Origin: Variovorax sp. PBL-E5
GTDB lineage: Bacteria; Pseudomonadota; Gammaproteobacteria; Burkholderiales; Burkholderiaceae_C
NCBI RefSeq assembly: GCF_901827185.1
Contig: NZ_LR594671.1
Span: 5,202,001 to 5,266,000 of the forward strand
DNA: 64,000 nt
Reading direction: 5' to 3'
A program made the translations under genes and the position numbers. Shown in pieces: positions 1-64,000 of the stretch. Under the pieces are notes generated by a model, which was not told where the DNA came from, searched no databases, and was given only the letters and a program-made list of their open reading frames with translations. Position 1 is the stretch's first letter. Every line of letters begins with the position of its first letter.

Positions 1-71
1 GCCAACGCCAGTGCGAGGAAGACGGTCCGGGAAAGAAGACGAAAGGAGTAGGAAGGAGATCGCGAGGTCAT
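1..71 (-). CDS. possible 5' end of a gene leaving the window (partial)
   Basis: An ATG at 69-71 on the minus strand opens 23 codons that stay open to the window edge. They read as a short polar start followed by a hydrophobic run (VFLALALA), as in a signal peptide or membrane anchor. A terminator separates it from dsbA, so it would be an independent unit. There is no strong Shine-Dalgarno sequence and the rest of the protein is missing, so the product cannot be named. This is only a suggestion. Confidence 0.3.
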   Translation of the reverse strand, partial: MTSRSPSYSFRLLSRTVFLALAL

Positions 72-130
72 AAAGGCACGAAACTTGCTCGACGATTGTA
101 TGCGGCCGATGAGCGGTCCCGCGCGGTGAT

Positions 131-154
131 GAAAAAGCCCGCCGAGGCGGGCTT
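131..154 (-). terminator. Rho-independent terminator of dsbA
   Basis: A perfect 9-bp inverted repeat (AAGCCCGCC / GGCGGGCTT, 135-143 and 146-154) is followed on the minus strand by a run of five T (132-136). It starts 23 bases beyond the dsbA stop codon and ends the argS-SPOR-dsbA transcript. Confidence 0.85.
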
Positions 155-176
155 CTCGAGAGGGGCGGGGAGGGCT

Positions 177-824
177 TCAGCCCTTTCGGGCTTCGCCGAT
201 CAGGGCTTCCGTGACCTGCAGCATCTTTTCCAGCGAGCCGGCAGTGTCGCCGTCGATGTACCAGCGTCCGGCCACGCCCAGGGCCGGCACGCCGGCAACC
301 TGGTAGTCGCCCGTGAGCTGCGTCGCACGCTTGGCCTTGCCGACGATCGAGAAGGACTTGAACAGATCGGCGAACTTCTTGGCATCGAGGCCCGGCTGCT
401 TTTCGGACCAGGCCAGGATCGCGGCGTCGCCGAACAGGTTCTGGCGCTCCTGGTGGATGGCCTGGAACAGCTTGAGCTGGTAGTCGTCCACCTTGCCCAT
501 CGCCTCCAGCGTGTAGTAGAGGCGCTGCTTGGTTTCGGTGTCGTTGCCGACGAAGGGCACCGGGATGCGCCTGAAGGCGGCTTGCGGCGGCAGGTGCTTG
601 AGCCAGGCTTCGAGCTGGGGCTCGAAGGCCGCGCAATGCGGGCAGTTGTACGAGAAGAACTCGACCACCTCGACCTTGCCCGGGGGCGAGTCGACGGGCG
701 CGGGCTTGCCGAGCACGATGTAGTCGGTGCCGGCCTTGGGCGGCCGGTTCTGCGCCAGCGCAGGTGTGGCCAGCGGCAAAAGACCGAGCGAGGCAGCGGC
801 CAGCGAAAAGTCACGACGTTTCAT
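177..824 (-). CDS. dsbA: thiol:disulfide interchange protein DsbA
   Basis: A 215-residue periplasmic disulfide oxidoreductase that puts disulfide bonds into exported proteins and is itself reoxidised by DsbB. The active site C61-P-H-C64 follows EFFSYN in a thioredoxin fold, and the cis-proline loop (AGVPALGV) is near residue 178. Both are family hallmarks and the length is typical. The N-terminus KRRDFSLAAASLG looks twin-arginine-like and ends in ALAQ, a plausible cleavage site. It is the last gene of argS-SPOR-dsbA, 83 bases after the SPOR gene, and a terminator follows. No DsbB is in the window. Confidence 0.93.
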   Translation of the reverse strand: MKRRDFSLAAASLGLLPLATPALAQNRPPKAGTDYIVLGKPAPVDSPPGKVEVVEFFSYNCPHCAAFEPQLEAWLKHLPPQAAFRRIPVPFVGNDTETKQRLYYTLEAMGKVDDYQLKLFQAIHQERQNLFGDAAILAWSEKQPGLDAKKFADLFKSFSIVGKAKRATQLTGDYQVAGVPALGVAGRWYIDGDTAGSLEKMLQVTEALIGEARKG

Positions 825-907
825 TCAGAAATTCTCCTGTGCGGCTGAAAGAGCCCGCGGCCGGGTCGGGAGTTCCCGGGCCGCATGAAGTAAAGGGAAA
901 GAGGCGA

Positions 908-1609
908 TCAGCGCTGAACACGCACCAGGGCGGCCTCGAGTCCGCCGCCATCGAGCCGCTCCCTGAGCCGGTCCGCGTCGTCCTTCTTGTTGAACGGACC
1001 CACGCGCACGCGGTAGACGGTGCGGCCGGCCTGCTCGCGCTCGGTCACCCGCGCCTCCACGCCCATCAGCGACAGCTTGGCGCGCTGGGCCTCGGCATCG
1101 TCGTTGGTTCGGAAGGCGCCCGCCTGCACGAAGTACAGGAAGGGGTCGCTGGCGCCGGCCGTCGCGGTGTCGCCGCTCGAGCGGGCCTTGGCCAGATCGC
1201 CGAGCGGATCGTTCGACGGCGGCAGCGCATTGGCTTCGGCCGGCACCGGCGCCGTGCGCGAGGCCGCACGCGGCGGCGTCACGGCGGCCGAGGCGGCGCG
1301 GGCGCTCGGCGCGACCACCACCGGCACGGCAGGCGTCGGCGGATTGAGAGGCCCGGCCGAAGCGGGCTGCGGTGCCGAGGCCACCGGCGCGCGCGCGCCT
1401 GCCTTGCCGGCGAGCGGCCCGTTGGGATCCCAGTCCTTGTTCTTGCGGGCCTCGGCCTCGTCCTGCTCGGCGCCGCCGCGCTGGGTCTTGGTCATGAACG
1501 GGATCGGCACCTTGGTCACGTAGACCGCGATGCCGAGCGCCACACCGAGCCCGAGCACCAGGCCGATGATCAGCCCGATGACGATGTTGCCGCTTTGTCT
1601 TTGTTTCAT
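908..1609 (-). CDS. SPOR-domain membrane protein
   Basis: A 233-residue protein with a short cytoplasmic start (MKQRQSGN), one transmembrane helix at about 9-31, a long Ala/Pro-rich linker and a C-terminal SPOR domain at about 155-233 (FVQAGAFR ... VYRVRVGPF). SPOR domains bind denuded septal peptidoglycan, so a role in division or the cell wall is likely (family knowledge, FtsN-like layout). I chose the ATG at 1609 because the frame could start 60 bases earlier only by running into argS. It lies 16 bases after argS and before dsbA, so it is probably cotranscribed with both. Confidence 0.85.
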   Translation of the reverse strand: MKQRQSGNIVIGLIIGLVLGLGVALGIAVYVTKVPIPFMTKTQRGGAEQDEAEARKNKDWDPNGPLAGKAGARAPVASAPQPASAGPLNPPTPAVPVVVAPSARAASAAVTPPRAASRTAPVPAEANALPPSNDPLGDLAKARSSGDTATAGASDPFLYFVQAGAFRTNDDAEAQRAKLSLMGVEARVTEREQAGRTVYRVRVGPFNKKDDADRLRERLDGGGLEAALVRVQR

Positions 1610-1625
1610 GTTGGGGGAATCGAAA

Positions 1626-3299
1626 TCACATCTTGCGCGGTGCGCCGACGCCGAGAATTGCGAGGCCATTGTGCAGCACCTGCGCAGTGGCGGCGACCAG
1701 GGCCAGGCGGGCGAGCTTCACGGCTTCGTCGTCGACCAGGATGCGCTCGGCGTCGTAGTAGCTGTGGTAGCTCGCGGCCAGCTCGCGCAGGTAGAAGGTG
1801 ACGTCGTGCGGCGCGAAGTCCTTGGCCGCGGCCGCGAGCATGTCGGGGTAGCGGGCCAGTTGCAGCATCAACGCCTGCGCGGCCGGGCTCTGCAGCGGCG
1901 CGAGGTCGACGCCGGCAAGCGTCGCCGCATCGCCGCCCCACGCGGCCAGCACCGAACAGATGCGCGCATGGGCGTACTGCACGTAGTACACCGGGTTGTC
2001 GTTGTTCTGCGCCAGCGCGAGGTCGATGTCGAAGGTGTATTCGGTGTCGGGCTTGCGGCTGAGCAGGAAGAAGCGCACGGCGTCGGTGCTGGTCCACTCG
2101 ATCAGGTCGCGCAGCGTGACGTAGCTGCCGGCGCGCTTGCTGATCTTGACCTCCTCGCCGCCGCGCATCACGCGCACCATGGTGTGCAGCACGTACTCGG
2201 GATAACCCGCGGGAATGCCGACACCGGCGGCCTGCAGGCCAGCGCGCACGCGCGCGATGGTGCCGTGGTGGTCGGTGCCCTGGATGTTCACCACCTCGTG
2301 GAAGCCGCGCTCCCACTTGGCGATGTGGTAGGCGACGTCGGGCACGAAGTAGGTGTAGCTGCCGTCGCCCTTGCGCATGACGCGGTCCTTGTCGTCGCCG
2401 TAGTCGGTCGACTTGAGCCACAGCGCGCCGTCCTGCTCGTAGGTCTTGCCGGCATCGATCAGCCGGCGCACTGTCGCCTCGACGCGGCCGCTGGTGTAGA
2501 GGCTGGATTCGAGGTAGTAGTTGTCGAAGCGCACCTGGAAGGCCTTGAGGTCCAGATCCTGCTCGTGGCGCAGGTAGGCGACGGCGAACTGGCGGATCGA
2601 ATCGACGTCGTCGACATCGCCGCTGGCGGTGTATTCGCGGTCGTCCGAGCGCACGGTCTTCTTCGCCTTGAAGTCCAGGGCGATGTCGGCGATGTACTCG
2701 CCGTTGTAGGCCTGCTCGGGCCACTCGGCGTCGCCCGGCTTGAAGCCCTTGGCGCGCAGCTGGGTGCTGGTGGCCAGCGTCTGGATCTGCACGCCGGCAT
2801 CGTTGTAATAGAACTCGCGGTACACCTCGGCGCCCTGCGTCGCCAGCAGGTTGCAGATCGCGTCGCCAAGCGCGGCCTGGCGGCCGTGGCCCACGTGGAG
2901 CGGGCCGGTCGGATTGGCCGACACGAACTCGACCAGCACACGGTCGCTGCGAGCCGGCTGTCGGCCGAAAGCCTCGCCGGCGGCCAGCACCTCGCGCACG
3001 ATCTGCTGCTTGGCCGCCGTCTTGAGACGGATGTTGAGGAAACCCGGGCCGGCGATCTCGACCGCCTCGACCCACTGCCCGAAGGCCGGCGTGGCGCGCA
3101 GCGCGGCGCTGATCTCTTCGGCCAGTTCGCGCGGCTTGCGCTGCAGCGGCTTGGCCAGCTGCATCGCCGCGGTGCTCGCGAAATCGCCATGCGCCGCCAC
3201 CTTGGGCGACTCGAACGCGGCTTTGCTGCCGGCGCCGGGCGAGAAGGAATCGAGCGTGTTCGCGAGCGCCGCGAGCAGCTCCTGTTTGACCAATAGCAT
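1626..3299 (-). CDS. argS: arginyl-tRNA synthetase
   Basis: A 557-residue class I aminoacyl-tRNA synthetase that charges tRNA-Arg with arginine in the cytoplasm. The HIGH signature is H135-V-G-H138 within [14 protein letters not shown], and the KMSKS-like loop is K385-I-S-K-R389. The N-terminal Add-1 domain and C-terminal DALR domain ([20 protein letters not shown] onward) are in the usual order, and the length is typical. It heads the argS-SPOR-dsbA operon and is divergent from the PsiF gene across 130 bases. Confidence 0.96.
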
Positions 3300-3429
3300 C
3301 GACGGATTTTACCGGCGACCCACCGGACCCCGGCCGCGACGGTCATCCGCGGGACGCCGACGGCCGTTAGCATGAGCAGTCCCGGGACCGGGGCTGCCTT
3401 TCCAATCCAACTTCTGTAGGACGTACACG

Positions 3430-3747
3430 ATGAAAAAGCTCCTTTCCGCGATCGCCATGGGCGCCTGTCTTTCCTTCGGTGCGGCCCACGCGGCCGACAA
3501 GGCCCCCACCGCACAGCAAAGCAAGATGGGCACCTGCAACAAGGACGCGGGTGACAAGAAAGGCGACGAGCGCAAGGCCTTCATGAAGGACTGCCTGAGC
3601 GCCAAGCCCGCCGCCGCCGCGCCGGCCAAGATGACGCAGCAGGAAAAGATGAAGAGCTGCAACGCCGACACGAAGGCCAAGACGCTCAAGGGCGACGACC
3701 GCAAGGCCTTCATGAAGACCTGCCTGAGCGCCGGCCCCGCGGCCTGA
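3430..3747 (+). CDS. psiF: PsiF-repeat periplasmic protein
   Basis: A 105-residue exported protein with a clear signal peptide (MKKLLSAIAMGACLSFGAAHA) and two PsiF repeats at about 33-58 and 73-100. Each carries a CN..., a charged stretch, then RKAFMK.CLS. Escherichia coli PsiF is phosphate-starvation inducible, but the function is unknown, so only the family assignment is made. The cysteine pair in each repeat could form disulfides in the periplasm. The start has an AGGA about 10 bases upstream. It is a single-gene unit with its own terminator. Confidence 0.88.
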   Translation: MKKLLSAIAMGACLSFGAAHAADKAPTAQQSKMGTCNKDAGDKKGDERKAFMKDCLSAKPAAAAPAKMTQQEKMKSCNADTKAKTLKGDDRKAFMKTCLSAGPAA

Positions 3748-3767
3748 TCCGCCCGGCACGCCCCCTG

Positions 3768-3802
3768 AAGCCCCGCACGGTTCGATCCGCGGGGCTTTTT
3801 TC
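3768..3802 (+). terminator. Rho-independent terminator of the PsiF gene
   Basis: The inverted repeat AAGCCCCGC (3768-3776) / GCGGGGCTT (3789-3797) with a 12-base loop is followed by a T-run to 3801. It starts 20 bases after the stop codon and may also serve the convergent gene ending at 3818. Confidence 0.88.
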
Positions 3803-3817
3803 TGTCCGCCGATCGCG

Positions 3818-5854
3818 TTACTTCAGCACGCCGAACAGGTTGTTGAAGTCATCGGTCCAGGCGCGCAGGCCCGCGATCGGTGCGATCGCGGAGGTCGCCC
3901 GGCCGATCGCGCCGCGGGCCAGCACCTGCGGATCGCGCGCGACCAGCACCCAGTCGGTGTTGCGCAGCGCGACGCCCGAGGGCTCGTCGTGCACCAGCGC
4001 CGCATGCAGGCCCTTGGCCAGCGCGATGCGCTCGACCACCGGCGCAAGCGCGAGGAAGCGGTTGGTGACGTGGAAGGCGACGATGCCTTCGGGGCGCAGG
4101 TGCCGCAGGTACACATCCATCGCCTCGGACGTGATCAGGTGGATCGGCACCGAATCGCCCGAGAACGCGTCGACCGCCAGCACGTCGAAGGCCTGCGCGG
4201 GCTCGCGCTCCAGCGCCAGCCGCGCATCGCCGAGCACGCGCTCGATGCGCGCCCGGCTGTCGGCCAGAAAGCTGAACTCGCTGTCGGCCAGTTCGAACAC
4301 CTGCGGGTTGATCTCGTAGACGCGGTAGACATCGCCGGCGCGGCCGTAGGTCGCGAGCGTACCGGCGCCGAGGCCGATGAGCCCGACGCGGCGCGGTGCA
4401 GCCGGCGCCGCGGCGATGGCCAGCCCGATGCCCGACCCCGGGCCGTAGTAGGTGGTGGGATCGCGGCGCCGGTCGGGCGCGAGGAACTGTTCGCCGTGCT
4501 TGACCGAGCCGTGGTACATCTGGCGCACGTTGTCCCCGGGCGCTTCGCGCTGCGTGTCGAGGGTGACGAGGGTGCCGTAGAAGTTGCGCTCCATGCGGCG
4601 CGCGCCGGTGGCGTCGTCCTGCACCTGCAGCGCCAGGAACCACGCGCAGCAGCCGGCCAGCGCGAGCGAGGCTGCCATCGCGACACGCCGGCGGCGCCAG
4701 AGCACGGCAGCGGCGAGGGCGCACAGCACGAGGCCGATGCCGAGTTCATAGTAGGCCGGCAGCAGATGCGGCGCGACGAGCCCCACGCTCACGCCGCCGA
4801 TCGCGCCGCCGAGCGAGAGCATCAGGTAGAAGCGCGTGAGATAGGCGCTGGCCGGCCGCATCCCGGCCATCTCGCCGTGCAGGAACATGCACAGCGCGAA
4901 CAGGCCGACCCCATAGATCGGCAGCGCCGTGCGCAGGTCGGCGCCGAGGTCGTCCTGCAGCCCGAACGCGCACAACACGAGCATCACCGCGGCCAGCGGC
5001 AGGAACACCGCACGGCGATACCAGCGATCGCTTTCGAAGGTGAGCACGAAGCTCAGCAGATACACCGAAAGCGGCAGCACCCACAGGAAGGGAATGGCCG
5101 CGACGTTCTGCGTGATGTGGTTGGTGATGGCCAGCAGCAGCCACGAACCCAGCGCGGGCAGTGCCAGCCACATCAGGTAGTCGGCGACACGCGGCTTGGA
5201 CGCTGCCCCATCGGCCAGCGGCGCATCGGAGACGGCCGCTGGCGTGCCGACGGCCCAATGCCGCGACACATGCAAGGTGGTGCCCGCGCAGAGCAGCACG
5301 AACACGCCGTAGGCCATCGACCAGCCCCAGGCCTGCTGCAGCAGCGTGCTGCGCGGCTCGATCAGCACCGGATAGCAGAGCAGCGACACCAGCGAGGCCA
5401 GGTTCGAGAGCGAGAAGTAGCGGTACACCTGCGCGCCCCAGGGCGTGCGCGCGACCCACGACTGCACCAGCGGACCGGTGGTCGAGAGCAGGAAGTACGG
5501 CAGTCCGATGGTGCCCAGCAGCAGGCCGAGAATCCACAGCGTCGGATCGGCGGCGCCGTCCGGCTTCCAGCGCGCGCTGGTCACGATCGGCAGGAATGCG
5601 AGGCTGGCGAGCAACAGGCCGACGTGCAACCGGGCCTGCATGCGCACGCCGAGGCGGCGCGTGATCCAGTCCGAATACGCATAGCCCGCCAGCAGCACGA
5701 CCTGGAAGAACACCATGCAGATCGACCACACCGCGGCCGAGCCGCCGAACCACGGCAGGATCTGCTTGGCGATCAGCGGCTGGACCAGGAACAGCAGGAA
5801 CGCACTGGTGAAGATGGTGCCGGCGAACAGTGCCTTGACGAAGGCCGGCCGCAT
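3818..5854 (-). CDS. fused membrane / spermidine-synthase-like protein
   Basis: A 678-residue protein. The N-terminal part (about 1-420) has a dozen or so hydrophobic helices, starting with FTSAFLLFLVQPLIAKQILP. The C-terminal part is a spermidine-synthase-like Rossmann domain with a glycine-rich loop (GLIGLGAGTLATYG, about 487), an acidic end of the next strand (YRVYEINP) and the motif DVLAVDAFSGDSVP. This matches the family annotated as fused MFS/spermidine synthase. Whether it makes polyamines, or uses decarboxylated SAM at all, is not established. It is the last gene after a LysR regulator and a small membrane protein, 6 bases after the latter. Confidence 0.8.
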   Translation of the reverse strand: MRPAFVKALFAGTIFTSAFLLFLVQPLIAKQILPWFGGSAAVWSICMVFFQVVLLAGYAYSDWITRRLGVRMQARLHVGLLLASLAFLPIVTSARWKPDGAADPTLWILGLLLGTIGLPYFLLSTTGPLVQSWVARTPWGAQVYRYFSLSNLASLVSLLCYPVLIEPRSTLLQQAWGWSMAYGVFVLLCAGTTLHVSRHWAVGTPAAVSDAPLADGAASKPRVADYLMWLALPALGSWLLLAITNHITQNVAAIPFLWVLPLSVYLLSFVLTFESDRWYRRAVFLPLAAVMLVLCAFGLQDDLGADLRTALPIYGVGLFALCMFLHGEMAGMRPASAYLTRFYLMLSLGGAIGGVSVGLVAPHLLPAYYELGIGLVLCALAAAVLWRRRRVAMAASLALAGCCAWFLALQVQDDATGARRMERNFYGTLVTLDTQREAPGDNVRQMYHGSVKHGEQFLAPDRRRDPTTYYGPGSGIGLAIAAAPAAPRRVGLIGLGAGTLATYGRAGDVYRVYEINPQVFELADSEFSFLADSRARIERVLGDARLALEREPAQAFDVLAVDAFSGDSVPIHLITSEAMDVYLRHLRPEGIVAFHVTNRFLALAPVVERIALAKGLHAALVHDEPSGVALRNTDWVLVARDPQVLARGAIGRATSAIAPIAGLRAWTDDFNNLFGVLK

Positions 5855-5860
5855 CGGGCG

Positions 5861-6319
5861 CTAGCTCCGTGCGCCGAAGCCGCGTGCGAGAAACACTGCC
5901 GCCAGCGGAATCACCGCGATGATGTGCGCCTGGACCATCACCAGCCTGCGGGTCTTGCGGATGTCGGCCTCGTCCGGCAGCGTGCCGTTGGCACGCAGCG
6001 TCTTGCGCCAGCGCAGGTAGGTGAGCGTCGGGAAGATCGAGGTCACACCGACGATGATGAAGAGCGTGAGCTTCACGTGCAGCAGCGGATTGGTCCAGTA
6101 CCACGCGGTGCCTTTGATGCCCCACCAGGTGCGCGCGACGCCGGTGACCAGGACCCCGATCGCGGCGATGCCGTAGATCATGTCGACCCGGGCCAGCCGC
6201 TCGACCACGGCCGCATTCATCCACTGCACGCGGCACAGCGCGGCCTCGCTGGCGATGAAGACGACCATGGTGAGGATCGCCAGGATATGCAGGTAGGCAA
6301 GAATGGCTTCGAGTGTCAT
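5861..6319 (-). CDS. DUF2214-family integral membrane protein
   Basis: A 152-residue protein with four hydrophobic helices and the pattern AYLHILAILTMVVFIASE near the start. The conserved MIYGIAAIGVLVTG and the W/Y-rich loop (TWWGIKGTAWYW) recall the DUF2214 family, which has no assigned function. The ATG (6317-6319) overlaps the stop of the LysR gene by four bases (ATGA), so it is translationally coupled. The reading frame is open far upstream inside the LysR gene, but that extension is a shadow. Confidence 0.75.
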   Translation of the reverse strand: MTLEAILAYLHILAILTMVVFIASEAALCRVQWMNAAVVERLARVDMIYGIAAIGVLVTGVARTWWGIKGTAWYWTNPLLHVKLTLFIIVGVTSIFPTLTYLRWRKTLRANGTLPDEADIRKTRRLVMVQAHIIAVIPLAAVFLARGFGARS

Positions 6320-7275
6320 CGCGGTGGTTCCTGAAGAGTAGCCGGCGCTGCGATTGTGCCGCCCCAGAACTCCGGCCGCGCATATTGCGCCTTCAGGAAA
6401 TCCAGCCACAGCCGAACCCGCAGCGGCAGGTGCTTGCGCTGCGGGAACACGGCATAGATGCCGTTCGGCGGCGCCGCGAACTCGTCGAGCAGCGGCACCA
6501 GCAGGCCGGCGTCGATCTCGGCTTCGACCTCCCAGGTGCTGCGCCACGCGATGCCATGGCCAGCCAGGCACCAGTCGTGCAGCACCTGGCCGTCGGAACA
6601 ATCGAGCGGCCCGGTCGGCCTGAGATGGATCACCTCGCGCTCGCCGCCCCCGGTGGGCACGCTGAATGCCCAGCCGCGCGTCTGCGATGCGTCGCTCGAC
6701 AGGCTCAGGCAGGCGAAGCGCGCGAGCTCGCCCGGATGCCGCGGCGCGCCATGCCGGCGCACGAACTCGGGCGTCGCCACGCACAGGCGCCGGTTGTCCG
6801 CGAGCCGCATGCTCACCAGCGACGAATCGGGCAGGTCGCCCACGCGCACCGCGCAATCGAAGCTCTCGCCCGCCATGTCGACCACGCGATCGCTGAGGTT
6901 CAGCGAGATCGTGACCTCGGGATGCAGCAGATGGAAGCGCGGCACCAGCGGCGCGACGTGACGCCGGCCGAAACCCGCCGGCGCCGTCACGCGCAGATGG
7001 CCGCTGGCCTTGACGCCGCCTGCGCTCACGCTGGCCTCGGCGTTCGCGAGCTCGACCAGCATGCGCTGGCAATCCTCGAGGAAGGCGCTGCCCTCGTGCG
7101 TGAGCGTGAGCCGGCGCGTGGTGCGCAGCAGCAGCTTGACGCCGAGCCGCTCTTCCAGCGCATCGAGGCGCCGGCCCATCACCGCAGGCGCGACGCCCTC
7201 GGCCTTGGCCGCGGCCGTGAGGCTGCCGCGCGTGGCGATCGCGACGAAGGATTCGAGTTGCGTCAGCCTGTCCAT
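6316..7275 (-). CDS. LysR-family transcriptional regulator
   Basis: A 319-residue regulator with a winged HTH at residues 1-60 (LESFVAIATRGSLTAAAKAEGV ... LLLRTTRRLTLT, quoted in part) and a periplasmic-binding-like effector domain at about 90-295. The AAAKAEGVAPAVMGRRLDAL helix fits the LysR recognition helix. It is upstream of, and coupled to, the DUF2214 membrane protein and the fused MFS/spermidine-synthase gene, so it may control them. No divergent target gene is present; the neighbour at 7323 runs the same way. The ligand cannot be inferred. Confidence 0.9.
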   Translation of the reverse strand: MDRLTQLESFVAIATRGSLTAAAKAEGVAPAVMGRRLDALEERLGVKLLLRTTRRLTLTHEGSAFLEDCQRMLVELANAEASVSAGGVKASGHLRVTAPAGFGRRHVAPLVPRFHLLHPEVTISLNLSDRVVDMAGESFDCAVRVGDLPDSSLVSMRLADNRRLCVATPEFVRRHGAPRHPGELARFACLSLSSDASQTRGWAFSVPTGGGEREVIHLRPTGPLDCSDGQVLHDWCLAGHGIAWRSTWEVEAEIDAGLLVPLLDEFAAPPNGIYAVFPQRKHLPLRVRLWLDFLKAQYARPEFWGGTIAAPATLQEPPR

Positions 7276-7322
7276 CGCCGTCGATTATCCCGATCGGCCC
7301 GGGCCATGGAGCCGCGGTCCGG

Positions 7323-8303
7323 TCACTCGGGCTGTACGCCCGCCTCGCGCACCGCGGCGCCCCACTTGGCATGCTCGGACTTGATGTACTGCGCGGCCTT
7401 CTCCACGCTGCCGCCGACCGGCGTGCTGCCTTCGGCCAGCAGCTGCGAAATGGTCGCCGGCTTGGCCAGCGCCTTGTCGACGGCGGCATTGAGCTTCTTG
7501 ACGATCTCGGGCGGCGTGCCGGCGGGCGCGACGATGGCTTTCCAGTCGACCGCTTCGAAGCCCTTGTAGGTCTCGGCCACGGTCGGCACGTCGGGCATCA
7601 CGGGCAGGCGCTTGGCCGAGGTGACGGCCAGCGCGCGCAGCTTGCCGGCCTTGACCATGCCGAGCGCGCCCTGCGGCGTGGCGAACATGTAGTCGGTCTG
7701 GCCGCCGAGCAGGTCGGTCAGTGCGGGCGCGGCGCCCTTGTACGGCACGTTGAGCACCTTGAAGCCCGCATGCTTGGCCAGTACCTCGCCGGCCATGTGG
7801 CCCAGCGTGCCGGTGCCGGCCAGCGCCTGCTTGAGCTCGCCGGGCTTGGCCTTGGCGGCGGCGACCACCTCGGCCAGCGTCTTGTAGGGCGAGTCCGCGC
7901 GCACCACCAGCACCACCGGCTGCGAGGCGACGATGGAGACCGCCGTCACGTCCTTCAATGCGTCGTAGGGCATCTTGGGGAACAGGGTCGGGTTGATCGC
8001 GAGGTTGGCGGTCTGGCCCATGCCGATCGTGTAACCGTCGGGCCTGGACTTGGCCACCACGTCGATGCCGATGTTGCCGTTGCCGCCGGCGCGGTTGTCG
8101 ACCACGAAGTTCCACTTCGTGTCCTCGGTGATGCGTTGCGCGATGAGCCGCGTGACGGCATCGGTCGCGCCGCCCGGCGTGTAGGGCACGACGAAGCGCA
8201 CGGGCTTGTCGGGCCAGGCCGTGTCGGCCAGCGCGGATGCGGCCGGCAGCAGGGCCAGCGCAGCGGCGCAGGCGACGAGCGCACGGCGAGTGGGGAATGG
8301 CAT
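7323..8303 (-). CDS. Bug-family (TctC) periplasmic solute-binding protein
   Basis: A 326-residue protein with a signal peptide ending ASALADTAWPD and the Bug/TctC signature PDKPVRFVVPYTPGGATD, then VVDNRAGGNGNIG and VPYKGAAPALTDLLGG. Bug proteins bind carboxylates or related small molecules and deliver them to tripartite tricarboxylate transporters. No TctA or TctB membrane subunit is in the window. It is third in the operon HMG-CoA-lyase-like / CoA transferase / Bug, 3 bases after the CoA transferase, so its ligand is probably the acid metabolised by those enzymes. Confidence 0.92.
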   Translation of the reverse strand: MPFPTRRALVACAAALALLPAASALADTAWPDKPVRFVVPYTPGGATDAVTRLIAQRITEDTKWNFVVDNRAGGNGNIGIDVVAKSRPDGYTIGMGQTANLAINPTLFPKMPYDALKDVTAVSIVASQPVVLVVRADSPYKTLAEVVAAAKAKPGELKQALAGTGTLGHMAGEVLAKHAGFKVLNVPYKGAAPALTDLLGGQTDYMFATPQGALGMVKAGKLRALAVTSAKRLPVMPDVPTVAETYKGFEAVDWKAIVAPAGTPPEIVKKLNAAVDKALAKPATISQLLAEGSTPVGGSVEKAAQYIKSEHAKWGAAVREAGVQPE

Positions 8304-8306
8304 GGT

Positions 8307-9509
8307 TCAGTCTCCTTGGGTGATGTGGCGGGTCTTGAGGGCAGCGATCTGCGCGTCGCTGTAGCCGACTTCGCCGAGCAGTTCGTTCGTGTGCTCGCCG
8401 AGCAGCGGCGGCTGCAGCCGGATGCCGGGACGCCGGCCGTCGAGCGTGAAGGGCGCGAGCGGCACCTTCGACAGGCTGCCGTCGTTCATGCGGACCGGCG
8501 CCAGCCCGCCGGTGGCGTTGAGGTGCGGATCGTCGAACAGCGCCTGCGGCTTGGTGATCGGCGCGAAGGGCAGTTCGTTCTGCTCGAAGGTCGTGCTCAG
8601 TGCGGCCGCGCTGTAGGGCGCCAGGTGCGAGCGCAGGATCGGCATCATCCAGTCGCGCGCCAGCACGCGGTCGTTGTTGGTCTTCAGGCGCGGATCGGCC
8701 AGCATCTCTTCGAGGCCGAAGGCCTTGCAGAAGATGGTCCATTGCTTGTCGCTGACGGCGGCCAGGAAGATCTGCTCACCGTCCTTGACGGTGAAGACGT
8801 CGTACACCGCCCAGGCCGAGATGCGGCTCGGCATCGGGTCGGCGGCCTTGCCCGTCGCCGCGAACTGCATCATGTGCTGCGCGACGAGGAACACGTTGTT
8901 CTCGAACAGCGCCGACTGCACCTCGCAGCCCTGGCCCGTGAGCTCGCGCTGCCGCAGCGCGGCCATCGCGCCGATGGCGCCGAACATGCCGCCCATGATG
9001 TCGTTGACGCTGGTGCCCGCGCGCAGCGGATCGCCGGCGCGGCCGGTCATGTAGGCCAGGCCGCCCATCATCTGCACCACCTCGTCGAGCGCGGTGCGAT
9101 GGTCGTAGGGGCCGGGCAAGAAGCCCTTGTGGCTGACGTAGATCAGTCGCGGGTTGAGCTTCTTCAGGCTTTCGTAGTCGAGGCCGAGCTTCTTCATCGT
9201 GCCGGGCTTGAAGTTCTCGCTCACGATGTCGGCGGTGGCGATCAGGCGCAGCGCGGCCTCGACGCCCTCGGGCTGCTTGAGGTCGAGCGCGATGCTCTTC
9301 TTGTTGCGGTTGAAGGTCGGGAAGAAACCCGAGCCGGAACCCAGCAGCCGCCGGGTGCTGTCGCCTTCGATCGGCTCGACCTTGATGACCTCGGCGCCGA
9401 GATCGGCCAGCAGCAGGCCGCAGGTCGGGCCCATCACCATGTGGGTGAACTCGACGACGCGGACGCCCTGGTAGGGCAAGGGCATGGAGGCGGGGCTCGA
9501 TTCAGACAT
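8307..9509 (-). CDS. class III CoA-transferase (CaiB/BaiF family)
   Basis: A 400-residue type III CoA transferase, which moves CoA between an acyl-CoA and a free carboxylate through an aspartyl-CoA intermediate. The sequence has the family start YQGVRVVEFTHMVMGPTCG, the LIYVSHKGF..GP block and SVNDIMGGMFGAIGAMAAL, whose Asp is the likely nucleophile. Length is normal. The start overlaps the end of the upstream lyase gene by 8 bases. With the lyase and the Bug protein it suggests uptake, CoA activation and cleavage of a branched dicarboxylic or hydroxy acid such as a 3-hydroxy-3-methylglutarate-like compound. The exact substrate is inference. Confidence 0.9.
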   Translation of the reverse strand: MSESSPASMPLPYQGVRVVEFTHMVMGPTCGLLLADLGAEVIKVEPIEGDSTRRLLGSGSGFFPTFNRNKKSIALDLKQPEGVEAALRLIATADIVSENFKPGTMKKLGLDYESLKKLNPRLIYVSHKGFLPGPYDHRTALDEVVQMMGGLAYMTGRAGDPLRAGTSVNDIMGGMFGAIGAMAALRQRELTGQGCEVQSALFENNVFLVAQHMMQFAATGKAADPMPSRISAWAVYDVFTVKDGEQIFLAAVSDKQWTIFCKAFGLEEMLADPRLKTNNDRVLARDWMMPILRSHLAPYSAAALSTTFEQNELPFAPITKPQALFDDPHLNATGGLAPVRMNDGSLSKVPLAPFTLDGRRPGIRLQPPLLGEHTNELLGEVGYSDAQIAALKTRHITQGD

Positions 9510-10434
9510 GGGCGCCTTTCTGGATGAAGTTCTTGGGCAGGCCGGCTTCGGGCGTCATGCCGTAGACCGGCTCGCCCGGCAGACCGGCGATGAGCGGCGC
9601 GCGCGCCGCGATGAGCCTGGCGACGTCGATGCCGGTGGCGATGCCCATCGCCTCGAACATGAAGACCAGGTCTTCCGTCACGACGTTGCCCGACGCGCCC
9701 GGCGCATAGGGACAGCCGCCGAGGCCGCCGAGCGAGGCATCGAAGGTGCGCACGCCCTCTTCATAAGCCGCGAGGCAGTTGGCGAGGCCGAGCCCGCGCG
9801 TGTTGTGCATGTGGGCCGCGCCCGCCTTGTCGCCGATCTCGGCGAAGAGCCGCCTGAACAGCCGCCGCACCTGCGCGGGATTGGCGTAGCCGACGGTGTC
9901 GGACAGGCCCGATTCGTCGGCGCCGGCGGCGATGCACTGCGCCGCGAGACGGATCACCTCGTCTTCGGGCACCGCGCCCTGCAGCGTGCAGCCGAAGGCG
10001 GTGGAGATGCCGGCCTCGAGCTTCACGTGGGGCGCGAGCGCGCGGCGCAGATCGGAGATGGCACGCACTTCCTCGACCATCTCCTCGCGCGTCCTGCGCA
10101 CGTTGGCCAGCGAATGAGCCGCACTCGCGGAGACCGGCACCGTGAGCTTGTGCACGCCCGCGGCCAGCGCCGCTTCGGCGCCCTTGCGGTTGGGCACCAG
10201 TGCCATCACGGTCAGGCCGGGCAAGGTGACGGCATGGCGCACCACCTCTGCGGCATCGGCCATCTGGGGCAGCAGGCGCGCGGGCACGAAGGAAGCGACC
10301 TCGATCTCGCGCACGCCGGCCGCGTGGAGCGCATCGATCCAGCGCAGCTTGTCGTGCGTGGGCATCGTGGCCTTGACGGACTGCAGGCCATCGCGCGGGC
10401 CGACTTCGCTGATGAGGACGTCGGGAGCTGTCAT
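9502..10434 (-). CDS. hydroxymethylglutaryl-CoA lyase-like enzyme
   Basis: A 310-residue TIM-barrel enzyme of the HMGL-like/DRE-TIM family. It has the metal-binding start EVGPRDGLQ, the conserved HMHNTRGLG block and the active-site signature GLGGCPYAPGASGN, whose Cys is catalytic in HMG-CoA lyase. Family members cleave HMG-CoA to acetyl-CoA and acetoacetate, the last step of leucine breakdown. Given the coupled CoA transferase, a related CoA-thioester substrate is equally possible. The ATG at 10434 is preceded by AGGAGA. First gene of the operon controlled from the 10435-10542 region. Confidence 0.9.
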   Translation of the reverse strand: MTAPDVLISEVGPRDGLQSVKATMPTHDKLRWIDALHAAGVREIEVASFVPARLLPQMADAAEVVRHAVTLPGLTVMALVPNRKGAEAALAAGVHKLTVPVSASAAHSLANVRRTREEMVEEVRAISDLRRALAPHVKLEAGISTAFGCTLQGAVPEDEVIRLAAQCIAAGADESGLSDTVGYANPAQVRRLFRRLFAEIGDKAGAAHMHNTRGLGLANCLAAYEEGVRTFDASLGGLGGCPYAPGASGNVVTEDLVFMFEAMGIATGIDVARLIAARAPLIAGLPGEPVYGMTPEAGLPKNFIQKGAHV

Positions 10435-10462
10435 GGGTGTCTTGTCTCCTGCGGGGCTGTGC

Positions 10463-10491
10463 TTGACAGTTCTATCTTGCAGAACTATATT
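10463..10491 (+). promoter_or_regulatory. sigma-70 promoter of the iclR-type gene with operator in the spacer
   Basis: TTGACA (10463-10468), a 17-base spacer and TATATT (10486-10491) form a near-consensus promoter reading toward the regulator at 10543. The inverted repeat AGTTCT (10468-10473) / AGAACT (10481-10486) fills the spacer, so a bound regulator would block this promoter. This suggests autoregulation. Confidence 0.75.
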
Positions 10492-10504
10492 CTGTTTAAC
10501 AGAA
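10490..10504. promoter_or_regulatory. palindromic operator between the divergent promoters
   Basis: TTCTGTTTAACAGAA is a perfect 15-base palindrome about a central T. It overlaps the ends of both -10 hexamers and shares TTCT/AGAA half-sites with the neighbouring AGTTCT-N7-AGAACT repeat. IclR regulators usually bind such short palindromes. That the divergent IclR protein binds here is inference. Confidence 0.65.
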
Positions 10505-10533
10505 TTAGATCCTGAATTACCCTCCACTGTCAA
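10504..10533 (-). promoter_or_regulatory. promoter of the HMGL-CoA transferase-Bug operon
   Basis: On the minus strand TTGACA (complement of 10528-10533), an 18-base spacer and TCTAAT (complement of 10504-10509) face the lyase gene. The -10 touches the palindromic operator, so the same regulator could control both directions. Confidence 0.65.
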
Positions 10534-10542
10534 GTCCGGCCC

Positions 10543-11283
10543 ATGCCCCGCAAAGCCCAAACCGAATCGGTGTCCGACCTGAATGCAGCGCCCGGCGGCG
10601 CCGCCGCGGTCGATCGCGCGCTCAGCCTCCTGTCGACGTTCCAGCCCGGCGACGAGGCGCTGACGCTGGCCCAGTTCGCCGAGCGCACGCAGCTCTACAA
10701 GAGCACCGTGCTGCGGCTGCTCGCGTCGCTGGAACACGCGCGCCTGATCCACCGGCAGGACGACGGCCGCTATGCGCTCGGCATGGAGATCGCGCGGCTG
10801 CACGCGCTGTATGCCGCCTCGCTCTCGCTCGACAACATCGTGCCGCCGGTGCTGCGCGGCCTCGTCGCCGCCACCGGCGAGAGTGCCGCCTACCACGTGC
10901 GCCAGCAGCAAGGCGCCAGCTGGGCACGCCTGTGCCTGTATCGCGTCGACTCGCCCCATGTCGTGCGCGACCACGTGCGCGCCGGCGACCTGCTGCCCGC
11001 CGACCGCGGCGCGGGCGCGCGCATCCTGATCGCCTTCGGCCCCGAGGCCGAACGGCCGCACGACGGCAAGGACGGCAAGCTCTGCGACACCATCCGACGC
11101 CAGGGCTACTGCGCACTGGTCGGCGACCGCTCCGCGGAACTGGCCGGCATCTCGGCACCCGTGTTCCGCGCCGATGGTTCGCTCGCGGGCGCGGTCACGC
11201 TCACGATGCCGGTCCATCGGTACGACAAGCGCTTCGTGCAGCCAGTGCGCGATGCAGCGGCTCGGCTCACCGGAAGGGTTTGA
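10543..11283 (+). CDS. IclR-family transcriptional regulator
   Basis: A 246-residue regulator. After a short tail comes an N-terminal winged HTH (about 20-80: AVDRALSLLSTF ... TLAQFAERTQLYKSTVLRLL, in part), then the IclR effector domain with SAAYHVRQQQGASWARLCLYRV. It is divergent from the HMGL-CoA transferase-Bug operon and shares a 108-base regulatory region with it. It most likely senses the imported acid or its CoA ester; the ligand is unknown. Confidence 0.92.
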   Translation: MPRKAQTESVSDLNAAPGGAAAVDRALSLLSTFQPGDEALTLAQFAERTQLYKSTVLRLLASLEHARLIHRQDDGRYALGMEIARLHALYAASLSLDNIVPPVLRGLVAATGESAAYHVRQQQGASWARLCLYRVDSPHVVRDHVRAGDLLPADRGAGARILIAFGPEAERPHDGKDGKLCDTIRRQGYCALVGDRSAELAGISAPVFRADGSLAGAVTLTMPVHRYDKRFVQPVRDAAARLTGRV

Positions 11284-11360
11284 TTACGTCGTTTTCAGTC
11301 ATTAATCAATCGCCTTTCGGCTTCTTAATGATTTGACGAGTATCAAATAAAGTAGAGCCT

Positions 11361-12047
11361 ATGCGCGCACCTTCCGCCGTCCTGTTCGATGCCTATGGCA
11401 CCCTGTTCGACGTCTACAGCGTCGGCGCGCTGGCCGAGCGCTTCTTTCCGGGGCAGGGCACCGCGCTCGCGCTCCTGTGGCGCGACAAGCAGATCGAGTA
11501 CACGCGACTGGTCACGACCAGCGACCACGGCGCGCACTACCAGCCGTTCTGGGATCTCACGCGCGCCGGGCTGCGCTATGCCTGCGCGCGCCTGCAGCTC
11601 GATCTGAACGCCGAGCGCGAAGCCGCGCTGATGGACCAGTACCGCCACCTGAGCGCCTTCGCCCAGGCCCGGCCCGTGCTGCAGGCGCTCCGGGAGCGCG
11701 GTGTCGTGACCGGCATCCTGTCGAACGGCGACCGCGGCATGCTCGACGCGGCGATCGCGAGCGCAGGTCTCGACGCGCTGCTCGACCACGTGATCAGCGT
11801 CGATCCGATCCGCAAGTACAAGACCCATCCCGATGCCTACCGGCTCGGCGTCGACGCCACCGGTTGCGCGGCCGGCGACATCGCCTTCGTCAGCAGCAAC
11901 AGCTGGGACGCGCTGGCCGCGACCTGGTACGGCTTTCGCACGCTCTGGATCAACCGCCAGGGCCTGCCCTTCGAGATGCTGGGCACCGCGCCCGAGCGCA
12001 TCGGCAGCGAGCTGAACGCGGTGCTCGACTTTTTCACTGCGGCCTGA
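11361..12047 (+). CDS. (S)-2-haloacid dehalogenase, type II
   Basis: A 228-residue HAD-superfamily enzyme that hydrolyses 2-haloalkanoic acids to 2-hydroxy acids with inversion. The catalytic residues of L-2-haloacid dehalogenase are all in place: nucleophile D10 in [11 protein letters not shown]41, S121-N122 (ILSNGD), K154 ([10 protein letters not shown]) and D183 (SSNSWDAL). Residue numbers almost match the well-studied Pseudomonas enzyme. The leader is AT-rich with an inverted repeat TCATTAA (11299-11305) / TTAATGA (11325-11331). Malate synthase G follows 37 bases later, which would fit use of glycolate from haloacetate. That link is inference. Confidence 0.9.
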
Positions 12048-12084
12048 ACCCCTTTCTTTTCCCCGTCTCTTTGGGAGTCTTTCC

Positions 12085-14262
12085 ATGACCGAACCACGCA
12101 CCACCGTCCACGGCCTCCAGGTCGCGACCGAACTCCATCGCTTCATCGAACAACAGGTGCTGCCCGCCGCCGGCGTCGACAGCGCGACCTTCTGGAAGGG
12201 CTTCGACGCGATCGTGACCGAGCTGGCGCCGAAGAACCTCGCGCTGCTGGCCGAGCGCGACCGCCTGCAGGCCGAGATGGACGCATGGCACAAGGCACAT
12301 CCCGGCCCGATCGCCGACATGCCGGCCTACCGCGCCTTCCTCGAATCGATCGGCTACCTGTTGCCGCAGCCGAAGGACGTGAAGACGACGACGGCCAACG
12401 TCGATGCCGAACTCGCACTGCAGGCCGGCCCGCAGCTGGTGGTGCCGATTCTCAATGCGCGCTATGCGCTCAACGCCGCCAACTCGCGCTGGGGCTCGCT
12501 GTACGACGCGCTCTATGGCACCGATGCGATTCCCGAAAGCGGCGGCGCCGAGAAGGGCAAGGGCTACAACCCGGCGCGCGGCGCGAAGGTGATCGATTTC
12601 GCACGCGGCGTGCTCGACCAGGCCGCGCCGCTCGCCAACGGCTCACACCGCCACGCGACCGGCTACACGGTCAAGGACGGCAAGCTGGTGGTCGCGCTGC
12701 AAAGCAGCAGCACCGGCCTGGCGGACCCGTCGCAGTTCGTCGGCTACCAGGGCGACGCGTCGGCGCCGAGTTCGGTGCTGATCAGGCACAACGGCATCCA
12801 CCTCGACATCCGGATCGACCGCAGCACCACCATCGGTCAAAGCGATGCGGCCGGCGTCAGCGACGTGATCGTCGAAGCCGCGCTTTCCACCATCCTCGAC
12901 CTCGAGGACTCGGTGGCCGTGGTCGATGCGGCCGACAAGGTGCTCGCCTATTCGAACTGGCTCGGCATCCTGCAAGGCACGCTGACCGAGGAAGTGTCCA
13001 AGGGCGGCAAGACCTTCACGCGCGGCCTCAACCCCGACCGCGAGTACACCGGTGCCGACGGCAGGCCGGTGAAGCTGCACGGCCGCTCGCTGATGTTCGT
13101 GCGCAACGTGGGCCACCTGATGACCAACCCGGCGATCCTCTACGGCGGCGGCAAGGAAATTCCCGAAGGCATCATGGATGCAGTCGTCACCACCACCATC
13201 GCCACCGTCGACCTGAAGCGCAAGGGCAACTCGCGCACCGGCAGTGTCTACATCGTCAAGCCCAAGATGCATGGCCCGGCCGAGGTCGCGTTCGCAAGCG
13301 AACTCTTCGGCCGCGTCGAGCAGCTGCTCGGCCTGCCGGCCAACACCGTCAAGCTCGGCATCATGGACGAGGAGCGCCGCACCAGCATCAACCTCAAGGC
13401 CTGCATCGCTGAAGCCGCCGCGCGCGTGGCCTTCATCAACACCGGCTTCCTGGACCGCACCGGCGACGAGATGCACACCGCCATGCAGGCCGGCCCGATG
13501 CTGCGCAAGGGCGACATGAAGAGCACGCCGTGGATCGCCGCCTACGAGAAGAGCAACGTGCTGGTCGGCCTCTCGTGCGGCCTGCGCGGCAAGGCGCAGA
13601 TCGGCAAGGGCATGTGGGCCATGCCCGACCTGATGGCCGCGATGCTCGAGCAGAAGATCGCGCACCCCAGGGCCGGCGCCAACACCGCCTGGGTGCCCTC
13701 GCCCACCGCCGCCACGCTGCATGCCCTGCACTACCACCAGGTCAACGTGGCCGAAGTGCAGAAGGAGCTCGAGAAGATCGACGCCAATGCCGAGCGCGAC
13801 AACATCCTGAACGACCTGCTCCAGGTGCCTGTCGCGCCCGAGGCGAAGTGGTCGGCCGAGGAGCGCCAGCAGGAACTCGACAACAACGTGCAAGGCATCC
13901 TCGGCTACGTGGTGCGCTGGATCGACCAGGGTGTCGGCTGCTCGAAGGTGCCCGACATCCACGACATCGGCCTGATGGAAGACCGCGCGACGCTGCGCAT
14001 CTCGAGCCAGCACATCGCCAACTGGCTGCTGCACGGCGTGGTGACGAAGGCGCAGGTCGATGCCACCTTCCAACGCATGGCGGCCGTGGTCGACCAGCAG
14101 AATGCGGGCGACCCGCTCTACCGGAACATGGCCGGCCACTTCGACACGTCGGCCGCCTACCAGGCCGCGCAGGACCTGGTGTTCAAGGGCATCGAGCAAC
14201 CCAGCGGCTATACCGAGCCGCTGTTGCACGCGTGGCGCTTGAAGGTGAAGGGCAAGGCCTGA
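12085..14262 (+). CDS. glcB: malate synthase G
   Basis: A 725-residue malate synthase of the G isoform, condensing glyoxylate with acetyl-CoA to malate. Length and motifs fit: [21 protein letters not shown] block ([20 protein letters not shown]), the [11 protein letters not shown] region, [18 protein letters not shown] and the C-terminal [11 protein letters not shown]. It has GGGAG before the ATG. It may be cotranscribed with the dehalogenase. Its last 80 bases overlap the 3' end of a convergent KfrB-like gene, which marks the left edge of an accessory island. Confidence 0.95.
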
Positions 14263-14767
14263 GCTTCTCGATCAGCGCCTGCTTGACTTCATCGAGCTGG
14301 CGCGCGAAGACGCCGTAGCTGTCGGTGCCGGTGTCTTTGCCGAGCCGCTCCTCGGCGGCCCGATGGATGCGGCCGAAGATCTCTTCGATGGCCGCGCGCT
14401 CCGGGTCGTGGAACCGGGCCTCGGCGCTGGCGCCGACATAGCGGATCTGCATCTGCACGCCGCTCAGGCGGTTCTCGCTCGCGCGCCGGCGCAGGTTGTC
14501 GTTGGCCGAGACATCGACATCGGTCAGCCGATGCACGACCACGCTTTTCTCGCCCACTCTCTGAACCAGATAAGCGCCGCTTGAAATCACCGGCCCGGTG
14601 TAGCAACCGTTCTCGCGCGGCGCCGCGAGCTCGACGCCGGCACCCCAGTGCGCCTGCGCATCCTGTCGCAGCGTGTAGGGCAACTGACTGGCCTCATGCA
14701 GACGGCGTCCAACGCCGCTCTGCGCTCGCCTTTCCTGCAGACGCGACACGTCCCTTTTAGGATTCAT
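14183..14767 (-). CDS. KfrB-domain hypothetical protein
   Basis: A 194-residue protein. The middle (about 45-105) resembles the KfrB domain of plasmid proteins: [19 protein letters not shown] followed by VVVHRLTD and a VQMQIRYVG strand. The function of that domain is not well defined. I chose the ATG at 14765-14767, which has AGGAGAGG just upstream, over an in-frame start 129 bases earlier. After QALIEKLR the frame runs on into the antisense strand of glcB and ends in low-complexity residues, so the true C-terminus may have been lost at a recombination joint. Signs of transfer: a plasmid-type domain next to an island. Confidence 0.6.
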
Positions 14768-14806
14768 GACCTCTCCTGTGTGACAGCAAACAAACTTCGT
14801 GGCCCG

Positions 14807-14822
14807 ATCCGCTGAAGCGGAT
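14807..14822. repeat. short perfect inverted repeat
   Basis: ATCCGCT and AGCGGAT flank a 2-base centre, 40 bases upstream of the KfrB-like gene. It could be an operator for that gene. The rest of 14768-15003 shows no gene, only the leader of the BetR-receiver gene. Confidence 0.35.
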
Positions 14823-15003
14823 TCTGTTGGCTCTTCACCGGTCTCGCGGCATGCCGAGGCGGCAACTAAGATCACGCGGTCGCACCTGAACAGCAAGTCC
14901 AGTGAAGCTCGCGAGATACGCTAGTTAGCGCGCATTATGCTGATTCTCAGGCGTCGAATTAAGAAAAATCGCGCATCCAACGCGAGCCATCGGGAGAGCC
15001 GCC

Positions 15004-15852
15004 ATGACTGATTCCACCTACCCGGTCGATTCGACTTCCGAGACCCTGGCCGCTCAATGCGTGCGGGCCTTGCTGGACCGCCACGGCGTTCCCCGGCGCA
15101 AGCATTCGACGGTCGTGACCGAGGTCCTCAAGCTCTCGTATTCGCAGGGGCATCGCCGCCTCACCACCGACGCCACGTGGACACTCGAAGAGCTGCGCAC
15201 GCTCGCCGAACACCACGGCGAATCGCTGGCCGGCATGGTGTCGCTCGGGCAGCTGGGCGAGATGCAGCGCGGCACGCTGAGGATCGGCACGACGAACATC
15301 GCATGCCGATTCGCTCGCGGCGCGCCGGTCCACAAGCCGCGCCCCGGCGCCCTCGTCGCGGCATGGGTCGAATCGGATTGGCATGTGGTGCCGGCCGAGG
15401 ACAATCTGACGCGGCAGGCGTACGACATCGTTCGGCTGGTGATCGAGCCCGCTTCGGCCGCGAGCCGCCGCATTGCGGTACTCGACGACCATACCGACAG
15501 CGCCGAGACGATCGCCGGCTATCTTAAGTCGGCCGGCTACGACGCCGCGCCCTTCACCGACCTCGCATCGATCACGGCCGCGTCCGAAGACGGCCACTTC
15601 GACGGCTATGTATTGGACTGGATCATCGAGACAAACGGCCGCAAGGACACGGTGCGCCAACTCGTCGCATCGATCCGATCGCGCGATGCGCATTGCCCGA
15701 TCGTCGTCCTGACCGGAGAAGTCGAGACTGGCATGGCCGACGAATCCGACATCGCGACGGCCATGGCCCGATACCGGCTCAAGTTCTTCGAGAAGCCAGC
15801 GCGGCTTTCGATTATTTCCGCTGCGCTGGCAGGATCTTTTTCGGCTGCGTGA
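15004..15852 (+). CDS. BetR-domain / receiver response regulator
   Basis: A 282-residue protein. Residues about 10-75 look like the BetR helix-turn-helix domain (CVRALLDRHGVPRRKHSTVV, then a Ser/His-rich turn and TLEELRTLAEHHGESL). A linker follows, then a C-terminal receiver domain at about 160-280: VLDDHTDS acidic pair, phospho-accepting Asp in DGYVLDWI, Thr in VVLTGE and Lys in FFEKPA. The order HTH-then-receiver is the reverse of most response regulators. Its 3' end overlaps the convergent hybrid kinase gene by 41 bases. A two-component pair is the obvious reading. GGGAGAG precedes the start. Confidence 0.8.
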   Translation: MTDSTYPVDSTSETLAAQCVRALLDRHGVPRRKHSTVVTEVLKLSYSQGHRRLTTDATWTLEELRTLAEHHGESLAGMVSLGQLGEMQRGTLRIGTTNIACRFARGAPVHKPRPGALVAAWVESDWHVVPAEDNLTRQAYDIVRLVIEPASAASRRIAVLDDHTDSAETIAGYLKSAGYDAAPFTDLASITAASEDGHFDGYVLDWIIETNGRKDTVRQLVASIRSRDAHCPIVVLTGEVETGMADESDIATAMARYRLKFFEKPARLSIISAALAGSFSAA

Positions 15853-17554
15853 GAGCGGCGATCTGTTCGCGGCGGACAGGCTTCTCGAGCACGGTGTCGA
15901 ATGCACCCAACTCGCTTTTCCACGCGCGACCTGATGCCATTGCAACCAAGCGCACATGGCCATTCAGGCTGCAGGCCCTCACTTTCGCCACCAGCTCGGC
16001 GCCCGAACTGGAGAGCATTTCAAGATCGATCAGAACCGTCCCGTAGCAATGCGCGGCGAGCAGGTTCAGCGCGACGGCCGTGGAGCCTGCCGTGTCGCAG
16101 CGCAATGCCAGCGCCGCGCATGCGTGCACCATCTCTTCCATGCGCTCCGAGCCGTCGCCGACGATCAGAAGCCGCCTTTCCCCACTGCCTTCGACCGGCG
16201 CGCGATCTTCGGCCACCACGGCGGGAATGATCAGATCAACGGTCGTTCCACCGCCCTTCGTTTCCGAGATTTGGATCGAACCGCCAAGCTGCTGGAGCAA
16301 GGCCCGCACCACCGCCAACCCGATACCACGCCCTCTGCCGGGCTGATGCGGCTCGGGCTCGAGTCCCTGCGTCACCGTGCCGGCTGCATTCGCGGGAAGG
16401 CCGGGACCCGTGTCCGCCACGCGAAGACGCAACGCCGCCTTCGATGTGTCGAAGGGCAGCAGCGTGACGGCCACGCGGCCCTGGTTCGTGTACTTGACGG
16501 CGTTGTCGATCAGGTTCTGCAGCAGCTGGCCGATGCGCGCACCGTCGGCCACGGCGAAGATGGGATCCGAAGGCGTTTCCACCGTCAGCTCCAGGCCCTT
16601 GGCCTCGGCGGCCTCCGTCGCATCCTGGACCATCTCCCGAACCAGCGCCGAGGCTTCGAAGACCTCGGGCCTCAGCTCGATGCGGCCGGTCTGTCCGCGC
16701 GCCAGCGTCAGCAGATCCCGGAGGTGCACGGCGAGTTCGTCGGCAGATCGCCGAATGCGCCGGGTCACCGACGCTTGCTCCGGCAAGGCCTGCTGACTTT
16801 CTTCGAGAACGTCGAGTGCGGAGATGATGCTTTGAAGCGGGGATCGGAGCTCGTGGCTGACCATGCTGAGGAATTGGGTCTTGGCTTGTACGGCGATGTG
16901 CTCGGCTTCGAGGGCGCGTTCGCGTGCTGTCACTTTCCGAAAGCGCGACCATGAAAAACTCACGCACAGAACGCATACCAACATCAGACCGAAGTCGATC
17001 CATATCGCGATCCAGAGAAGTTGCCGTTGCTTCAGCAAGCTCTCCAGCGCGGTGCTCGATGCCTCCATTTCCTCCATCCGGACCTCATTGGCGAGAGCCA
17101 GAATCGTCCCTTCGATATCAGAGAATTCCTGCAACAGATCATCTGCACGCGCGCGCAACCCATCGATCGAGTCAAGCATAGGATTCACGCGACGATGGAA
17201 TGCGACAATCTTCTCCTTACCGGCTTCAAAGCCGGGAATGCTTTCGAAGAATGTCGTCAGCTCGGAGTCACCGGTCAGAATCAGCGCCTTGGACATCAGG
17301 ACGTCGACGCGCTTCGACAGCTCGTCGTCGTCGATATCACCATGGAGAGCAAGGATCTCCGTCGCTTCGCGCATGCGCAAGTACGCCATCTCGTATTGCG
17401 CCACTGTCCAGTAGTAGCCCTCGTAGGGTCCTTTGGTGCGCACGATCACCTTGTCGAGATGCGAAATCCAACATGCGACCGCAATGAAGGAAATGACAAC
17501 GACCACCAATGCGGCGATGACGACATTGCGTCCTGACGGCAGCGCGAGCCGCAT
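15812..17554 (-). CDS. hybrid sensor histidine kinase with C-terminal receiver
   Basis: A 580-residue inner-membrane kinase. It has TM1 at about 11-31, a helical periplasmic domain of about 150 residues, TM2 at about 181-203, HisKA (FLSMVSHELRSPLQS) and an HATPase domain with N box (QNLIDNAVKYT), G1 (VADTGPGL) and G2 (GRGIGLAVV). The terminal receiver has GDGSE, Asp in LIDLEM and Lys in LEKPV, though the usual Ser/Thr strand reads VAMASG. It starts 4 bases after a small periplasmic protein gene, its likely sensing partner, and ends over the convergent BetR-receiver gene. Confidence 0.88.
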   Translation of the reverse strand: MRLALPSGRNVVIAALVVVVISFIAVACWISHLDKVIVRTKGPYEGYYWTVAQYEMAYLRMREATEILALHGDIDDDELSKRVDVLMSKALILTGDSELTTFFESIPGFEAGKEKIVAFHRRVNPMLDSIDGLRARADDLLQEFSDIEGTILALANEVRMEEMEASSTALESLLKQRQLLWIAIWIDFGLMLVCVLCVSFSWSRFRKVTARERALEAEHIAVQAKTQFLSMVSHELRSPLQSIISALDVLEESQQALPEQASVTRRIRRSADELAVHLRDLLTLARGQTGRIELRPEVFEASALVREMVQDATEAAEAKGLELTVETPSDPIFAVADGARIGQLLQNLIDNAVKYTNQGRVAVTLLPFDTSKAALRLRVADTGPGLPANAAGTVTQGLEPEPHQPGRGRGIGLAVVRALLQQLGGSIQISETKGGGTTVDLIIPAVVAEDRAPVEGSGERRLLIVGDGSERMEEMVHACAALALRCDTAGSTAVALNLLAAHCYGTVLIDLEMLSSSGAELVAKVRACSLNGHVRLVAMASGRAWKSELGAFDTVLEKPVRREQIAALTQPKKILPAQRK

Positions 17555-17558
17555 GCTT

Positions 17559-18062
17559 CTATTCGACCACAGTGATGCGCCGTACTTGCCAGACGAACCT
17601 GGCTTGCGCGGGCGGTGTGCTGAGCTTTTCCGGATACTTGTCTCGTGGGTACATCACGAACAGCGGGCCATGATCGCGTGCAGTCATGCGCTTCCCATTC
17701 CGGCTGCGAGCGAGGATAGGAGCATAAGTCTGAAGGTCGGACATCGGAACGCGAGCACTGTAGTCGTCGAGCGCATCCACATCCAGCCACGATCCAACGG
17801 CCCCGACATGAGCCAGTACCTCCGATAGCAATGGGCCATCGAACTTTGATCGAGGAACCCACGGGGTAGTCGTGGTGATGGAAGCCTGCGGCAACGACAT
17901 GAACTCTTCTTCGCTGAACCGGTAGGTCCTCGCTTCTTCGTCCGTGAACTTTCGGATGCTGCCGCGGATGGTCAGGAAAGCGTGGGAGTCTTCGGCAGAG
18001 TGCGCGAGCCGGGCCAGCATACCGAACGAAAGGAGCGCCAACAAAGGCCTTCTATAGATCAT
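17559..18062 (-). CDS. small periplasmic molybdopterin-binding-fold (SUOX-like) protein
   Basis: A 167-residue exported protein with a signal peptide (MIYRRPLLALLSFGMLARLAHSA). The mature part (AFLTIRGSIRKFTDEEARTY ... FVMYPRDKYP ... VWQVRRITVVE) resembles the small proteins annotated as oxidoreductase molybdopterin-binding. It contains no cysteine at all, so the Cys that binds molybdenum in sulfite oxidases is missing and a redox role is doubtful. Being first in an operon with the sensor kinase, it may instead be a periplasmic ligand-binding partner. The ATG at 18062 is favoured by AAGGGA upstream. A decayed second copy lies at 19997-20170. Confidence 0.65.
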   Translation of the reverse strand: MIYRRPLLALLSFGMLARLAHSAEDSHAFLTIRGSIRKFTDEEARTYRFSEEEFMSLPQASITTTTPWVPRSKFDGPLLSEVLAHVGAVGSWLDVDALDDYSARVPMSDLQTYAPILARSRNGKRMTARDHGPLFVMYPRDKYPEKLSTPPAQARFVWQVRRITVVE

Positions 18063-18380
18063 GCGATTCCCTTGCGACAGCACTAACAAGTCGTGATTAG
18101 TCCTATGTCGCAATCATCAGGGCTAACAAGAAAGCGCGATACCAAATAAACACGCACGATCAACAAGAATTCGGCCGTCTCTCCAACATTGTTGATCTCA
18201 CGGACTTCTTTTCTTATGCAGCGCAATAGGCAAATTTTATGTAGTGATTCGTTGCAAGGAATGTGTCGGCCGCTCAAGACATTCTTGTGCTTGTGATCAA
18301 TCTCCGATGTCTCTATATTTGCACCGCCCTGCGTTTCTGCGGTGGGGTAAAAAAACAGATGTCCAGGGAGATTGGCACAC
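18063..18380. other. 318-base intergenic region at the left side of the Rhs remnant
   Basis: No gene is seen. It holds the leader of the periplasmic-protein/kinase operon (minus strand), including an inverted repeat ACTAA (18082-18086) / TTAGT (18097-18101), and the leader of the Rhs remnant (plus strand). The stretch is visibly more AT-rich than the flanking core genes. A diverged second copy of 18110-18256 lies at 20737-20882. Confidence 0.6.
18110..18256. repeat. diverged duplicate, copy A (upstream region of the periplasmic gene)
   Basis: It opens with GCAATCATCAGGGCTAACAA and contains ATACCAAA, GCGCAATAGGCA and CGTTGCAA. The region at 20737-20882 shows the same words in the same order and spacing, including GCAATCATCAGGG, TAACAAGAAA, ACACCAAA, GGGCAATAGGCA and CGTTGCAA. 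Identity is roughly two thirds by eye. Confidence 0.65.
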
Positions 18381-19628
18381 ATGAAGAATCCATCACGGTT
18401 CGCGTTTGCGCGAACGCTCGTTGCGTGCGTTCAATCCGTCTTTGGTGCGGGCACACGGCCCCAGCGCTATCTATCCAGGCGATTGCGAAACTCCGCACGC
18501 CGCGCCATCATGCCCAGGGCACAGGCGGGCGACGCTGGGCCTTTCCCATGGGTTCATCTTTGGCGCATCGGCGCCATCGTCCTCGTCGCATGCGTCTCGG
18601 TGGGCGCGCTGAGTGCCGCCTCACCGGTTGCGACGGCCAATGCCGGCGCGATCCAGAGCCTGCAGAGCTTCTTCACCCAACCCTGGAGCCCATAGACATC
18701 GGACGCCGACAAACTAGGCACTGCCTACGTCTACGATGAGGATGACAACCTCATCTCCGAAACAGGTACCGGCGGTCCCAACAGTACGGGCACCACGGAC
18801 TACATCTATCTGCCCACGGCCAACGGACCGATGCCGATTGCGGCAGTGATCAACGGGCAGATATATGCAATTCACAGCGATCACCTGAACACGCCTCAGC
18901 GCATCGACAACGCGCGTGGGCAGACGGTATGGCAGTGGGCATATAGCCCCTTTGGTGACACCAAGCCGACGACGGCGCACAATCGCTTTGCCAACCTCGA
19001 TATCACGCCGAATCCGGCGACGACGGGCATCTCGGAGGTCGTCTTCAATCTTCGACATCCTGGGCAGTACTACGACAAGGAAAGCAGGCTCTTCGATAAC
19101 TACTTCCGCGGCCTCGACCCGAAGACCGGGCGGTACACGCAGGCTGATCCGAAAGGACTTGATGCTGGACCGAACCGATATCCTTATGCCAACTTGAATC
19201 CGTTGAGCTATATCGATCCTTACAGGTTGTGGTCACTCACCTTTGGGGCCTATGCCGGACCAGGTGGCCAGGTCACCTTCGGAAACGCCGGCGGAAACGG
19301 CTTCGTGACCGGCCGCGTTGGCCTTGGTTTGGGTGGTGGGTTTAGCTACAACCCTGCCGGCGGGCTACCCGGCGAGGCACCGAACGATCCGTCCAAGGGA
19401 GGAATTGTTGCAGCGTGCAGCGCAAAGGCAAGCCTCAATGCCGGTCCTTTGCAAACCAACGTGGAATTGGGTGGAGCGCGCAACTACAACAACGATACAT
19501 CGACATGGCTCTCTCCCTTCTCGGCGAATGGCCGCTTCAGTAACGGTTGGTTGGGGGGCGGCTCGATTTGGAATCTGAGCGCGAATGCAAATATTGGTGC
19601 GCAACTCACAGTCTATGGCGGCCGTTGA
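18381..19628 (+). pseudogene. decayed Rhs gene: N-terminal stub joined to C-terminal core and tip
   Basis: Codons 1-104 (from ATG 18381, with CAGGGAG upstream) give a basic start and one hydrophobic helix (IGAIVLVACVSVGALSA). They end at a TAG (18693-18695). Past the TAG the same frame is open to 19628 and encodes the end of an Rhs core: YVYDEDDNLISETG, DHLNTPQRIDNARGQTVWQW, GQYYDKESRLFDNYFR, DPKTGRYTQADPKGLD and YIDPYRLW (core end about 19232; normally DPYGLW). The tip (19233-19625) is glycine-rich and I do not recognise it as a toxin. Full Rhs proteins have over 1,200 residues, so most of the repeat core is missing. An internal deletion plus a nonsense codon is the simplest reading. Confidence 0.75.
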
Positions 19629-19968
19629 TCATACGAATAAAGAGCAAGCTGTGTCTTCAAAAAAGCGCTATCAGCTCGAGTGGTATACCGGTGCAATGTT
19701 CTTCGTCACCTTTATTGGTGCACATCTCATCTTTGGCGCAAAGACAGCTGTAAAGGTTGCTGGGGTTGCCTGCGTGGCGACGGGGATTTTGTGGATGTTC
19801 CGTCGGACAGTGCCTGTTGGCGTTGAAGGACGTGCTCCATCGTTCTACCTCGGTGGCTGGGCCGCAGTTGTTGTCGGCGTTGCCATCGCGATTGTCGGCG
19901 TCTGCTTGCTTGCCTACTCCGGACTTGCTGCGTGTCTGCTTGGCTGGGCGCCTGCTGGCGAGTGCTGA
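19615..19968 (+). CDS. small three-helix membrane protein, candidate Rhs-tip partner
   Basis: A 117-residue protein with a polar start (MAAVDHTNKEQAVSSKKRYQ) and three hydrophobic stretches at about 24-44, 46-63 and 80-108 (WAAVVVGVAIAIVGVCLLAY). Its ATG overlaps the last 14 bases of the Rhs tip frame, the position where Rhs immunity genes normally sit. There is no good Shine-Dalgarno, so it would rely on coupling to Rhs translation. Immunity is inferred from position only; I do not recognise the family. The end is intact although the Rhs gene is broken. Confidence 0.55.
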   Translation: MAAVDHTNKEQAVSSKKRYQLEWYTGAMFFVTFIGAHLIFGAKTAVKVAGVACVATGILWMFRRTVPVGVEGRAPSFYLGGWAAVVVGVAIAIVGVCLLAYSGLAACLLGWAPAGEC

Positions 19969-19996
19969 TAGCAAAACATCCCAAAACTAAGGGCTG

Positions 19997-20170
19997 CGAG
20001 CGCGACTCTTGCGCCAACGGCATGAACTCTTCCAGGCCGAACATCTACGTCTTCACCCTCTCCTTCGTGAACTTGCGTATGCTGCCACGAACGATCAGGA
20101 AGGCGCGTCAGTTCTCTGCAGAGCGGCCGCCGTGAGCCAACGCACCGAATGCAGCGATTGCCGGCAGTGG
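19997..20170 (-). pseudogene. decayed second copy of the periplasmic SUOX-like gene
   Basis: Reading the minus strand from 20119 down to 19997 gives 41 codons that line up with the intact gene at 17559-18062: AEN-stop-RAFLIVRGSIRKFT aligns with AEDSHAFLTIRGSIRKFT, and GLEEFMPLAQ with SEEEFMSLPQ. Two in-frame stops (at codons 4 and 25 of this stretch) kill it. Weaker DNA similarity extends into the signal-peptide region to about 20170. The part downstream of the LPQ block is missing, so the copy is also truncated next to the Rhs unit. Confidence 0.7.
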
Positions 20171-20947
20171 TTTCCTGTGAACCCCGCAGTTAGCTTGATG
20201 AGGACTGGAGCGCCGCGGCTTGGCTCATCTGAAAAAAGAGTGCCAGATGGAGCGCTTCCCACCTTCCGGGCTTCGGCGATCGGCCCGACGCGCGAGCATC
20301 AAACTGACCCGTACGACATCGATGAACCGGGACGCTCTTTTTTGCGATCTGCGGGGCGTCACGAAATCGACCTCGACCAGCGGCGGAGAATGTGCTGCAT
20401 CGCCAGACGAGAACGAATCTTCGTTCGATGAAGCCAAGCGCGATTTGGCCTCCTGAGATTCAGAGACTTGGGTCGCGCAATTCCCGCTGGGAGGCACGAG
20501 CGACAAACGGCGCTGTTGATTTTTGTTGCCGACGTCGGTAGGCCGCGACCAGACCAGATGCAGCGTTGCAGCTGGCGGTGATTCTCTGTGGTTCACTGTG
20601 ACTCCCTGGACGCGCCATCGCTGGTAGCGCATTGACAAGACGAGGGGCGCGCGCTCTTTCCGACACTCAGACACGAACCCTCACCGCAGCTGCCTCCCTC
20701 GTCAAGTCTCTTGACTTTGGATGGCAGCGCGGGTTGGCAATCATCAGGGTTAACAAGAAAATGCGACACCAAAGAATCGCGCAGGATTAACAACAATCCC
20801 GCCATCTGGACGTCAAACGTGACGCTGCCTCGCGCGGTTGTGTGGGGCAATAGGCACAGCATCTGAGATGTGCCGTTGCAATCGCAGAGTTCTCGATTTG
20901 CGTCGAGGCACTCAATGCGACGAAAGTCAGAAGCGATCGCCTATGGA
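20171..20947. other. gene-poor stretch with no confident coding sequence
   Basis: Short frames exist on both strands, but none has a recognisable domain together with a good start. 20171-20736 looks like foreign filler inserted between the decayed periplasmic gene and its former upstream region. 20737-20882 is repeat copy B. The remainder is the 3' flank of the small gene ending at 20948. Confidence 0.5.
20737..20882. repeat. diverged duplicate, copy B
   Basis: It begins GCAATCATCAGGGTTAACAA and follows copy A (18110-18256) over about 146 bases. In copy A the region starts 48 bases upstream of the intact periplasmic gene. Here more than 550 bases separate it from the decayed gene copy, so an insertion split the duplicate. 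Confidence 0.65.
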
Positions 20948-21223
20948 TCACGCTTTCTTCGGTCGCTTCGCCCGACTGGCTTTGGCATTGCGCTTCGACG
21001 CACCCATGAGCATTGCTTGGAGAACGGTTGGATGCTTGATCGGGTTACCCTCTGCATCTTTCTTTGGAAAACGACCTTTGGCCTTGGCGAACAGTTTCGC
21101 GGCAGGACACTCCGGGCAATGCTCGTAGCCATTGGTCATGGCGCCGGTCTTGGTACAGGGGAACGACTCCCTGATGGTCTCCGGGACGCAGACGATCGCC
21201 TCTCTGCCTTCGTTTTTCTTCAT
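20948..21223 (-). CDS. small basic hypothetical protein with a CPEC motif
   Basis: A 91-residue Lys/Arg-rich protein. Five cysteines occur as VCVPETIRESFPC and HCPEC, which could bind a metal; the C-terminal third (KRNAKASRAKRPKKA) is strongly basic. I do not recognise the family. The ATG at 21221-21223 has AAGAGG 8 bases upstream, which I preferred to an in-frame start 246 bases earlier that has no domain support. It stands alone between repeat copy B and the outer-membrane gene remnant. A small nucleic-acid-binding protein is possible but unproven. Confidence 0.5.
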   Translation of the reverse strand: MKKNEGREAIVCVPETIRESFPCTKTGAMTNGYEHCPECPAAKLFAKAKGRFPKKDAEGNPIKHPTVLQAMLMGASKRNAKASRAKRPKKA

Positions 21224-21423
21224 ACGCAACCTCTTCTTTTTTGGATAGTTTTTCGGTTTCGAGCGACAGACGCTGAGTGCAGACCTACCCAACGTCCATG
21301 CCCGGCGCAGATAGTAGGAACGTTTTTGAGCGCGCAGAGCACTGCACGGCAATTTGCGACATTTGAATTGCGCAGCGGCGGTGATGGACTTGGGGTCGAC
21401 ATCACGCTCGGTGGATGGCGCTT

Positions 21424-21540
21424 GTGCGATGCGTCTATGAGCTGAGTGACGACTTCTTCGCCGGCACACCGCTCTCCGGGGCCGAGGGGTTTCGCACGGT
21501 GAAGCTCGCGCTGGGCCTCAAGCTCAACGCGAGCTTCTGA
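21424..21540 (+). pseudogene. orphan 3' end of an outer-membrane-like gene
   Basis: 38 codons end in a typical beta-barrel terminus: LSDDFFAGTPLSGAEGFRTV, then KLALGLKLNASF and TGA, with the final Phe expected of outer-membrane proteins. Base use matches the core genome rather than the island. The frame is closed by TGA at 21382-21384 upstream and has no plausible start, so the 5' part is gone. This looks like the right edge of the island. It is immediately followed by the convergent proQ-type gene (21541). Confidence 0.6.
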
Positions 21541-22239
21541 TCACGGCGATACGGGGGCCTTCGCCGCACGGGCCCGATCCAGGGTCTTCCCAACCTCCTT
21601 CGGGTCCATGCCATACATCTCCGCAAACTCCGCCACCGTCCTGCCGCTGGCCTCGAAGGCCCGCAGCAGCGCCTCGCGCTTCGCGGTGCGCGCGCCCAGT
21701 TCGGCGAAGGCCTCGTCGAGCGCGGCGGCCGATGCCTCATCCTGCGTGCGCACGACCCCCATGTAGTCTTCCCGCGAGAGGCCCGAGGCCTCGATGGCCG
21801 CGATCAGTCGATCGCGCAGCTGCGGCCGCAGGTCTTCCTGGGTGCGGCCCTGCCGGCGGCGGAACACTTCGAGGATCGCGTGGTGGACGTGCTCGGGCGC
21901 GACGTCTTCCACCGGCACCCCTTGCAGATCATGACGCTTGTAGCCCGCAGCCACGGCCTCGAGGTAGCGCGTCGAGCGCGCATGCAGCCCGAGCGCGAGC
22001 TTGAGGTCCTCGCGCTTGAATTCCTCGCCGTGCAGCGCGAGCAGTTCCTGGTACACGCCGAGCTTGAGCGGCAGGAAGCGGGCGCCGAACATCTTCGGAT
22101 AGAGCTCGAACAGGCGCTGGAGCACGGGGTGGACCTTGCGCGGCCGCTGCTGCGGCCCCTTCGGCGGCGGGTTGTTGCGGCGCGCGCGGGCGCCTTCCTT
22201 GCGGGTGGCAACGGGTTCTGCGGCGGTATCGGTGGTCAT
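21541..22239 (-). CDS. ProQ/FinO-family RNA chaperone
   Basis: A 232-residue protein. Its central ProQ/FinO domain at about 35-150 contains HPVLQRLFELYPKMFGARFL, PLKLGVYQELLA and the Arg/Tyr-rich RSTRYLEAVAAGYKRHDLQG. The family binds structured RNAs and can pair small RNAs with targets. A basic N-terminal tail (TRKEGARARRNNPPPKG) precedes it and a helical C-terminal part follows. I chose the ATG at 22237-22239; the longer frame lacks conserved residues. Its stop touches the outer-membrane remnant. Confidence 0.85.
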   Translation of the reverse strand: MTTDTAAEPVATRKEGARARRNNPPPKGPQQRPRKVHPVLQRLFELYPKMFGARFLPLKLGVYQELLALHGEEFKREDLKLALGLHARSTRYLEAVAAGYKRHDLQGVPVEDVAPEHVHHAILEVFRRRQGRTQEDLRPQLRDRLIAAIEASGLSREDYMGVVRTQDEASAAALDEAFAELGARTAKREALLRAFEASGRTVAEFAEMYGMDPKEVGKTLDRARAAKAPVSP

Positions 22240-22483
22240 CGAGCGATCGGGATTCTTTGTCTGCGGCCGGCACATGCCGGCAGGAAGGGTAGCCCCGAAC
22301 TGTAATGCCGCGCCGACACCTTCGGCGCGGGTTCGCAACCGATCCCGAATCGGATTCAGGGGTTTCCTCCTACAAACCGTTCGCGCTGCGGCCGCGTACA
22401 TCCGTCGGGCGCTCTCGTGCCGCTGCTTCCTGCGGTGGAGTTCACGGGCACTCGATCTTCAACTCCAGCCAAAAGGTATCTCC

Positions 22484-23062
22484 ATGAAAAAACTCATGAT
22501 CGCAGTCGGTGTCTCGGTTCTCCTCAGCGCGTGCGCGGGCGGCATGGGCATGAAGGACGGCATGTCGGGCAGCAACATGTCGAATCCGATGGTCGGCGGC
22601 GCGCCGATGTATGCCAACAAGGATATCGTCGACAACGCCGTCAATTCGAAGGACCACACCACGCTCGTCGCTGCCGTGAAGGCCGCGGGCCTGGTGGACA
22701 CGCTCAAGAGCCCCGGCCCCTTCACTGTCTTCGCACCGACCAACGAGGCCTTCGCCGCGCTGCCGGCCGGCACGGTCGACACGCTGCTCAAGCCCGAGAA
22801 CAAGGCGACGCTGACCAAGGTGCTGACCTACCACGTGGTACCCGGCCGGCTCGATGGCCCGGCGCTGATGAGCATGATCAACGCCGGCGGCGGCAGGGCG
22901 ATGCTGAAGACGGCCAGCGGCGGCACGCTGACCGCGACCATGAGCGGCGGCCACGTGATGGTGACCGATGCGAAGGGCGGCACCGCGATGGTGACGATCG
23001 CCAACGTCTACCAGTCGAATGGCGTGATCCACGTCGTCGACAAGGTGCTGCTGCCGGGTTGA
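22484..23062 (+). CDS. fasciclin (FAS1) domain lipoprotein
   Basis: A 192-residue secreted lipoprotein with signal peptide and lipobox LLSAC (Cys about 17). A Met/Gly-rich linker follows, then one FAS1 domain (about 45-192): H1 motif GPFTVFAPTNEAFAALP, the YH block VLTYHVVPGRL and the end VIHVVDKVLLPG. FAS1 domains mediate adhesion or extracellular contacts; the partner is unknown. The ATG has AAAGG upstream. It is monocistronic, divergent from proQ over 244 bases and convergent with a LysR gene. Confidence 0.9.
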   Translation: MKKLMIAVGVSVLLSACAGGMGMKDGMSGSNMSNPMVGGAPMYANKDIVDNAVNSKDHTTLVAAVKAAGLVDTLKSPGPFTVFAPTNEAFAALPAGTVDTLLKPENKATLTKVLTYHVVPGRLDGPALMSMINAGGGRAMLKTASGGTLTATMSGGHVMVTDAKGGTAMVTIANVYQSNGVIHVVDKVLLPG

Positions 23063-23074
23063 TCCGCCAGCGCA

Positions 23075-23998
23075 TCAGGTGCGCTCGGCGGCCTCGGCTT
23101 CGGCCCGCAGCCAGCGCATGAAATCCTGAGCGTCCGCGTTGCCGGCCGCGCGGCGCGAGCTTTCGATGAAGTAGCCGCGGCGCGAGCTCGCGCCTTCGCC
23201 GAAGAGGCCGACCAGGCGGCCCGTCTGCAGCAGCTCGCGCAGGAGCGGCAGGCGGCCGATCACCACGCCCTGGCCGGCCACGGCCGCCGCCACGGCATCC
23301 GTATAGAGCGTGAAGCGCATCGTGTTCTTCATGCGCAGATCGCTGAGGCCCATGACCTGGAGCCAGGGCTCCCAGTCCGCGGTGGGCGCGCCATGCTGCG
23401 GCGGTGCGTCGACCGTGAGCAGCGTCTGCTCCGCCAGGTCGGCCGGCGTGCGCAGCGCCGCGGCGAGCTGCGGCGCGCACAACGGCACCAGCGACTCCTC
23501 GAACAGGGCGGTGCCGATGCCACGGTCGATCGGCACGAAGCGCACCGCGATATCGAGACGGCTGCGCTCGAGCTCCTGCACCTCGAGCGTGGCCGAGACG
23601 CGCACATCGACCAGCGGATGATCCGCCGTGAAGCGCGCCAGCCGGGGGATCAGCCAGAAGGAAGCAAAGCCCGGCGTGGTGGTGATCGCGACCTGCCGCG
23701 GCGTCGATGCGACACGCACCCGCGCGGTGGCGTCGCGCAAGCGCTCCAGGCTCTCGATCACGGCGCGCTGCATGACGCCGCCCGCCTCGGTGAGCGCGAG
23801 CGCGCGATGACGGCGCTCGAACAACGGCACGCCGATGCTGGCTTCCAGTTGCTGGATCTGGCGGCTCACGGCCGACTGGGTGAGGGACAGCTCGGTCGCC
23901 GCGCGCGTGAAGCTGAGCGTGCGCGCAGCCGCCTCGAAGCTGCGCAGCAGTTCCAGGGGCGGCAGCTCGGCCGCGGGCTTCGCATTCTCTCGGCGCAT
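23075..23998 (-). CDS. LysR-family transcriptional regulator (GcvA-like)
   Basis: A 307-residue LysR regulator. The HTH at about 12-70 (LRSFEAAARTLSFTRAATEL, then LTQSAVSRQIQQLE) has the GcvA-type wording. The effector domain spans about 95-295 (FASFWLIPRLARF; DIAVRFVP). Start taken at 23998; an in-frame start about 60 bases further out is possible. It is divergent from a small DUF2917 gene over 82 bases, a pairing that suggests it controls that gene. Confidence 0.88.
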   Translation of the reverse strand: MRRENAKPAAELPPLELLRSFEAAARTLSFTRAATELSLTQSAVSRQIQQLEASIGVPLFERRHRALALTEAGGVMQRAVIESLERLRDATARVRVASTPRQVAITTTPGFASFWLIPRLARFTADHPLVDVRVSATLEVQELERSRLDIAVRFVPIDRGIGTALFEESLVPLCAPQLAAALRTPADLAEQTLLTVDAPPQHGAPTADWEPWLQVMGLSDLRMKNTMRFTLYTDAVAAAVAGQGVVIGRLPLLRELLQTGRLVGLFGEGASSRRGYFIESSRRAAGNADAQDFMRWLRAEAEAAERT

Positions 23999-24080
23999 GC
24001 AACGAGTTCCGAATGACCGTTTGAGACGGAGGAGTCGGCTCACTATATTCATTCGCATGGAGAATGCAAAGGAGTCCGCC

Positions 24081-24320
24081 ATGATCATCGACCTGGACCG
24101 TTTCCAGATCAGCCTGTCCAAGCGCGCCATCTTCACGCTGCCCGATGCGGCCGGCGTCGGCATCGAATGCCGCAGCGGCAGCGTGTGGGTCACGCTCGAC
24201 GACGATCCGCGCGACATCGTGCTGGCGGCCGGCGAGCGCTTCACGGGCGGCGAGCATCGGCGCGCGCTGGTGTCGGCGCTGGAGCCTGCGTGCATCGCGG
24301 TGTCGGACGCGACGTCGTGA
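24081..24320 (+). CDS. DUF2917-domain protein
   Basis: A 79-residue cytoplasmic protein with the DUF2917 pattern: LSKRAIFTLPDAAGVGIECR, GSVWVTLDDDPRDIVLAAGE and a short tail. The fold is probably a small beta-barrel, and no function is known. AAGGAG lies 7 bases before the ATG at 24081, which decides this start over an ATG 24 bases earlier. It is divergent from the LysR gene and upstream of phosphofructokinase, 62 bases away, but probably separate. Confidence 0.75.
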   Translation: MIIDLDRFQISLSKRAIFTLPDAAGVGIECRSGSVWVTLDDDPRDIVLAAGERFTGGEHRRALVSALEPACIAVSDATS

Positions 24321-24382
24321 AAGAAGTGCTCACGCAAGCAATGAGATTGAGCTGAGGCGCGTCCCTGTCGGAGAATGCGCCC

Positions 24383-25642
24383 ATGAGCACTCTCCTCAAT
24401 GCCTTCTATGCCCAGTCCGGCGGCGTGACCTCCGTGATCAACGCCTCGGCCTGCGGCGTGATCGAGACCGCGCGCCGGCACGCCGACCGCATCGGCACGG
24501 TCTATGCCGGCCGCAACGGCATCCTCGGCGCGCTGGCCGAGGACCTGATCGACACCGGCCTCGAATCCGCCGAGGCGATCGCGGCCTTGCGTTCCACGCC
24601 CTCCGGTGCCTTCGGCTCGTGCCGCTACAAGCTCAAGTCGCTCGAGAAGAACCGGCGCGAGTACGAGCGGCTGATCGAGGTCTTCAAGGCGCACGGCATC
24701 GGCTACTTCTTCTACAACGGCGGTGGCGATTCGGCCGATACCTGCTTCAAGGTGAGCCAGCTGTCGCAATCGCTCGGCTATCCGCTGCAGGCGATCCACG
24801 TGCCCAAGACCATCGACAACGATTTGCCGTTGACCGACTGCTGCCCCGGCTTCGGCTCGGTCGCGAAATACGTCGCGGTCTCGACGCTCGAAGCCTCGAT
24901 GGACGTGCGCTCGATGGCCGCCACCTCCACCAAGGTCTTTGTGCTCGAGGTGATGGGCCGTCACGCCGGCTGGATCGCGGCGGCCGGCGGCCTCGCGGCG
25001 GACCAGGGCATTCCGGTGGTGATCCTGTTCCCCGAGATTCCGTTCGATCAGCCGGCCTTCCTGGCCCGCGTGGATGCGCTGGTCAAGTATCACGGCTACT
25101 GCACGGTGGTGGTGTCGGAAGGCTGCCATCACCCCGACGGCACCTTCCTCGCCGAGCAGGGCAGCAAGGATGCGTTCGGCCATGCGCAGCTCGGCGGCGC
25201 GGCGCCGGTGGTGGCGCAGATGGTCAAGGAAGCGCTGGGCCACAAGTTCCATTGGGCCGTGGCCGACTACCTGCAGCGCTCGGCGCGCCACATCGCCTCG
25301 GCCACCGACGTGAAGCAGGCCTACGAACTCGGCCAGCGCGCCGTCGAACTCGCGCTCGAAGGCCGCAACGCGGTGATGCCGACCATCGAGCGGACCTCCG
25401 ATGCGCCCTACGCCTACCGCATCGGCAGCGCACCGCTCGACGCCGTGGCCAATGCCGAGAAGTTCATGCCGCGCGACTTCATCTCCGATGACGGCTACGG
25501 CATCACGGACGCATGCCGGCGCTATCTGCTGCCGCTGATCCAGGGCGAGGACTATCCGGCCTATCGCGACGGGCTGCCGGTGTACGTGACGCTGCAGAAC
25601 ACCTCGGTCGCAAGGAAGCTGCCCGCCTTCGAAATCGCCTAG
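24383..25642 (+). CDS. pfp: pyrophosphate-dependent 6-phosphofructokinase
   Basis: A 419-residue phosphofructokinase that interconverts fructose 6-phosphate and fructose 1,6-bisphosphate in the cytoplasm. Active-site blocks: NGGGDS (112-117), PKTIDND (141-147) and MGRHAGW (191-197). Asp at the position that is Gly in ATP enzymes, and Lys142 before TIDND, are the known marks of PPi-dependent, reversible enzymes. The phosphate donor is therefore inferred to be PPi. It is followed with no gap by a cysteine-rich CWC protein gene. Confidence 0.9.
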   Translation: MSTLLNAFYAQSGGVTSVINASACGVIETARRHADRIGTVYAGRNGILGALAEDLIDTGLESAEAIAALRSTPSGAFGSCRYKLKSLEKNRREYERLIEVFKAHGIGYFFYNGGGDSADTCFKVSQLSQSLGYPLQAIHVPKTIDNDLPLTDCCPGFGSVAKYVAVSTLEASMDVRSMAATSTKVFVLEVMGRHAGWIAAAGGLAADQGIPVVILFPEIPFDQPAFLARVDALVKYHGYCTVVVSEGCHHPDGTFLAEQGSKDAFGHAQLGGAAPVVAQMVKEALGHKFHWAVADYLQRSARHIASATDVKQAYELGQRAVELALEGRNAVMPTIERTSDAPYAYRIGSAPLDAVANAEKFMPRDFISDDGYGITDACRRYLLPLIQGEDYPAYRDGLPVYVTLQNTSVARKLPAFEIA

Positions 25643-25864
25643 ATGGACGCGACGGCGCAGCCCGATCCTTCACGCTGCCCGCTGTGCGGCGAGGCGAACC
25701 GCTGCGCGATGGAGATCGAACGCGAGACAGGCCACCCGCAGCCGCCCTGCTGGTGCATGCAGGCCGACTTCAGCAAGGCCTTGCTGGCGCGCGTACCCAC
25801 GGCCACGCGCGGGCTGGCCTGCATCTGCGCGCGCTGCGCGGCCGAGGCGATGGTTCAGGACTGA
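25643..25864 (+). CDS. cysteine-rich CWC-family protein
   Basis: A 73-residue protein with eight cysteines, including CPLCGEANRC, the family signature PPCWC and CICARC near the end. Family members are small putative zinc-binding proteins of unknown function. Its ATG follows the pfp stop codon directly, so the two are coupled. The last 10 bases overlap the convergent metallopeptidase gene. Confidence 0.8.
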   Translation: MDATAQPDPSRCPLCGEANRCAMEIERETGHPQPPCWCMQADFSKALLARVPTATRGLACICARCAAEAMVQD

Positions 25865-27132
25865 ACCGCGGGGGCGGGCGCGGTCGGCTCGGACGAGTGC
25901 GCGTGTTCGCGCTGCTCGGTGATCACCTGGTGGATGAACTGCAGCTTGCCCACCGCCGTGCGCGGCAGCACGAAGGGGTAGTAGTCGGGCTGGCCCATGC
26001 TGCGCGAAAGCTCGTTGAGCACATTGGTCAGGCGCACCCAGCCGTTGAGGAAGTCGAGGAAATTCTGCGCGCCGGGATGCTCGGGCTGCCACAGGTCGGC
26101 GGCAGTGAACAAGTCGCTCGCCAGCTCGACGTTCTGTGCATCGACGCCGAAGCTCATCGCGGTGTCGGCGGTGTCGGCCATGTGCAGGTAGTGGGCCCAG
26201 GTCTCGGCCCAGTCCTCCCAGGGGTGCGAGCTCGCATAGCTGGTCACGTAGCGGTCGCGCCAGTCGGGCGGCGGGCCGTTCTCGTAATGCTGGCGCAAGG
26301 CGGTCGCATAGTCGGCACGCTCGTCGCCGAAGAGCTGGCGATAACCTTCGAGCCACGGCGTCGGGAACACCAGCAGGTCCCAGTAGTAGTGGCCGATCTC
26401 GTGGCGGAAGTGGCCCAGCAGCGTACGGTAGGGCTCGCGCATCTCGGCCCGGATGCGCTCGCGCACCGCATCCTCGGCCTCCTCGGCATTGAGGGTGATG
26501 ACGCCCTCCTCGTGGCCGGTCAACACGTGCGGACCGCCCGGCATGTTGCCGAGGAAATCGAAGGCCAGGCCGTGCGCCGGATCGCTCAGGCGCGTGCGCA
26601 CCGGCAGGCCCAACGCCAGCAGTTGGGATACGAGCGTACGCTTGGCTCGCTCCAGCTTGCGCCACAGCACGCCATTGCTCTCGACCGACAGATCGGGAAT
26701 GGTGCGCGTGACGCTGCACGACAGGCAGAAGCCGGGCGACAGGCCCTCGGTGTTGAACGCGGGATCGTCGCCCTCGCGCGGCGCCGGCACCATCCAGTTG
26801 CAGCCGGCCGCGGTCATCAGGTTCGCGCAACGGCGGTACTGCAAGCCCTGCGCGTCGCCAAAGACGGTGAAGGTGTCGGGCTCGGCGCCCTCCTGCACGA
26901 CCGGCGCGAGCGGCACCACGCCGAGGCGCTCGATCACGTAGCCCAGCGGCGTCTTGCACGCGAGGCACTGGCTGTTGCCGAGGAACACCGGCCGGCCGCA
27001 CTGGCATTGGTAGGCGCGGCTGACCGTCGGCGCCTGCAGCTCCGATGCGAGCGAGGGCGGCGACTCGGCGGCGTCGACAGCGGCCTCGTCCGCCGCTCGA
27101 ACGGGGGATGGGGATGAAGAGGGGGACTGCAT
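25855..27132 (-). CDS. putative zinc-dependent metallopeptidase with zinc ribbon
   Basis: A 425-residue protein. A Pro/Ser-rich tail is followed by a zinc ribbon at about 42-66 (CQCG ... CLAC), a second Cys pair region at about 102-140 (FCLSC), and the zinc site H244-E-I-G-H248 in RHEIGHYYWDLL. A later ETWAHYLH helix may supply the third ligand. This matches a family of predicted zinc-binding peptidases without characterised substrates. There is no signal peptide, so it should be cytoplasmic. It is divergent from an MFS transporter over 88 bases. Confidence 0.8.
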   Translation of the reverse strand: MQSPSSSPSPVRAADEAAVDAAESPPSLASELQAPTVSRAYQCQCGRPVFLGNSQCLACKTPLGYVIERLGVVPLAPVVQEGAEPDTFTVFGDAQGLQYRRCANLMTAAGCNWMVPAPREGDDPAFNTEGLSPGFCLSCSVTRTIPDLSVESNGVLWRKLERAKRTLVSQLLALGLPVRTRLSDPAHGLAFDFLGNMPGGPHVLTGHEEGVITLNAEEAEDAVRERIRAEMREPYRTLLGHFRHEIGHYYWDLLVFPTPWLEGYRQLFGDERADYATALRQHYENGPPPDWRDRYVTSYASSHPWEDWAETWAHYLHMADTADTAMSFGVDAQNVELASDLFTAADLWQPEHPGAQNFLDFLNGWVRLTNVLNELSRSMGQPDYYPFVLPRTAVGKLQFIHQVITEQREHAHSSEPTAPAPAVQS

Positions 27133-27220
27133 GGAGATCCCATTGTCCGCGCACGCGGCGCGCCGTTTTCATGCCCAAAGGCCGATATCCTTGTAGGACG
27201 GCCCGAGCCGGCAGCCCTCC

Positions 27221-28690
27221 ATGAACAATCCCCTGCAAACCCTGAGCGCCCGCTACGGCGCGCGCTATCGCTGGCTGCTGCTGATCTCCGTCATGGTGGG
27301 GGTGATGGCATCGATCATGTCCTCGACCATCGTCAACGTCGCGATCCCCGGCATGAGTCATCACTTCTCGCTCGGGCAGGCACGTGCGCAATGGGTGAGT
27401 TCGGGCTTCATGGTCGCGATGACGGTGTCGATGCTGACCACGCCCTGGCTGCTGGCGCGCTACGGCTATCGGCGCACCTACGTCGGCACGATGGTGATGC
27501 TGCTGGTGGGCGGCATGACGGGCGGGCTGGCGAACGCCTTCCCGCTGGTGCTGATCGCGCGGGTGGCCGAAGGGCTCGCGGCCGGCGTGGTGCAGCCGAT
27601 CCCGGCCATCATCATCCTGCGCGCCTTCGAGCCGCACGAGCAGGGCCGCGCGAGCGGCCTGTTCGGCATGGGCGTGGTGCTGGCACCGGCGATCGGGCCG
27701 AGCATCGGCGGCGTGCTGGTCGATCTGTTCGGCTGGCGCTCGATCTTCTTCATGGTCGTGCCCTTCTGCCTGGTCTCGATCTGGCTGGCCTACAAGTTCG
27801 TGCCGACCACCGCGCCGGGCGGCGTGGTGGCAGCGCCCAGCGACGGGCTCGACTGGCGCGGCCTCACGCTCGGCACCGTCGGCACGCTGTGCCTGCTCAA
27901 CGGCCTCGTGCAGCTGCGCGGCGATGCACCGCTCGGCGCGGCGCTGCTGCTGGCCGGCGCGCTGGTGGCCTTCGCCGCCTTCCTGGCCTGGCAGAAGCGC
28001 TTCGCCGCCGCGGGCGGCACGCCGCTGATGAACCTCGCGCTGTTCCAGCACCGGCAGTTCGCGATGGGCAGCCTGGTCGCCTTCATCTACGGCACCGCGC
28101 TGTTCGGATCGACCTACCTGCTGCCGGTCTACATGCAGGTCGGGCTGCAGCTCTCGGCCTCGCTGGTCGGCACCATCCTGCTGCCGGCCGGCATCGTGCT
28201 GGCACTGACGATCGCCGGGGTCGGCCGGCTGGCCGACCGGCAGCCGACGTGGGCGCTGGTGAGCATCGGCCTCGCGCTGCTGGCCGCCTCGTTCGCGCTG
28301 ATGACGGTGCTGCACCTGGGCAGCGGCGTGTGGCTGCTGGCGCTCTTCGCCACCGTCGGCCGCATCGGGCTCGGCTTCATCCTGCCGTCGCTCAACCTCG
28401 GCGCGATGCGCCCGCTCGAGAAGGCTCTGATTCCGCAGGGCGCGAGCGCGATCAACTTCCTGCGCATGCTGGGCGGCGCCGCGGGCGTGAGCCTGTGCGC
28501 GGTCGTCCTCGAATGGCGGCTCGCGGCGCACGGCGACTCGTTCGCCAACGCCGACTCCAGCGCCGAGCGCCTGGCGGCCTTCGACGAAGTCTTCGGCCTG
28601 CTGGCCGCCCTGTGCGCGCTCGCGATCTGCGCCGCGTGGCAGCTGCGAGAAAAGACCCCGCGCAACCCCGATGCCCTGCCAGCCAGGTAG
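27221..28690 (+). CDS. MFS drug transporter, DHA2 (EmrB/QacA) type
   Basis: A 489-residue inner-membrane protein with about 14 helices. It shows the DHA2 start SIMSSTIVNVAIPGM, the motif-A-like LARYGYRRTYVG after TM2 and motif C around GVVLAPAIGPSIGG. The family exports drugs and other hydrophobic compounds with proton antiport. No HlyD/EmrA adaptor gene is adjacent, so it may work alone. The substrate is unknown. An intergenic repeat follows. Confidence 0.9.
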   Translation: MNNPLQTLSARYGARYRWLLLISVMVGVMASIMSSTIVNVAIPGMSHHFSLGQARAQWVSSGFMVAMTVSMLTTPWLLARYGYRRTYVGTMVMLLVGGMTGGLANAFPLVLIARVAEGLAAGVVQPIPAIIILRAFEPHEQGRASGLFGMGVVLAPAIGPSIGGVLVDLFGWRSIFFMVVPFCLVSIWLAYKFVPTTAPGGVVAAPSDGLDWRGLTLGTVGTLCLLNGLVQLRGDAPLGAALLLAGALVAFAAFLAWQKRFAAAGGTPLMNLALFQHRQFAMGSLVAFIYGTALFGSTYLLPVYMQVGLQLSASLVGTILLPAGIVLALTIAGVGRLADRQPTWALVSIGLALLAASFALMTVLHLGSGVWLLALFATVGRIGLGFILPSLNLGAMRPLEKALIPQGASAINFLRMLGGAAGVSLCAVVLEWRLAAHGDSFANADSSAERLAAFDEVFGLLAALCALAICAAWQLREKTPRNPDALPAR

Positions 28691-28742
28691 CAGCGCCATC
28701 GCTCTCTCGTCGGCCGCGCAGCGCGCCGCGTTCGCGGGCTGC

Positions 28743-28793
28743 GCCCCCTGAAAGGGGGTGGGCGGCCACACGAAGTGGGCAAGCCTGGGGGTA
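28743..28793 (+). repeat. dispersed intergenic repeat, copy 1
   Basis: CCCCCTGAAAGGGGGTGGGC, then CGAAGTGGGCAAGCCTGGGG. CCCCC/GGGGG can form a hairpin. Copies at 60591-60641 and, more diverged, at 35239-35287 share GCGAGCAA.CCTGGG-type wording. It ends 11 bases before the next ATG and may affect termination or translation there. Confidence 0.7.
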
Positions 28794-28804
28794 AGCTCTA
28801 CCCC

Positions 28805-29569
28805 ATGTGTCAGCTGCTTGGAATGAACTGCAACACGCCCACCGACGTGACCTTCAGCTTCACGGGCTTCGCGCAGCGCGGCGGGCGCACCGACCATCAC
28901 GCCGATGGCTGGGGCATCGCCTTCTTCGAGGACCGCGGCCTCCGGCACTTCGTCGACCATCAGCCGGCCTGCGAGTCGCCGGTGGCCGAGCTGATCCGGC
29001 GCTACCCGATCCAGAGCCGCAACGTCGTCGCCCACATCCGCAAGGCCACGCAGGGCGCGGTGAACCTGCAGAACTGCCACCCCTTCGTTCGCGAGCTATG
29101 GGGCCGCTACTGGGTGTTCGCCCACAACGGCGACCTGAAGGACTTCCGCCCGCGCCTGCACGGCAGCTTCCGCCCGGTCGGCAGCACCGACAGCGAGCAT
29201 GCGTTCTGCTGGCTCATGCAGGAACTGGCCAAGTCGCATGCGGGCGTGCCGAGCATCGCGGAGCTGACCCTCACGCTGCGCGAACTGGCGCCGCGCTTCG
29301 CGCGCCACGGCACCTTCAACTTCATGCTCTCGAACGGCCAGGCGCTCTGGGCCCATGCGTCGACGAACCTCTGGTATGTCGAACGCAAGCATCCCTTCGT
29401 GACCGCCGAGCTGTCCGACGAAGACCTCAGCATCGACTTCGCGCAGCACACCACGCCGGACGATCGCGTCGCCGTGGTGGTGACCGCGCCGCTCACGACC
29501 AACGAGACCTGGACCGCATTCGCGCCGCAGGAGCTCGCCGTGTTCGTCGACGGGCAGCGCGCCGGCTAA
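28805..29569 (+). CDS. class II glutamine amidotransferase
   Basis: A 254-residue N-terminal-nucleophile amidotransferase. Cys2 (MCQLLGMN) is the nucleophile once Met is removed. The glutaminase motifs RTDHHADGWGIAFFE, VVAHIRKATQG, HPFVRELWG.YWVFAHNGDL and STDSEHAFCWL are all clear. It resembles YafJ and EgtC-like proteins, with no synthetase domain attached, so the acceptor is unknown. The ATG is placed so that Cys is residue 2. It converges with gshB, 4 bases apart. Confidence 0.88.
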   Translation: MCQLLGMNCNTPTDVTFSFTGFAQRGGRTDHHADGWGIAFFEDRGLRHFVDHQPACESPVAELIRRYPIQSRNVVAHIRKATQGAVNLQNCHPFVRELWGRYWVFAHNGDLKDFRPRLHGSFRPVGSTDSEHAFCWLMQELAKSHAGVPSIAELTLTLRELAPRFARHGTFNFMLSNGQALWAHASTNLWYVERKHPFVTAELSDEDLSIDFAQHTTPDDRVAVVVTAPLTTNETWTAFAPQELAVFVDGQRAG

Positions 29570-29573
29570 CCCA

Positions 29574-30527
29574 CTAGCTTTTCGAGGGTAGGGTCGCCTC
29601 GAGCGCGTCGATGAACATCGCCGGCACGTCGAAGCCGGTCTGTTCCGTGATCTCCTGGAAGCAGGTCGGGCTGGTGACGTTGATCTCGGTCAGCGAGCCG
29701 CCGATCACGTCCAGCCCGATCAGCAGCAAGCCGCGCGCGTGCAGCACCGGCCCGATCGCCTCGGCGATGCGCAGGTCCTGCGCGCTCAGCGGCTGCGCCA
29801 CGCCCTTGCCGCCGGCCGCCAGATTGCCGCGCACCTCGGTGCCCTGCGGAATGCGCGCGAGGCTGAAGGGCACGGGCTTGCCGCCGATCACCAGCACCCG
29901 CTTGTCGCCCTCGGTGATCTCGGGCACGAAGCGCTGCACCATGATCGTCTCCGCGCCGTCCTTGTTGAGCGTCTCGACGATCGAGCCCAGGTTCAGCGCA
30001 TCGGCCTTGACGCGGAAGATGCCCATGCCGCCCATGCCGTCCAGCGGCTTGAGGATGACGTCGCCGTGCTCGGCGTGGAAATCGCGCACCGCCGAGGCGC
30101 TGCGCGTGACCAGGGTCGGCGTCGTGAACTGCGCGAACTCCATGATCGCCAGCTTCTCGGGATGGTCGCGCAGCGCGCGCGGCTTGTTGACGACGTGCGC
30201 GCCTTCGCGCTCGGCCTGTTCGAGCAGGTGGGTGGCGTAGATGTACTCGGCATCGAAGGGCGGGTCCTTGCGCATCACGACGACGTCGAAATCCTTCAGC
30301 GCCATCGATTCGCGCAGGTCCTCGTGGTACCAGTCGTGCGGATCGCCGGTCAGGGTGATCTGCTGCACCGTCGCGCTCACCGGCTTGCCCGAGGACCATT
30401 GCAGGTCCTGCGGCACGCAGGCCGCGATGCGATGGCCGCGGCGCTGCGCCTCGCGCATCATCGCGAAGGTGCTGTCCTTGTAGATCTTGAACAGGTCGAG
30501 CGGGTCGGCCACGAAGAGGATGTGCAT
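29574..30527 (-). CDS. gshB: glutathione synthetase
   Basis: A 317-residue ATP-grasp ligase that adds glycine to gamma-glutamylcysteine to make glutathione. It starts with MHILFVADPLDLFKIYKDST and includes DVVVMRKDPPFD, the ATP-binding GDVILKPLDGMGGMGIFRV and the C-terminal EINVTSPTCFQEI. Length is standard. Its ATG shares one base with the stop of the benE-like gene (TGATG), so it is translationally coupled to a transporter. gshA lies two genes upstream in the same direction. Confidence 0.95.
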   Translation of the reverse strand: MHILFVADPLDLFKIYKDSTFAMMREAQRRGHRIAACVPQDLQWSSGKPVSATVQQITLTGDPHDWYHEDLRESMALKDFDVVVMRKDPPFDAEYIYATHLLEQAEREGAHVVNKPRALRDHPEKLAIMEFAQFTTPTLVTRSASAVRDFHAEHGDVILKPLDGMGGMGIFRVKADALNLGSIVETLNKDGAETIMVQRFVPEITEGDKRVLVIGGKPVPFSLARIPQGTEVRGNLAAGGKGVAQPLSAQDLRIAEAIGPVLHARGLLLIGLDVIGGSLTEINVTSPTCFQEITEQTGFDVPAMFIDALEATLPSKS

Positions 30528-31795
30528 CAGAAGGTCTTTCCGCCGGTCGGCGTGGAGGGCGTCGCGTCGGCAGCGGCGCGGGCGTCGGGCTCGATCTTGC
30601 CGCCGATGGCGATTTCCCTGCTGGCAAAGGGTCTGCGGCCGAGCTGCTGGATGCCGAGCGCGACGGCGCCCGCCACCACGCCCCAGAACGCGGAGCCGAC
30701 GCCCGCGATGGTGATGCCCGACAGCGTGACGAGGAAGGTGATCAGCGCGGCTTCGCGATGCGATTCGTCGCGCACCGCCGCTGCCAGGCCGCTGCCGATG
30801 GTGCCGAGCAGCGCCAGCCCCGCGATGGCGATGACCAGTTCCTTCGGGAACGCGGTCAGGATGCCCGTGACCGCGGCGCCGAACAGCCCGATCACCACGT
30901 AGATCGCACCGCAGCTGACCGCCGCGGTGTAGCGCCGCGCCGGATCTTCGTGCGCCTCGCGGCCCATGCAGATGGCCGCGGTGATGGCGCTGAGATTGAG
31001 CGCGAAGGCGCCGAAGGGCGCGAGCACCAGCGTGACCAGCCCGCTGAGCGTGATGAGCCTGGAGACCGGCATCTCGTAGCCCGCGGCGCGGACGGCGGCG
31101 ACACCCGGCAGGTTCTGCGAGGCCATCGTCACCACGAACAGCGGCAGCGCCAGGCTGACCGCCGCCTGCCAGCTGAAGACCGGCATCGTGAACACGGGCT
31201 TGGCGATGCTGAAGTGCACCGCGCTCCAGGCCAGCTGGCCACGCGCGGCGGCGAAGGCGACCGCCACCGCGAGCGTGAGCGGCACCGCGTAGCGCGGCAG
31301 CCAGCGCTTGGCGACGAGGTAGGTGCCGAGCATCAGCAGCACTAGCGGCAGCGCCGTCCTGGCGGCGATGAAGGCGTCGAGGCCGAAGCGCGCCAGCACG
31401 CCGGCAAGCAGCGCGGAGGCGATGGCCATCGGGATCCGGTTCATCACGCGCTCGAACCAGCCGGTGGCGCCCGCCAGCGCCATCAGCACGGCGCACACGA
31501 TGAAGGCGCCCACCGCCTCGTTCATCGTGTAGCCGGCACCGGCGCTCGCGAGCACCGCGGCGCCGGGCGTGCTCCAGGCGATCATCACGGGCTTGCGCAG
31601 CCACAGCGAGGGCAGCGCCGAGGCCAGCCCCATGCCGAGGCCCAGCGCCCACATCCAGGAGCTGATCATCTCGGGCGTGGCGCCGAAGGCCAGCGCGGCC
31701 TGGAACACAATCGCCACCGAGCTCGTGAAGCCCACGAGCACCGCGACGAAGCCTGCGGTGAAAGCCGACAGGCTCAGATCCTTGAAAAATCGCAT
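30527..31795 (-). CDS. benE: BenE-family transporter
   Basis: A 422-residue membrane protein with about 12 helices. It starts RFFKDLSLSAFTAGFVAVLV and carries the BenE-type blocks AWSTPGAAVLA and APFGAFALNLSAITAAICMG. Members are described as benzoate:proton symporters, but no aromatic catabolism genes are here. Its coupling to gshB by a 1-base overlap makes a benzoate role less certain. The start at 31795 excludes a 23-residue extension that reads into kup. Confidence 0.88.
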   Translation of the reverse strand: MRFFKDLSLSAFTAGFVAVLVGFTSSVAIVFQAALAFGATPEMISSWMWALGLGMGLASALPSLWLRKPVMIAWSTPGAAVLASAGAGYTMNEAVGAFIVCAVLMALAGATGWFERVMNRIPMAIASALLAGVLARFGLDAFIAARTALPLVLLMLGTYLVAKRWLPRYAVPLTLAVAVAFAAARGQLAWSAVHFSIAKPVFTMPVFSWQAAVSLALPLFVVTMASQNLPGVAAVRAAGYEMPVSRLITLSGLVTLVLAPFGAFALNLSAITAAICMGREAHEDPARRYTAAVSCGAIYVVIGLFGAAVTGILTAFPKELVIAIAGLALLGTIGSGLAAAVRDESHREAALITFLVTLSGITIAGVGSAFWGVVAGAVALGIQQLGRRPFASREIAIGGKIEPDARAAADATPSTPTGGKTF

Positions 31796-31826
31796 GCGCG
31801 GAATTGTGCCGGGGTCGCGGGCGAGC

Positions 31827-33695
31827 CTAGATTTCGATCTTGGAGCCCAGCTCGACGACGGCATTGTTCGGCAAGCCCAGGAAATCCGCCACGCCGCTCG
31901 CGTTGTGATGCATCTGCGCGAACAGCTTCTCGCGCCACGGCGCCATGCCGCTGCCCAGCGTCGGGATCACGACGTCGCGCGACAGGAAGTAGCTGGTCGA
32001 CATCGGCTCGAGCTGGCAGCCGCGCAGGCGCGCGTGTTCGAGCGCGCGCGGCAGCTCGACGTCGTTCTTGAAGCCGTAGTGCACGATCACCTGCCAGCAA
32101 TGGTGGCCGAGCGGCTCCATCTCGATGCGCTTGTCCATCGGAATCCACGGCACCTCGTGGTTGCGCACTGTGACGAACAGGTTCTGCTCGTGCAGCACCT
32201 TGTTGTGCTTGAGGTTGTGCAGCAGCGCATTCGGCACCACGCCGGGCTCCGCGGTCATGAACACGGCCGTGCCGTCGACGCGCGCCGGCGGCGTGACGAA
32301 CACCGAATCGAGGAAGCTGCGCAGATCGATGGCCTCGGCGAGCTGCGTTTCGCCCATCAGGCGGCGGCCCTCCTTCCAGGTGATCATGAGCGTGAAGATG
32401 CCGCCGCCGATCATGAGCGGGAACCAGCCGCCCTCGAACAGCTTGAGCAGGTTGGAAGCGAAGAACAGGAAGTCGACCACGAAGAAGGCACCGGTCGCCG
32501 CGATGCACAGCGCCAGCGGGTACTTCCAGGCGTAGCGGATCACGAAGAAGGTCAGCACGGTGGTGATCAGCATGTCGGTGGTGACGGCGATGCCGTAGGC
32601 CGCGGCCAGGTTGCTCGACGAGCGGAACATGACCACCGCCAGCACGATGGCGACGAACAGCCCCCAGTTGACGAACGGGATGTAGATCTGCCCCGCGGTG
32701 CGCACGCTGGTGTGCTCGATGTTCAGGCGCGGCAGGTAGCCGAGCTGGATCACCTGGCGGGTGACGCTGAAGGCGCCCGTGATGAGGGCCTGCGACGCGA
32801 TCACCGTGGCCGCCGTGGCCAGGAACACCAGCGGCACCAGCGCCCACTCGGGCGCCATCATGAAGAACGGGTTCTTGACCGCCAGCGGGTTCTCCAGCAG
32901 CAGCGCGCCCTGGCCGAAGTAGTTGAGCGTCAGCGCCGGCATCACGACCGAGAACCAGGCGATGCGGATCGGCCCCTTGCCGAAGTGCCCGAGGTCGGCA
33001 TAGAGCGCCTCGGCGCCGGTCACGCACAGCACCGTCGCGCCCAGGATGATGAAGCTGGTGACCGGGTTGCCCCAGATGAAGCGCAGCGCATAGTGCGGGC
33101 TCAGCGCCTTGAGGATTTCCGGATGCACGACGATCTGCGACACGCCGAGCAGCGCGATGGCGCAGAACCAGGACAGCGTGATGGGGCCGAAGAAGCGGCC
33201 GATGCCCGCGGTGCCGCTCTTTTGCACCGCGAACAGGCAGAACAGCACGACCAGGGTGACCGGGATCACGTAGTGCCCGAAGTGCGGCGACACCACCTCC
33301 AGGCCCTCGACCGCCGACAGCACCGAGATGGCCGGCGTGATGACGCCGTCGCCATAGAACAGCGAGGTGCCGAAGATGCCCACCACCAGCAGCACCCGGC
33401 GCAGCCGCGGCTTGTCGGCGACCGCGCGCGAGGCCAGCGCCAGCATCGCGACCAGGCCGCCCTCGCCTTCGTTGTCGGCCCGCAGCACCAGCACCACGTA
33501 CTTCAGGGACACGATCACCGTCAGCGTCCAGAAGAACATCGACAGGATGCCGTAGACGTTCTCGATCGTGAAGGGAACATGGCCGTGACCGAACACCTCC
33601 TTGACCGCATACAGCACGCTGGTGCCGATGTCGCCGTAGACAACGCCGATGGCCGCGAGGATCAGCGCGGCGGAGGAAGATTTGGAACGGGACAC
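31827..33695 (-). CDS. kup: Kup-family potassium transporter
   Basis: A 622-residue K+ uptake protein (KUP/HAK). It has the family start [20 protein letters not shown], then [20 protein letters not shown], about 12 helices to about residue 440, and a cytoplasmic C-terminal domain. It imports K+ with protons. It sits between gshA and the BenE-like gene, all on the minus strand. Glutathione-linked K+ control is well known in other bacteria, but the link here is only positional. Confidence 0.95.
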
Positions 33696-33851
33696 GAAGT
33701 CGGTGCAAAGGGTCGTCCGGCGCCGTGATGCTCGCCCGGGCGCGCCGGCCGCCTCGCAAGGTTGCCGCTTCGCCCTCCGCCCCCTCGTTTGCGTTGCTGT
33801 GGGGTCGCTATTTTGCAGCCGCCGGCCGGCCTCGCAAGACGCGGCCGGAAA

Positions 33852-35147
33852 TCATTCGTAGATTTCGGCGTCCGGGTTGGTGGCTTCGAGCTCGTAACTG
33901 GCCGCCACCATCGCCAGCCGGGCGATCACGCCGTACATGTAGAACCGGTTCGGCGCGCTGGCACCGGGCTTGGCGCCGGGTTGCGGTAAGTGCGCACTCT
34001 CCGAAAAGGCCAAGGGCACGAAGCTGGCGCCCGGCATGTTGAGGTTTTCGTCCGGGCTGCGCTCGGCGTTCACGCGGTAGAAGCCGCCGACCACGTAGCG
34101 GTCCATCATGTAGACCACCGGCTCGGCCACGGCATCGTGCACGCGCTCGTTGGTCAGCACGCCCTCCTGGACGATCACCTCGCTGCGCTCCGCGCCCACG
34201 CCGGCGGCACCGGCCTTGCCGCGCGAGCGGCGGCCGAGGGTCTCGAGATCCTTGACGTCGCGCACCGTCATCACGCCCATGGCACCGGCGCCGTTGTCGG
34301 CCTTGACGACGACGAAGGGCTTCTCGTTGATGCCGTATTCCTTGTACTTGCGGCGGATCTTGGTGAGCATCGCGTCCACATGGCTGGTCAGCACGTCCAT
34401 GCCGGTGCCATCCGCGAAGCTGACCTCGCCGGCCTTGGCGTACATCGGGTTGATCAGCCATGGGTCGATGCCCAGCAGCTTGCCGAAGCGCTTGGAGAGC
34501 TCTTCGTAGCTGTGCAGATGGTTGCTCTTGTGGCGCACCGACCAGCCGGCGTGCAGCGGCGGCAGCAGGTACTGCTCGTGCAGATCCTCGAGGATGCCCG
34601 GGGTGCCGGCCGCCAGGTCGTTGTTGAGCAGGATGGTGCAGGGGTCGAAATGCTTGAGGCCGAGGCGCCGCTTGCCGCGCACCACCGGCTCCAGGCACAC
34701 GGTGTCGCCGTTCGGCAGCTCGATCTTCTTGGGCGACTTGATCGCGGGATCGATCGAGCCCACGCGCACGTTGAGCCCTGCCATGTGAAAAATACGCACC
34801 AGCTGTGCCACGTTGGCCAGGTAGAAGGTGTTGCGCGAATGGTTTTCCGGAATCACCAGCAGATTGCGCGCCTCCGGGCAGATCTTCTCGATCGCGGCCT
34901 GGGCGGCCTGCACCGCCAGCGGCAGCATCTCGCGGGTCAGGTTGTTCCAGCCGCCCGGGTAGAGGTTGGTGTCGACCGGCGCCAGCTTGAAGCCCGCGTT
35001 GCGGATGTCCACCGAACTGTAGAACGGCGGCGTGTGCTCCATCCACTCGAGACGGAACCAGCGCTCGATGGCCGGCATGGAGTCGAGAACGCGCTGCTCG
35101 AGTTCGTTGATGGGGCCGGTCAGGGCGGTGACGAGATGGGGGACCAT
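33852..35147 (-). CDS. gshA: glutamate--cysteine ligase, proteobacterial type
   Basis: A 431-residue enzyme that makes gamma-glutamylcysteine. It matches the beta-proteobacterial family distinct from E. coli GshA: PPFYSSVDIRNAGFKLAPVD, TNLYPGGWNNLTREM and the ATP-site region EKPFVVVKADNGAGAMGVM. It is first in the run gshA-kup-benE-gshB, with a 156-base gap to kup. The ATG at 35147 has GG-rich bases upstream. The whole glutathione pathway is in this run. Confidence 0.9.
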   Translation of the reverse strand: MVPHLVTALTGPINELEQRVLDSMPAIERWFRLEWMEHTPPFYSSVDIRNAGFKLAPVDTNLYPGGWNNLTREMLPLAVQAAQAAIEKICPEARNLLVIPENHSRNTFYLANVAQLVRIFHMAGLNVRVGSIDPAIKSPKKIELPNGDTVCLEPVVRGKRRLGLKHFDPCTILLNNDLAAGTPGILEDLHEQYLLPPLHAGWSVRHKSNHLHSYEELSKRFGKLLGIDPWLINPMYAKAGEVSFADGTGMDVLTSHVDAMLTKIRRKYKEYGINEKPFVVVKADNGAGAMGVMTVRDVKDLETLGRRSRGKAGAAGVGAERSEVIVQEGVLTNERVHDAVAEPVVYMMDRYVVGGFYRVNAERSPDENLNMPGASFVPLAFSESAHLPQPGAKPGASAPNRFYMYGVIARLAMVAASYELEATNPDAEIYE

Positions 35148-35238
35148 GCGGCGGCCTTGTTGTGCGTTCTGCGGCGAAAGGTGGACTGGAATTGTAGGAT
35201 TTGGGGGCGACCTCGAAGATGACAACCGCGTCATCTTC

Positions 35239-35287
35239 CATCCCCTTCGGGAAACGCCGCGAAGCGAGCAACCCTGGGTGGGGGTCA
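35239..35287 (+). repeat. dispersed intergenic repeat, diverged copy 2
   Basis: ATCCCCTTCGGGAAACGCCG followed by CGAAGCGAGCAACCCTGGGT. It shares CGAAGCGAGCAA.CCTGGG and the trailing GGGGGTCA with copy 3 and more loosely with copy 1. It lies between proA and gshA and touches the proA stop. Confidence 0.55.
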
Positions 35288-36577
35288 GCTTCTCGTGTTG
35301 CCCTGGCCCAGCACGATGTATTTGAGCGAGGTCAGCCCTTCGATACCCACCGGCCCGCGCGCATGGAATTTGTCGGTGCTGATGCCGATCTCCGCGCCGA
35401 GCCCGAACTCGAAGCCGTCGGCAAAGCGCGTGCTCGCATTGACCATCACGCTCGCCGAGTCGACCTCGCGCAGGAAGCGCTGGGCGTTCACATGATCGCG
35501 CGTGACGATGGCATCGGTGTGATGGCTCGAGTAGCCGTTGATGTGCGCGATCGCCTCGTCGACATCCGCCACCACCTTGATGCTGATGACCGCGGCCAGG
35601 TATTCCTCCGACCAGTCGGACGCCACCGCGTCGACGACCGCCGCGCCCGCCGGCAGCGCGCCGGCAGCGCGCAGGATCCGCGCGGCGGCAGGATCGCAGC
35701 GCATCTCCACGCCCTTGGCCGCGAAGATCGCGCCGATCTCCGGCAGGAAGCGGTCGGCGATCGAGGCCGCGACCAGCAGCCCTTCGGCCGCGTTGCAGGG
35801 GCTGTATTTCTGTGTCTTGGCGTTGTCGACGATGTTCACCGCCATGCCGAGCTCGGCCGTGTCGTCCACGTAGACGTGGCAGTTGCCGTCCAGGTGCTTG
35901 ATGACCGGCACCTTGGCATCGCGGCTGATGCGTTCGATCAACCCCTTGCCGCCGCGCGGGATGATCACGTCGACGAACTGGGGCATCGCGATCAGCTGGC
36001 CGACGGCTTCGCGGTCGGTGGTCTGCACCAGCTGCACCGCCTCGACCGGCAGGCCTGCCTCGGCCAGCGATTCGGACACCAGCCGGGCCAGCGCCTTGTT
36101 CGACTCGATCGCTTCCGAGCCGCCGCGCAGGATGGCCGCGTTGCCGCTCTTGATGGCCAGGCTCGCGGCCTCGATGGTCACGTTGGGCCGGCTCTCGTAG
36201 ATCATGCCGAAGACGCCGATCGGCACCCGCATCTGGCCGACCCGGATGCCGCTGGGCTGCTGGCGCATGCCGATGATTTCGCCGATCACGTCGGGCATGG
36301 CGGCCAACTGCTCGCAGCCGAGGGCGACCGTCTCGATGGCCTTGGGCGTGAGCTTGAGGCGATCGACCATCGGCGCCGACAGGCCGGCGGCGGTGGCACG
36401 CTCGACATCGCGCGCATTGGCCGGCGCCAGCGCGGCGGCGTTGTCGCGCAGGCGACGCGCGAGCGCGCGCAGGGCCTTGCTCTTGGTGGCGGCGTCGGCC
36501 CGTGCCATGAGGGCCGAGGCCGCCTTGGCCTGCAGGCCGAGGGTCTGCATGTGTTCGCTGACGTTGAACGCGTTCAT
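35285..36577 (-). CDS. proA: gamma-glutamyl phosphate reductase
   Basis: A 430-residue enzyme of the aldehyde dehydrogenase superfamily that reduces gamma-glutamyl phosphate to glutamate semialdehyde in proline synthesis. It shows [18 protein letters not shown], the catalytic Cys in [10 protein letters not shown] at about 260 and the C-terminal [19 protein letters not shown]. Length is standard. The ATG at 36577 excludes a non-conserved 40-residue extension. proB is not in the window. Confidence 0.95.
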
Positions 36578-36668
36578 GGCCGCATTTTCCCATGCGAAGG
36601 TCCGCACGCGAAGAACGCGCGGAAACGCTGCGTTCGCAAAACAAGAACCGGCGCCGCCGGTGGCGCGA

Positions 36669-37730
36669 TCAGCCGCGCGCGGGCGCCGCGCAGGCACGGC
36701 ACAGCATCAGCGCCAGCCGCTGCAGCGCCTGCCAGCCGCTGGCCGGCCAGTCCGGCTGCTTCAGGCCCTTGACGATGCCGTCCACCACGTGCGCGGCGCG
36801 CAGCAGCCGCACGAGCAGGCGGTCGTCCAGCCGCGGCAGCACGCGCTCGAAGGCGCGCTCGCGCGGGCCCCAGATGCGGTTCTCGCGCAGCGCCATCGGC
36901 AACGGCCGGCCGGCGGCCATGGCGTCCTTCACGCGCTTGAGCGCGCGGATGTCCTCGGCCAGGGTGTAGTGCACCAGCACCTCGGCCTCGCCTTCGGCCT
37001 GCAGGCCGTCGAGCATGCGCGCGACGCGCTGCGGCTGGCCGGCGAGCACCGCCTCGGACAGCTTGAACACGTCGTAGCGCGCGACGTTGTTGACCGCGCC
37101 TTCGACCTGCTCCCAGCTCAATTCGCCCGGCGGATGCAGCAGCGCGAGCTTCTGGATCTCCTGGTGCGCGGCCAGCAGGTTGCCTTCGACCCGGTCGGCG
37201 AAGAACTGCAGCGTGCGCTGGCCCTCCTCGCCGCCCTTCACCCGCTGGCCCTGTTGCGCGAGCCGCTGCGCGATCCATGGCGGCAGCGCGGCGCGCTCGA
37301 CGGTCTCGACCTGCAGGCTGACGCCGCGGCTCTCGAGCGCCGAGAACCAGGCGCCGGTGCGGGTCGCCTTGTCCAGGCGCGGCAGCATGACCAGCGTGAG
37401 GGTGCTGTCGTTGCCCGGCGCCGACTCGGCGATCTGCTGCAGCGCGACACTGCCGTCCTTGCCCGGCTTGCCCGAGGGGATGCGGATCTCGACGATCTGC
37501 CGGTCGGCGAACAGGCTCAGCGAGCCGCCCGCCGCGAGCACCGCGCTCCAGTCGAAATGCGCGCCGGCCACGGTGTACGAACTGCGTTCGGTGTAACCCT
37601 GCAGGCGCGCTGCGGCGCGGATCGCATCGGCCGCCTCCTGCGCGAGCAGCGGCTCGTCGCCATGGATCACGTAGAGCGGCTGGAGGCCGCGCTGCAAATG
37701 GGCTTCCAGCTGTGCGGCGCCCAGTTGCAT
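36669..37730 (-). CDS. holA: DNA polymerase III delta subunit
   Basis: A 353-residue clamp-loader subunit that opens the beta clamp. It starts [20 protein letters not shown], followed by the nucleotide-fold motif [33 protein letters not shown] and a helical C-terminal collar ([16 protein letters not shown]). The fold is AAA+-like without a working Walker A, as is normal for delta. Its ATG overlaps the lptE stop by one base (TGATG). Confidence 0.92.
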
Positions 37731-38248
37731 CAGCTGGCCTTGACCGCCGCGAGACGGCGCATCATCTGCTGGGCGATGTCGTTCTGCATGTCGACGTACA
37801 GCAGCTCGGTCTCGCTGGCCTTCGCGAGCGCAGCGGTCTCGTTGTAGGTGATGTCGCGCGTCTGCGTGATGGCGGTCGGCGCGAGCAGTTCCTTGCCGGC
37901 CTGGCCGCGCAGCCGGAAGCGCACCGTCAGGCGCAACTGGATTTCGCGCACCTGGCCGGCGGAGTTGGTCGAGGTGACGAGCTGCTCGCGGTTCTCGGCC
38001 AGGATCTCGAGCACCGCATCGGCCTTGGCGGCCTGGTCGGCAGGCAGCAGCTCCACGTTGCCGGCCGCGCGCAGATTGCGCCGCACGCTGTTCGTGAAGG
38101 CCGAGCTGCCCTGCACGACCAGGGTCTTGAACGGGAAGACGGGTGCCTTGCGCAGTTCGAAGCCGCAGCCCGCCACCGTGACGGAAAGCGCTGCGGCGAG
38201 CAGGAAGCCGCGGCGCGGCAGCGGATGGCGTGTGTTCATGCTTTTCAT
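37730..38248 (-). CDS. lptE: LPS-assembly lipoprotein LptE
   Basis: A 172-residue outer-membrane lipoprotein that plugs LptD and helps place LPS in the outer leaflet. It has a lipoprotein signal with lipobox VAGC, then [19 protein letters not shown] and a two-strand/helix layout typical of LptE. An ATG at 38248 overlaps the leuS stop (ATGA); another at 38239 (MNTRHPL) is nearly as good. leuS-lptE-holA is a conserved order. Confidence 0.88.
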
Positions 38249-40899
38249 ACCACCACGTTGACCAGCCGCCCGGGCACGACGATGACGCGCTTGACCGCGG
38301 CGCCGTCGGAATGCTTGGTGAAGGCCTCGCTGGCCAGCGCGATCTTCTCGATCTCCTGCTTGGACGCACCCGCCGGCACGCGCACCGAACCGCGCAGCTT
38401 GCCGTTGACCTGCAGCATCAGCTCGATCTCGTCCTGCGCCAGTGCATCAACGTCGACTGTGGGCCAGGGCGCATCGAGCAGATCGCCCCATTCGCCGTCG
38501 TAGCCGAGCTGCTGCCAGAGCTGGTGCGTGATGTGCGGCGTGGCCGGATAGAGGCAGCGCAGCAGGATGCCGAAGCCTTCATGCACGGCGGCGCGGTCGC
38601 CGGCGTGCGGCGCCGCGGGCTTGAAGCCTTCGAGCGCGTTGAGCAGCTTCATCGCACCCGACACCACCGTGTTGTATTGCATGCGCTGGTAGTCGTAGTC
38701 GATCTGGCGCAGCACGGTGTGCACTTCGCGCCGCAGCGCCTTGGCCTCCTCGCCGTAGCCGCTGAGCTTCGCAGCGGCCTTGACGCGGGTGCCACCGGCG
38801 CTGCCGCCGGCATGCAGCGCGACGCCGAAGTTCCAGAGCCGGCGCAGGAAGCGCGAGCTGCCCTCCACCGCGGCGTCGTTCCATTCGAGCGTGGCCTCGG
38901 GCGGCGCGGTGAACATGGTGTACAGGCGCGCGGTGTCGGCGCCGTATTTCTCGATCAGGTCCTGCGGGTCGACGCCGTTGCGTTCGCTCTTGCCCATCTT
39001 GCCGACGCCGCCGTAGTCGACCTGCGTGCCGTCGGCCGCGGTGCCGCCGACGATGCGGCCCTGGGCATCGAGCACGGGCGTGACTTCGGACGGCGGGAAG
39101 TAATCCTTGCCGCCCTTCTCGTTGCGCCTGTAGAAGATATGGTTGAGCACCATGCCCTGCGTCAACAGCTTGGCGAAGGGCTCGTCGACCTTCACCAGGC
39201 CGAGGTCGCGCATCACCTTGGTCCAGAAGCGCGCATACAGCAGGTGCAGGATCGCGTGCTCGATGCCGCCGATGTACTGGTCCATCGGCATCCAGTACTT
39301 CGCGCCCTCGCCGACCATGGCCTCTTCGTTCTTCGGGTCGCAGTAGCGCATGAAGTACCACGAGCTGTCGACGAAGGTGTCCATGGTGTCGGTCTCGCGC
39401 CGCGCGGGCTGGCCGCAGACGGGGCAGACCACGCCGGCATGGAAGCCCTCGTGCCTGACCAGCGGATTGCCCGAGCCGTCCGGCACGCAGTCGGTCGGCA
39501 GCACGACCGGCAGGTCCTTCTCGGGCACCGGCACCGCGCCGTGCGTGTCGCAATGGATGATCGGGATCGGCGTGCCCCAGTAGCGCTGGCGGCTCACGCC
39601 CCAGTCGCGCAGGCGCCAGGTGGTCTGCATCTCGCCCAGGCCCTTCTGGCCGAGCGCATGCGCGACGGCCTTGACGGCCTCGGCATAGGACATGCCGCTG
39701 AAGTTGTCGGAGTTGATGGTCACGCCGCGCTGCTTGTCGGCGTACCAGTCCTGCCAGCGGTGGTAGTCGAAATGCGGCTCGTCGTCGACCAGCACGACCT
39801 GGATGATCTCGATGCCGTACTTGTTGGCGAAGGCGAAGTCGCGTTCGTCGTGCGCGGGCACGCCCATCACGGCGCCGTCGCCGTAGCCGATCAGCACGTA
39901 GTTGCCGACCCACACCGGCACCTGCTCCTCGGTGATCGGGTGCATCACCGTCAGGCCGGTGGGCACGCCCTTCTTTTCCTGCGTGGCAAGCTCGGCCTCG
40001 GTGGTGCCGCCGTTGCGGCATTCCTCGATGAAGGCGGCGACCTTCGGATTCGTCTTCGCGGCATGCAGCGCCAGCGGATGCTCGGGCGCCACGGCGCAGA
40101 AGGTCACGCCCATGATGGTGTCGGCGCGCGTCGTGAAGACGTACATGCGCCCGCCCTGGATCAGCGCGCCCTGCGCGTCCTTGATGCGATGGGTGAAGGC
40201 GAAGCGCACGCCCTCGCTCTTGCCGATCCAGTTCTCCTGCATCAGCTTGACGCGCTCGGGCCAGCCTGGCAGCTTGTGCTGCGTGTGCTCGAGCAGTTCC
40301 TCGGCGTAGTCGCTGATCTTGAGGTAGTAGCCGGGGATCTCGCGCCGCTCGACGGTGGCGCCGGTGCGCCAGCCCTTGCCGTCGATCACCTGCTCGTTGG
40401 CCAGCACGGTCTGGTCGACAGGGTCCCAGTTGACGACCTGCGTCTTGCGGTAGGCGATGCCCTTCTCGAGCATCTTGAGGAACAGCCACTGGTTCCACTT
40501 GTAGTAGGACGGATCGCAGGTCGCGATCTCGCGGCTCCAGTCGATCGCCAGCCCCATGGCCTGGAGCTGGCTCTTCATGTAGCCGATGTTCTCGTAGGTC
40601 CACTTCGCCGGCGGCACGCCGTTCTTGAGCGCCGCGTTCTCGGCCGGCAGGCCGAAGGCATCCCAGCCCATCGGCATCAGCACGTTGTAGCCGCTCATGC
40701 GCAGGTAGCGCGTGAGCATGTCGTTGATGGTGTAGTTGCGCACGTGGCCCATGTGCAGCTTGCCGCTGGGGTACGGCAGCATCGAACAGGCGTAGTACTT
40801 CTTCTTTCGCGTGTCCTCGGTCACGCGGTAGGCGTCGGCCGCGGTCCAGTGGGCCTGGGCGGCCGATTCGACGTCGCTGGGTTTGTAGCTGGGATTCAT
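38245..40899 (-). CDS. leuS: leucyl-tRNA synthetase
   Basis: An 884-residue class I synthetase that charges tRNA-Leu. It has the HIGH motif H49-M-G-H52 in [15 protein letters not shown], a CP1 editing domain at about 220-420 ([33 protein letters not shown]) and the KMSKS loop near 634, here written KMGKS. The Gly in place of the first Ser is unusual but may be common in relatives. It heads leuS-lptE-holA and is divergent from glgX over 141 bases. Confidence 0.96.
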
Positions 40900-41040
40900 T
40901 GGGCTTGGGACAGGCCCCGGCGCCGGGCGGCCGGGGAAGGCGGATTATCGCGGGTACGGCGATGGCGCACTTGGCGCGTGCCACAATGATTTTCGAATCC
41001 CAAGGGCACGCATGGTCAAGGACAACCTCCCCGCAACAAC

Positions 41041-43077
41041 ATGCTGAGCACAGGCACCCCTTGGCCGCTGGGCGCCACCCCCACTTCCGAAGGCATCAAC
41101 TTCGCGCTCGCCGCCCCGAACGCCACCGGCGTCTGGCTGTGCCTGTTCGACGGCACGGGCCAGCACGAGCAGCAGCGCCTGCCGCTGCCGGCCTGCACCG
41201 ACGGCGTCTGGCACGGCCGGCTGCCCAGCGGCCGGCCGGGGCTGGTCTACGGCTGGCGCGTCGACGGGCCCTGGGCGCCGCACGAGGGACAGCGCTTCAA
41301 CCCGGCGAAGCTGCTGCTCGATCCGTATGCGCGCGAGGTGGTCGGCCGCTATGGCGGCGAGGCGCTGTTCCTCGGCCACGATCCGGCGCAACCCGAGCGC
41401 CGCGATCCGCGCGACAACGCGGGCATCGCGCTCAAGGCCCGCGTCGCGGCGCCGCTGCCTGCCGGCGGCCCGGCGCGCCCGCGCATCGACCCCGGCCTGC
41501 GCGTGCTGTACGAGCTGCACGTGCGCGGCCAAACGCGCCTGCATCCCGCCGTGCCCGAGGCCCTGCGCGGCACCTACGCCGGCCTGGCCGAGCCGGCCGT
41601 GCTCGACCCCCTGCAGCAGCTCGGCATCACCACGCTGAGCCTGATGCCGGTGCAGCAGCGCGCCGACGAGGAACGCCTGCTGGCAATGGGCCTCAGCAAC
41701 TACTGGGGCTACAGCCCGATCGGCTGGTTCGCGCCCGAGGCGCGCTACTGGAGCGGCCGGCCCGGCACCACGCCGGCGACCGAATTCCGCGCCCTGGCCG
41801 ATGCGGTGCATGCGCGCGGCATGGAGCTGGTGATCGACGTGGTCTACAACCACAGCGCCGAGACCGACGAGCTCGGGCCGACGCTGAGCCTGCGCGGCAT
41901 CGACAACGCGCTCTACTACCACCTGCGACCGGACGACCGTGCGCTCTACGAGAACTGGACCGGCTGCGGCAACTGCCTGAACCTGGCCGAGCCGCGCGTG
42001 CTGCAGCTCGTGATGGACAGCCTGCGCCATTGGGTGAGCGAGCTCGGCGTCGACGGCTTCCGCTTCGACCTCGCGCCCGTGCTGGCGCGCCGCACGGGCG
42101 GCGAGTTCGACCCGCGCGCGCCGCTGCTGGCGGCCATCGCCCAGGACCCGGTGCTGGCCGGCACACTCATGATCGCCGAGCCCTGGGACCTCGGCCCCGG
42201 CGGCTACCGGCTGGGCGAATTCCCGACCGGCTGGCTCGAATGGAACGACCGCTTTCGCGACACGCAGCGCGCCTTCTGGCTGCACCGCGGTACCGGCCTG
42301 GGCGACTTCGCGCAGCGCTTCACCGGCTCCAGCGCGGAGTTCGCGCATGACGCACGTGCACCGACCGCGAGCGTCAATTTCATCACCGCGCACGACGGCT
42401 TCACGCTGCGCGACCTGGTGAGCTACGACGAGCGCCACAACCTCGCCAATGGCGAGAACAACCGCGACGGCAGCGACCGCAACCTGAGCCGCAACTTCGG
42501 CGTCGAAGGCGACACCGACGATCCGGCCGTGCGGGCCGAGCGCCGCCGCCTGCAGCGCGTGCTGCTGGCGGCGCTGCTGCTCGCGCAGGGCACGCCCATG
42601 CTGCTGGCCGGCGACGAGATCGACCACACCCAGCGCGGCAACAACAATGCCTACTGCCAGGACAACGAAACCACCTGGCTGGCCTGGGACCGGGCCGACG
42701 CCGGCCTCGCCGCCTTCGTCGCCCGCGTGCTGGCGCTGCGCCGCGAGGCCGAGCCGCTGCGCAGCAACGCCTGGTGGCCCGGCACGCCGCGGACCGGCGC
42801 CGCCGCGCTGCGCTGGCTGACGCCCGAGGGCCGCGCGATGACGCCGGCCGATTGGGAACGCGCCGACCGCCATGCGCTCGCGATCGTGTTCGACGCCGTG
42901 GCGCCCGCGCCGGGCTGGCTGCTGCTGGTGAATGCCGAAGAGCATCTGGTCGAATTCGAGCTGCCGCCCGGCAACTGGACGCGCCGGCTGGCCAGCGATG
43001 CCGACGACGACGGCGCCTTGCCGCTGCAAGGCCCCCAGCTGCTGCTGCCCACCAGCCTCTGGGTCGCAAGAACGTAG
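41041..43077 (+). CDS. glgX: glycogen debranching enzyme GlgX
   Basis: A 678-residue GH13 enzyme that cleaves alpha-1,6 branches of phosphorylase-limit dextrin. It has an N-terminal CBM48-like part (INFALAAPNATGVWLCLFDG), then the barrel motifs ELVIDVVYNHSAETDELG, the nucleophile Asp in GFRFDLAP, the acid Glu in IAEPWDLGPGGY and FITAHDGFTLRDLV. First of four glg genes on the same strand. No strong Shine-Dalgarno is seen before the ATG. Confidence 0.94.
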   Translation: MLSTGTPWPLGATPTSEGINFALAAPNATGVWLCLFDGTGQHEQQRLPLPACTDGVWHGRLPSGRPGLVYGWRVDGPWAPHEGQRFNPAKLLLDPYAREVVGRYGGEALFLGHDPAQPERRDPRDNAGIALKARVAAPLPAGGPARPRIDPGLRVLYELHVRGQTRLHPAVPEALRGTYAGLAEPAVLDPLQQLGITTLSLMPVQQRADEERLLAMGLSNYWGYSPIGWFAPEARYWSGRPGTTPATEFRALADAVHARGMELVIDVVYNHSAETDELGPTLSLRGIDNALYYHLRPDDRALYENWTGCGNCLNLAEPRVLQLVMDSLRHWVSELGVDGFRFDLAPVLARRTGGEFDPRAPLLAAIAQDPVLAGTLMIAEPWDLGPGGYRLGEFPTGWLEWNDRFRDTQRAFWLHRGTGLGDFAQRFTGSSAEFAHDARAPTASVNFITAHDGFTLRDLVSYDERHNLANGENNRDGSDRNLSRNFGVEGDTDDPAVRAERRRLQRVLLAALLLAQGTPMLLAGDEIDHTQRGNNNAYCQDNETTWLAWDRADAGLAAFVARVLALRREAEPLRSNAWWPGTPRTGAAALRWLTPEGRAMTPADWERADRHALAIVFDAVAPAPGWLLLVNAEEHLVEFELPPGNWTRRLASDADDDGALPLQGPQLLLPTSLWVART

Positions 43078-43142
43078 AAGCCAAGCGCCCGCCGGGGTGC
43101 TAGGCTGGGCCGGCCGAAGAACATCACCACCACCGGAGGCAC

Positions 43143-44441
<1,299 letters not shown>

Positions 44442-44445
44442 CTCG

Positions 44446-45905
44446 ATGCGGATCCTGCAGGTCAGCGCCGAACTCTTCCCCTTGCTCAAGACCGGCGGGC
44501 TGGCGGACGTCGCCGGCGCGCTGCCGATCGCGCTGGCGGCCGCGGGCCAGGACGTGCGGGTGCTGCTGCCGGGCTTCCCGGCGATCCTGGCCGGCCTCGA
44601 CGACATCGCGCCGCTGGCCGAACTCACGACGCCGTGGGGCGACAGCGTGCAGCTGCGCACGGGCTACGTGCCGGGCGCCGGCGCGGTGCCGGCCATCCGC
44701 GCCTACGTGATCGATGCACCGGCCCTCTACGACCGGCCCGGCAATCCCTACGAGGATGCGAAGCGCCAGGCCTATGCCGACAACCACCGGCGCTTCGCCC
44801 TGCTGGGCTGGGCCGGCGCGCAGCTCGCGCAGGGGCTCGATGCCGGCTGGCAGCCCGAGGTCGTGCACGCGCACGACTGGCATGCCGCCCTGGCGCCGGC
44901 CTACCTGGCCTTCGCGCCGCCGAACGGCCGTCCGCGCGTGGGCAGCGTGTTCACCGTGCACAACCTGGCCTACCAGGGCCTGTTCGCGGCCTGGCATTTC
45001 GCCGAGCTCGGCCTGCCGCCCGCGGCCTTCGGCGTCAACGGCCTCGAGTTCTACGGCCAGCTCTCGTTCATGAAGGGCGGCCTGTGCTTCGCCGACCGCA
45101 TCACCACCGTGAGCCCGACGTATGCGCGCGAGATCCAGACGCCCGAGCAGGGCTTCGGCCTCGACGGCCTGCTGCACAGCCGCGCCAGCGTGCTCAGCGG
45201 CATCCTCAACGCGGTCGACGATGCGGTCTGGAATCCGGCCACCGACACGCTGATCCCGCACCGCTTCGATGTGCGGCGCCCGGCCGGCAAGGCGCGCTGC
45301 AAGGCCGCGCTGCAGGAAGAGCTGGGCCTCGCTGCCGAGCCCGATGCGCCGCTCTTCATCGTGGTCAGCCGGCTGACCGAGCAGAAGGGCCTGCACCTCG
45401 TGCTCGGCGCCCTCGACGTGCTGCTCGCGCAGGGCGGGCAGCTCGCGCTGCTGGGCAGCGGCGATGCGCCGCTCGAAGCCGCGTTCCGCGAGCGCGCGGC
45501 CCGCACGCCGCGATCGGTCAGCGCCACGCTGGGCTACAGCGAGCCGCTCGCGCACCGCCTGTTCGGCGCCGGCGACGTGACCCTGGTGCCATCGTTGTTC
45601 GAACCGTGCGGTCTGACACAGATGTATGGACTGAAGTACGGTAGTCTTCCGCTGGTGCACCGCGTCGGCGGCCTGGCCGACACGGTGGTCGATTGCACGC
45701 TCGAAGACATGGCCGATGGCACGGCCACCGGCTTCGTGTTCGACCCCTTCGACATCGAAGGCTGCACGCGCGCCATGCGCCGGGCTTTCGCGCTGCATGC
45801 GCGGCCCGCCGACTGGCGCCGCGTGCGCGCCCATGCCATGCGCCGTCCGGCCGACTGGGCCGCCGCGGCGGCGCGCTACATCACCGTCTACGAGGAGTCT
45901 CTCTC

Positions 45906-45909
<4 letters not shown>
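44446..45909 (+). CDS. glgA: glycogen synthase (ADP-glucose)
   Basis: A 487-residue GT5 glycosyltransferase that extends alpha-1,4-glucan from ADP-glucose. It has the donor-binding loop [15 protein letters not shown] at the start, [27 protein letters not shown] and the C-terminal GT-B half with [17 protein letters not shown] and [18 protein letters not shown]. Full length. The glgP start is embedded in its stop codon region. Confidence 0.95.
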
Positions 45910-48422
<2,513 letters not shown>

Positions 48423-48436
48423 CCGCGCCGCCCGAA

Positions 48437-48460
48437 GGGCCGCCGGCGGGCGGGCGGCCC
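48437..48460 (+). terminator. GC-rich hairpin after the glycogen operon
   Basis: GGGCCGCC (48437-48444) and GGCGGCCC (48453-48460) form a perfect 8-bp stem with an 8-base loop, 14 bases after the glgP stop. No T-run follows, so it is either a weak terminator or an RNA-stabilising hairpin. Confidence 0.45.
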
Positions 48461-48478
48461 GCGCCTTCGGTTCGAAAA

Positions 48479-48535
48479 ACCAAAGGGTGTTTTTGGTATT
48501 CGCGCATTGGCGACGGCCCGCGCAGTCCCTAGGAT
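48479..48535 (+). promoter_or_regulatory. predicted promoter and palindrome upstream of selC
   Basis: ACCAAA (48479-48484) and TTTGGT (48492-48497) form a palindrome with a 7-base centre. CGCGCATTGGC (48501-48511) follows, containing a -35-like TTGGCG (48507-48512). A 17-base spacer leads to TAGGAT (48530-48535), 12 bases before the tRNA. The same 11-mer, spacing and an upstream palindrome occur before the selenoprotein gene at 53858-53919. Confidence 0.5.
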
Positions 48536-48547
48536 GGTCCGCATCCT

Positions 48548-48642
48548 GGAAGGGACACACTCCCGGTGGAGTGGCCGGACTTCAAACCCGGAGTGGGTCG
48601 CTGGCGATCCTGTGTGGGTTCGACTCCCACTCTCTTCCGCCG
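48548..48642 (+). tRNA. selC: tRNA-Sec (anticodon UCA)
   Basis: Selenocysteine tRNA that reads in-frame UGA. It begins GGAAGGGA, which pairs with TCTCTTCC (48631-48638) as an 8-bp acceptor stem, longer than the usual 7 and diagnostic for tRNA-Sec. A long D-stem (ACTCC/GGAGT), an anticodon stem CCGGA with loop CTTCAAA, a long variable arm (about 48593-48611) and a T-arm GTGGG-TTCGACT-CCCAC follow. The discriminator is G48639 and the template continues CCG, so CCA is not fully encoded. It lies 44 bases before selA. Confidence 0.95.
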
Positions 48643-48685
48643 AGTCACTTGCCATGAACGCGCGCGCCACCGCCACCCTTCCATC

Positions 48686-50110
48686 ATGCTGACTTCGACC
48701 AGCCCGGCGCGCCGCGCCATTCCCGCGGTCGATGCGCTGCTGAAGGCGCCGGCCTTCGAGGCGCTGGCGCGGGACTTCGGCCGGCCATCGGTCCTGGCCT
48801 GCCTGCGCCAGCTGCTGGCCGAACAGCGCCGCCGGCTGGCGGCCGAGCGCGCGGCCACGGCGCCCGACGAAGAATCGCTGGCGGCCGAATGCGGCGAGCG
48901 GCTCGCGGCTGCCGCGCGGCCTTCGCTGCGGCCGGTGTTCAACCTGACCGGCACCGTGCTGCACACCAACCTCGGGCGCGCGCTCTACCCGGCCGAAGCG
49001 GTGGCCGCAGCGACGCAGGCGATGCTGCGGCCCGTCAACCTCGAGTACGACGTCGACGGCGCCGGCCGCGGCGAGCGCGACAGCCACGTCGAGGAGCGCC
49101 TGCTGCGCCTGACCGGCGCCGAGGCGGCCGTGGTCGTCAACAACAATGCCGCCGCGGTCTACCTCATGCTCAACACCGTGGCGGCCGGCCGCGAAGTGGT
49201 GGTGTCGCGCGGCGAGCTGGTCGAGATCGGCGGCGCATTCCGCGTGCCCGAGATCATGGCCAGCGCCGGCTGCGTGCTGCGCGAAGTGGGCACGACGAAC
49301 CGCACCCATCCGCGCGATTTCGAATCGGCCCTCGGCGAGCACACCGCGGCGCTGATGAAGGTGCACGCGAGCAACTACGAGATCCGCGGCTTCACGGCCG
49401 AGGTCGATGCGGCGGCCATGGCACGCATCGCCCACGCAGGCGGCCTGCCGATGATCGAGGACCTCGGCTGCGGCATGCTGGTGGCCCTCGAGGACTTCGG
49501 CCTGCCGCACGAGCCGACGCCGCGCGAGGCGCTCGCGGCCGGCGTCGACCTCCTCAGCTTCAGCGGCGACAAGCTGCTCGGCGGTCCGCAATGCGGCGTC
49601 ATCGTCGGCCGCAAGGAGCTGGTCGCGCGCATCCGCCGCAATCCGATGAAACGCGCGCTGCGGCTGGACAAGGTCCGCCTCGCGGCACTGGAAGCCGTGC
49701 TCGCGCTCTACGACGATCCGCAGCGCCTGCGCGCGCGGCTGCCGACGATGCGCCTGCTCACGCGCGGCCATGACGAGATCGCCGCGCAGGCGACGCGCCT
49801 TTGCGCTCTCGTGCAGGACGCCGTGGGCTCGGACGCCGAGGCGGAGGTCGCCGACTGCGCGAGCCAGATCGGCAGCGGCGCACTGCCGGTCGACACCTTG
49901 CCGAGCGCGGGCCTGCGTCTGACGCCGGTGCATCCGCGCGGCGCCGGCGTGGAAGCGCTGGCAACGGCATTCCGCCAACTCCCCGTGCCAGTGATCGGCC
50001 GCATCCGCAACAACGCGCTGTGGCTGGACCTGCGCTGCCTGGACGCGGCGCAGGAAGCGGAGTTCACCGGCCAGCTCGTGCACCTGCAGCGCCTGCGGGA
50101 CGAAGCGTGA
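48686..50110 (+). CDS. selA: L-seryl-tRNA(Sec) selenium transferase
   Basis: A 474-residue PLP enzyme that converts Ser-tRNA-Sec to Sec-tRNA-Sec using selenophosphate. The signature [18 protein letters not shown], the cofactor region [20 protein letters not shown] and the PLP lysine in [15 protein letters not shown] (about 295) are clear. The ATG at 48686 lacks a strong ribosome site, but the frame upstream is tRNA. selB overlaps its stop. selD, which makes selenophosphate, is not in the window. Confidence 0.96.
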
Positions 50111-51873
50111 TCGTCGCCACCGCGGGCCACATCGACCACGGCAAGACGACGCTGGTGAAGGCGCTCACCGGCGTCGACACCGACCGGCTGCCGCAGGAGA
50201 AAGCGCGCGGCATCTCGATCGACATCGGCTTCGCCTACTGGCGCACGCCCGGCGGCGCGCTGCTCGGCTTCGTCGACGTGCCGGGCCACGAGCGCTTCGT
50301 GCGCAACATGCTGGCCGGCGTCTGCGGCGTCGACTACGCGATGGTGGTGGTCGCCGCCGACGACGGCGTGATGCCGCAGACGCGCGAGCACCTGCACATC
50401 GTCGACCTGCTCGGTATCGGCCGCGGCATCGCGGTGATCACCAAGGCGGACCGCGTCGATGGCGCGCGGCTTCAGGCCGTCGAGCGCGAGGTGCGCGCGC
50501 TGCTGGCGGGCACCTCGCTCGAGGGCGCGCCGCTGCGGTCGGTCTCGGCCATCGGCGGCCAAGGCATCGCCGCGCTGCGTGACGAATTGGCCAGTGCGGC
50601 ATCGGGTTGCCGGCGCAGCGCGGTCCAGGGACGGCGCCTGCGCTACGCGATCGATCGCGCGTTTACCGTCGCCGGTGCCGGCACGGTGGTCACCGGCACG
50701 GTCTTCGACGGCATGGTGCGCGCCGGCGACCGGCTGCTGCTGTCGCCGGGCGGGCGCGAGGTGCGCGTGCGCGGCATCCAGAAGGACGGCGCGGCGGCAG
50801 AGCGCGCCGAGGCCGGCGAACGCTGCGCGCTCAACCTCGCGCGCGTCGAGCTGTCGCAGGTGCAGCGCGGCGACTGGGTGCTGCATCCCGAACTGCACGC
50901 GCCGACGACGCGGCTGGACGTCGAGCTGCAGGTGCTGGCCGCCGAGGCGCATGCGCTGCGCCACTGGACGCCGGTGCATCTGCATCTGGGCACGCGCGAC
51001 GTGACCGCGCGCGTCTCGCTGCGGCGCGGCGAATCGGTGGAGCCCGGCGGTCGCGCCTTCGCCCGCCTCGTCGTCGATCAACCGATCTCCGCGCTGCATG
51101 GCGACCGCTTCATCGTGCGCGACCAGTCCGCGCAGCGCACGGTCGGCGGCGGCCGGGTGCTCGATGCGTTCCCGGTGCCGCGCCGCCTGCCTGCCGAGGC
51201 ACGCCGGCGGCAACTGCGGGCGCTGGCTCTGCCCTCGGCGCTCGAAACCTTGCAGGCGCTGGTGGCCGGCGCGCCGGCCGGGGTGAACGCGGCGGCCTTT
51301 GCGCGCAATGTCAATCTCGATCCGGAGGCCTTCGCGCGGCTGTTGAAGCAGGCCGGACTCGCGAGCATCGGCACGGGCACGCAGGCGCTGGTGCTCACGC
51401 CGGCAGCCGCCGACGCAAGGCTGGCGCGCAAGCCGCAGGAGATGCCGGCCGACAACCCCGAGCACCTGCGCCTGTGGCAACTCGCGCAACCCGCACTGAA
51501 GCAGGCCGCGCGCACGGGCCTGAGCGTGGTGCAGCTGGCGCAGGCACTGGGGGTTCGCGACTCCGTGCTGCGCGACATGCTGCATCGCAAGGCACAGGCC
51601 GGCGACGCGGTGCGCGTCAACGACGAGCGCTTCTACCTGCGCGCGACGACGGACGAATTCATCGAGGTCGCGCGCGGCGTCGCGCAGGCCATGCCCGAGG
51701 GCCGCTTCACCGCGGGCCAGTTTCGCGACAGCGCCGGCATCGGCCGTGCGCTCGCGGTGCAGGTGCTCGAGGCGCTCGACCGCCTCGGCATCACCCGGCG
51801 CGTGGGCGACGTGCGCATGCTGCGCGCGGACCCGTCCTCTGCATCATCCGTCCAAGGAGAAAGATCCCCATGA
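50107..51873 (+). CDS. selB: selenocysteine-specific elongation factor
   Basis: A 588-residue translation GTPase that carries Sec-tRNA-Sec to UGA codons marked by a SECIS hairpin. It has the GTPase motifs [23 protein letters not shown] and ITKAD at the start, EF-Tu-like domains II and III at about 170-330, and C-terminal winged-helix repeats (about 370-588) that bind the SECIS. The GTG start at 50107 lies within the selA stop (GTGA), and the next gene overlaps its own stop (ATGA). The three genes should be one message. Confidence 0.95.
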
Positions 51874-52775
51874 GCGACACCTCATCGCACGACGTCGTCG
51901 TGATCGGCGCCGGCGCGGCCGGCTTGAATGCCGCGCTCGCGACCCTGCGCGCCGGGCTCGGCACCGCATGGCTCGAAGCGCAGATGTTCGGCGGCCTCGT
52001 GCTCAACGTGAACGAACTGGACGGCGCCATCCGGGGCAGCGGCGCCGAACTCTCGTCCACCTGGGCGGGCGACGTCATCGAGCTCGGCGGCGAGAACCTC
52101 GAGGCGGTCGCGAGCGGCATCGAGCGCGACGGCGATGCGCTGGTGGTCGTCAGCGATGCGGGGCGCCATCGCGCGCGCGCCGTCATCGTCGCTTCCGGCG
52201 CAGCGCTGAAGAAGCTCGGCGTGCCGGGCGAAGCGGAACTCGAGCACAAGGGCGTGTCCCATTGCGCCGACTGCGACGGGCCCTTGTTCCAGGGTCAGGC
52301 GGTCACGGTGGCCGGCGGCGGCGATTCGGCGCTGCAGTCGGCGATGGTGCTGTCCGGCTTCTGCAGCACGGTGCACCTGGTGCATCGGGGCGGCGCCTTC
52401 CGCGCGCAGCCGCATTGGATCGAGGCCGTCGGCACAGCGGCCAACATCGAGGTCCACTGGCACAGCGAAGTCACCGAAGTGCTCGGCACCGATGGCGTCG
52501 AAGGCGTGCGCGTGAACGGCGAGGCGATTCCGTGCAGCGGCTTCTTCGCCTTCGTGGGGTTGCAGCCGGCGAGCGGCTTCCTGCCCGCAGCCATCGCGCG
52601 CGATGGGCGAGGCGCGGTCGTCACCGCGCAGAACCTGGAGACGGCGATGCCGGGCGTGTTCGCCGCCGGTGCCGTGCGCGCGGGCTGCGGGGGTTCGCTG
52701 GCCGAGGCCGTGGCCGACGGTGAAGCCGCGGCGCGCGCGGTCGTCGCGCAACTGGCGGCGCGCACGAAGGCCTGA
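51870..52775 (+). CDS. thioredoxin-reductase-like flavoprotein
   Basis: A 301-residue FAD/NAD(P)H-dependent oxidoreductase of the low-Mr thioredoxin reductase family. FAD site VVIGAGAAGLNAALATLRAG, redox pair C132-A-D-C135 in SHCADCDGPLFQG, NAD(P)H-site loop VAGGGDSALQSA and the C-terminal FAD block GVFAAGAV. It has AAGGAGA and an ATG overlapping the selB stop, so it is made with the Sec machinery. It probably does not just duplicate the housekeeping trxB. Reduction of selenium compounds or of the nearby selenoprotein is an attractive inference. Confidence 0.88.
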   Translation: MSDTSSHDVVVIGAGAAGLNAALATLRAGLGTAWLEAQMFGGLVLNVNELDGAIRGSGAELSSTWAGDVIELGGENLEAVASGIERDGDALVVVSDAGRHRARAVIVASGAALKKLGVPGEAELEHKGVSHCADCDGPLFQGQAVTVAGGGDSALQSAMVLSGFCSTVHLVHRGGAFRAQPHWIEAVGTAANIEVHWHSEVTEVLGTDGVEGVRVNGEAIPCSGFFAFVGLQPASGFLPAAIARDGRGAVVTAQNLETAMPGVFAAGAVRAGCGGSLAEAVADGEAAARAVVAQLAARTKA

Positions 52776-52874
52776 TCGGCCGCGCGCGGGCCGGCGTCAT
52801 TCGGATATTGCGAAAAGACCCTTTGCGCCCCGGTCTGGTGCGCGCCGAGGCTGCTCTCTACACTGGGCCGCACC

Positions 52875-53855
52875 ATGCACCGCAAACTCTTTCTTGCCGC
52901 GCTCGCAACGGCTGCGTTCGCCCTCTGCGGCGGCGCGGCCGCGCAAGGTTTTCCCAGTGCCCGGCCCGTCACGCTGGTATCGCCCTTCCCCGCGGGCAGC
53001 GGCAGCGACCTCGCCGCACGCGCCGTGGCGCCCGGCCTGTCGGACGCGCTGGGCCAGTCGGTGGTGGTGGAGAACAGGGCGGGCGCGGGCGGCTCGATCG
53101 GCGCGCAGTACGTCGCCAAGTCGAAGCCGGACGGCTACACGCTGTTCCTCGCCAGCCTGAGCTTCTCGGTGCTGCCGAGCCTGATGGAACTCGGCTTCGA
53201 TCCGGCCAGGGACTTCGAAGCGGTGACGCTGATGGGCGAGCAGAGCATGGCCTTCGTCGTGCCGCCCTCGCTGCCCGCGAACTCGATGGCGGAACTCGTG
53301 GCGCTGGCGAAAGCCAGGCCGGGCAAGCTCAACTACGCGTCGGCCGGCATCGGCAGCATCGGCCACCTGACGGGCGAGCTGCTCAAGAACGAACGCGCGC
53401 TCGACATCGTGCATGTGCCGTTCAAGGGCACGCCCGAAGCGATGACGGCGATCATGACCGACGACGTGCAGATGGGCCTGATCGCGATGCCGACCGTCGA
53501 ACCGCAGATCAAGGCCGGCAAGGTCAAGGCGCTCGGCGTGACGGGCCGCAAGCGCTACCCCGGCCTGCCCGACGTGCCGACCCTGGCCGAGGCGGGCTTC
53601 CCGAGCATGAGCGACTCGGTCTGGTATGCGGTGTTGGCGCCCGCGGGCACGCCGCCGGAAGTGATCGCACGGCTCAACGCCGCGTTCCGCCAGGCGCTGA
53701 CCCAGCCCGACACCGTGCAGCGGCTGGATCGCTCGGCCAAGACCGAGGCCGCCTTCAGCACACCGCAGGAAGCGACCGCTTACGTGCGCACTCAACTGGT
53801 CAAGTGGAACGGCGTGGCATCGAAGGCGGGCCTGAAGCCGGAACACGCGAAGTAG
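52875..53855 (+). CDS. Bug-family (TctC) periplasmic solute-binding protein
   Basis: A 326-residue exported protein with a signal peptide ending GAAAQGFPSARP. Bug blocks: VTLVSPFPAGSGSDLAARAV, VVENRAGAGGSIGAQYV, VHVPFKGTPEAMTAI and the C-terminal APAGTPPEVIARLN. It binds a small ligand, usually a carboxylate, for a tripartite tricarboxylate transporter; no TctAB is nearby. It sits 99 bases after the flavoprotein and 98 before the selenoprotein gene. A second Bug gene follows the selenoprotein. Confidence 0.92.
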   Translation: MHRKLFLAALATAAFALCGGAAAQGFPSARPVTLVSPFPAGSGSDLAARAVAPGLSDALGQSVVVENRAGAGGSIGAQYVAKSKPDGYTLFLASLSFSVLPSLMELGFDPARDFEAVTLMGEQSMAFVVPPSLPANSMAELVALAKARPGKLNYASAGIGSIGHLTGELLKNERALDIVHVPFKGTPEAMTAIMTDDVQMGLIAMPTVEPQIKAGKVKALGVTGRKRYPGLPDVPTLAEAGFPSMSDSVWYAVLAPAGTPPEVIARLNAAFRQALTQPDTVQRLDRSAKTEAAFSTPQEATAYVRTQLVKWNGVASKAGLKPEHAK

Positions 53856-53857
53856 AA

Positions 53858-53919
53858 GGAAAAAGCGAATGCTGTTTTCCACCGCGCGCATTGGCACCCC
53901 GAGGGGCCGTGCCTAACAT
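53858..53919 (+). promoter_or_regulatory. predicted promoter and palindrome upstream of the selenoprotein gene
   Basis: GGAAAA (53858-53863) and TTTTCC (53875-53880) form a palindrome with an 11-base centre. CGCGCATTGGC (53885-53895) contains a -35-like TTGGCA (53891-53896). A 17-base spacer leads to TAACAT (53914-53919). The layout copies that before selC. The translation start is 34 bases further. Confidence 0.5.
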
Positions 53920-53953
53920 CGACCGCAGCAGCCCACCGAAAGGATCGCACCCC

Positions 53954-55666
53954 ATGGAAACGATGTCCGTCATCAGCCCGATCGGCGCCGAAGCCGTCGA
54001 GCAGAAGAACCTCGCCAAGCGCCTGGACACCCTCAACGGCAAGGTGGTCGCCGAAGTCTGGAACGAGGACTTCAAGGGCGACATCATGTTCCCGATCTAT
54101 CGCGAGCTGCTCAAGGAGCGCTTCCCCGACGTGAAGATCGTTCCCTACACCGAGATCCCGTATGCGTCGCTGAAGGGCACTCCGTCCTACCAGCGCGAGG
54201 TGCTCAACCAGATCACGGCCGCGCTGAAGGCCAGGGGGGCCGACGCCGTCATCACCGGCAACGGGGGCTGAGGCACCTGCACACCGGCCGCGGTGCGGCC
54301 GGCAGCAGAAGCAGAGAAGATCCTGGGCATCCCGTCGGCCGTGGTGTCGATGCCGGGGTTCAACATGGTGGGCCAGCTCGCCGCGAAGGCGGCCGGCGTG
54401 CCGGACGTGCCGGTGGTCGAGTACCCGGGCGCGGTCGGGGTCGACCATGCGGAGATCCGCGACAAGATCAGGAACGTGCTGTTCGAGCGCATCGTCAACG
54501 CGCTCACCAGGCCGATCAAGCCGCGCACGCCGGGCAAGGCGAGCGAGTGGGATTCGAAGCGGGTGGTGTTCGAGGGCAGCTTCGAACAGATCAATGCGCA
54601 CTTCCACGAGATGGAGTGGAGCGACGGCCTGCCGATCGTGCCGCCGACGCTCGAGCGCGTGCGGGAATTCCTGCGCTACACCGACCGTTCGCCTGAAGAG
54701 GTGATCGCGGTGCTGCCGCAGATGAACCTGCGCGCCACCGTCTGGAACATCGCGGCCAACGGCGTGATGGCGGGATGCAAGCCGCAGACCATGCCCGTGC
54801 TCATCGCGCTGGTGGAAGCCCTGCAGGAGGACCAGTACAACCTCGACAACATCGGCACCACCTGGGGCGTCATGCCCTATGTCTTCCTCAACGGGCCGAT
54901 CGTCAAGGAGCTGGGCTTCAACGATGCGGCGGGCCTGATCTCGCGCGGCGCGAATCCCTCGCTCGGGCGCGCGCTGGGGCTCATCATCCGCAACATCGGC
55001 GGCTACCGCCCGGCGAAGAACCAGATGGGGACCTTCGGCTACCCGATCAACTTCGCCTTCGCCGAGAACGAGGATCTCAACCCGTGGGAGCCGTACCACG
55101 TCGAGAAGGGCTTCGACCGCCACGCGAGCACGGTCTCCGTGAGCACGACGATGAACTGGGGCTTCCAGCCCTCGCCCTACACGCGCGACGACCAGGGCGG
55201 CGCGGAGTGCGCGCTGATGCAGATGTGCCGCGACGCGCTGCGCAAGCCGGCGCTCGCGCTGTTCTCCGAACGCGGCCCGACCGGCTTCGTGAACGACATC
55301 GTGTTCGTCCTCGCGCCGCCGGTGGCCAAGGTGCTGGCCGAAGCCGGCTACTCGAAGGACGACATCCGCCGCTACATCTGCGAGCACACCACCGTGCCGC
55401 GCCGCTACATGGACTTCGAGCTGAAGTACACGATGGCGGAAGTCCACACCATCGAGGAGAAGATCCAGCTCGGGACCTTCCCGCCGGAATTCGCCGTGGG
55501 GCCGGACGACCCGATCAAGGTCATGCCCGGACCCGAGTACATCGAGATCCTGGTGGCCGGCGACCCCGGCCGCAACCGGATCAAGACGCTCGACTCCGGC
55601 TACACGCGCGTCACCACGAAGGAGATCAAGTTGCCCGCCAACTGGGCCAGCCTGCCGAAGAACTGA
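53954..55666 (+). CDS. UGSC-family selenoprotein (Sec encoded by in-frame TGA)
   Basis: A 570-residue protein if TGA at 54269-54271 is read as selenocysteine (residue 106). The frame before it (105 codons, ending ADAVITGNGG) and after it (464 codons) are the same, and no other stop occurs. The motif is Sec106-Gly-Thr-Cys109, a close variant of the U-G-S-C motif that names the family. A SECIS-like hairpin starts 12 bases downstream. The first about 180 residues form the redox domain. The rest (SDGLPIVPPTLERVREFLRY, MAGCKPQTMPVLIALVEAL, TMNWGFQPSPYTRDDQGGAE) is a large second domain I cannot assign. AAAGGA precedes the ATG. Bug genes flank it, the second only 30 bases away. The reaction is unknown. 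Confidence 0.85.
54269..54308 (+). promoter_or_regulatory. Sec UGA codon and SECIS-like hairpin
   Basis: After TGA (54269-54271), CCGGCCGC (54284-54291) and GCGGCCGG (54295-54302) pair perfectly around the loop GGT (54292-54294). A lower stem CTGC (54277-54280) / GCAG (54305-54308) closes it, with ACA opposite CA as an internal loop. The loop lies 20 bases after UGA. E. coli-type SECIS elements have a similar distance and a G-U in the apical loop, the site SelB reads. Confidence 0.75.
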
Positions 55667-55696
55667 GGTCGAAGAACCCGAAGCCGGAGACAAGAC

Positions 55697-56674
55697 ATGA
55701 ACCCCTCTCGCCGCAAGATGGCGCTGGCGGCGGTGGCCGGCGCGCTGCTGCTGCCCGCGCTGGCCACCGCCGAGGCCGCCTGGCCCGACAAACCGGTGCG
55801 CGTCATCGTGCCGTGGGCGCCGGGCGGCATCACCGACATCCTCGCGCGGCTGGTCGCCGCCAGGATGTCGGCGCAGCTCGGGCAGCAGTTCGTGATCGAC
55901 AACCGCGGCGGCGCCGCCGGCAACATCGGCGCCGAGATGGTGGCCAAGGCGCCGGCGGACGGCTACACGCTGCTGCTCACGAACCCGGGCGCCTTCACGA
56001 CCAACCAGTACCTCTACAAGGACATGCCGTACAGGCCGGAAGACTTCGCGCCGATCATCGTGCTCGCGACTTTTCCGAACGCGCTGATCGTGAACAAGGA
56101 CCTGCCGGTGAAGTCGGCCGAGGAGCTGATCGCCTATGCGAAGAAGCATCCCGCGAGCCTCAACGGCGGCTCCTCTGGCACCGGGAGTTCGGGCCATCTG
56201 TCGCTGGAGATGTTCAAGGCCATGACCGGCGCGCCGATCCAGAACGTGTTCTACAAGGGCGCCGCGCCGACCAAGGTCGACCTGTCCGCGGGCCGCATCC
56301 AGGTCGTGCTGGACAACGTGCCCGGCTACCTGAGCGAGCTGCAGTCGGGCAGCGTGCGGATGCTGGCCGTCGGCACCCGAACGCGCTTGCCCACCTACCC
56401 GGACGTGCCCACGCTGGACGAAGCCGGCGTCAAGGGCTACGAGTCGTCGGTGTGGTACGCCATCGCGGCGCCGAAGGCCACGCCGCAGGCGATCATCCGC
56501 AAGGTCCATGCCGCGGCGCAGGCCGCGCTCGACACGCCCGACGTGCAGGAGAAGCTGCGCCAGTTGCAAGGCATCGTCGTCGGCGGATCGCCCGCCGATG
56601 CGGCGAAGTTCTTTGCCGTGGAATCGAAGCGCTGGAAGGCCGTCATCGATCGGGCGGGCATCAAGGCCGAGTGA
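55697..56674 (+). CDS. Bug-family (TctC) periplasmic solute-binding protein
   Basis: A 325-residue exported protein with the signal peptide end ALATAEAAWPDKPVRV, then VIVPWAPGGITDILARLV, VIDNRGGAAGNIGAEMV and FYKGAAPTKVDLSAGRIQ. GGAGAC precedes the ATG, 30 bases after the selenoprotein gene, so the two are almost surely cotranscribed. Its sequence differs from the Bug protein at 52875, so they may bind different ligands. It converges with an SDR gene over 23 bases. Confidence 0.92.
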   Translation: MNPSRRKMALAAVAGALLLPALATAEAAWPDKPVRVIVPWAPGGITDILARLVAARMSAQLGQQFVIDNRGGAAGNIGAEMVAKAPADGYTLLLTNPGAFTTNQYLYKDMPYRPEDFAPIIVLATFPNALIVNKDLPVKSAEELIAYAKKHPASLNGGSSGTGSSGHLSLEMFKAMTGAPIQNVFYKGAAPTKVDLSAGRIQVVLDNVPGYLSELQSGSVRMLAVGTRTRLPTYPDVPTLDEAGVKGYESSVWYAIAAPKATPQAIIRKVHAAAQAALDTPDVQEKLRQLQGIVVGGSPADAAKFFAVESKRWKAVIDRAGIKAE

Positions 56675-56697
56675 AGGCCGAGTGAGCGCGCGGCGCG

Positions 56698-57483
56698 CTA
56701 GCCGCGGCGAAAGAACCCGGCCGCCGCGCCGCTGTCCAGCAGCAGGTTGTGGCCCGTGATCGAGCGCGCCGAGGTGGACGCGAGGAACACGGCCGCATCG
56801 GCGAAATCCTCCGGCGTCGGCAGCCAGCCGAGCGGCATCGATGCCGCGACCTCGCGCACCGCCTGATCAACGTCCCTGGCGCCGACCGCTTCCAGCTGCG
56901 TGCGCAGGAAGGGCGTGTCGCTCGACGCCGGCGCAATGGCGTTCACGCGCACGCCCTGCGGCGAATACTCGAGCGCCAGCGCCTTCGTCAGCCCGACGAT
57001 CGCATGCTTGGATGCGGTGTACACGCTGCGCTGCGCCCGCGCGGTGACGCTCTGCAGCGAGCTGGTGAAGATCAGGCTGGCGCGCGGGCTGCGCACGAGG
57101 CTGCGCAGCGCGGCCTGCGCGCAGTAGATCGTGCCGAGCACGTTCACCTCGACGATGCGCCGGATGCGTTCGGGGTCGGCCTCGGTGAGCGGTCCCGCGT
57201 AGCCCAGGCCCGCGTGCGCGAGGAACACATCGATCGGCGCGCCGAAGAAGGATTCGGCCTGCGCCACCAGCGCCGCGCAGGCCGCGGGGTCGGCGATGTC
57301 GCACACCCGCGCCGTCGCGCGCTCGCCGCTCGCATCGATGGCCTGGGCACAGGCGCGCGCGGCCTCGCCGTCGATGTCCGCCACGACCACGCGCGCGCCC
57401 TCGGCGACGAAGCGCTTCGCGGCCGCGGCGCCCAGCCCGCGCGCCGCGCCGGTCACGACGGCGTGATAGCCCTGCAGCTGCAT
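56698..57483 (-). CDS. short-chain dehydrogenase/reductase
   Basis: A 261-residue classical SDR. It has the nucleotide motif VTGAARGLG, the cofactor-choosing Asp in VVVADIDG (favouring NAD), catalytic Ser in IFTSSLQS and YTASK. It acts on alcohol or ketone groups; the substrate is unknown. Start at 57483, 7 bases after the end of a second SDR, so they form a pair. It is convergent with the Bug gene at 55697. Confidence 0.9.
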   Translation of the reverse strand: MQLQGYHAVVTGAARGLGAAAAKRFVAEGARVVVADIDGEAARACAQAIDASGERATARVCDIADPAACAALVAQAESFFGAPIDVFLAHAGLGYAGPLTEADPERIRRIVEVNVLGTIYCAQAALRSLVRSPRASLIFTSSLQSVTARAQRSVYTASKHAIVGLTKALALEYSPQGVRVNAIAPASSDTPFLRTQLEAVGARDVDQAVREVAASMPLGWLPTPEDFADAAVFLASTSARSITGHNLLLDSGAAAGFFRRG

Positions 57484-57490
57484 GGCGCGC

Positions 57491-58270
57491 TCAGGCGGTC
57501 TTGCCGCCGTCGACCAGCAGCGAGGCGCCACTGACGAAAGAGGCCTCGTGCGACAGCAGGAACAGCGCCGCGTTCGCCACCTCCTCCGGCCGCGCGGCGC
57601 GGCCCAGCGGGTTGCCGGCGCTGCGCACGCGCATGAGCTCGTCGATGTCCTTGCCCTTGGTCTCCTCCTCGTCGGGACGCGACACCAGCACGCGCAACAT
57701 CGGCGTGTCGGTGGTGCCGGGGCAGACCACGTTGAAGCGGATGTTGTCCGGCCCGTAGCGCTTGGCGAGCGAACGGGCCAGGCCGATCAGCCCCCACTTG
57801 GCGACCGAATAGAGCGGACTGAAGGGCGAACCGATCACGCCGGAGGTCGACGAGGTGAACAGCACGCTGCCGCCGCCGCATTCGCGCATCATCGGGATCG
57901 CCTCGATGACGCTGGCCAGCGCAGCGCGCACGTTGAGGTTCATCGCGACGTCGAACTCGTGCAGGTCCAGCCCCTCGACGCGCGACACCGACGGGTGGCC
58001 GGCATGGGCCCACAGGAAATCCAGCCGGCCGAAACGCTTCTTCGCCTCGTGGACCATGCCGCGCGCGAAGTCCTCGTCCATCAGGTTGCCGGCGAGCGCG
58101 AAGGCCCGGCCGCCTGCGGCCTCGATCACGGCGGCGACTTCGCCGGCCTTTGCCTCATCGAGGTCCACCACCGCCACCGCCGCGCCTTCGGCGGCGAAGC
58201 GAAGGGCGCCTGCACGGCCCATGCCGGAAGCGGCTGCCGTGACGATACCGAACCGGTCGGCCATGCGCAT
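57491..58270 (-). CDS. short-chain dehydrogenase/reductase
   Basis: A 259-residue SDR with nucleotide loop VTAAASGMG (the usual TG starts as TA), VAVVDLDE (NAD type), FTSSTSG and the YSVAK motif. GAGGAG 7 bases upstream selects the ATG at 58270 over one six bases later. First of two SDR genes; they could carry out consecutive or opposite steps on one compound. It is divergent from a Tat-exported transglutaminase-like gene over 147 bases. Confidence 0.9.
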   Translation of the reverse strand: MRMADRFGIVTAAASGMGRAGALRFAAEGAAVAVVDLDEAKAGEVAAVIEAAGGRAFALAGNLMDEDFARGMVHEAKKRFGRLDFLWAHAGHPSVSRVEGLDLHEFDVAMNLNVRAALASVIEAIPMMRECGGGSVLFTSSTSGVIGSPFSPLYSVAKWGLIGLARSLAKRYGPDNIRFNVVCPGTTDTPMLRVLVSRPDEEETKGKDIDELMRVRSAGNPLGRAARPEEVANAALFLLSHEASFVSGASLLVDGGKTA

Positions 58271-58338
58271 GCTGATCTCCTCGTTGAAGTCGCGCCACTG
58301 TAGGATCGCAGGTCGCCGCGCGAAAGCGCGATTCGGCG

Positions 58339-58355
58339 AAACCAGTTTTCGGTTT
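58339..58355. promoter_or_regulatory. palindrome in the divergent SDR / transglutaminase region
   Basis: AAACC (58339-58343) and GGTTT (58351-58355) with a 7-base centre lie midway between the divergent genes. The T-N11-A layout and position would suit the LysR regulator encoded at 59550. It resembles, loosely, the palindrome before selC (ACC...GGT). Confidence 0.4.
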
Positions 58356-58417
58356 TTGCGCCTCCCGCTTCGGGCGGCGCGGGACCATGATCGCGAGCAT
58401 CTCAAGAGGAGACCTTC

Positions 58418-59527
58418 ATGCACACACGCCGCCATTTCCTTCGCCAGGCCTCTGCCGCTTCCGCCGCGGCGGCCTTGCCGCTGGCGCTGCCGGAGTTCGC
58501 CTTCGCGGCGCCGCAGCGCAGCTTCGAGCCCGGCTCGCAGCGCTGGCGCACCTTCGACGTGACGACGCAGGTCGAGCTGGCGCTGCCGCCCGGCGCCGCG
58601 CAGGTCTGGGTGCCGGTGCCTTCGATCGATACCGACTGGCAGAAATCGCTGTCGACCCGCTTCTCGAGCAATGGCCAGGCCGCCATCGCCTGGGATGGCG
58701 CGCAGGGCGTGCAGATGGTCCATGCCCGCTTCGAACCGGGCACCGCGAAGGCGATGCTCGAGGTGACCAGCCGCGTGAGCACGCGCGATCGCGCGGTCGA
58801 CTGGAATGTCCGCGGCCAGGTCGCGGACGACGCGGCCACGCATGCCGCATGGACGCAGCCGACCGCGCTGATCCCCACCGACGGCCTGGTGCGCACGGCC
58901 GCGCTGCATGCCACGCGGGGTGCAGAGGGCGATGTCGCGAAGCTGCATGCGATCTACGACTGGATCGCGAGCAACGTGTACCGCGAGCCCTCCGTGCGCG
59001 GCTGCGGCGAAGGCGACGTGAACGCCATGCTGAAGCTCGGCAGCCCCTCGGGCAAATGCGCCGACATCAATGCGCTGTTCGTCGGCATGTGCCGCTCGGT
59101 CGGCATTCCCGCGCGCGACCTCTACGGCGTGCGCCTCGCGCCCTCGGCCTTCGGCTACAAGGAACTCGGCGGCAACTCCGCGCAGCTCGCGGCCGCGCAG
59201 CACTGCCGCGCGGAAGCGTACGTGAAGGGGCACGGCTGGGTCGCCATGGATCCTGCCGACGTCACCAAGGTCATGCGCCAGGAAACGGCGGTCTGGATCC
59301 GGGACGTCTCGGACCCGGTCGTCGCGCCCGTGAACAAGAAGCTGTTCGGCTGCTGCGAAGGCAACTGGATGGCCTACAACGACGCACACGACGTCGTGCT
59401 GCCGGGCGCCAGCGGCAAGCCGATGGGCTTCCTGATGTACCCGGTGGCGGAGACCTCCGCGGGCCGCGTGGACCCGTACGCGCCGGAGCAATTCCGCTAC
59501 AGCATCTCCGCGCGCGAAGTCGCCTGA
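58418..59527 (+). CDS. Tat-exported transglutaminase-like protein
   Basis: A 369-residue protein. Its leader TRRHFLRQASAASAAAALPL is a twin-arginine signal. A beta-rich domain (about 35-165) precedes a transglutaminase-like core with Cys in GSPSGKCADINALFVGMC, His in QHCRAEAYVKGHGWVAMD and Asp in MDPADV. Such cores act as peptidases or amidases as often as cross-linkers. Export by Tat suggests folding in the cytoplasm, perhaps with a cofactor. The substrate is unknown. It is divergent from the SDR pair. Confidence 0.85.
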   Translation: MHTRRHFLRQASAASAAAALPLALPEFAFAAPQRSFEPGSQRWRTFDVTTQVELALPPGAAQVWVPVPSIDTDWQKSLSTRFSSNGQAAIAWDGAQGVQMVHARFEPGTAKAMLEVTSRVSTRDRAVDWNVRGQVADDAATHAAWTQPTALIPTDGLVRTAALHATRGAEGDVAKLHAIYDWIASNVYREPSVRGCGEGDVNAMLKLGSPSGKCADINALFVGMCRSVGIPARDLYGVRLAPSAFGYKELGGNSAQLAAAQHCRAEAYVKGHGWVAMDPADVTKVMRQETAVWIRDVSDPVVAPVNKKLFGCCEGNWMAYNDAHDVVLPGASGKPMGFLMYPVAETSAGRVDPYAPEQFRYSISAREVA

Positions 59528-59549
59528 GCCGCGGCGCGCGCTGTCTTCT

Positions 59550-60467
59550 TCAGGCGCGCTGGGCGCGCACGCCGATCACGGCGTTCGCGCTCGGTCTGCG
59601 CTGCGCATCGAACACCTCGAAGAGAAAGTCGGTGAAGGCCTTCACCTTCGCCGAGCCGACGCGCGACTTCGCCATCACGACGTGGAAGGTCCGCATGTCG
59701 GTCGTCCACTCGGGGTAGACCTGCACCAGCGTGCCTTCGGCGAGCGAACCGTTCACGAACACGTCCAGCACGTACGACACGCCCGCGCCCTGCTGCGTCG
59801 CCATCACGAGCGCGTCGCTGCTGTTGAAGTGAAGCGGGCCCTCGGGACGGATCTCGATGTCTTGCGCGTCCTTGCGGAGCCGCCACGGATTCACCGAGCG
59901 GCGTTCTTCCGGCAGGATGCCGATGCAGCCTCGGCGGTCCAGGTCGCCGGGATGTTCCGGCAGCGTGGCGACGATCTGCGGCGCGCAGCACACCACGTAG
60001 CGGCTCTCGTAGATCGGGCGGGCCACCAGGTCGGCATCTTCCACCTGGTCCATGCGGATCGCCACGTCGATGCCGCGCTCGATCAGGTGGTGCGGCTGGT
60101 TGGTCAGCGTGACCGCCGTGGCGATGTCCGGGTAGCGCGCGGCGAACGCCGGCAGCGCGGGGCACAACAGGGTATGGCCGAGGGAGATCGGCGTCTCGAT
60201 GTGCAGCCGGCCGCGCAAGCCGCCGACCTGGCTGCGGATCTCGTCCTCGATGCGCGCGACGCTGCCGAGCAGTTCGCGCGCACGCAGCAGCAGGGTCTGG
60301 CCTTCTTCGGTGACGCGCAGGCGGCGGGTGTCGCGATCGATCAGCGTGACGTCGAGATGCCGCTCCAGGTTGCGCACACAGGTGGTGACCGTCGCATTCG
60401 CCAGATCCAGCGACTCGGCCGCACGCGAGAAGCTGCCGCATTCGGCAACGCGCACGAAAACTTCCAT
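59550..60467 (-). CDS. LysR-family transcriptional regulator
   Basis: A 305-residue regulator. The N-terminus MEVFVRVAECGSFSRAAESL starts slightly inside the usual HTH: upstream in-frame bases encode QELKIDRLWG as in relatives, but a TAG a few codons further and no start codon leave this ATG as the only option. The effector domain covers about 90-290. It faces the transglutaminase gene convergently and probably controls the SDR/transglutaminase or Bug/selenoprotein genes. Confidence 0.87.
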   Translation of the reverse strand: MEVFVRVAECGSFSRAAESLDLANATVTTCVRNLERHLDVTLIDRDTRRLRVTEEGQTLLLRARELLGSVARIEDEIRSQVGGLRGRLHIETPISLGHTLLCPALPAFAARYPDIATAVTLTNQPHHLIERGIDVAIRMDQVEDADLVARPIYESRYVVCCAPQIVATLPEHPGDLDRRGCIGILPEERRSVNPWRLRKDAQDIEIRPEGPLHFNSSDALVMATQQGAGVSYVLDVFVNGSLAEGTLVQVYPEWTTDMRTFHVVMAKSRVGSAKVKAFTDFLFEVFDAQRRPSANAVIGVRAQRA

Positions 60468-60590
60468 GCCCCAGAGACGATCGATCTTCAGCTCCTGCAG
60501 CGAAGATCCATTCTAGGCCGCCCCGTCTCTCGAGCCCGATGACTTGTTCCAGGAATACCGCGGAACCGGCTTCGCCGGGCCGCTGGCATG

Positions 60591-60641
60591 GCCCCCGGAA
60601 AGGGGGTGGGCGGCTACGCGAAGCGAGCAAGCCTGGGGGTC
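60591..60641 (-). repeat. dispersed intergenic repeat, copy 3
   Basis: CCCCCGGAAAGGGGGTGGGC then TACGCGAAGCGAGCAAGCCT and GGGGGT. It matches copy 1 (28743-28793) at about nine of ten bases. It lies just beyond the exbD stop codon, overlapping it by two bases, so it could form the 3' end of that message. The rest of 60468-60590 shows no gene. Confidence 0.7.
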
Positions 60642-61086
60642 ATTTCTTTTCCGTTACGAAGCCGATCCTGCTCAGGCCGGCCTTGTTGGCGATGCCCATC
60701 AGCTCGACCACCTTGCCGTAGGGCACGGTCTGATCGGCGCGCAGCTGCACCTCGGTGTCGCGGCTGTCGGCGGCAGCCTTCTCGAGTTGCTGCGCGAGCT
60801 GTTCATCGGTCACCGGCTTGTCGTTCAGGTACACCTTGCCGGCCGCATCGACCACCAGGCTCACGAACCTGGGCGCATCGGTCGCGTCGCCGGCATCGGT
60901 GCGCGGCAGGTCGAGCTTGATGGAGCTGGCCATCAGCGGCGCCGTGATGATGAAGATCACCAGCAGCACCAGCATCACATCGACCAGCGGCGTCACGTTG
61001 ATGTCGGACAACGGGCGCTGGCCGCCGGCGCCGGTGGCGCGGCCGCCGGTGGCTGCGCTGCCGAGCGAGGTGCGACCGAAGGCCAT
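60640..61086 (-). CDS. exbD: ExbD/TolR-family energy-transducing protein
   Basis: A 148-residue inner-membrane protein with the family start PLSDINVTPLVDVMLVLLVI, whose Asp in the TM helix is the proton site, and a periplasmic domain (VYLNDKPVTDEQLAQQL). With ExbB/TolQ it converts proton-motive force into mechanical work for TonB- or TolA-type systems. 23 bases after exbB. No tonB is in the window, so TolR is equally possible. Confidence 0.88.
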   Translation of the reverse strand: MAFGRTSLGSAATGGRATGAGGQRPLSDINVTPLVDVMLVLLVIFIITAPLMASSIKLDLPRTDAGDATDAPRFVSLVVDAAGKVYLNDKPVTDEQLAQQLEKAAADSRDTEVQLRADQTVPYGKVVELMGIANKAGLSRIGFVTEKK

Positions 61087-61109
61087 GGGCGCGCGTTCCG
61101 TTCGGGCGG

Positions 61110-61805
61110 CTAGGCCGGCATTGCCCGCGCGGGCGGCAGCGGCACTTCGCGCGGCGGCTCGCCGAGCATGCCGAGCAGGTCGTGCGCGAAGCCTTCGAGC
61201 TCGGCCTCGATCCGCCCGACCACGCGGCCGAACACGTTGTAGGCGAGCACGGCCGGGATCGCGACGGCCAGGCCGAAGGCCGTCATGATCAGCGCCTGGC
61301 CGACCGGTCCGGCGACCTTGTCGATGGTGAAGCCGCCCGTCTCGCCGGCAATGCCGGTCAGCGCGAGGTAGATGCCCCAGACCGTGCCGAGCAGGCCGAC
61401 GAAGGGCGCCGTGGCGCCCACCGTCGCCAACAGGATCTGCCCGGCCTGCAGGCGCCGCAGCGCCGCATGCAGCGCATCGCGCAGCGCGCGCGTGAGGCGC
61501 TGGCTGCGGTCGCCCGCACCACCGAGCGTGCCCGCATCGGAGCGCGCGGAGAGGTTCTTGACGGCGCTGACCGCGGGCCAGACCAGCGCCGCGCGATCGA
61601 AGGCGCGCAGGCTGGCCTCGGCATCGCCGAGCGAGGGCGACTGCCAGAAGGCGGCGATGCTGCGCAGCACGTCGCGCGTGCCGCCGCGCAGCAGCCAGGC
61701 CTTCCAGAGGATCACGACCCAGCTCGACACCGACATCGCGAGCAGCAGCGCTGCCACCGAGCGGCTGACGGCGTCGCCGTGGGCCAGCAGCTCGAGGACG
61801 CTCAT
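61110..61805 (-). CDS. exbB: MotA/TolQ/ExbB proton channel protein
   Basis: A 231-residue protein with TM1 at about 15-35 and a second pair of helices containing LLATVGATAPFVGLLGTVWG and ALIMTAFGLAVAIPAVLAYN, the ExbB/TolQ hallmarks. It forms the channel partner of the ExbD-like protein. One base separates its start from the dapB stop, so dapB-exbB-exbD is one unit. Whether it serves TonB or Tol is not decided by sequence. Confidence 0.9.
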   Translation of the reverse strand: MSVLELLAHGDAVSRSVAALLLAMSVSSWVVILWKAWLLRGGTRDVLRSIAAFWQSPSLGDAEASLRAFDRAALVWPAVSAVKNLSARSDAGTLGGAGDRSQRLTRALRDALHAALRRLQAGQILLATVGATAPFVGLLGTVWGIYLALTGIAGETGGFTIDKVAGPVGQALIMTAFGLAVAIPAVLAYNVFGRVVGRIEAELEGFAHDLLGMLGEPPREVPLPPARAMPA

Positions 61806-61806
61806 C

Positions 61807-62640
61807 TCAGCGGAGCCCCAGCACGTCGGCCATGTCGAACAGCCCGGCTCGCTGGCCGGCCAGGAAGCGCACGGCCCGCAGGCTGCCCTGCGCATAGGTC
61901 GTGCGGCTGGCCGACTTGTGCGTGATCTCGATGCGTTCGCCGGTGCCGGCGAACAGCACCGTGTGGTCGCCGACGATGTCGCCGCCGCGGATGGCGGAAA
62001 AGCCGATGGTGGAAGGATCGCGTTCGCCGGTGATGCCTTCGCGCGCGTAGACGGCGCATTCCTTGAGGTCGCGGCCGAGCGCCTCGGCGATCACCTCGCC
62101 CATCTTGAGCGCGGTGCCCGAGGGCGCATCGACCTTGTGCCGATGATGCGCCTCGATGATCTCGATGTCGTAGCCGATGGAGAGCGCCTTGGCCGCCATC
62201 TCGAGCAGCTTGAAGGTGACGTTGACGCCGACGCTCATGTTGGGCGCCATCATGATCGCGACCTCCTTGGCGGCCTCGGCGATCTCGGCCTTCTGCGCGT
62301 CGCTGAAGCCGGTGGTGCCGATGACGAGCTGCACGCCGAGTTCGCGGCACATGGCCAGATGCGCCATCGTGCCCTCGGGCCGCGTGAAGTCGATCAGCAC
62401 CTGGGCATCCTTCAGGCCCTGGCGCAGGTCGGCCACGATCGGCACGCCGCTCGCGAAGCCGAGAAACGCGGCCGCGTCGCTGCCGATGGCCGGGCTGCCC
62501 GCGATGTCGAGCGCACCGGCCAGCCGGCAGTCGGGCGCCTCGCGCACGGCCTCGATCAGCATGTGGCCCATGCGGCCGGAAGCGCCCGCGATCGCCACGC
62601 GCCGCAGCGGCGGGGGATTGGATGAAGAAGAGTCAGTCAC
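61807..62640 (-). CDS. dapB: 4-hydroxy-tetrahydrodipicolinate reductase
   Basis: A 277-residue NAD(P)H enzyme of lysine and diaminopimelate synthesis. Nucleotide loop [30 protein letters not shown], the active-site [17 protein letters not shown] (general acid His and Lys) and [16 protein letters not shown]. Length is standard. It is 63 bases after bamE and immediately before exbB. Confidence 0.96.
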
Positions 62641-62703
62641 GCGTTTCAGCCCTCGGGGATGCGGAATACGGATGCGGACCGGCCGGCGCGGCCCGGCGCG
62701 CGC

Positions 62704-63258
62704 TCAGCGCGCCGTTTCGAGCGGGGGATAGCTCGGCGGCAGCGGCGGCAGGGACGCGGGCGATGCCTCGGCGGCCTGCTTCTCCTTGGACGGCTCGTAT
62801 TTCTTGAGCTCGTCCGGCTTCGCTTCCAGGTCCGGCACCTTGCCGCCGTGCTTGCGCACGTCGAGCGTGGCGACGAACTCCTGCTCGCTCGGCATCGGGT
62901 CGCCCGAGAAATGGTCGAGCGCCTCGTCCTTGAAGAACAGCGTCAGCCGGCGCTCCTGCGGCTCCACGCCCTGGCGCCGGATCGTGAACACGTAGTCCCA
63001 GCGGTTGGAATGGAAGATGTCGTTCAGCAGCGAGGTGCCGAGGATCTCGCGCACCTGCTGGCGGGACATGCCGGGCCTGAGCGCCTCGACCTGCTCCTTC
63101 GAGACGAAATTGCCCTGCACCACTTCGACCTTGTAGGGCGTGATGGTGGTCAGCGCGCTGCGGGTGCGGTCGGTGAAGCTGCTGCAGGCGCCAAGACTCA
63201 GGCTCGCCGCGACGGCGCCGATCAGCAGCCAGAGGCGGCGTTGGGGAATGGCAGGCAT
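62704..63258 (-). CDS. bamE: outer-membrane assembly lipoprotein BamE
   Basis: A 184-residue lipoprotein of the BAM complex. Signal and lipobox LSLGAC, then YKVEVVQGNFVSKEQVEALR, PGMSRQQVREILGTSLLNDI and a beta-strand WDYVFTIRR. A Pro/Glu-rich tail follows the usual domain. A possible -10 (TACAAT, complement of 63289-63294) lies 30 bases before the ATG. It is divergent from fur over 85 bases, a conserved arrangement. Confidence 0.94.
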   Translation of the reverse strand: MPAIPQRRLWLLIGAVAASLSLGACSSFTDRTRSALTTITPYKVEVVQGNFVSKEQVEALRPGMSRQQVREILGTSLLNDIFHSNRWDYVFTIRRQGVEPQERRLTLFFKDEALDHFSGDPMPSEQEFVATLDVRKHGGKVPDLEAKPDELKKYEPSKEKQAAEASPASLPPLPPSYPPLETAR

Positions 63259-63343
63259 GGCAAGAAGGGTAGGCGATATGATCGGCTCATTGTAGCGGTT
63301 GGCCCCTGGCGAGCGCCCCGCGCACCGCAGGAGAGGAACCACC

Positions 63344-63763
63344 ATGGCCAACATCGACGAACTCAAGAACACGGGCCTGAAGGCCACCCTGCCGCGCCTC
63401 AAGATTCTCGAGATCTTCCAGAACGGCGGCCAGCGCCACATGACGGCCGAGGATGTGTTTCGCGTGCTGCTCAACGAGCACTCCGACGTCGGCCTCGCCA
63501 CCGTCTACCGCGTGCTGACGCAGTTCGAGCAGGCCGGCATCCTGGAGCGCAGCCATTTCGAGAGCGGCAAGGCGGTGTACGAACTCAACGAGGGCAAGCA
63601 CCACGACCACCTGATCTGCACTTCGTGCGGCAAGGTCGAGGAGTTCTACGACCCCGAGATCGAAAACCGGCAGCAATCGGTGGCAAAGGACAAGGGCTGG
63701 ATCCTGCAGGACCACGCGATGTCGCTCTACGGCCTCTGCGCCGATTGTGTAAACAAACGCTAA
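63344..63763 (+). CDS. fur: ferric uptake regulator Fur
   Basis: A 139-residue metal-dependent repressor. DNA-binding winged helix ([12 protein letters not shown] ... [18 protein letters not shown]), metal site [12 protein letters not shown] and a second C-x2-C (LCADC) near the end. Length is typical. GGAGAGG precedes the ATG at 63344. It controls iron uptake and would plausibly act on exbBD-type genes nearby. The last three bases overlap the convergent hprK. Confidence 0.95.
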
Positions 63764-64000
63764 TCGAGATCCCTGGCGCTTTCCATCGCCTTGTGGTGGC
63801 GCGCCACGAAGTCTGCATAGGTGTCGATGCCGCGCAGCTGCAGGATGGAGTTGCGCACCGCCGCCTCGACCAGCACGGCGATGTTGCGGCCGGCGACCAC
63901 CTGGATGATCACCTTGCGCACCGGGATGCCCAGCACGTCCTGCGTGAGCGGCGCCGAGGGCATGCGCTCGTAGTCGCGCTCGAAGCTGTCGCGCCGCACC
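63760..64000 (-). CDS. hprK: HPr kinase/phosphorylase, C-terminal part
   Basis: The last 80 or so codons of a gene that runs off the right edge. [20 protein letters not shown] and [20 protein letters not shown] are the C-terminal HprK blocks. The enzyme phosphorylates and dephosphorylates Ser of HPr in the nitrogen-PTS of proteobacteria. The kinase P-loop lies outside the window. Its stop overlaps that of fur. Confidence 0.9.

Follow-up and report, generated by a model that had tools for sequence, protein, structure and literature searches.

A gene of Variovorax sp. PBL-E5 encodes, in all likelihood, a 570-residue selenoprotein whose selenocysteine (Sec) codon is an in-frame TGA, and this gene lies in a 12.2-kb insert that is apparently an acquired island carrying its own Sec-insertion genes. 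The window, by which we mean the whole stretch of 64,000 nucleotides analysed, contains the gene at 53954..55666 on the forward strand, where it specifies a UGSC domain with the motif Sec-Gly-Thr-Cys (UGTC) followed by a large C-terminal domain. The frame, the conserved UGA and cysteine, a SECIS-like hairpin, the sel genes, the island and a set of recurring neighbours can all be read from the DNA. From these features we propose that the island machinery makes a selenoprotein acting as a distantly PrdB-like selenol reductase that is recycled by an adjacent flavoprotein, a proposal that we consider evenly balanced as a whole.

The UGTC gene and its in-frame TGA

The earlier note on this DNA claimed that two listed frames form a single gene interrupted only by a TGA at codon 106, and that its product is one Sec protein with a UxxC redox motif. 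Our reading of 53954-55666 agrees with this: when the TGA at 54269..54271 (forward strand) is read as Sec106, 570 residues are obtained, with that one internal TGA, a terminal TGA and no further in-frame stop across the 570 codons. The surrounding motif is GNGG-U-GTC-TPAAV. ATG 53954 is taken as the start, as the frames of a betaproteobacterial MAG (L012) and of the Variovorax locus L031 begin at the same methionine; the frame stays open upstream, and the ORF list gives a 487-aa ORF from TTG 52808. The TGA is retained in close relatives from three other Variovorax genomes (89-90% identity) and from L012 (81%), and it is also present at the Sec106 site in the distant relatives L014, L018, L021 and L090. 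Full-length relatives with cysteine exist as well, two of which (P0038 and P0040, 47-48% identity) have CGTC and others CSTC or CGSC. Thus, the Sec-Gly-Thr-Cys motif described earlier is present, but its threonine is not a peculiarity of the Sec form. The earlier note had suggested asking whether homologues keep Sec or Cys at position 106; in an alignment of 20 rows, 19 of them 26-90% identical to the first, column 106 is Sec or Cys in every row, and so is column 109 (the alignment writes Sec as C, and the TGA positions were read from the relatives' DNA). Together with the hairpin, the synonymous dip and the sel genes described below, this comparison makes the predicted insertion of selenocysteine at codon 106 nearly certain.

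Gene callers appear to split UGSC-family Sec genes at the TGA, as had been anticipated. Among 162 database proteins, drawn from the best 120 of 2138 and the best 120 of 2053 matches, 144 are 380-475 aa long, and 99 of these 144 have a start of the [MVL]R type directly after the motif. We infer that each entry of this length is a cut Sec gene, and most of the listed entries look truncated at the Sec codon. These short entries, together with the two frames listed by ORF callers, are what a genuine stop would also produce, namely two separate proteins free of selenocysteine, one of 105 residues and the other, starting at GTG 54293, of 457 residues. We regard this reading as very improbable, because the break would fall within the UGSC domain (residues 6-185), the Cys homologues continue through the site without a stop, the UGA and the DNA downstream are conserved across several genomes, and selC, selA and selB are found in the same island. 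Longer family members were also seen (P0122, 888 aa; P0129, P0130, P0150, about 655 aa), possibly with extra domains or signal-like N-termini. In addition, plasmid p2-T1 of Acidovorax sp. T1, a conjugative IncP plasmid, carries a UGSC-type gene with an in-frame TGA (L090:8640-10400; GD-U-GSC) near IS1071 and IS91-type transposases, and its gene table shows only the part before the TGA.

Downstream of the TGA, a SECIS-like hairpin is predicted at 54284..54302 (forward strand), with an 8-bp stem and an apical GGU loop that begins 23 nt downstream of the first UGA base. Its predicted energy is -24.9 kcal/mol (z -2.71), and 2 of 200 shuffles were equally stable. Counted from the first UGA base, the best apical loop starts at 20-24 nt in 13 of 14 Sec rows versus 7 of 15 Cys rows, and the hairpins of the Sec rows are more stable than those of the Cys rows (one-sided p = 0.012). 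This comparison is modest; several Cys rows are close relatives, the L092 row was anchored three residues early, and the Cys candidate L094, for which no motif was obtained, was left out. Individual sites vary: the best hairpin of L014 is weak (-2.2 kcal/mol), those of L012 (z -0.18) and L075 (z -0.15) are not more stable than their shuffles, and L027 has z -0.66. An ungapped alignment of the 14 Sec sites gave no consensus RNA structure because the stems are offset by a few nucleotides, and single folds were therefore used. The DNA itself is also constrained here. Four genomes (loci L069/L031, L071/L030/L010, L072/L032/L011 and the window), with 9-12% divergence between their proteins, are identical over the 45 nt from the TGA onward. 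Across five genes, the codon windows starting at codons 105 and 106 contain synonymous differences in 2 of 56 comparisons versus 473 of 1997 gene-wide; this dip is the third lowest, with windows near codon 465 lower and those near codon 293 similar. A decayed gene or a sequencing error, in which a Cys codon (TGC or TGT) became TGA, would be one base away, and Cys homologues do exist; however, the identical TGA shared with L012 and with three further Variovorax genomes, the lack of a second in-frame stop in 570 codons and the 45 identical nucleotides in genes whose proteins have diverged make this explanation extremely improbable.

An island with its own Sec-insertion genes

The insert lies between glgP and exbD at 48423..60545 (ends approximate), the two flanks being assigned by the Pfam families Phosphorylase and ExbD. 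exbD matches were found in 97 of 101 genomes of the genus, and the best 30 loci, including that of the window, were examined. In 25 of the 29 other loci, glgP and exbD are 40-181 bp apart, compared with 12.2 kb in the window; in the remaining four, glgP was not found in the stretch around exbD, one of these stretches being short. Repeats linking the two junctions in the window did not exceed chance.

The island opens with selC, the gene for tRNA-Sec (48548..48641, forward; ARAGORN; Rfam RF01852, 70.4 bits), which is followed by selA for L-seryl-tRNA(Sec) selenium transferase (48686..50110, forward; TIGR00474, 569.9 bits) and selB for the Sec-specific elongation factor (50107..51873, forward; TIGR00475, 425.4 bits). 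ATG 48686 is the probable start of selA, the listed GTG 48566 falling within selC, and GTG 50107 is the probable start of selB. These three genes lie 2.1-5.4 kb upstream of the UGTC gene, and selD is elsewhere in the genome. A thioredoxin-reductase-like (TrxR-like) FAD/NAD(P) flavoprotein with a CADC motif comes next (51870..52775, forward; PF07992), its ATG overlapping the selB stop. The UGTC gene is flanked by genes for two Bug/TctC-type substrate-binding proteins (52875..53855 and 55697..56674, both forward), which both match PF03401; these Bug proteins are the only neighbours that the earlier note cites for the gene. Beyond them are two short-chain dehydrogenases (SDRs; PF13561/PF00106) on the reverse strand, the first at 56698..57531 (start uncertain; conserved in L011, L012 and L031) and the second at 57491..58270 (start predicted; conserved in L011 and L012), a transglutaminase-like protein (58418..59527, forward; PF01841; also in L011) and, as the last gene ahead of exbD, a LysR regulator (59550..60467, reverse; PF03466/PF00126) with a relative in L012 and L070.

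A syntenic cassette is found in another Variovorax genome, G1030, which matches 48475-58467 of the window at 79-83% nucleotide identity with a gap below 0.3 kb, and it occupies a different place there, at about 2.09 Mb of contig C1 with exbD at 5.97 Mb of the same contig. The LysR relative lies further on, about 16 kb in G1030 and about 4.6 kb in L012, past extra FAD-dependent oxidoreductases. A second, divergent UGSC selenoprotein gene, 34-37% identical and with the motif UGSC, was observed in L010 (3-1523, reverse), L038 and L071 (8368-9966); in Variovorax sp. WDL1 and in G1002 it sits on the far side of selC-selA, where the window has glgP, and the second UGSC genes of G976 and G1002 contain a TGA. 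The UGTC orthologue of Variovorax sp. WDL1 is 91% identical to that of the window.

Formate dehydrogenase is the usual Sec user in the genus. selA was found in 39 of 101 genomes and a formate dehydrogenase over the TIGR01553 cut-off in 35; 32 of these enzymes are full-length with exactly one in-frame TGA, and three are in pieces, with a TGA in one piece each. Five genomes have selA without such an enzyme over the cut-off: that of the window, G976, G1002, G1030 and G1032 (88% complete). The first four are those with a close UGTC orthologue; all four have selA, and none has a formate dehydrogenase match at E 1e-60, versus 34 of the 35 other selA genomes with one over the cut-off. The genome of the window has eight weak matches to the formate dehydrogenase model, none of which contains a stop. 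SelA of the window is 82-84% identical to SelA of the three other close UGTC cassettes and 54-56% identical to 17 others, which were compared out of the 35 other SelAs of the genus; the 17 form a starred clade apart, the deeper order being unsure given the long branches of the distant rows. One genome, G977, combines selA, formate dehydrogenase and a distant UGSC gene with a TGA near a selB (L037); therefore, UGSC selenoproteins are not always accompanied by private machinery. Separately, G1026, a genome with no selA match, has an incomplete formate dehydrogenase match (G1026:C2:933188-934174) that contains both a TGA and a TAA and looks like a decaying Sec gene.

Probable reductase partner, domain architecture and proposed mechanism

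Our survey covered 27 context loci from 24 genomes or records; it includes four cassette-type loci and leaves out the locus of the window. In 11 of the 27, a TrxR-like gene lies at a distance of 0.25-3.2 kb from the UGSC/C-domain gene. Eight of these 11 genes are no more than 2.5 kb away, in a zone that accounts for 32% of all bases not belonging to the UGSC/C-domain genes. No TrxR-like gene was found beyond 3.2 kb in context stretches of 12-20 kb, and none at E 1e-6 in the other 16 loci, L012 included. Eight of the 11 loci are outside the cassette type. Cys versions also have a TrxR-like neighbour (L077, L080 and L092, with Pfam confirmation for two), and selA and/or selB are also nearby in G529 (L073), G853 (L086), G056 (L088) and G011 (L078). 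The gene order flavoprotein, Bug, (SDR), UGSC/C-domain gene is seen on plasmids of V. boronicumulans and of Variovorax sp. SRS16. From this recurrence, the flavoprotein is the probable reductase partner of the UGTC protein.

The C-terminal domain covers residues 198-570 (54545..55663, forward; AlphaFold pLDDT 93.7). It had been described as a large uncharacterized domain of about 390 residues; the description stands, and the size becomes about 373 residues with the boundary that we set. The domain has no Pfam match, and none of the PDB chains compared with it matched strongly. UGSC and C-terminal domains occur as separate adjoining genes in three haloarchaeal plasmids and in plasmid 3 of Variovorax sp. 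SRS16, which suggests that they work together. In the latter plasmid, a 169-aa 'hypothetical protein' (L095:10069-10578) is a stand-alone UGSC protein with CGSC (PF24696, 109 bits) adjoining a lone C-domain gene.

For the N-terminal domain, the PrdB model TIGR04483 matches the UGTC protein with E 6.5e-5, and a comparison of the UGSC profile with PrdB-like proteins (hhalign) gave a probability of 89.8 and E 1.8e-6, with both redox-motif positions in register. One PrdB-like protein of the pseudomonadotal genome G688 (L105) has an in-frame TGA where the CPVC motif has its first Cys, and a second match in this genome likewise has one TGA.

In the proposed mechanism, island SelB, tRNA-Sec and SelA would insert Sec at UGA 106, with the downstream hairpin as SECIS. 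In the N-terminal UGSC domain, Sec106 and Cys109 would act as a UxxC redox pair where a central beta-strand ends, and the selenol would attack or reduce a small substrate lodged between the UGSC and C-terminal domains. The resulting selenenylsulfide (Se-S) would be re-reduced by the TrxR-like flavoprotein using NAD(P)H. The Bug proteins would bind the substrate or assist its uptake, and the SDRs would process the product further. From gene content and homology we thus predict that the protein is translated in the cell, that the flavoprotein supports its redox cycle and that its chemistry is reductive and of the PrdB/GrdB type; the role of the C-terminal domain, the substrate class and any permease are predictions as well. 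That the C-terminal domain takes part in catalysis is a guess, because no known enzyme matched it. Variovorax is aerobic, and glycine and proline reductases serve anaerobic fermentation, which counts against PrdB/GrdB-type chemistry here.

Other activities can be envisaged. The UGTC protein could be a general thiol-redox or detoxifying protein that reduces peroxides or disulfides, rather than a reductase in the catabolism of a carbon compound, as its UxxC motif, its TrxR-like partner and the thioredoxin-like fold guessed for UGSC proteins in the excerpted text of PMC2398784 would fit. We think this unlikely given the large second domain and the neighbours in different taxa, which are substrate-binding proteins, SDRs, LysR regulators, CoA-transferases and acyl-CoA dehydrogenases; the model of the N-terminal domain also points to a PurE/receiver-type alpha/beta likeness, in a comparison that does not test against a thioredoxin fold. 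Alternatively, the UGSC domain could activate or deliver a group (for example, as a Se-carboxyalkyl or acyl selenide) to a hydrolase or lyase C-terminal domain in a net non-reductive reaction, which appears rather doubtful. Returning to the reductase proposal, we tentatively suggest, at somewhat less than even confidence, that a mobile, self-sufficient Sec cassette transfers selC-selA-selB, a private flavoprotein reductase, the genes for substrate-binding proteins and that for a two-domain Sec reductase as one unit. If so, a single step would give a soil bacterium the 21st amino acid together with a new catabolic reaction that depends on Sec, and the C-terminal domain, paired with a PrdB-like selenol, would represent a new enzyme domain. 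The island offers several leads that had been missing (the flavoprotein as probable reductase partner, neighbours for substrate binding and catabolism, a regulator, and a genus whose members can be compared for presence and absence); with the recurrence of the flavoprotein, the function of the UGSC family is therefore now testable by deletion.

Relation to known systems

By its match to Pfam UGSC (PF24696; residues 6-185, 79.6 bits versus a gathering cut-off of 25), the UGTC protein belongs to a known family. This family has appeared in selenoprotein surveys since at least 2008, with no function given in the portions of them consulted: the excerpt of PMC2398784 (2008) gives 255 Sec forms and 21 Cys forms for UGSC-containing proteins, which it treats as a major selenoprotein family, that of PMC5029168 counts 33 UGSC selenoproteins across 26 organisms, and those of PMC13188914 and PMC9312934 both list the family, the former within a group called functionally largely uncharacterized. 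The NCBI label 'UGSC family (seleno)protein' is carried by some relatives (P0134 and the haloarchaeal plasmid proteins). As PMC2398784 names, in the same excerpt, a fusion of UGSC with Unknown_1, the fusion of UGSC with the present C-terminal domain is very probably already in print, and we infer that this domain is Unknown_1. The UGTC protein resembles that fusion and the family in its UxxC Sec motif, its large unknown fused domain and the coexistence of Sec and Cys forms; it differs in having UGTC instead of UGSC and in scoring below the cut-off of the NCBIfam equivalog NF041046 (42.2 versus 125 bits).

The island flavoprotein is similar to TrxB in being a Pyr_redox_2 protein with a CxxC (CADC), but it falls under the TIGR01292 equivalog cut-off (216.4 versus 343.45 bits) and adjoins the UGSC and sel genes. 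With PrdB/GrdB, the UGTC protein shares distant homology at the motif, Sec106 and Cys109 aligning with the two cysteines of the PrdB-like CPVC (the GrdB motif is STUG according to the excerpt of PMC10838667); in contrast, its score of 22.5 bits is far under the PrdB equivalog cut-off of 300, its second domain is different, and none of the neighbours identified is named as a PrdA/GrdE-like partner. Finally, in the excerpt of PMC1794560, which treats transfer of the Sec-decoding trait, fdhA is the usual co-transferred selenoprotein gene (selA-selB-selC plus fdhA). The present island likewise clusters selC, selA and selB with a selenoprotein gene, but that gene encodes the UGTC protein and not FdhA, and 25 of 29 other loci of the genus show the site without the insert. 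What is new here is the 12.2-kb insert with sel genes, flavoprotein, Bug proteins, SDRs and LysR, and the presence of selA without formate dehydrogenase in the four genomes of the genus that have the close UGTC orthologue; thus, the Sec-decoding trait apparently also travels with a selenoprotein other than formate dehydrogenase.
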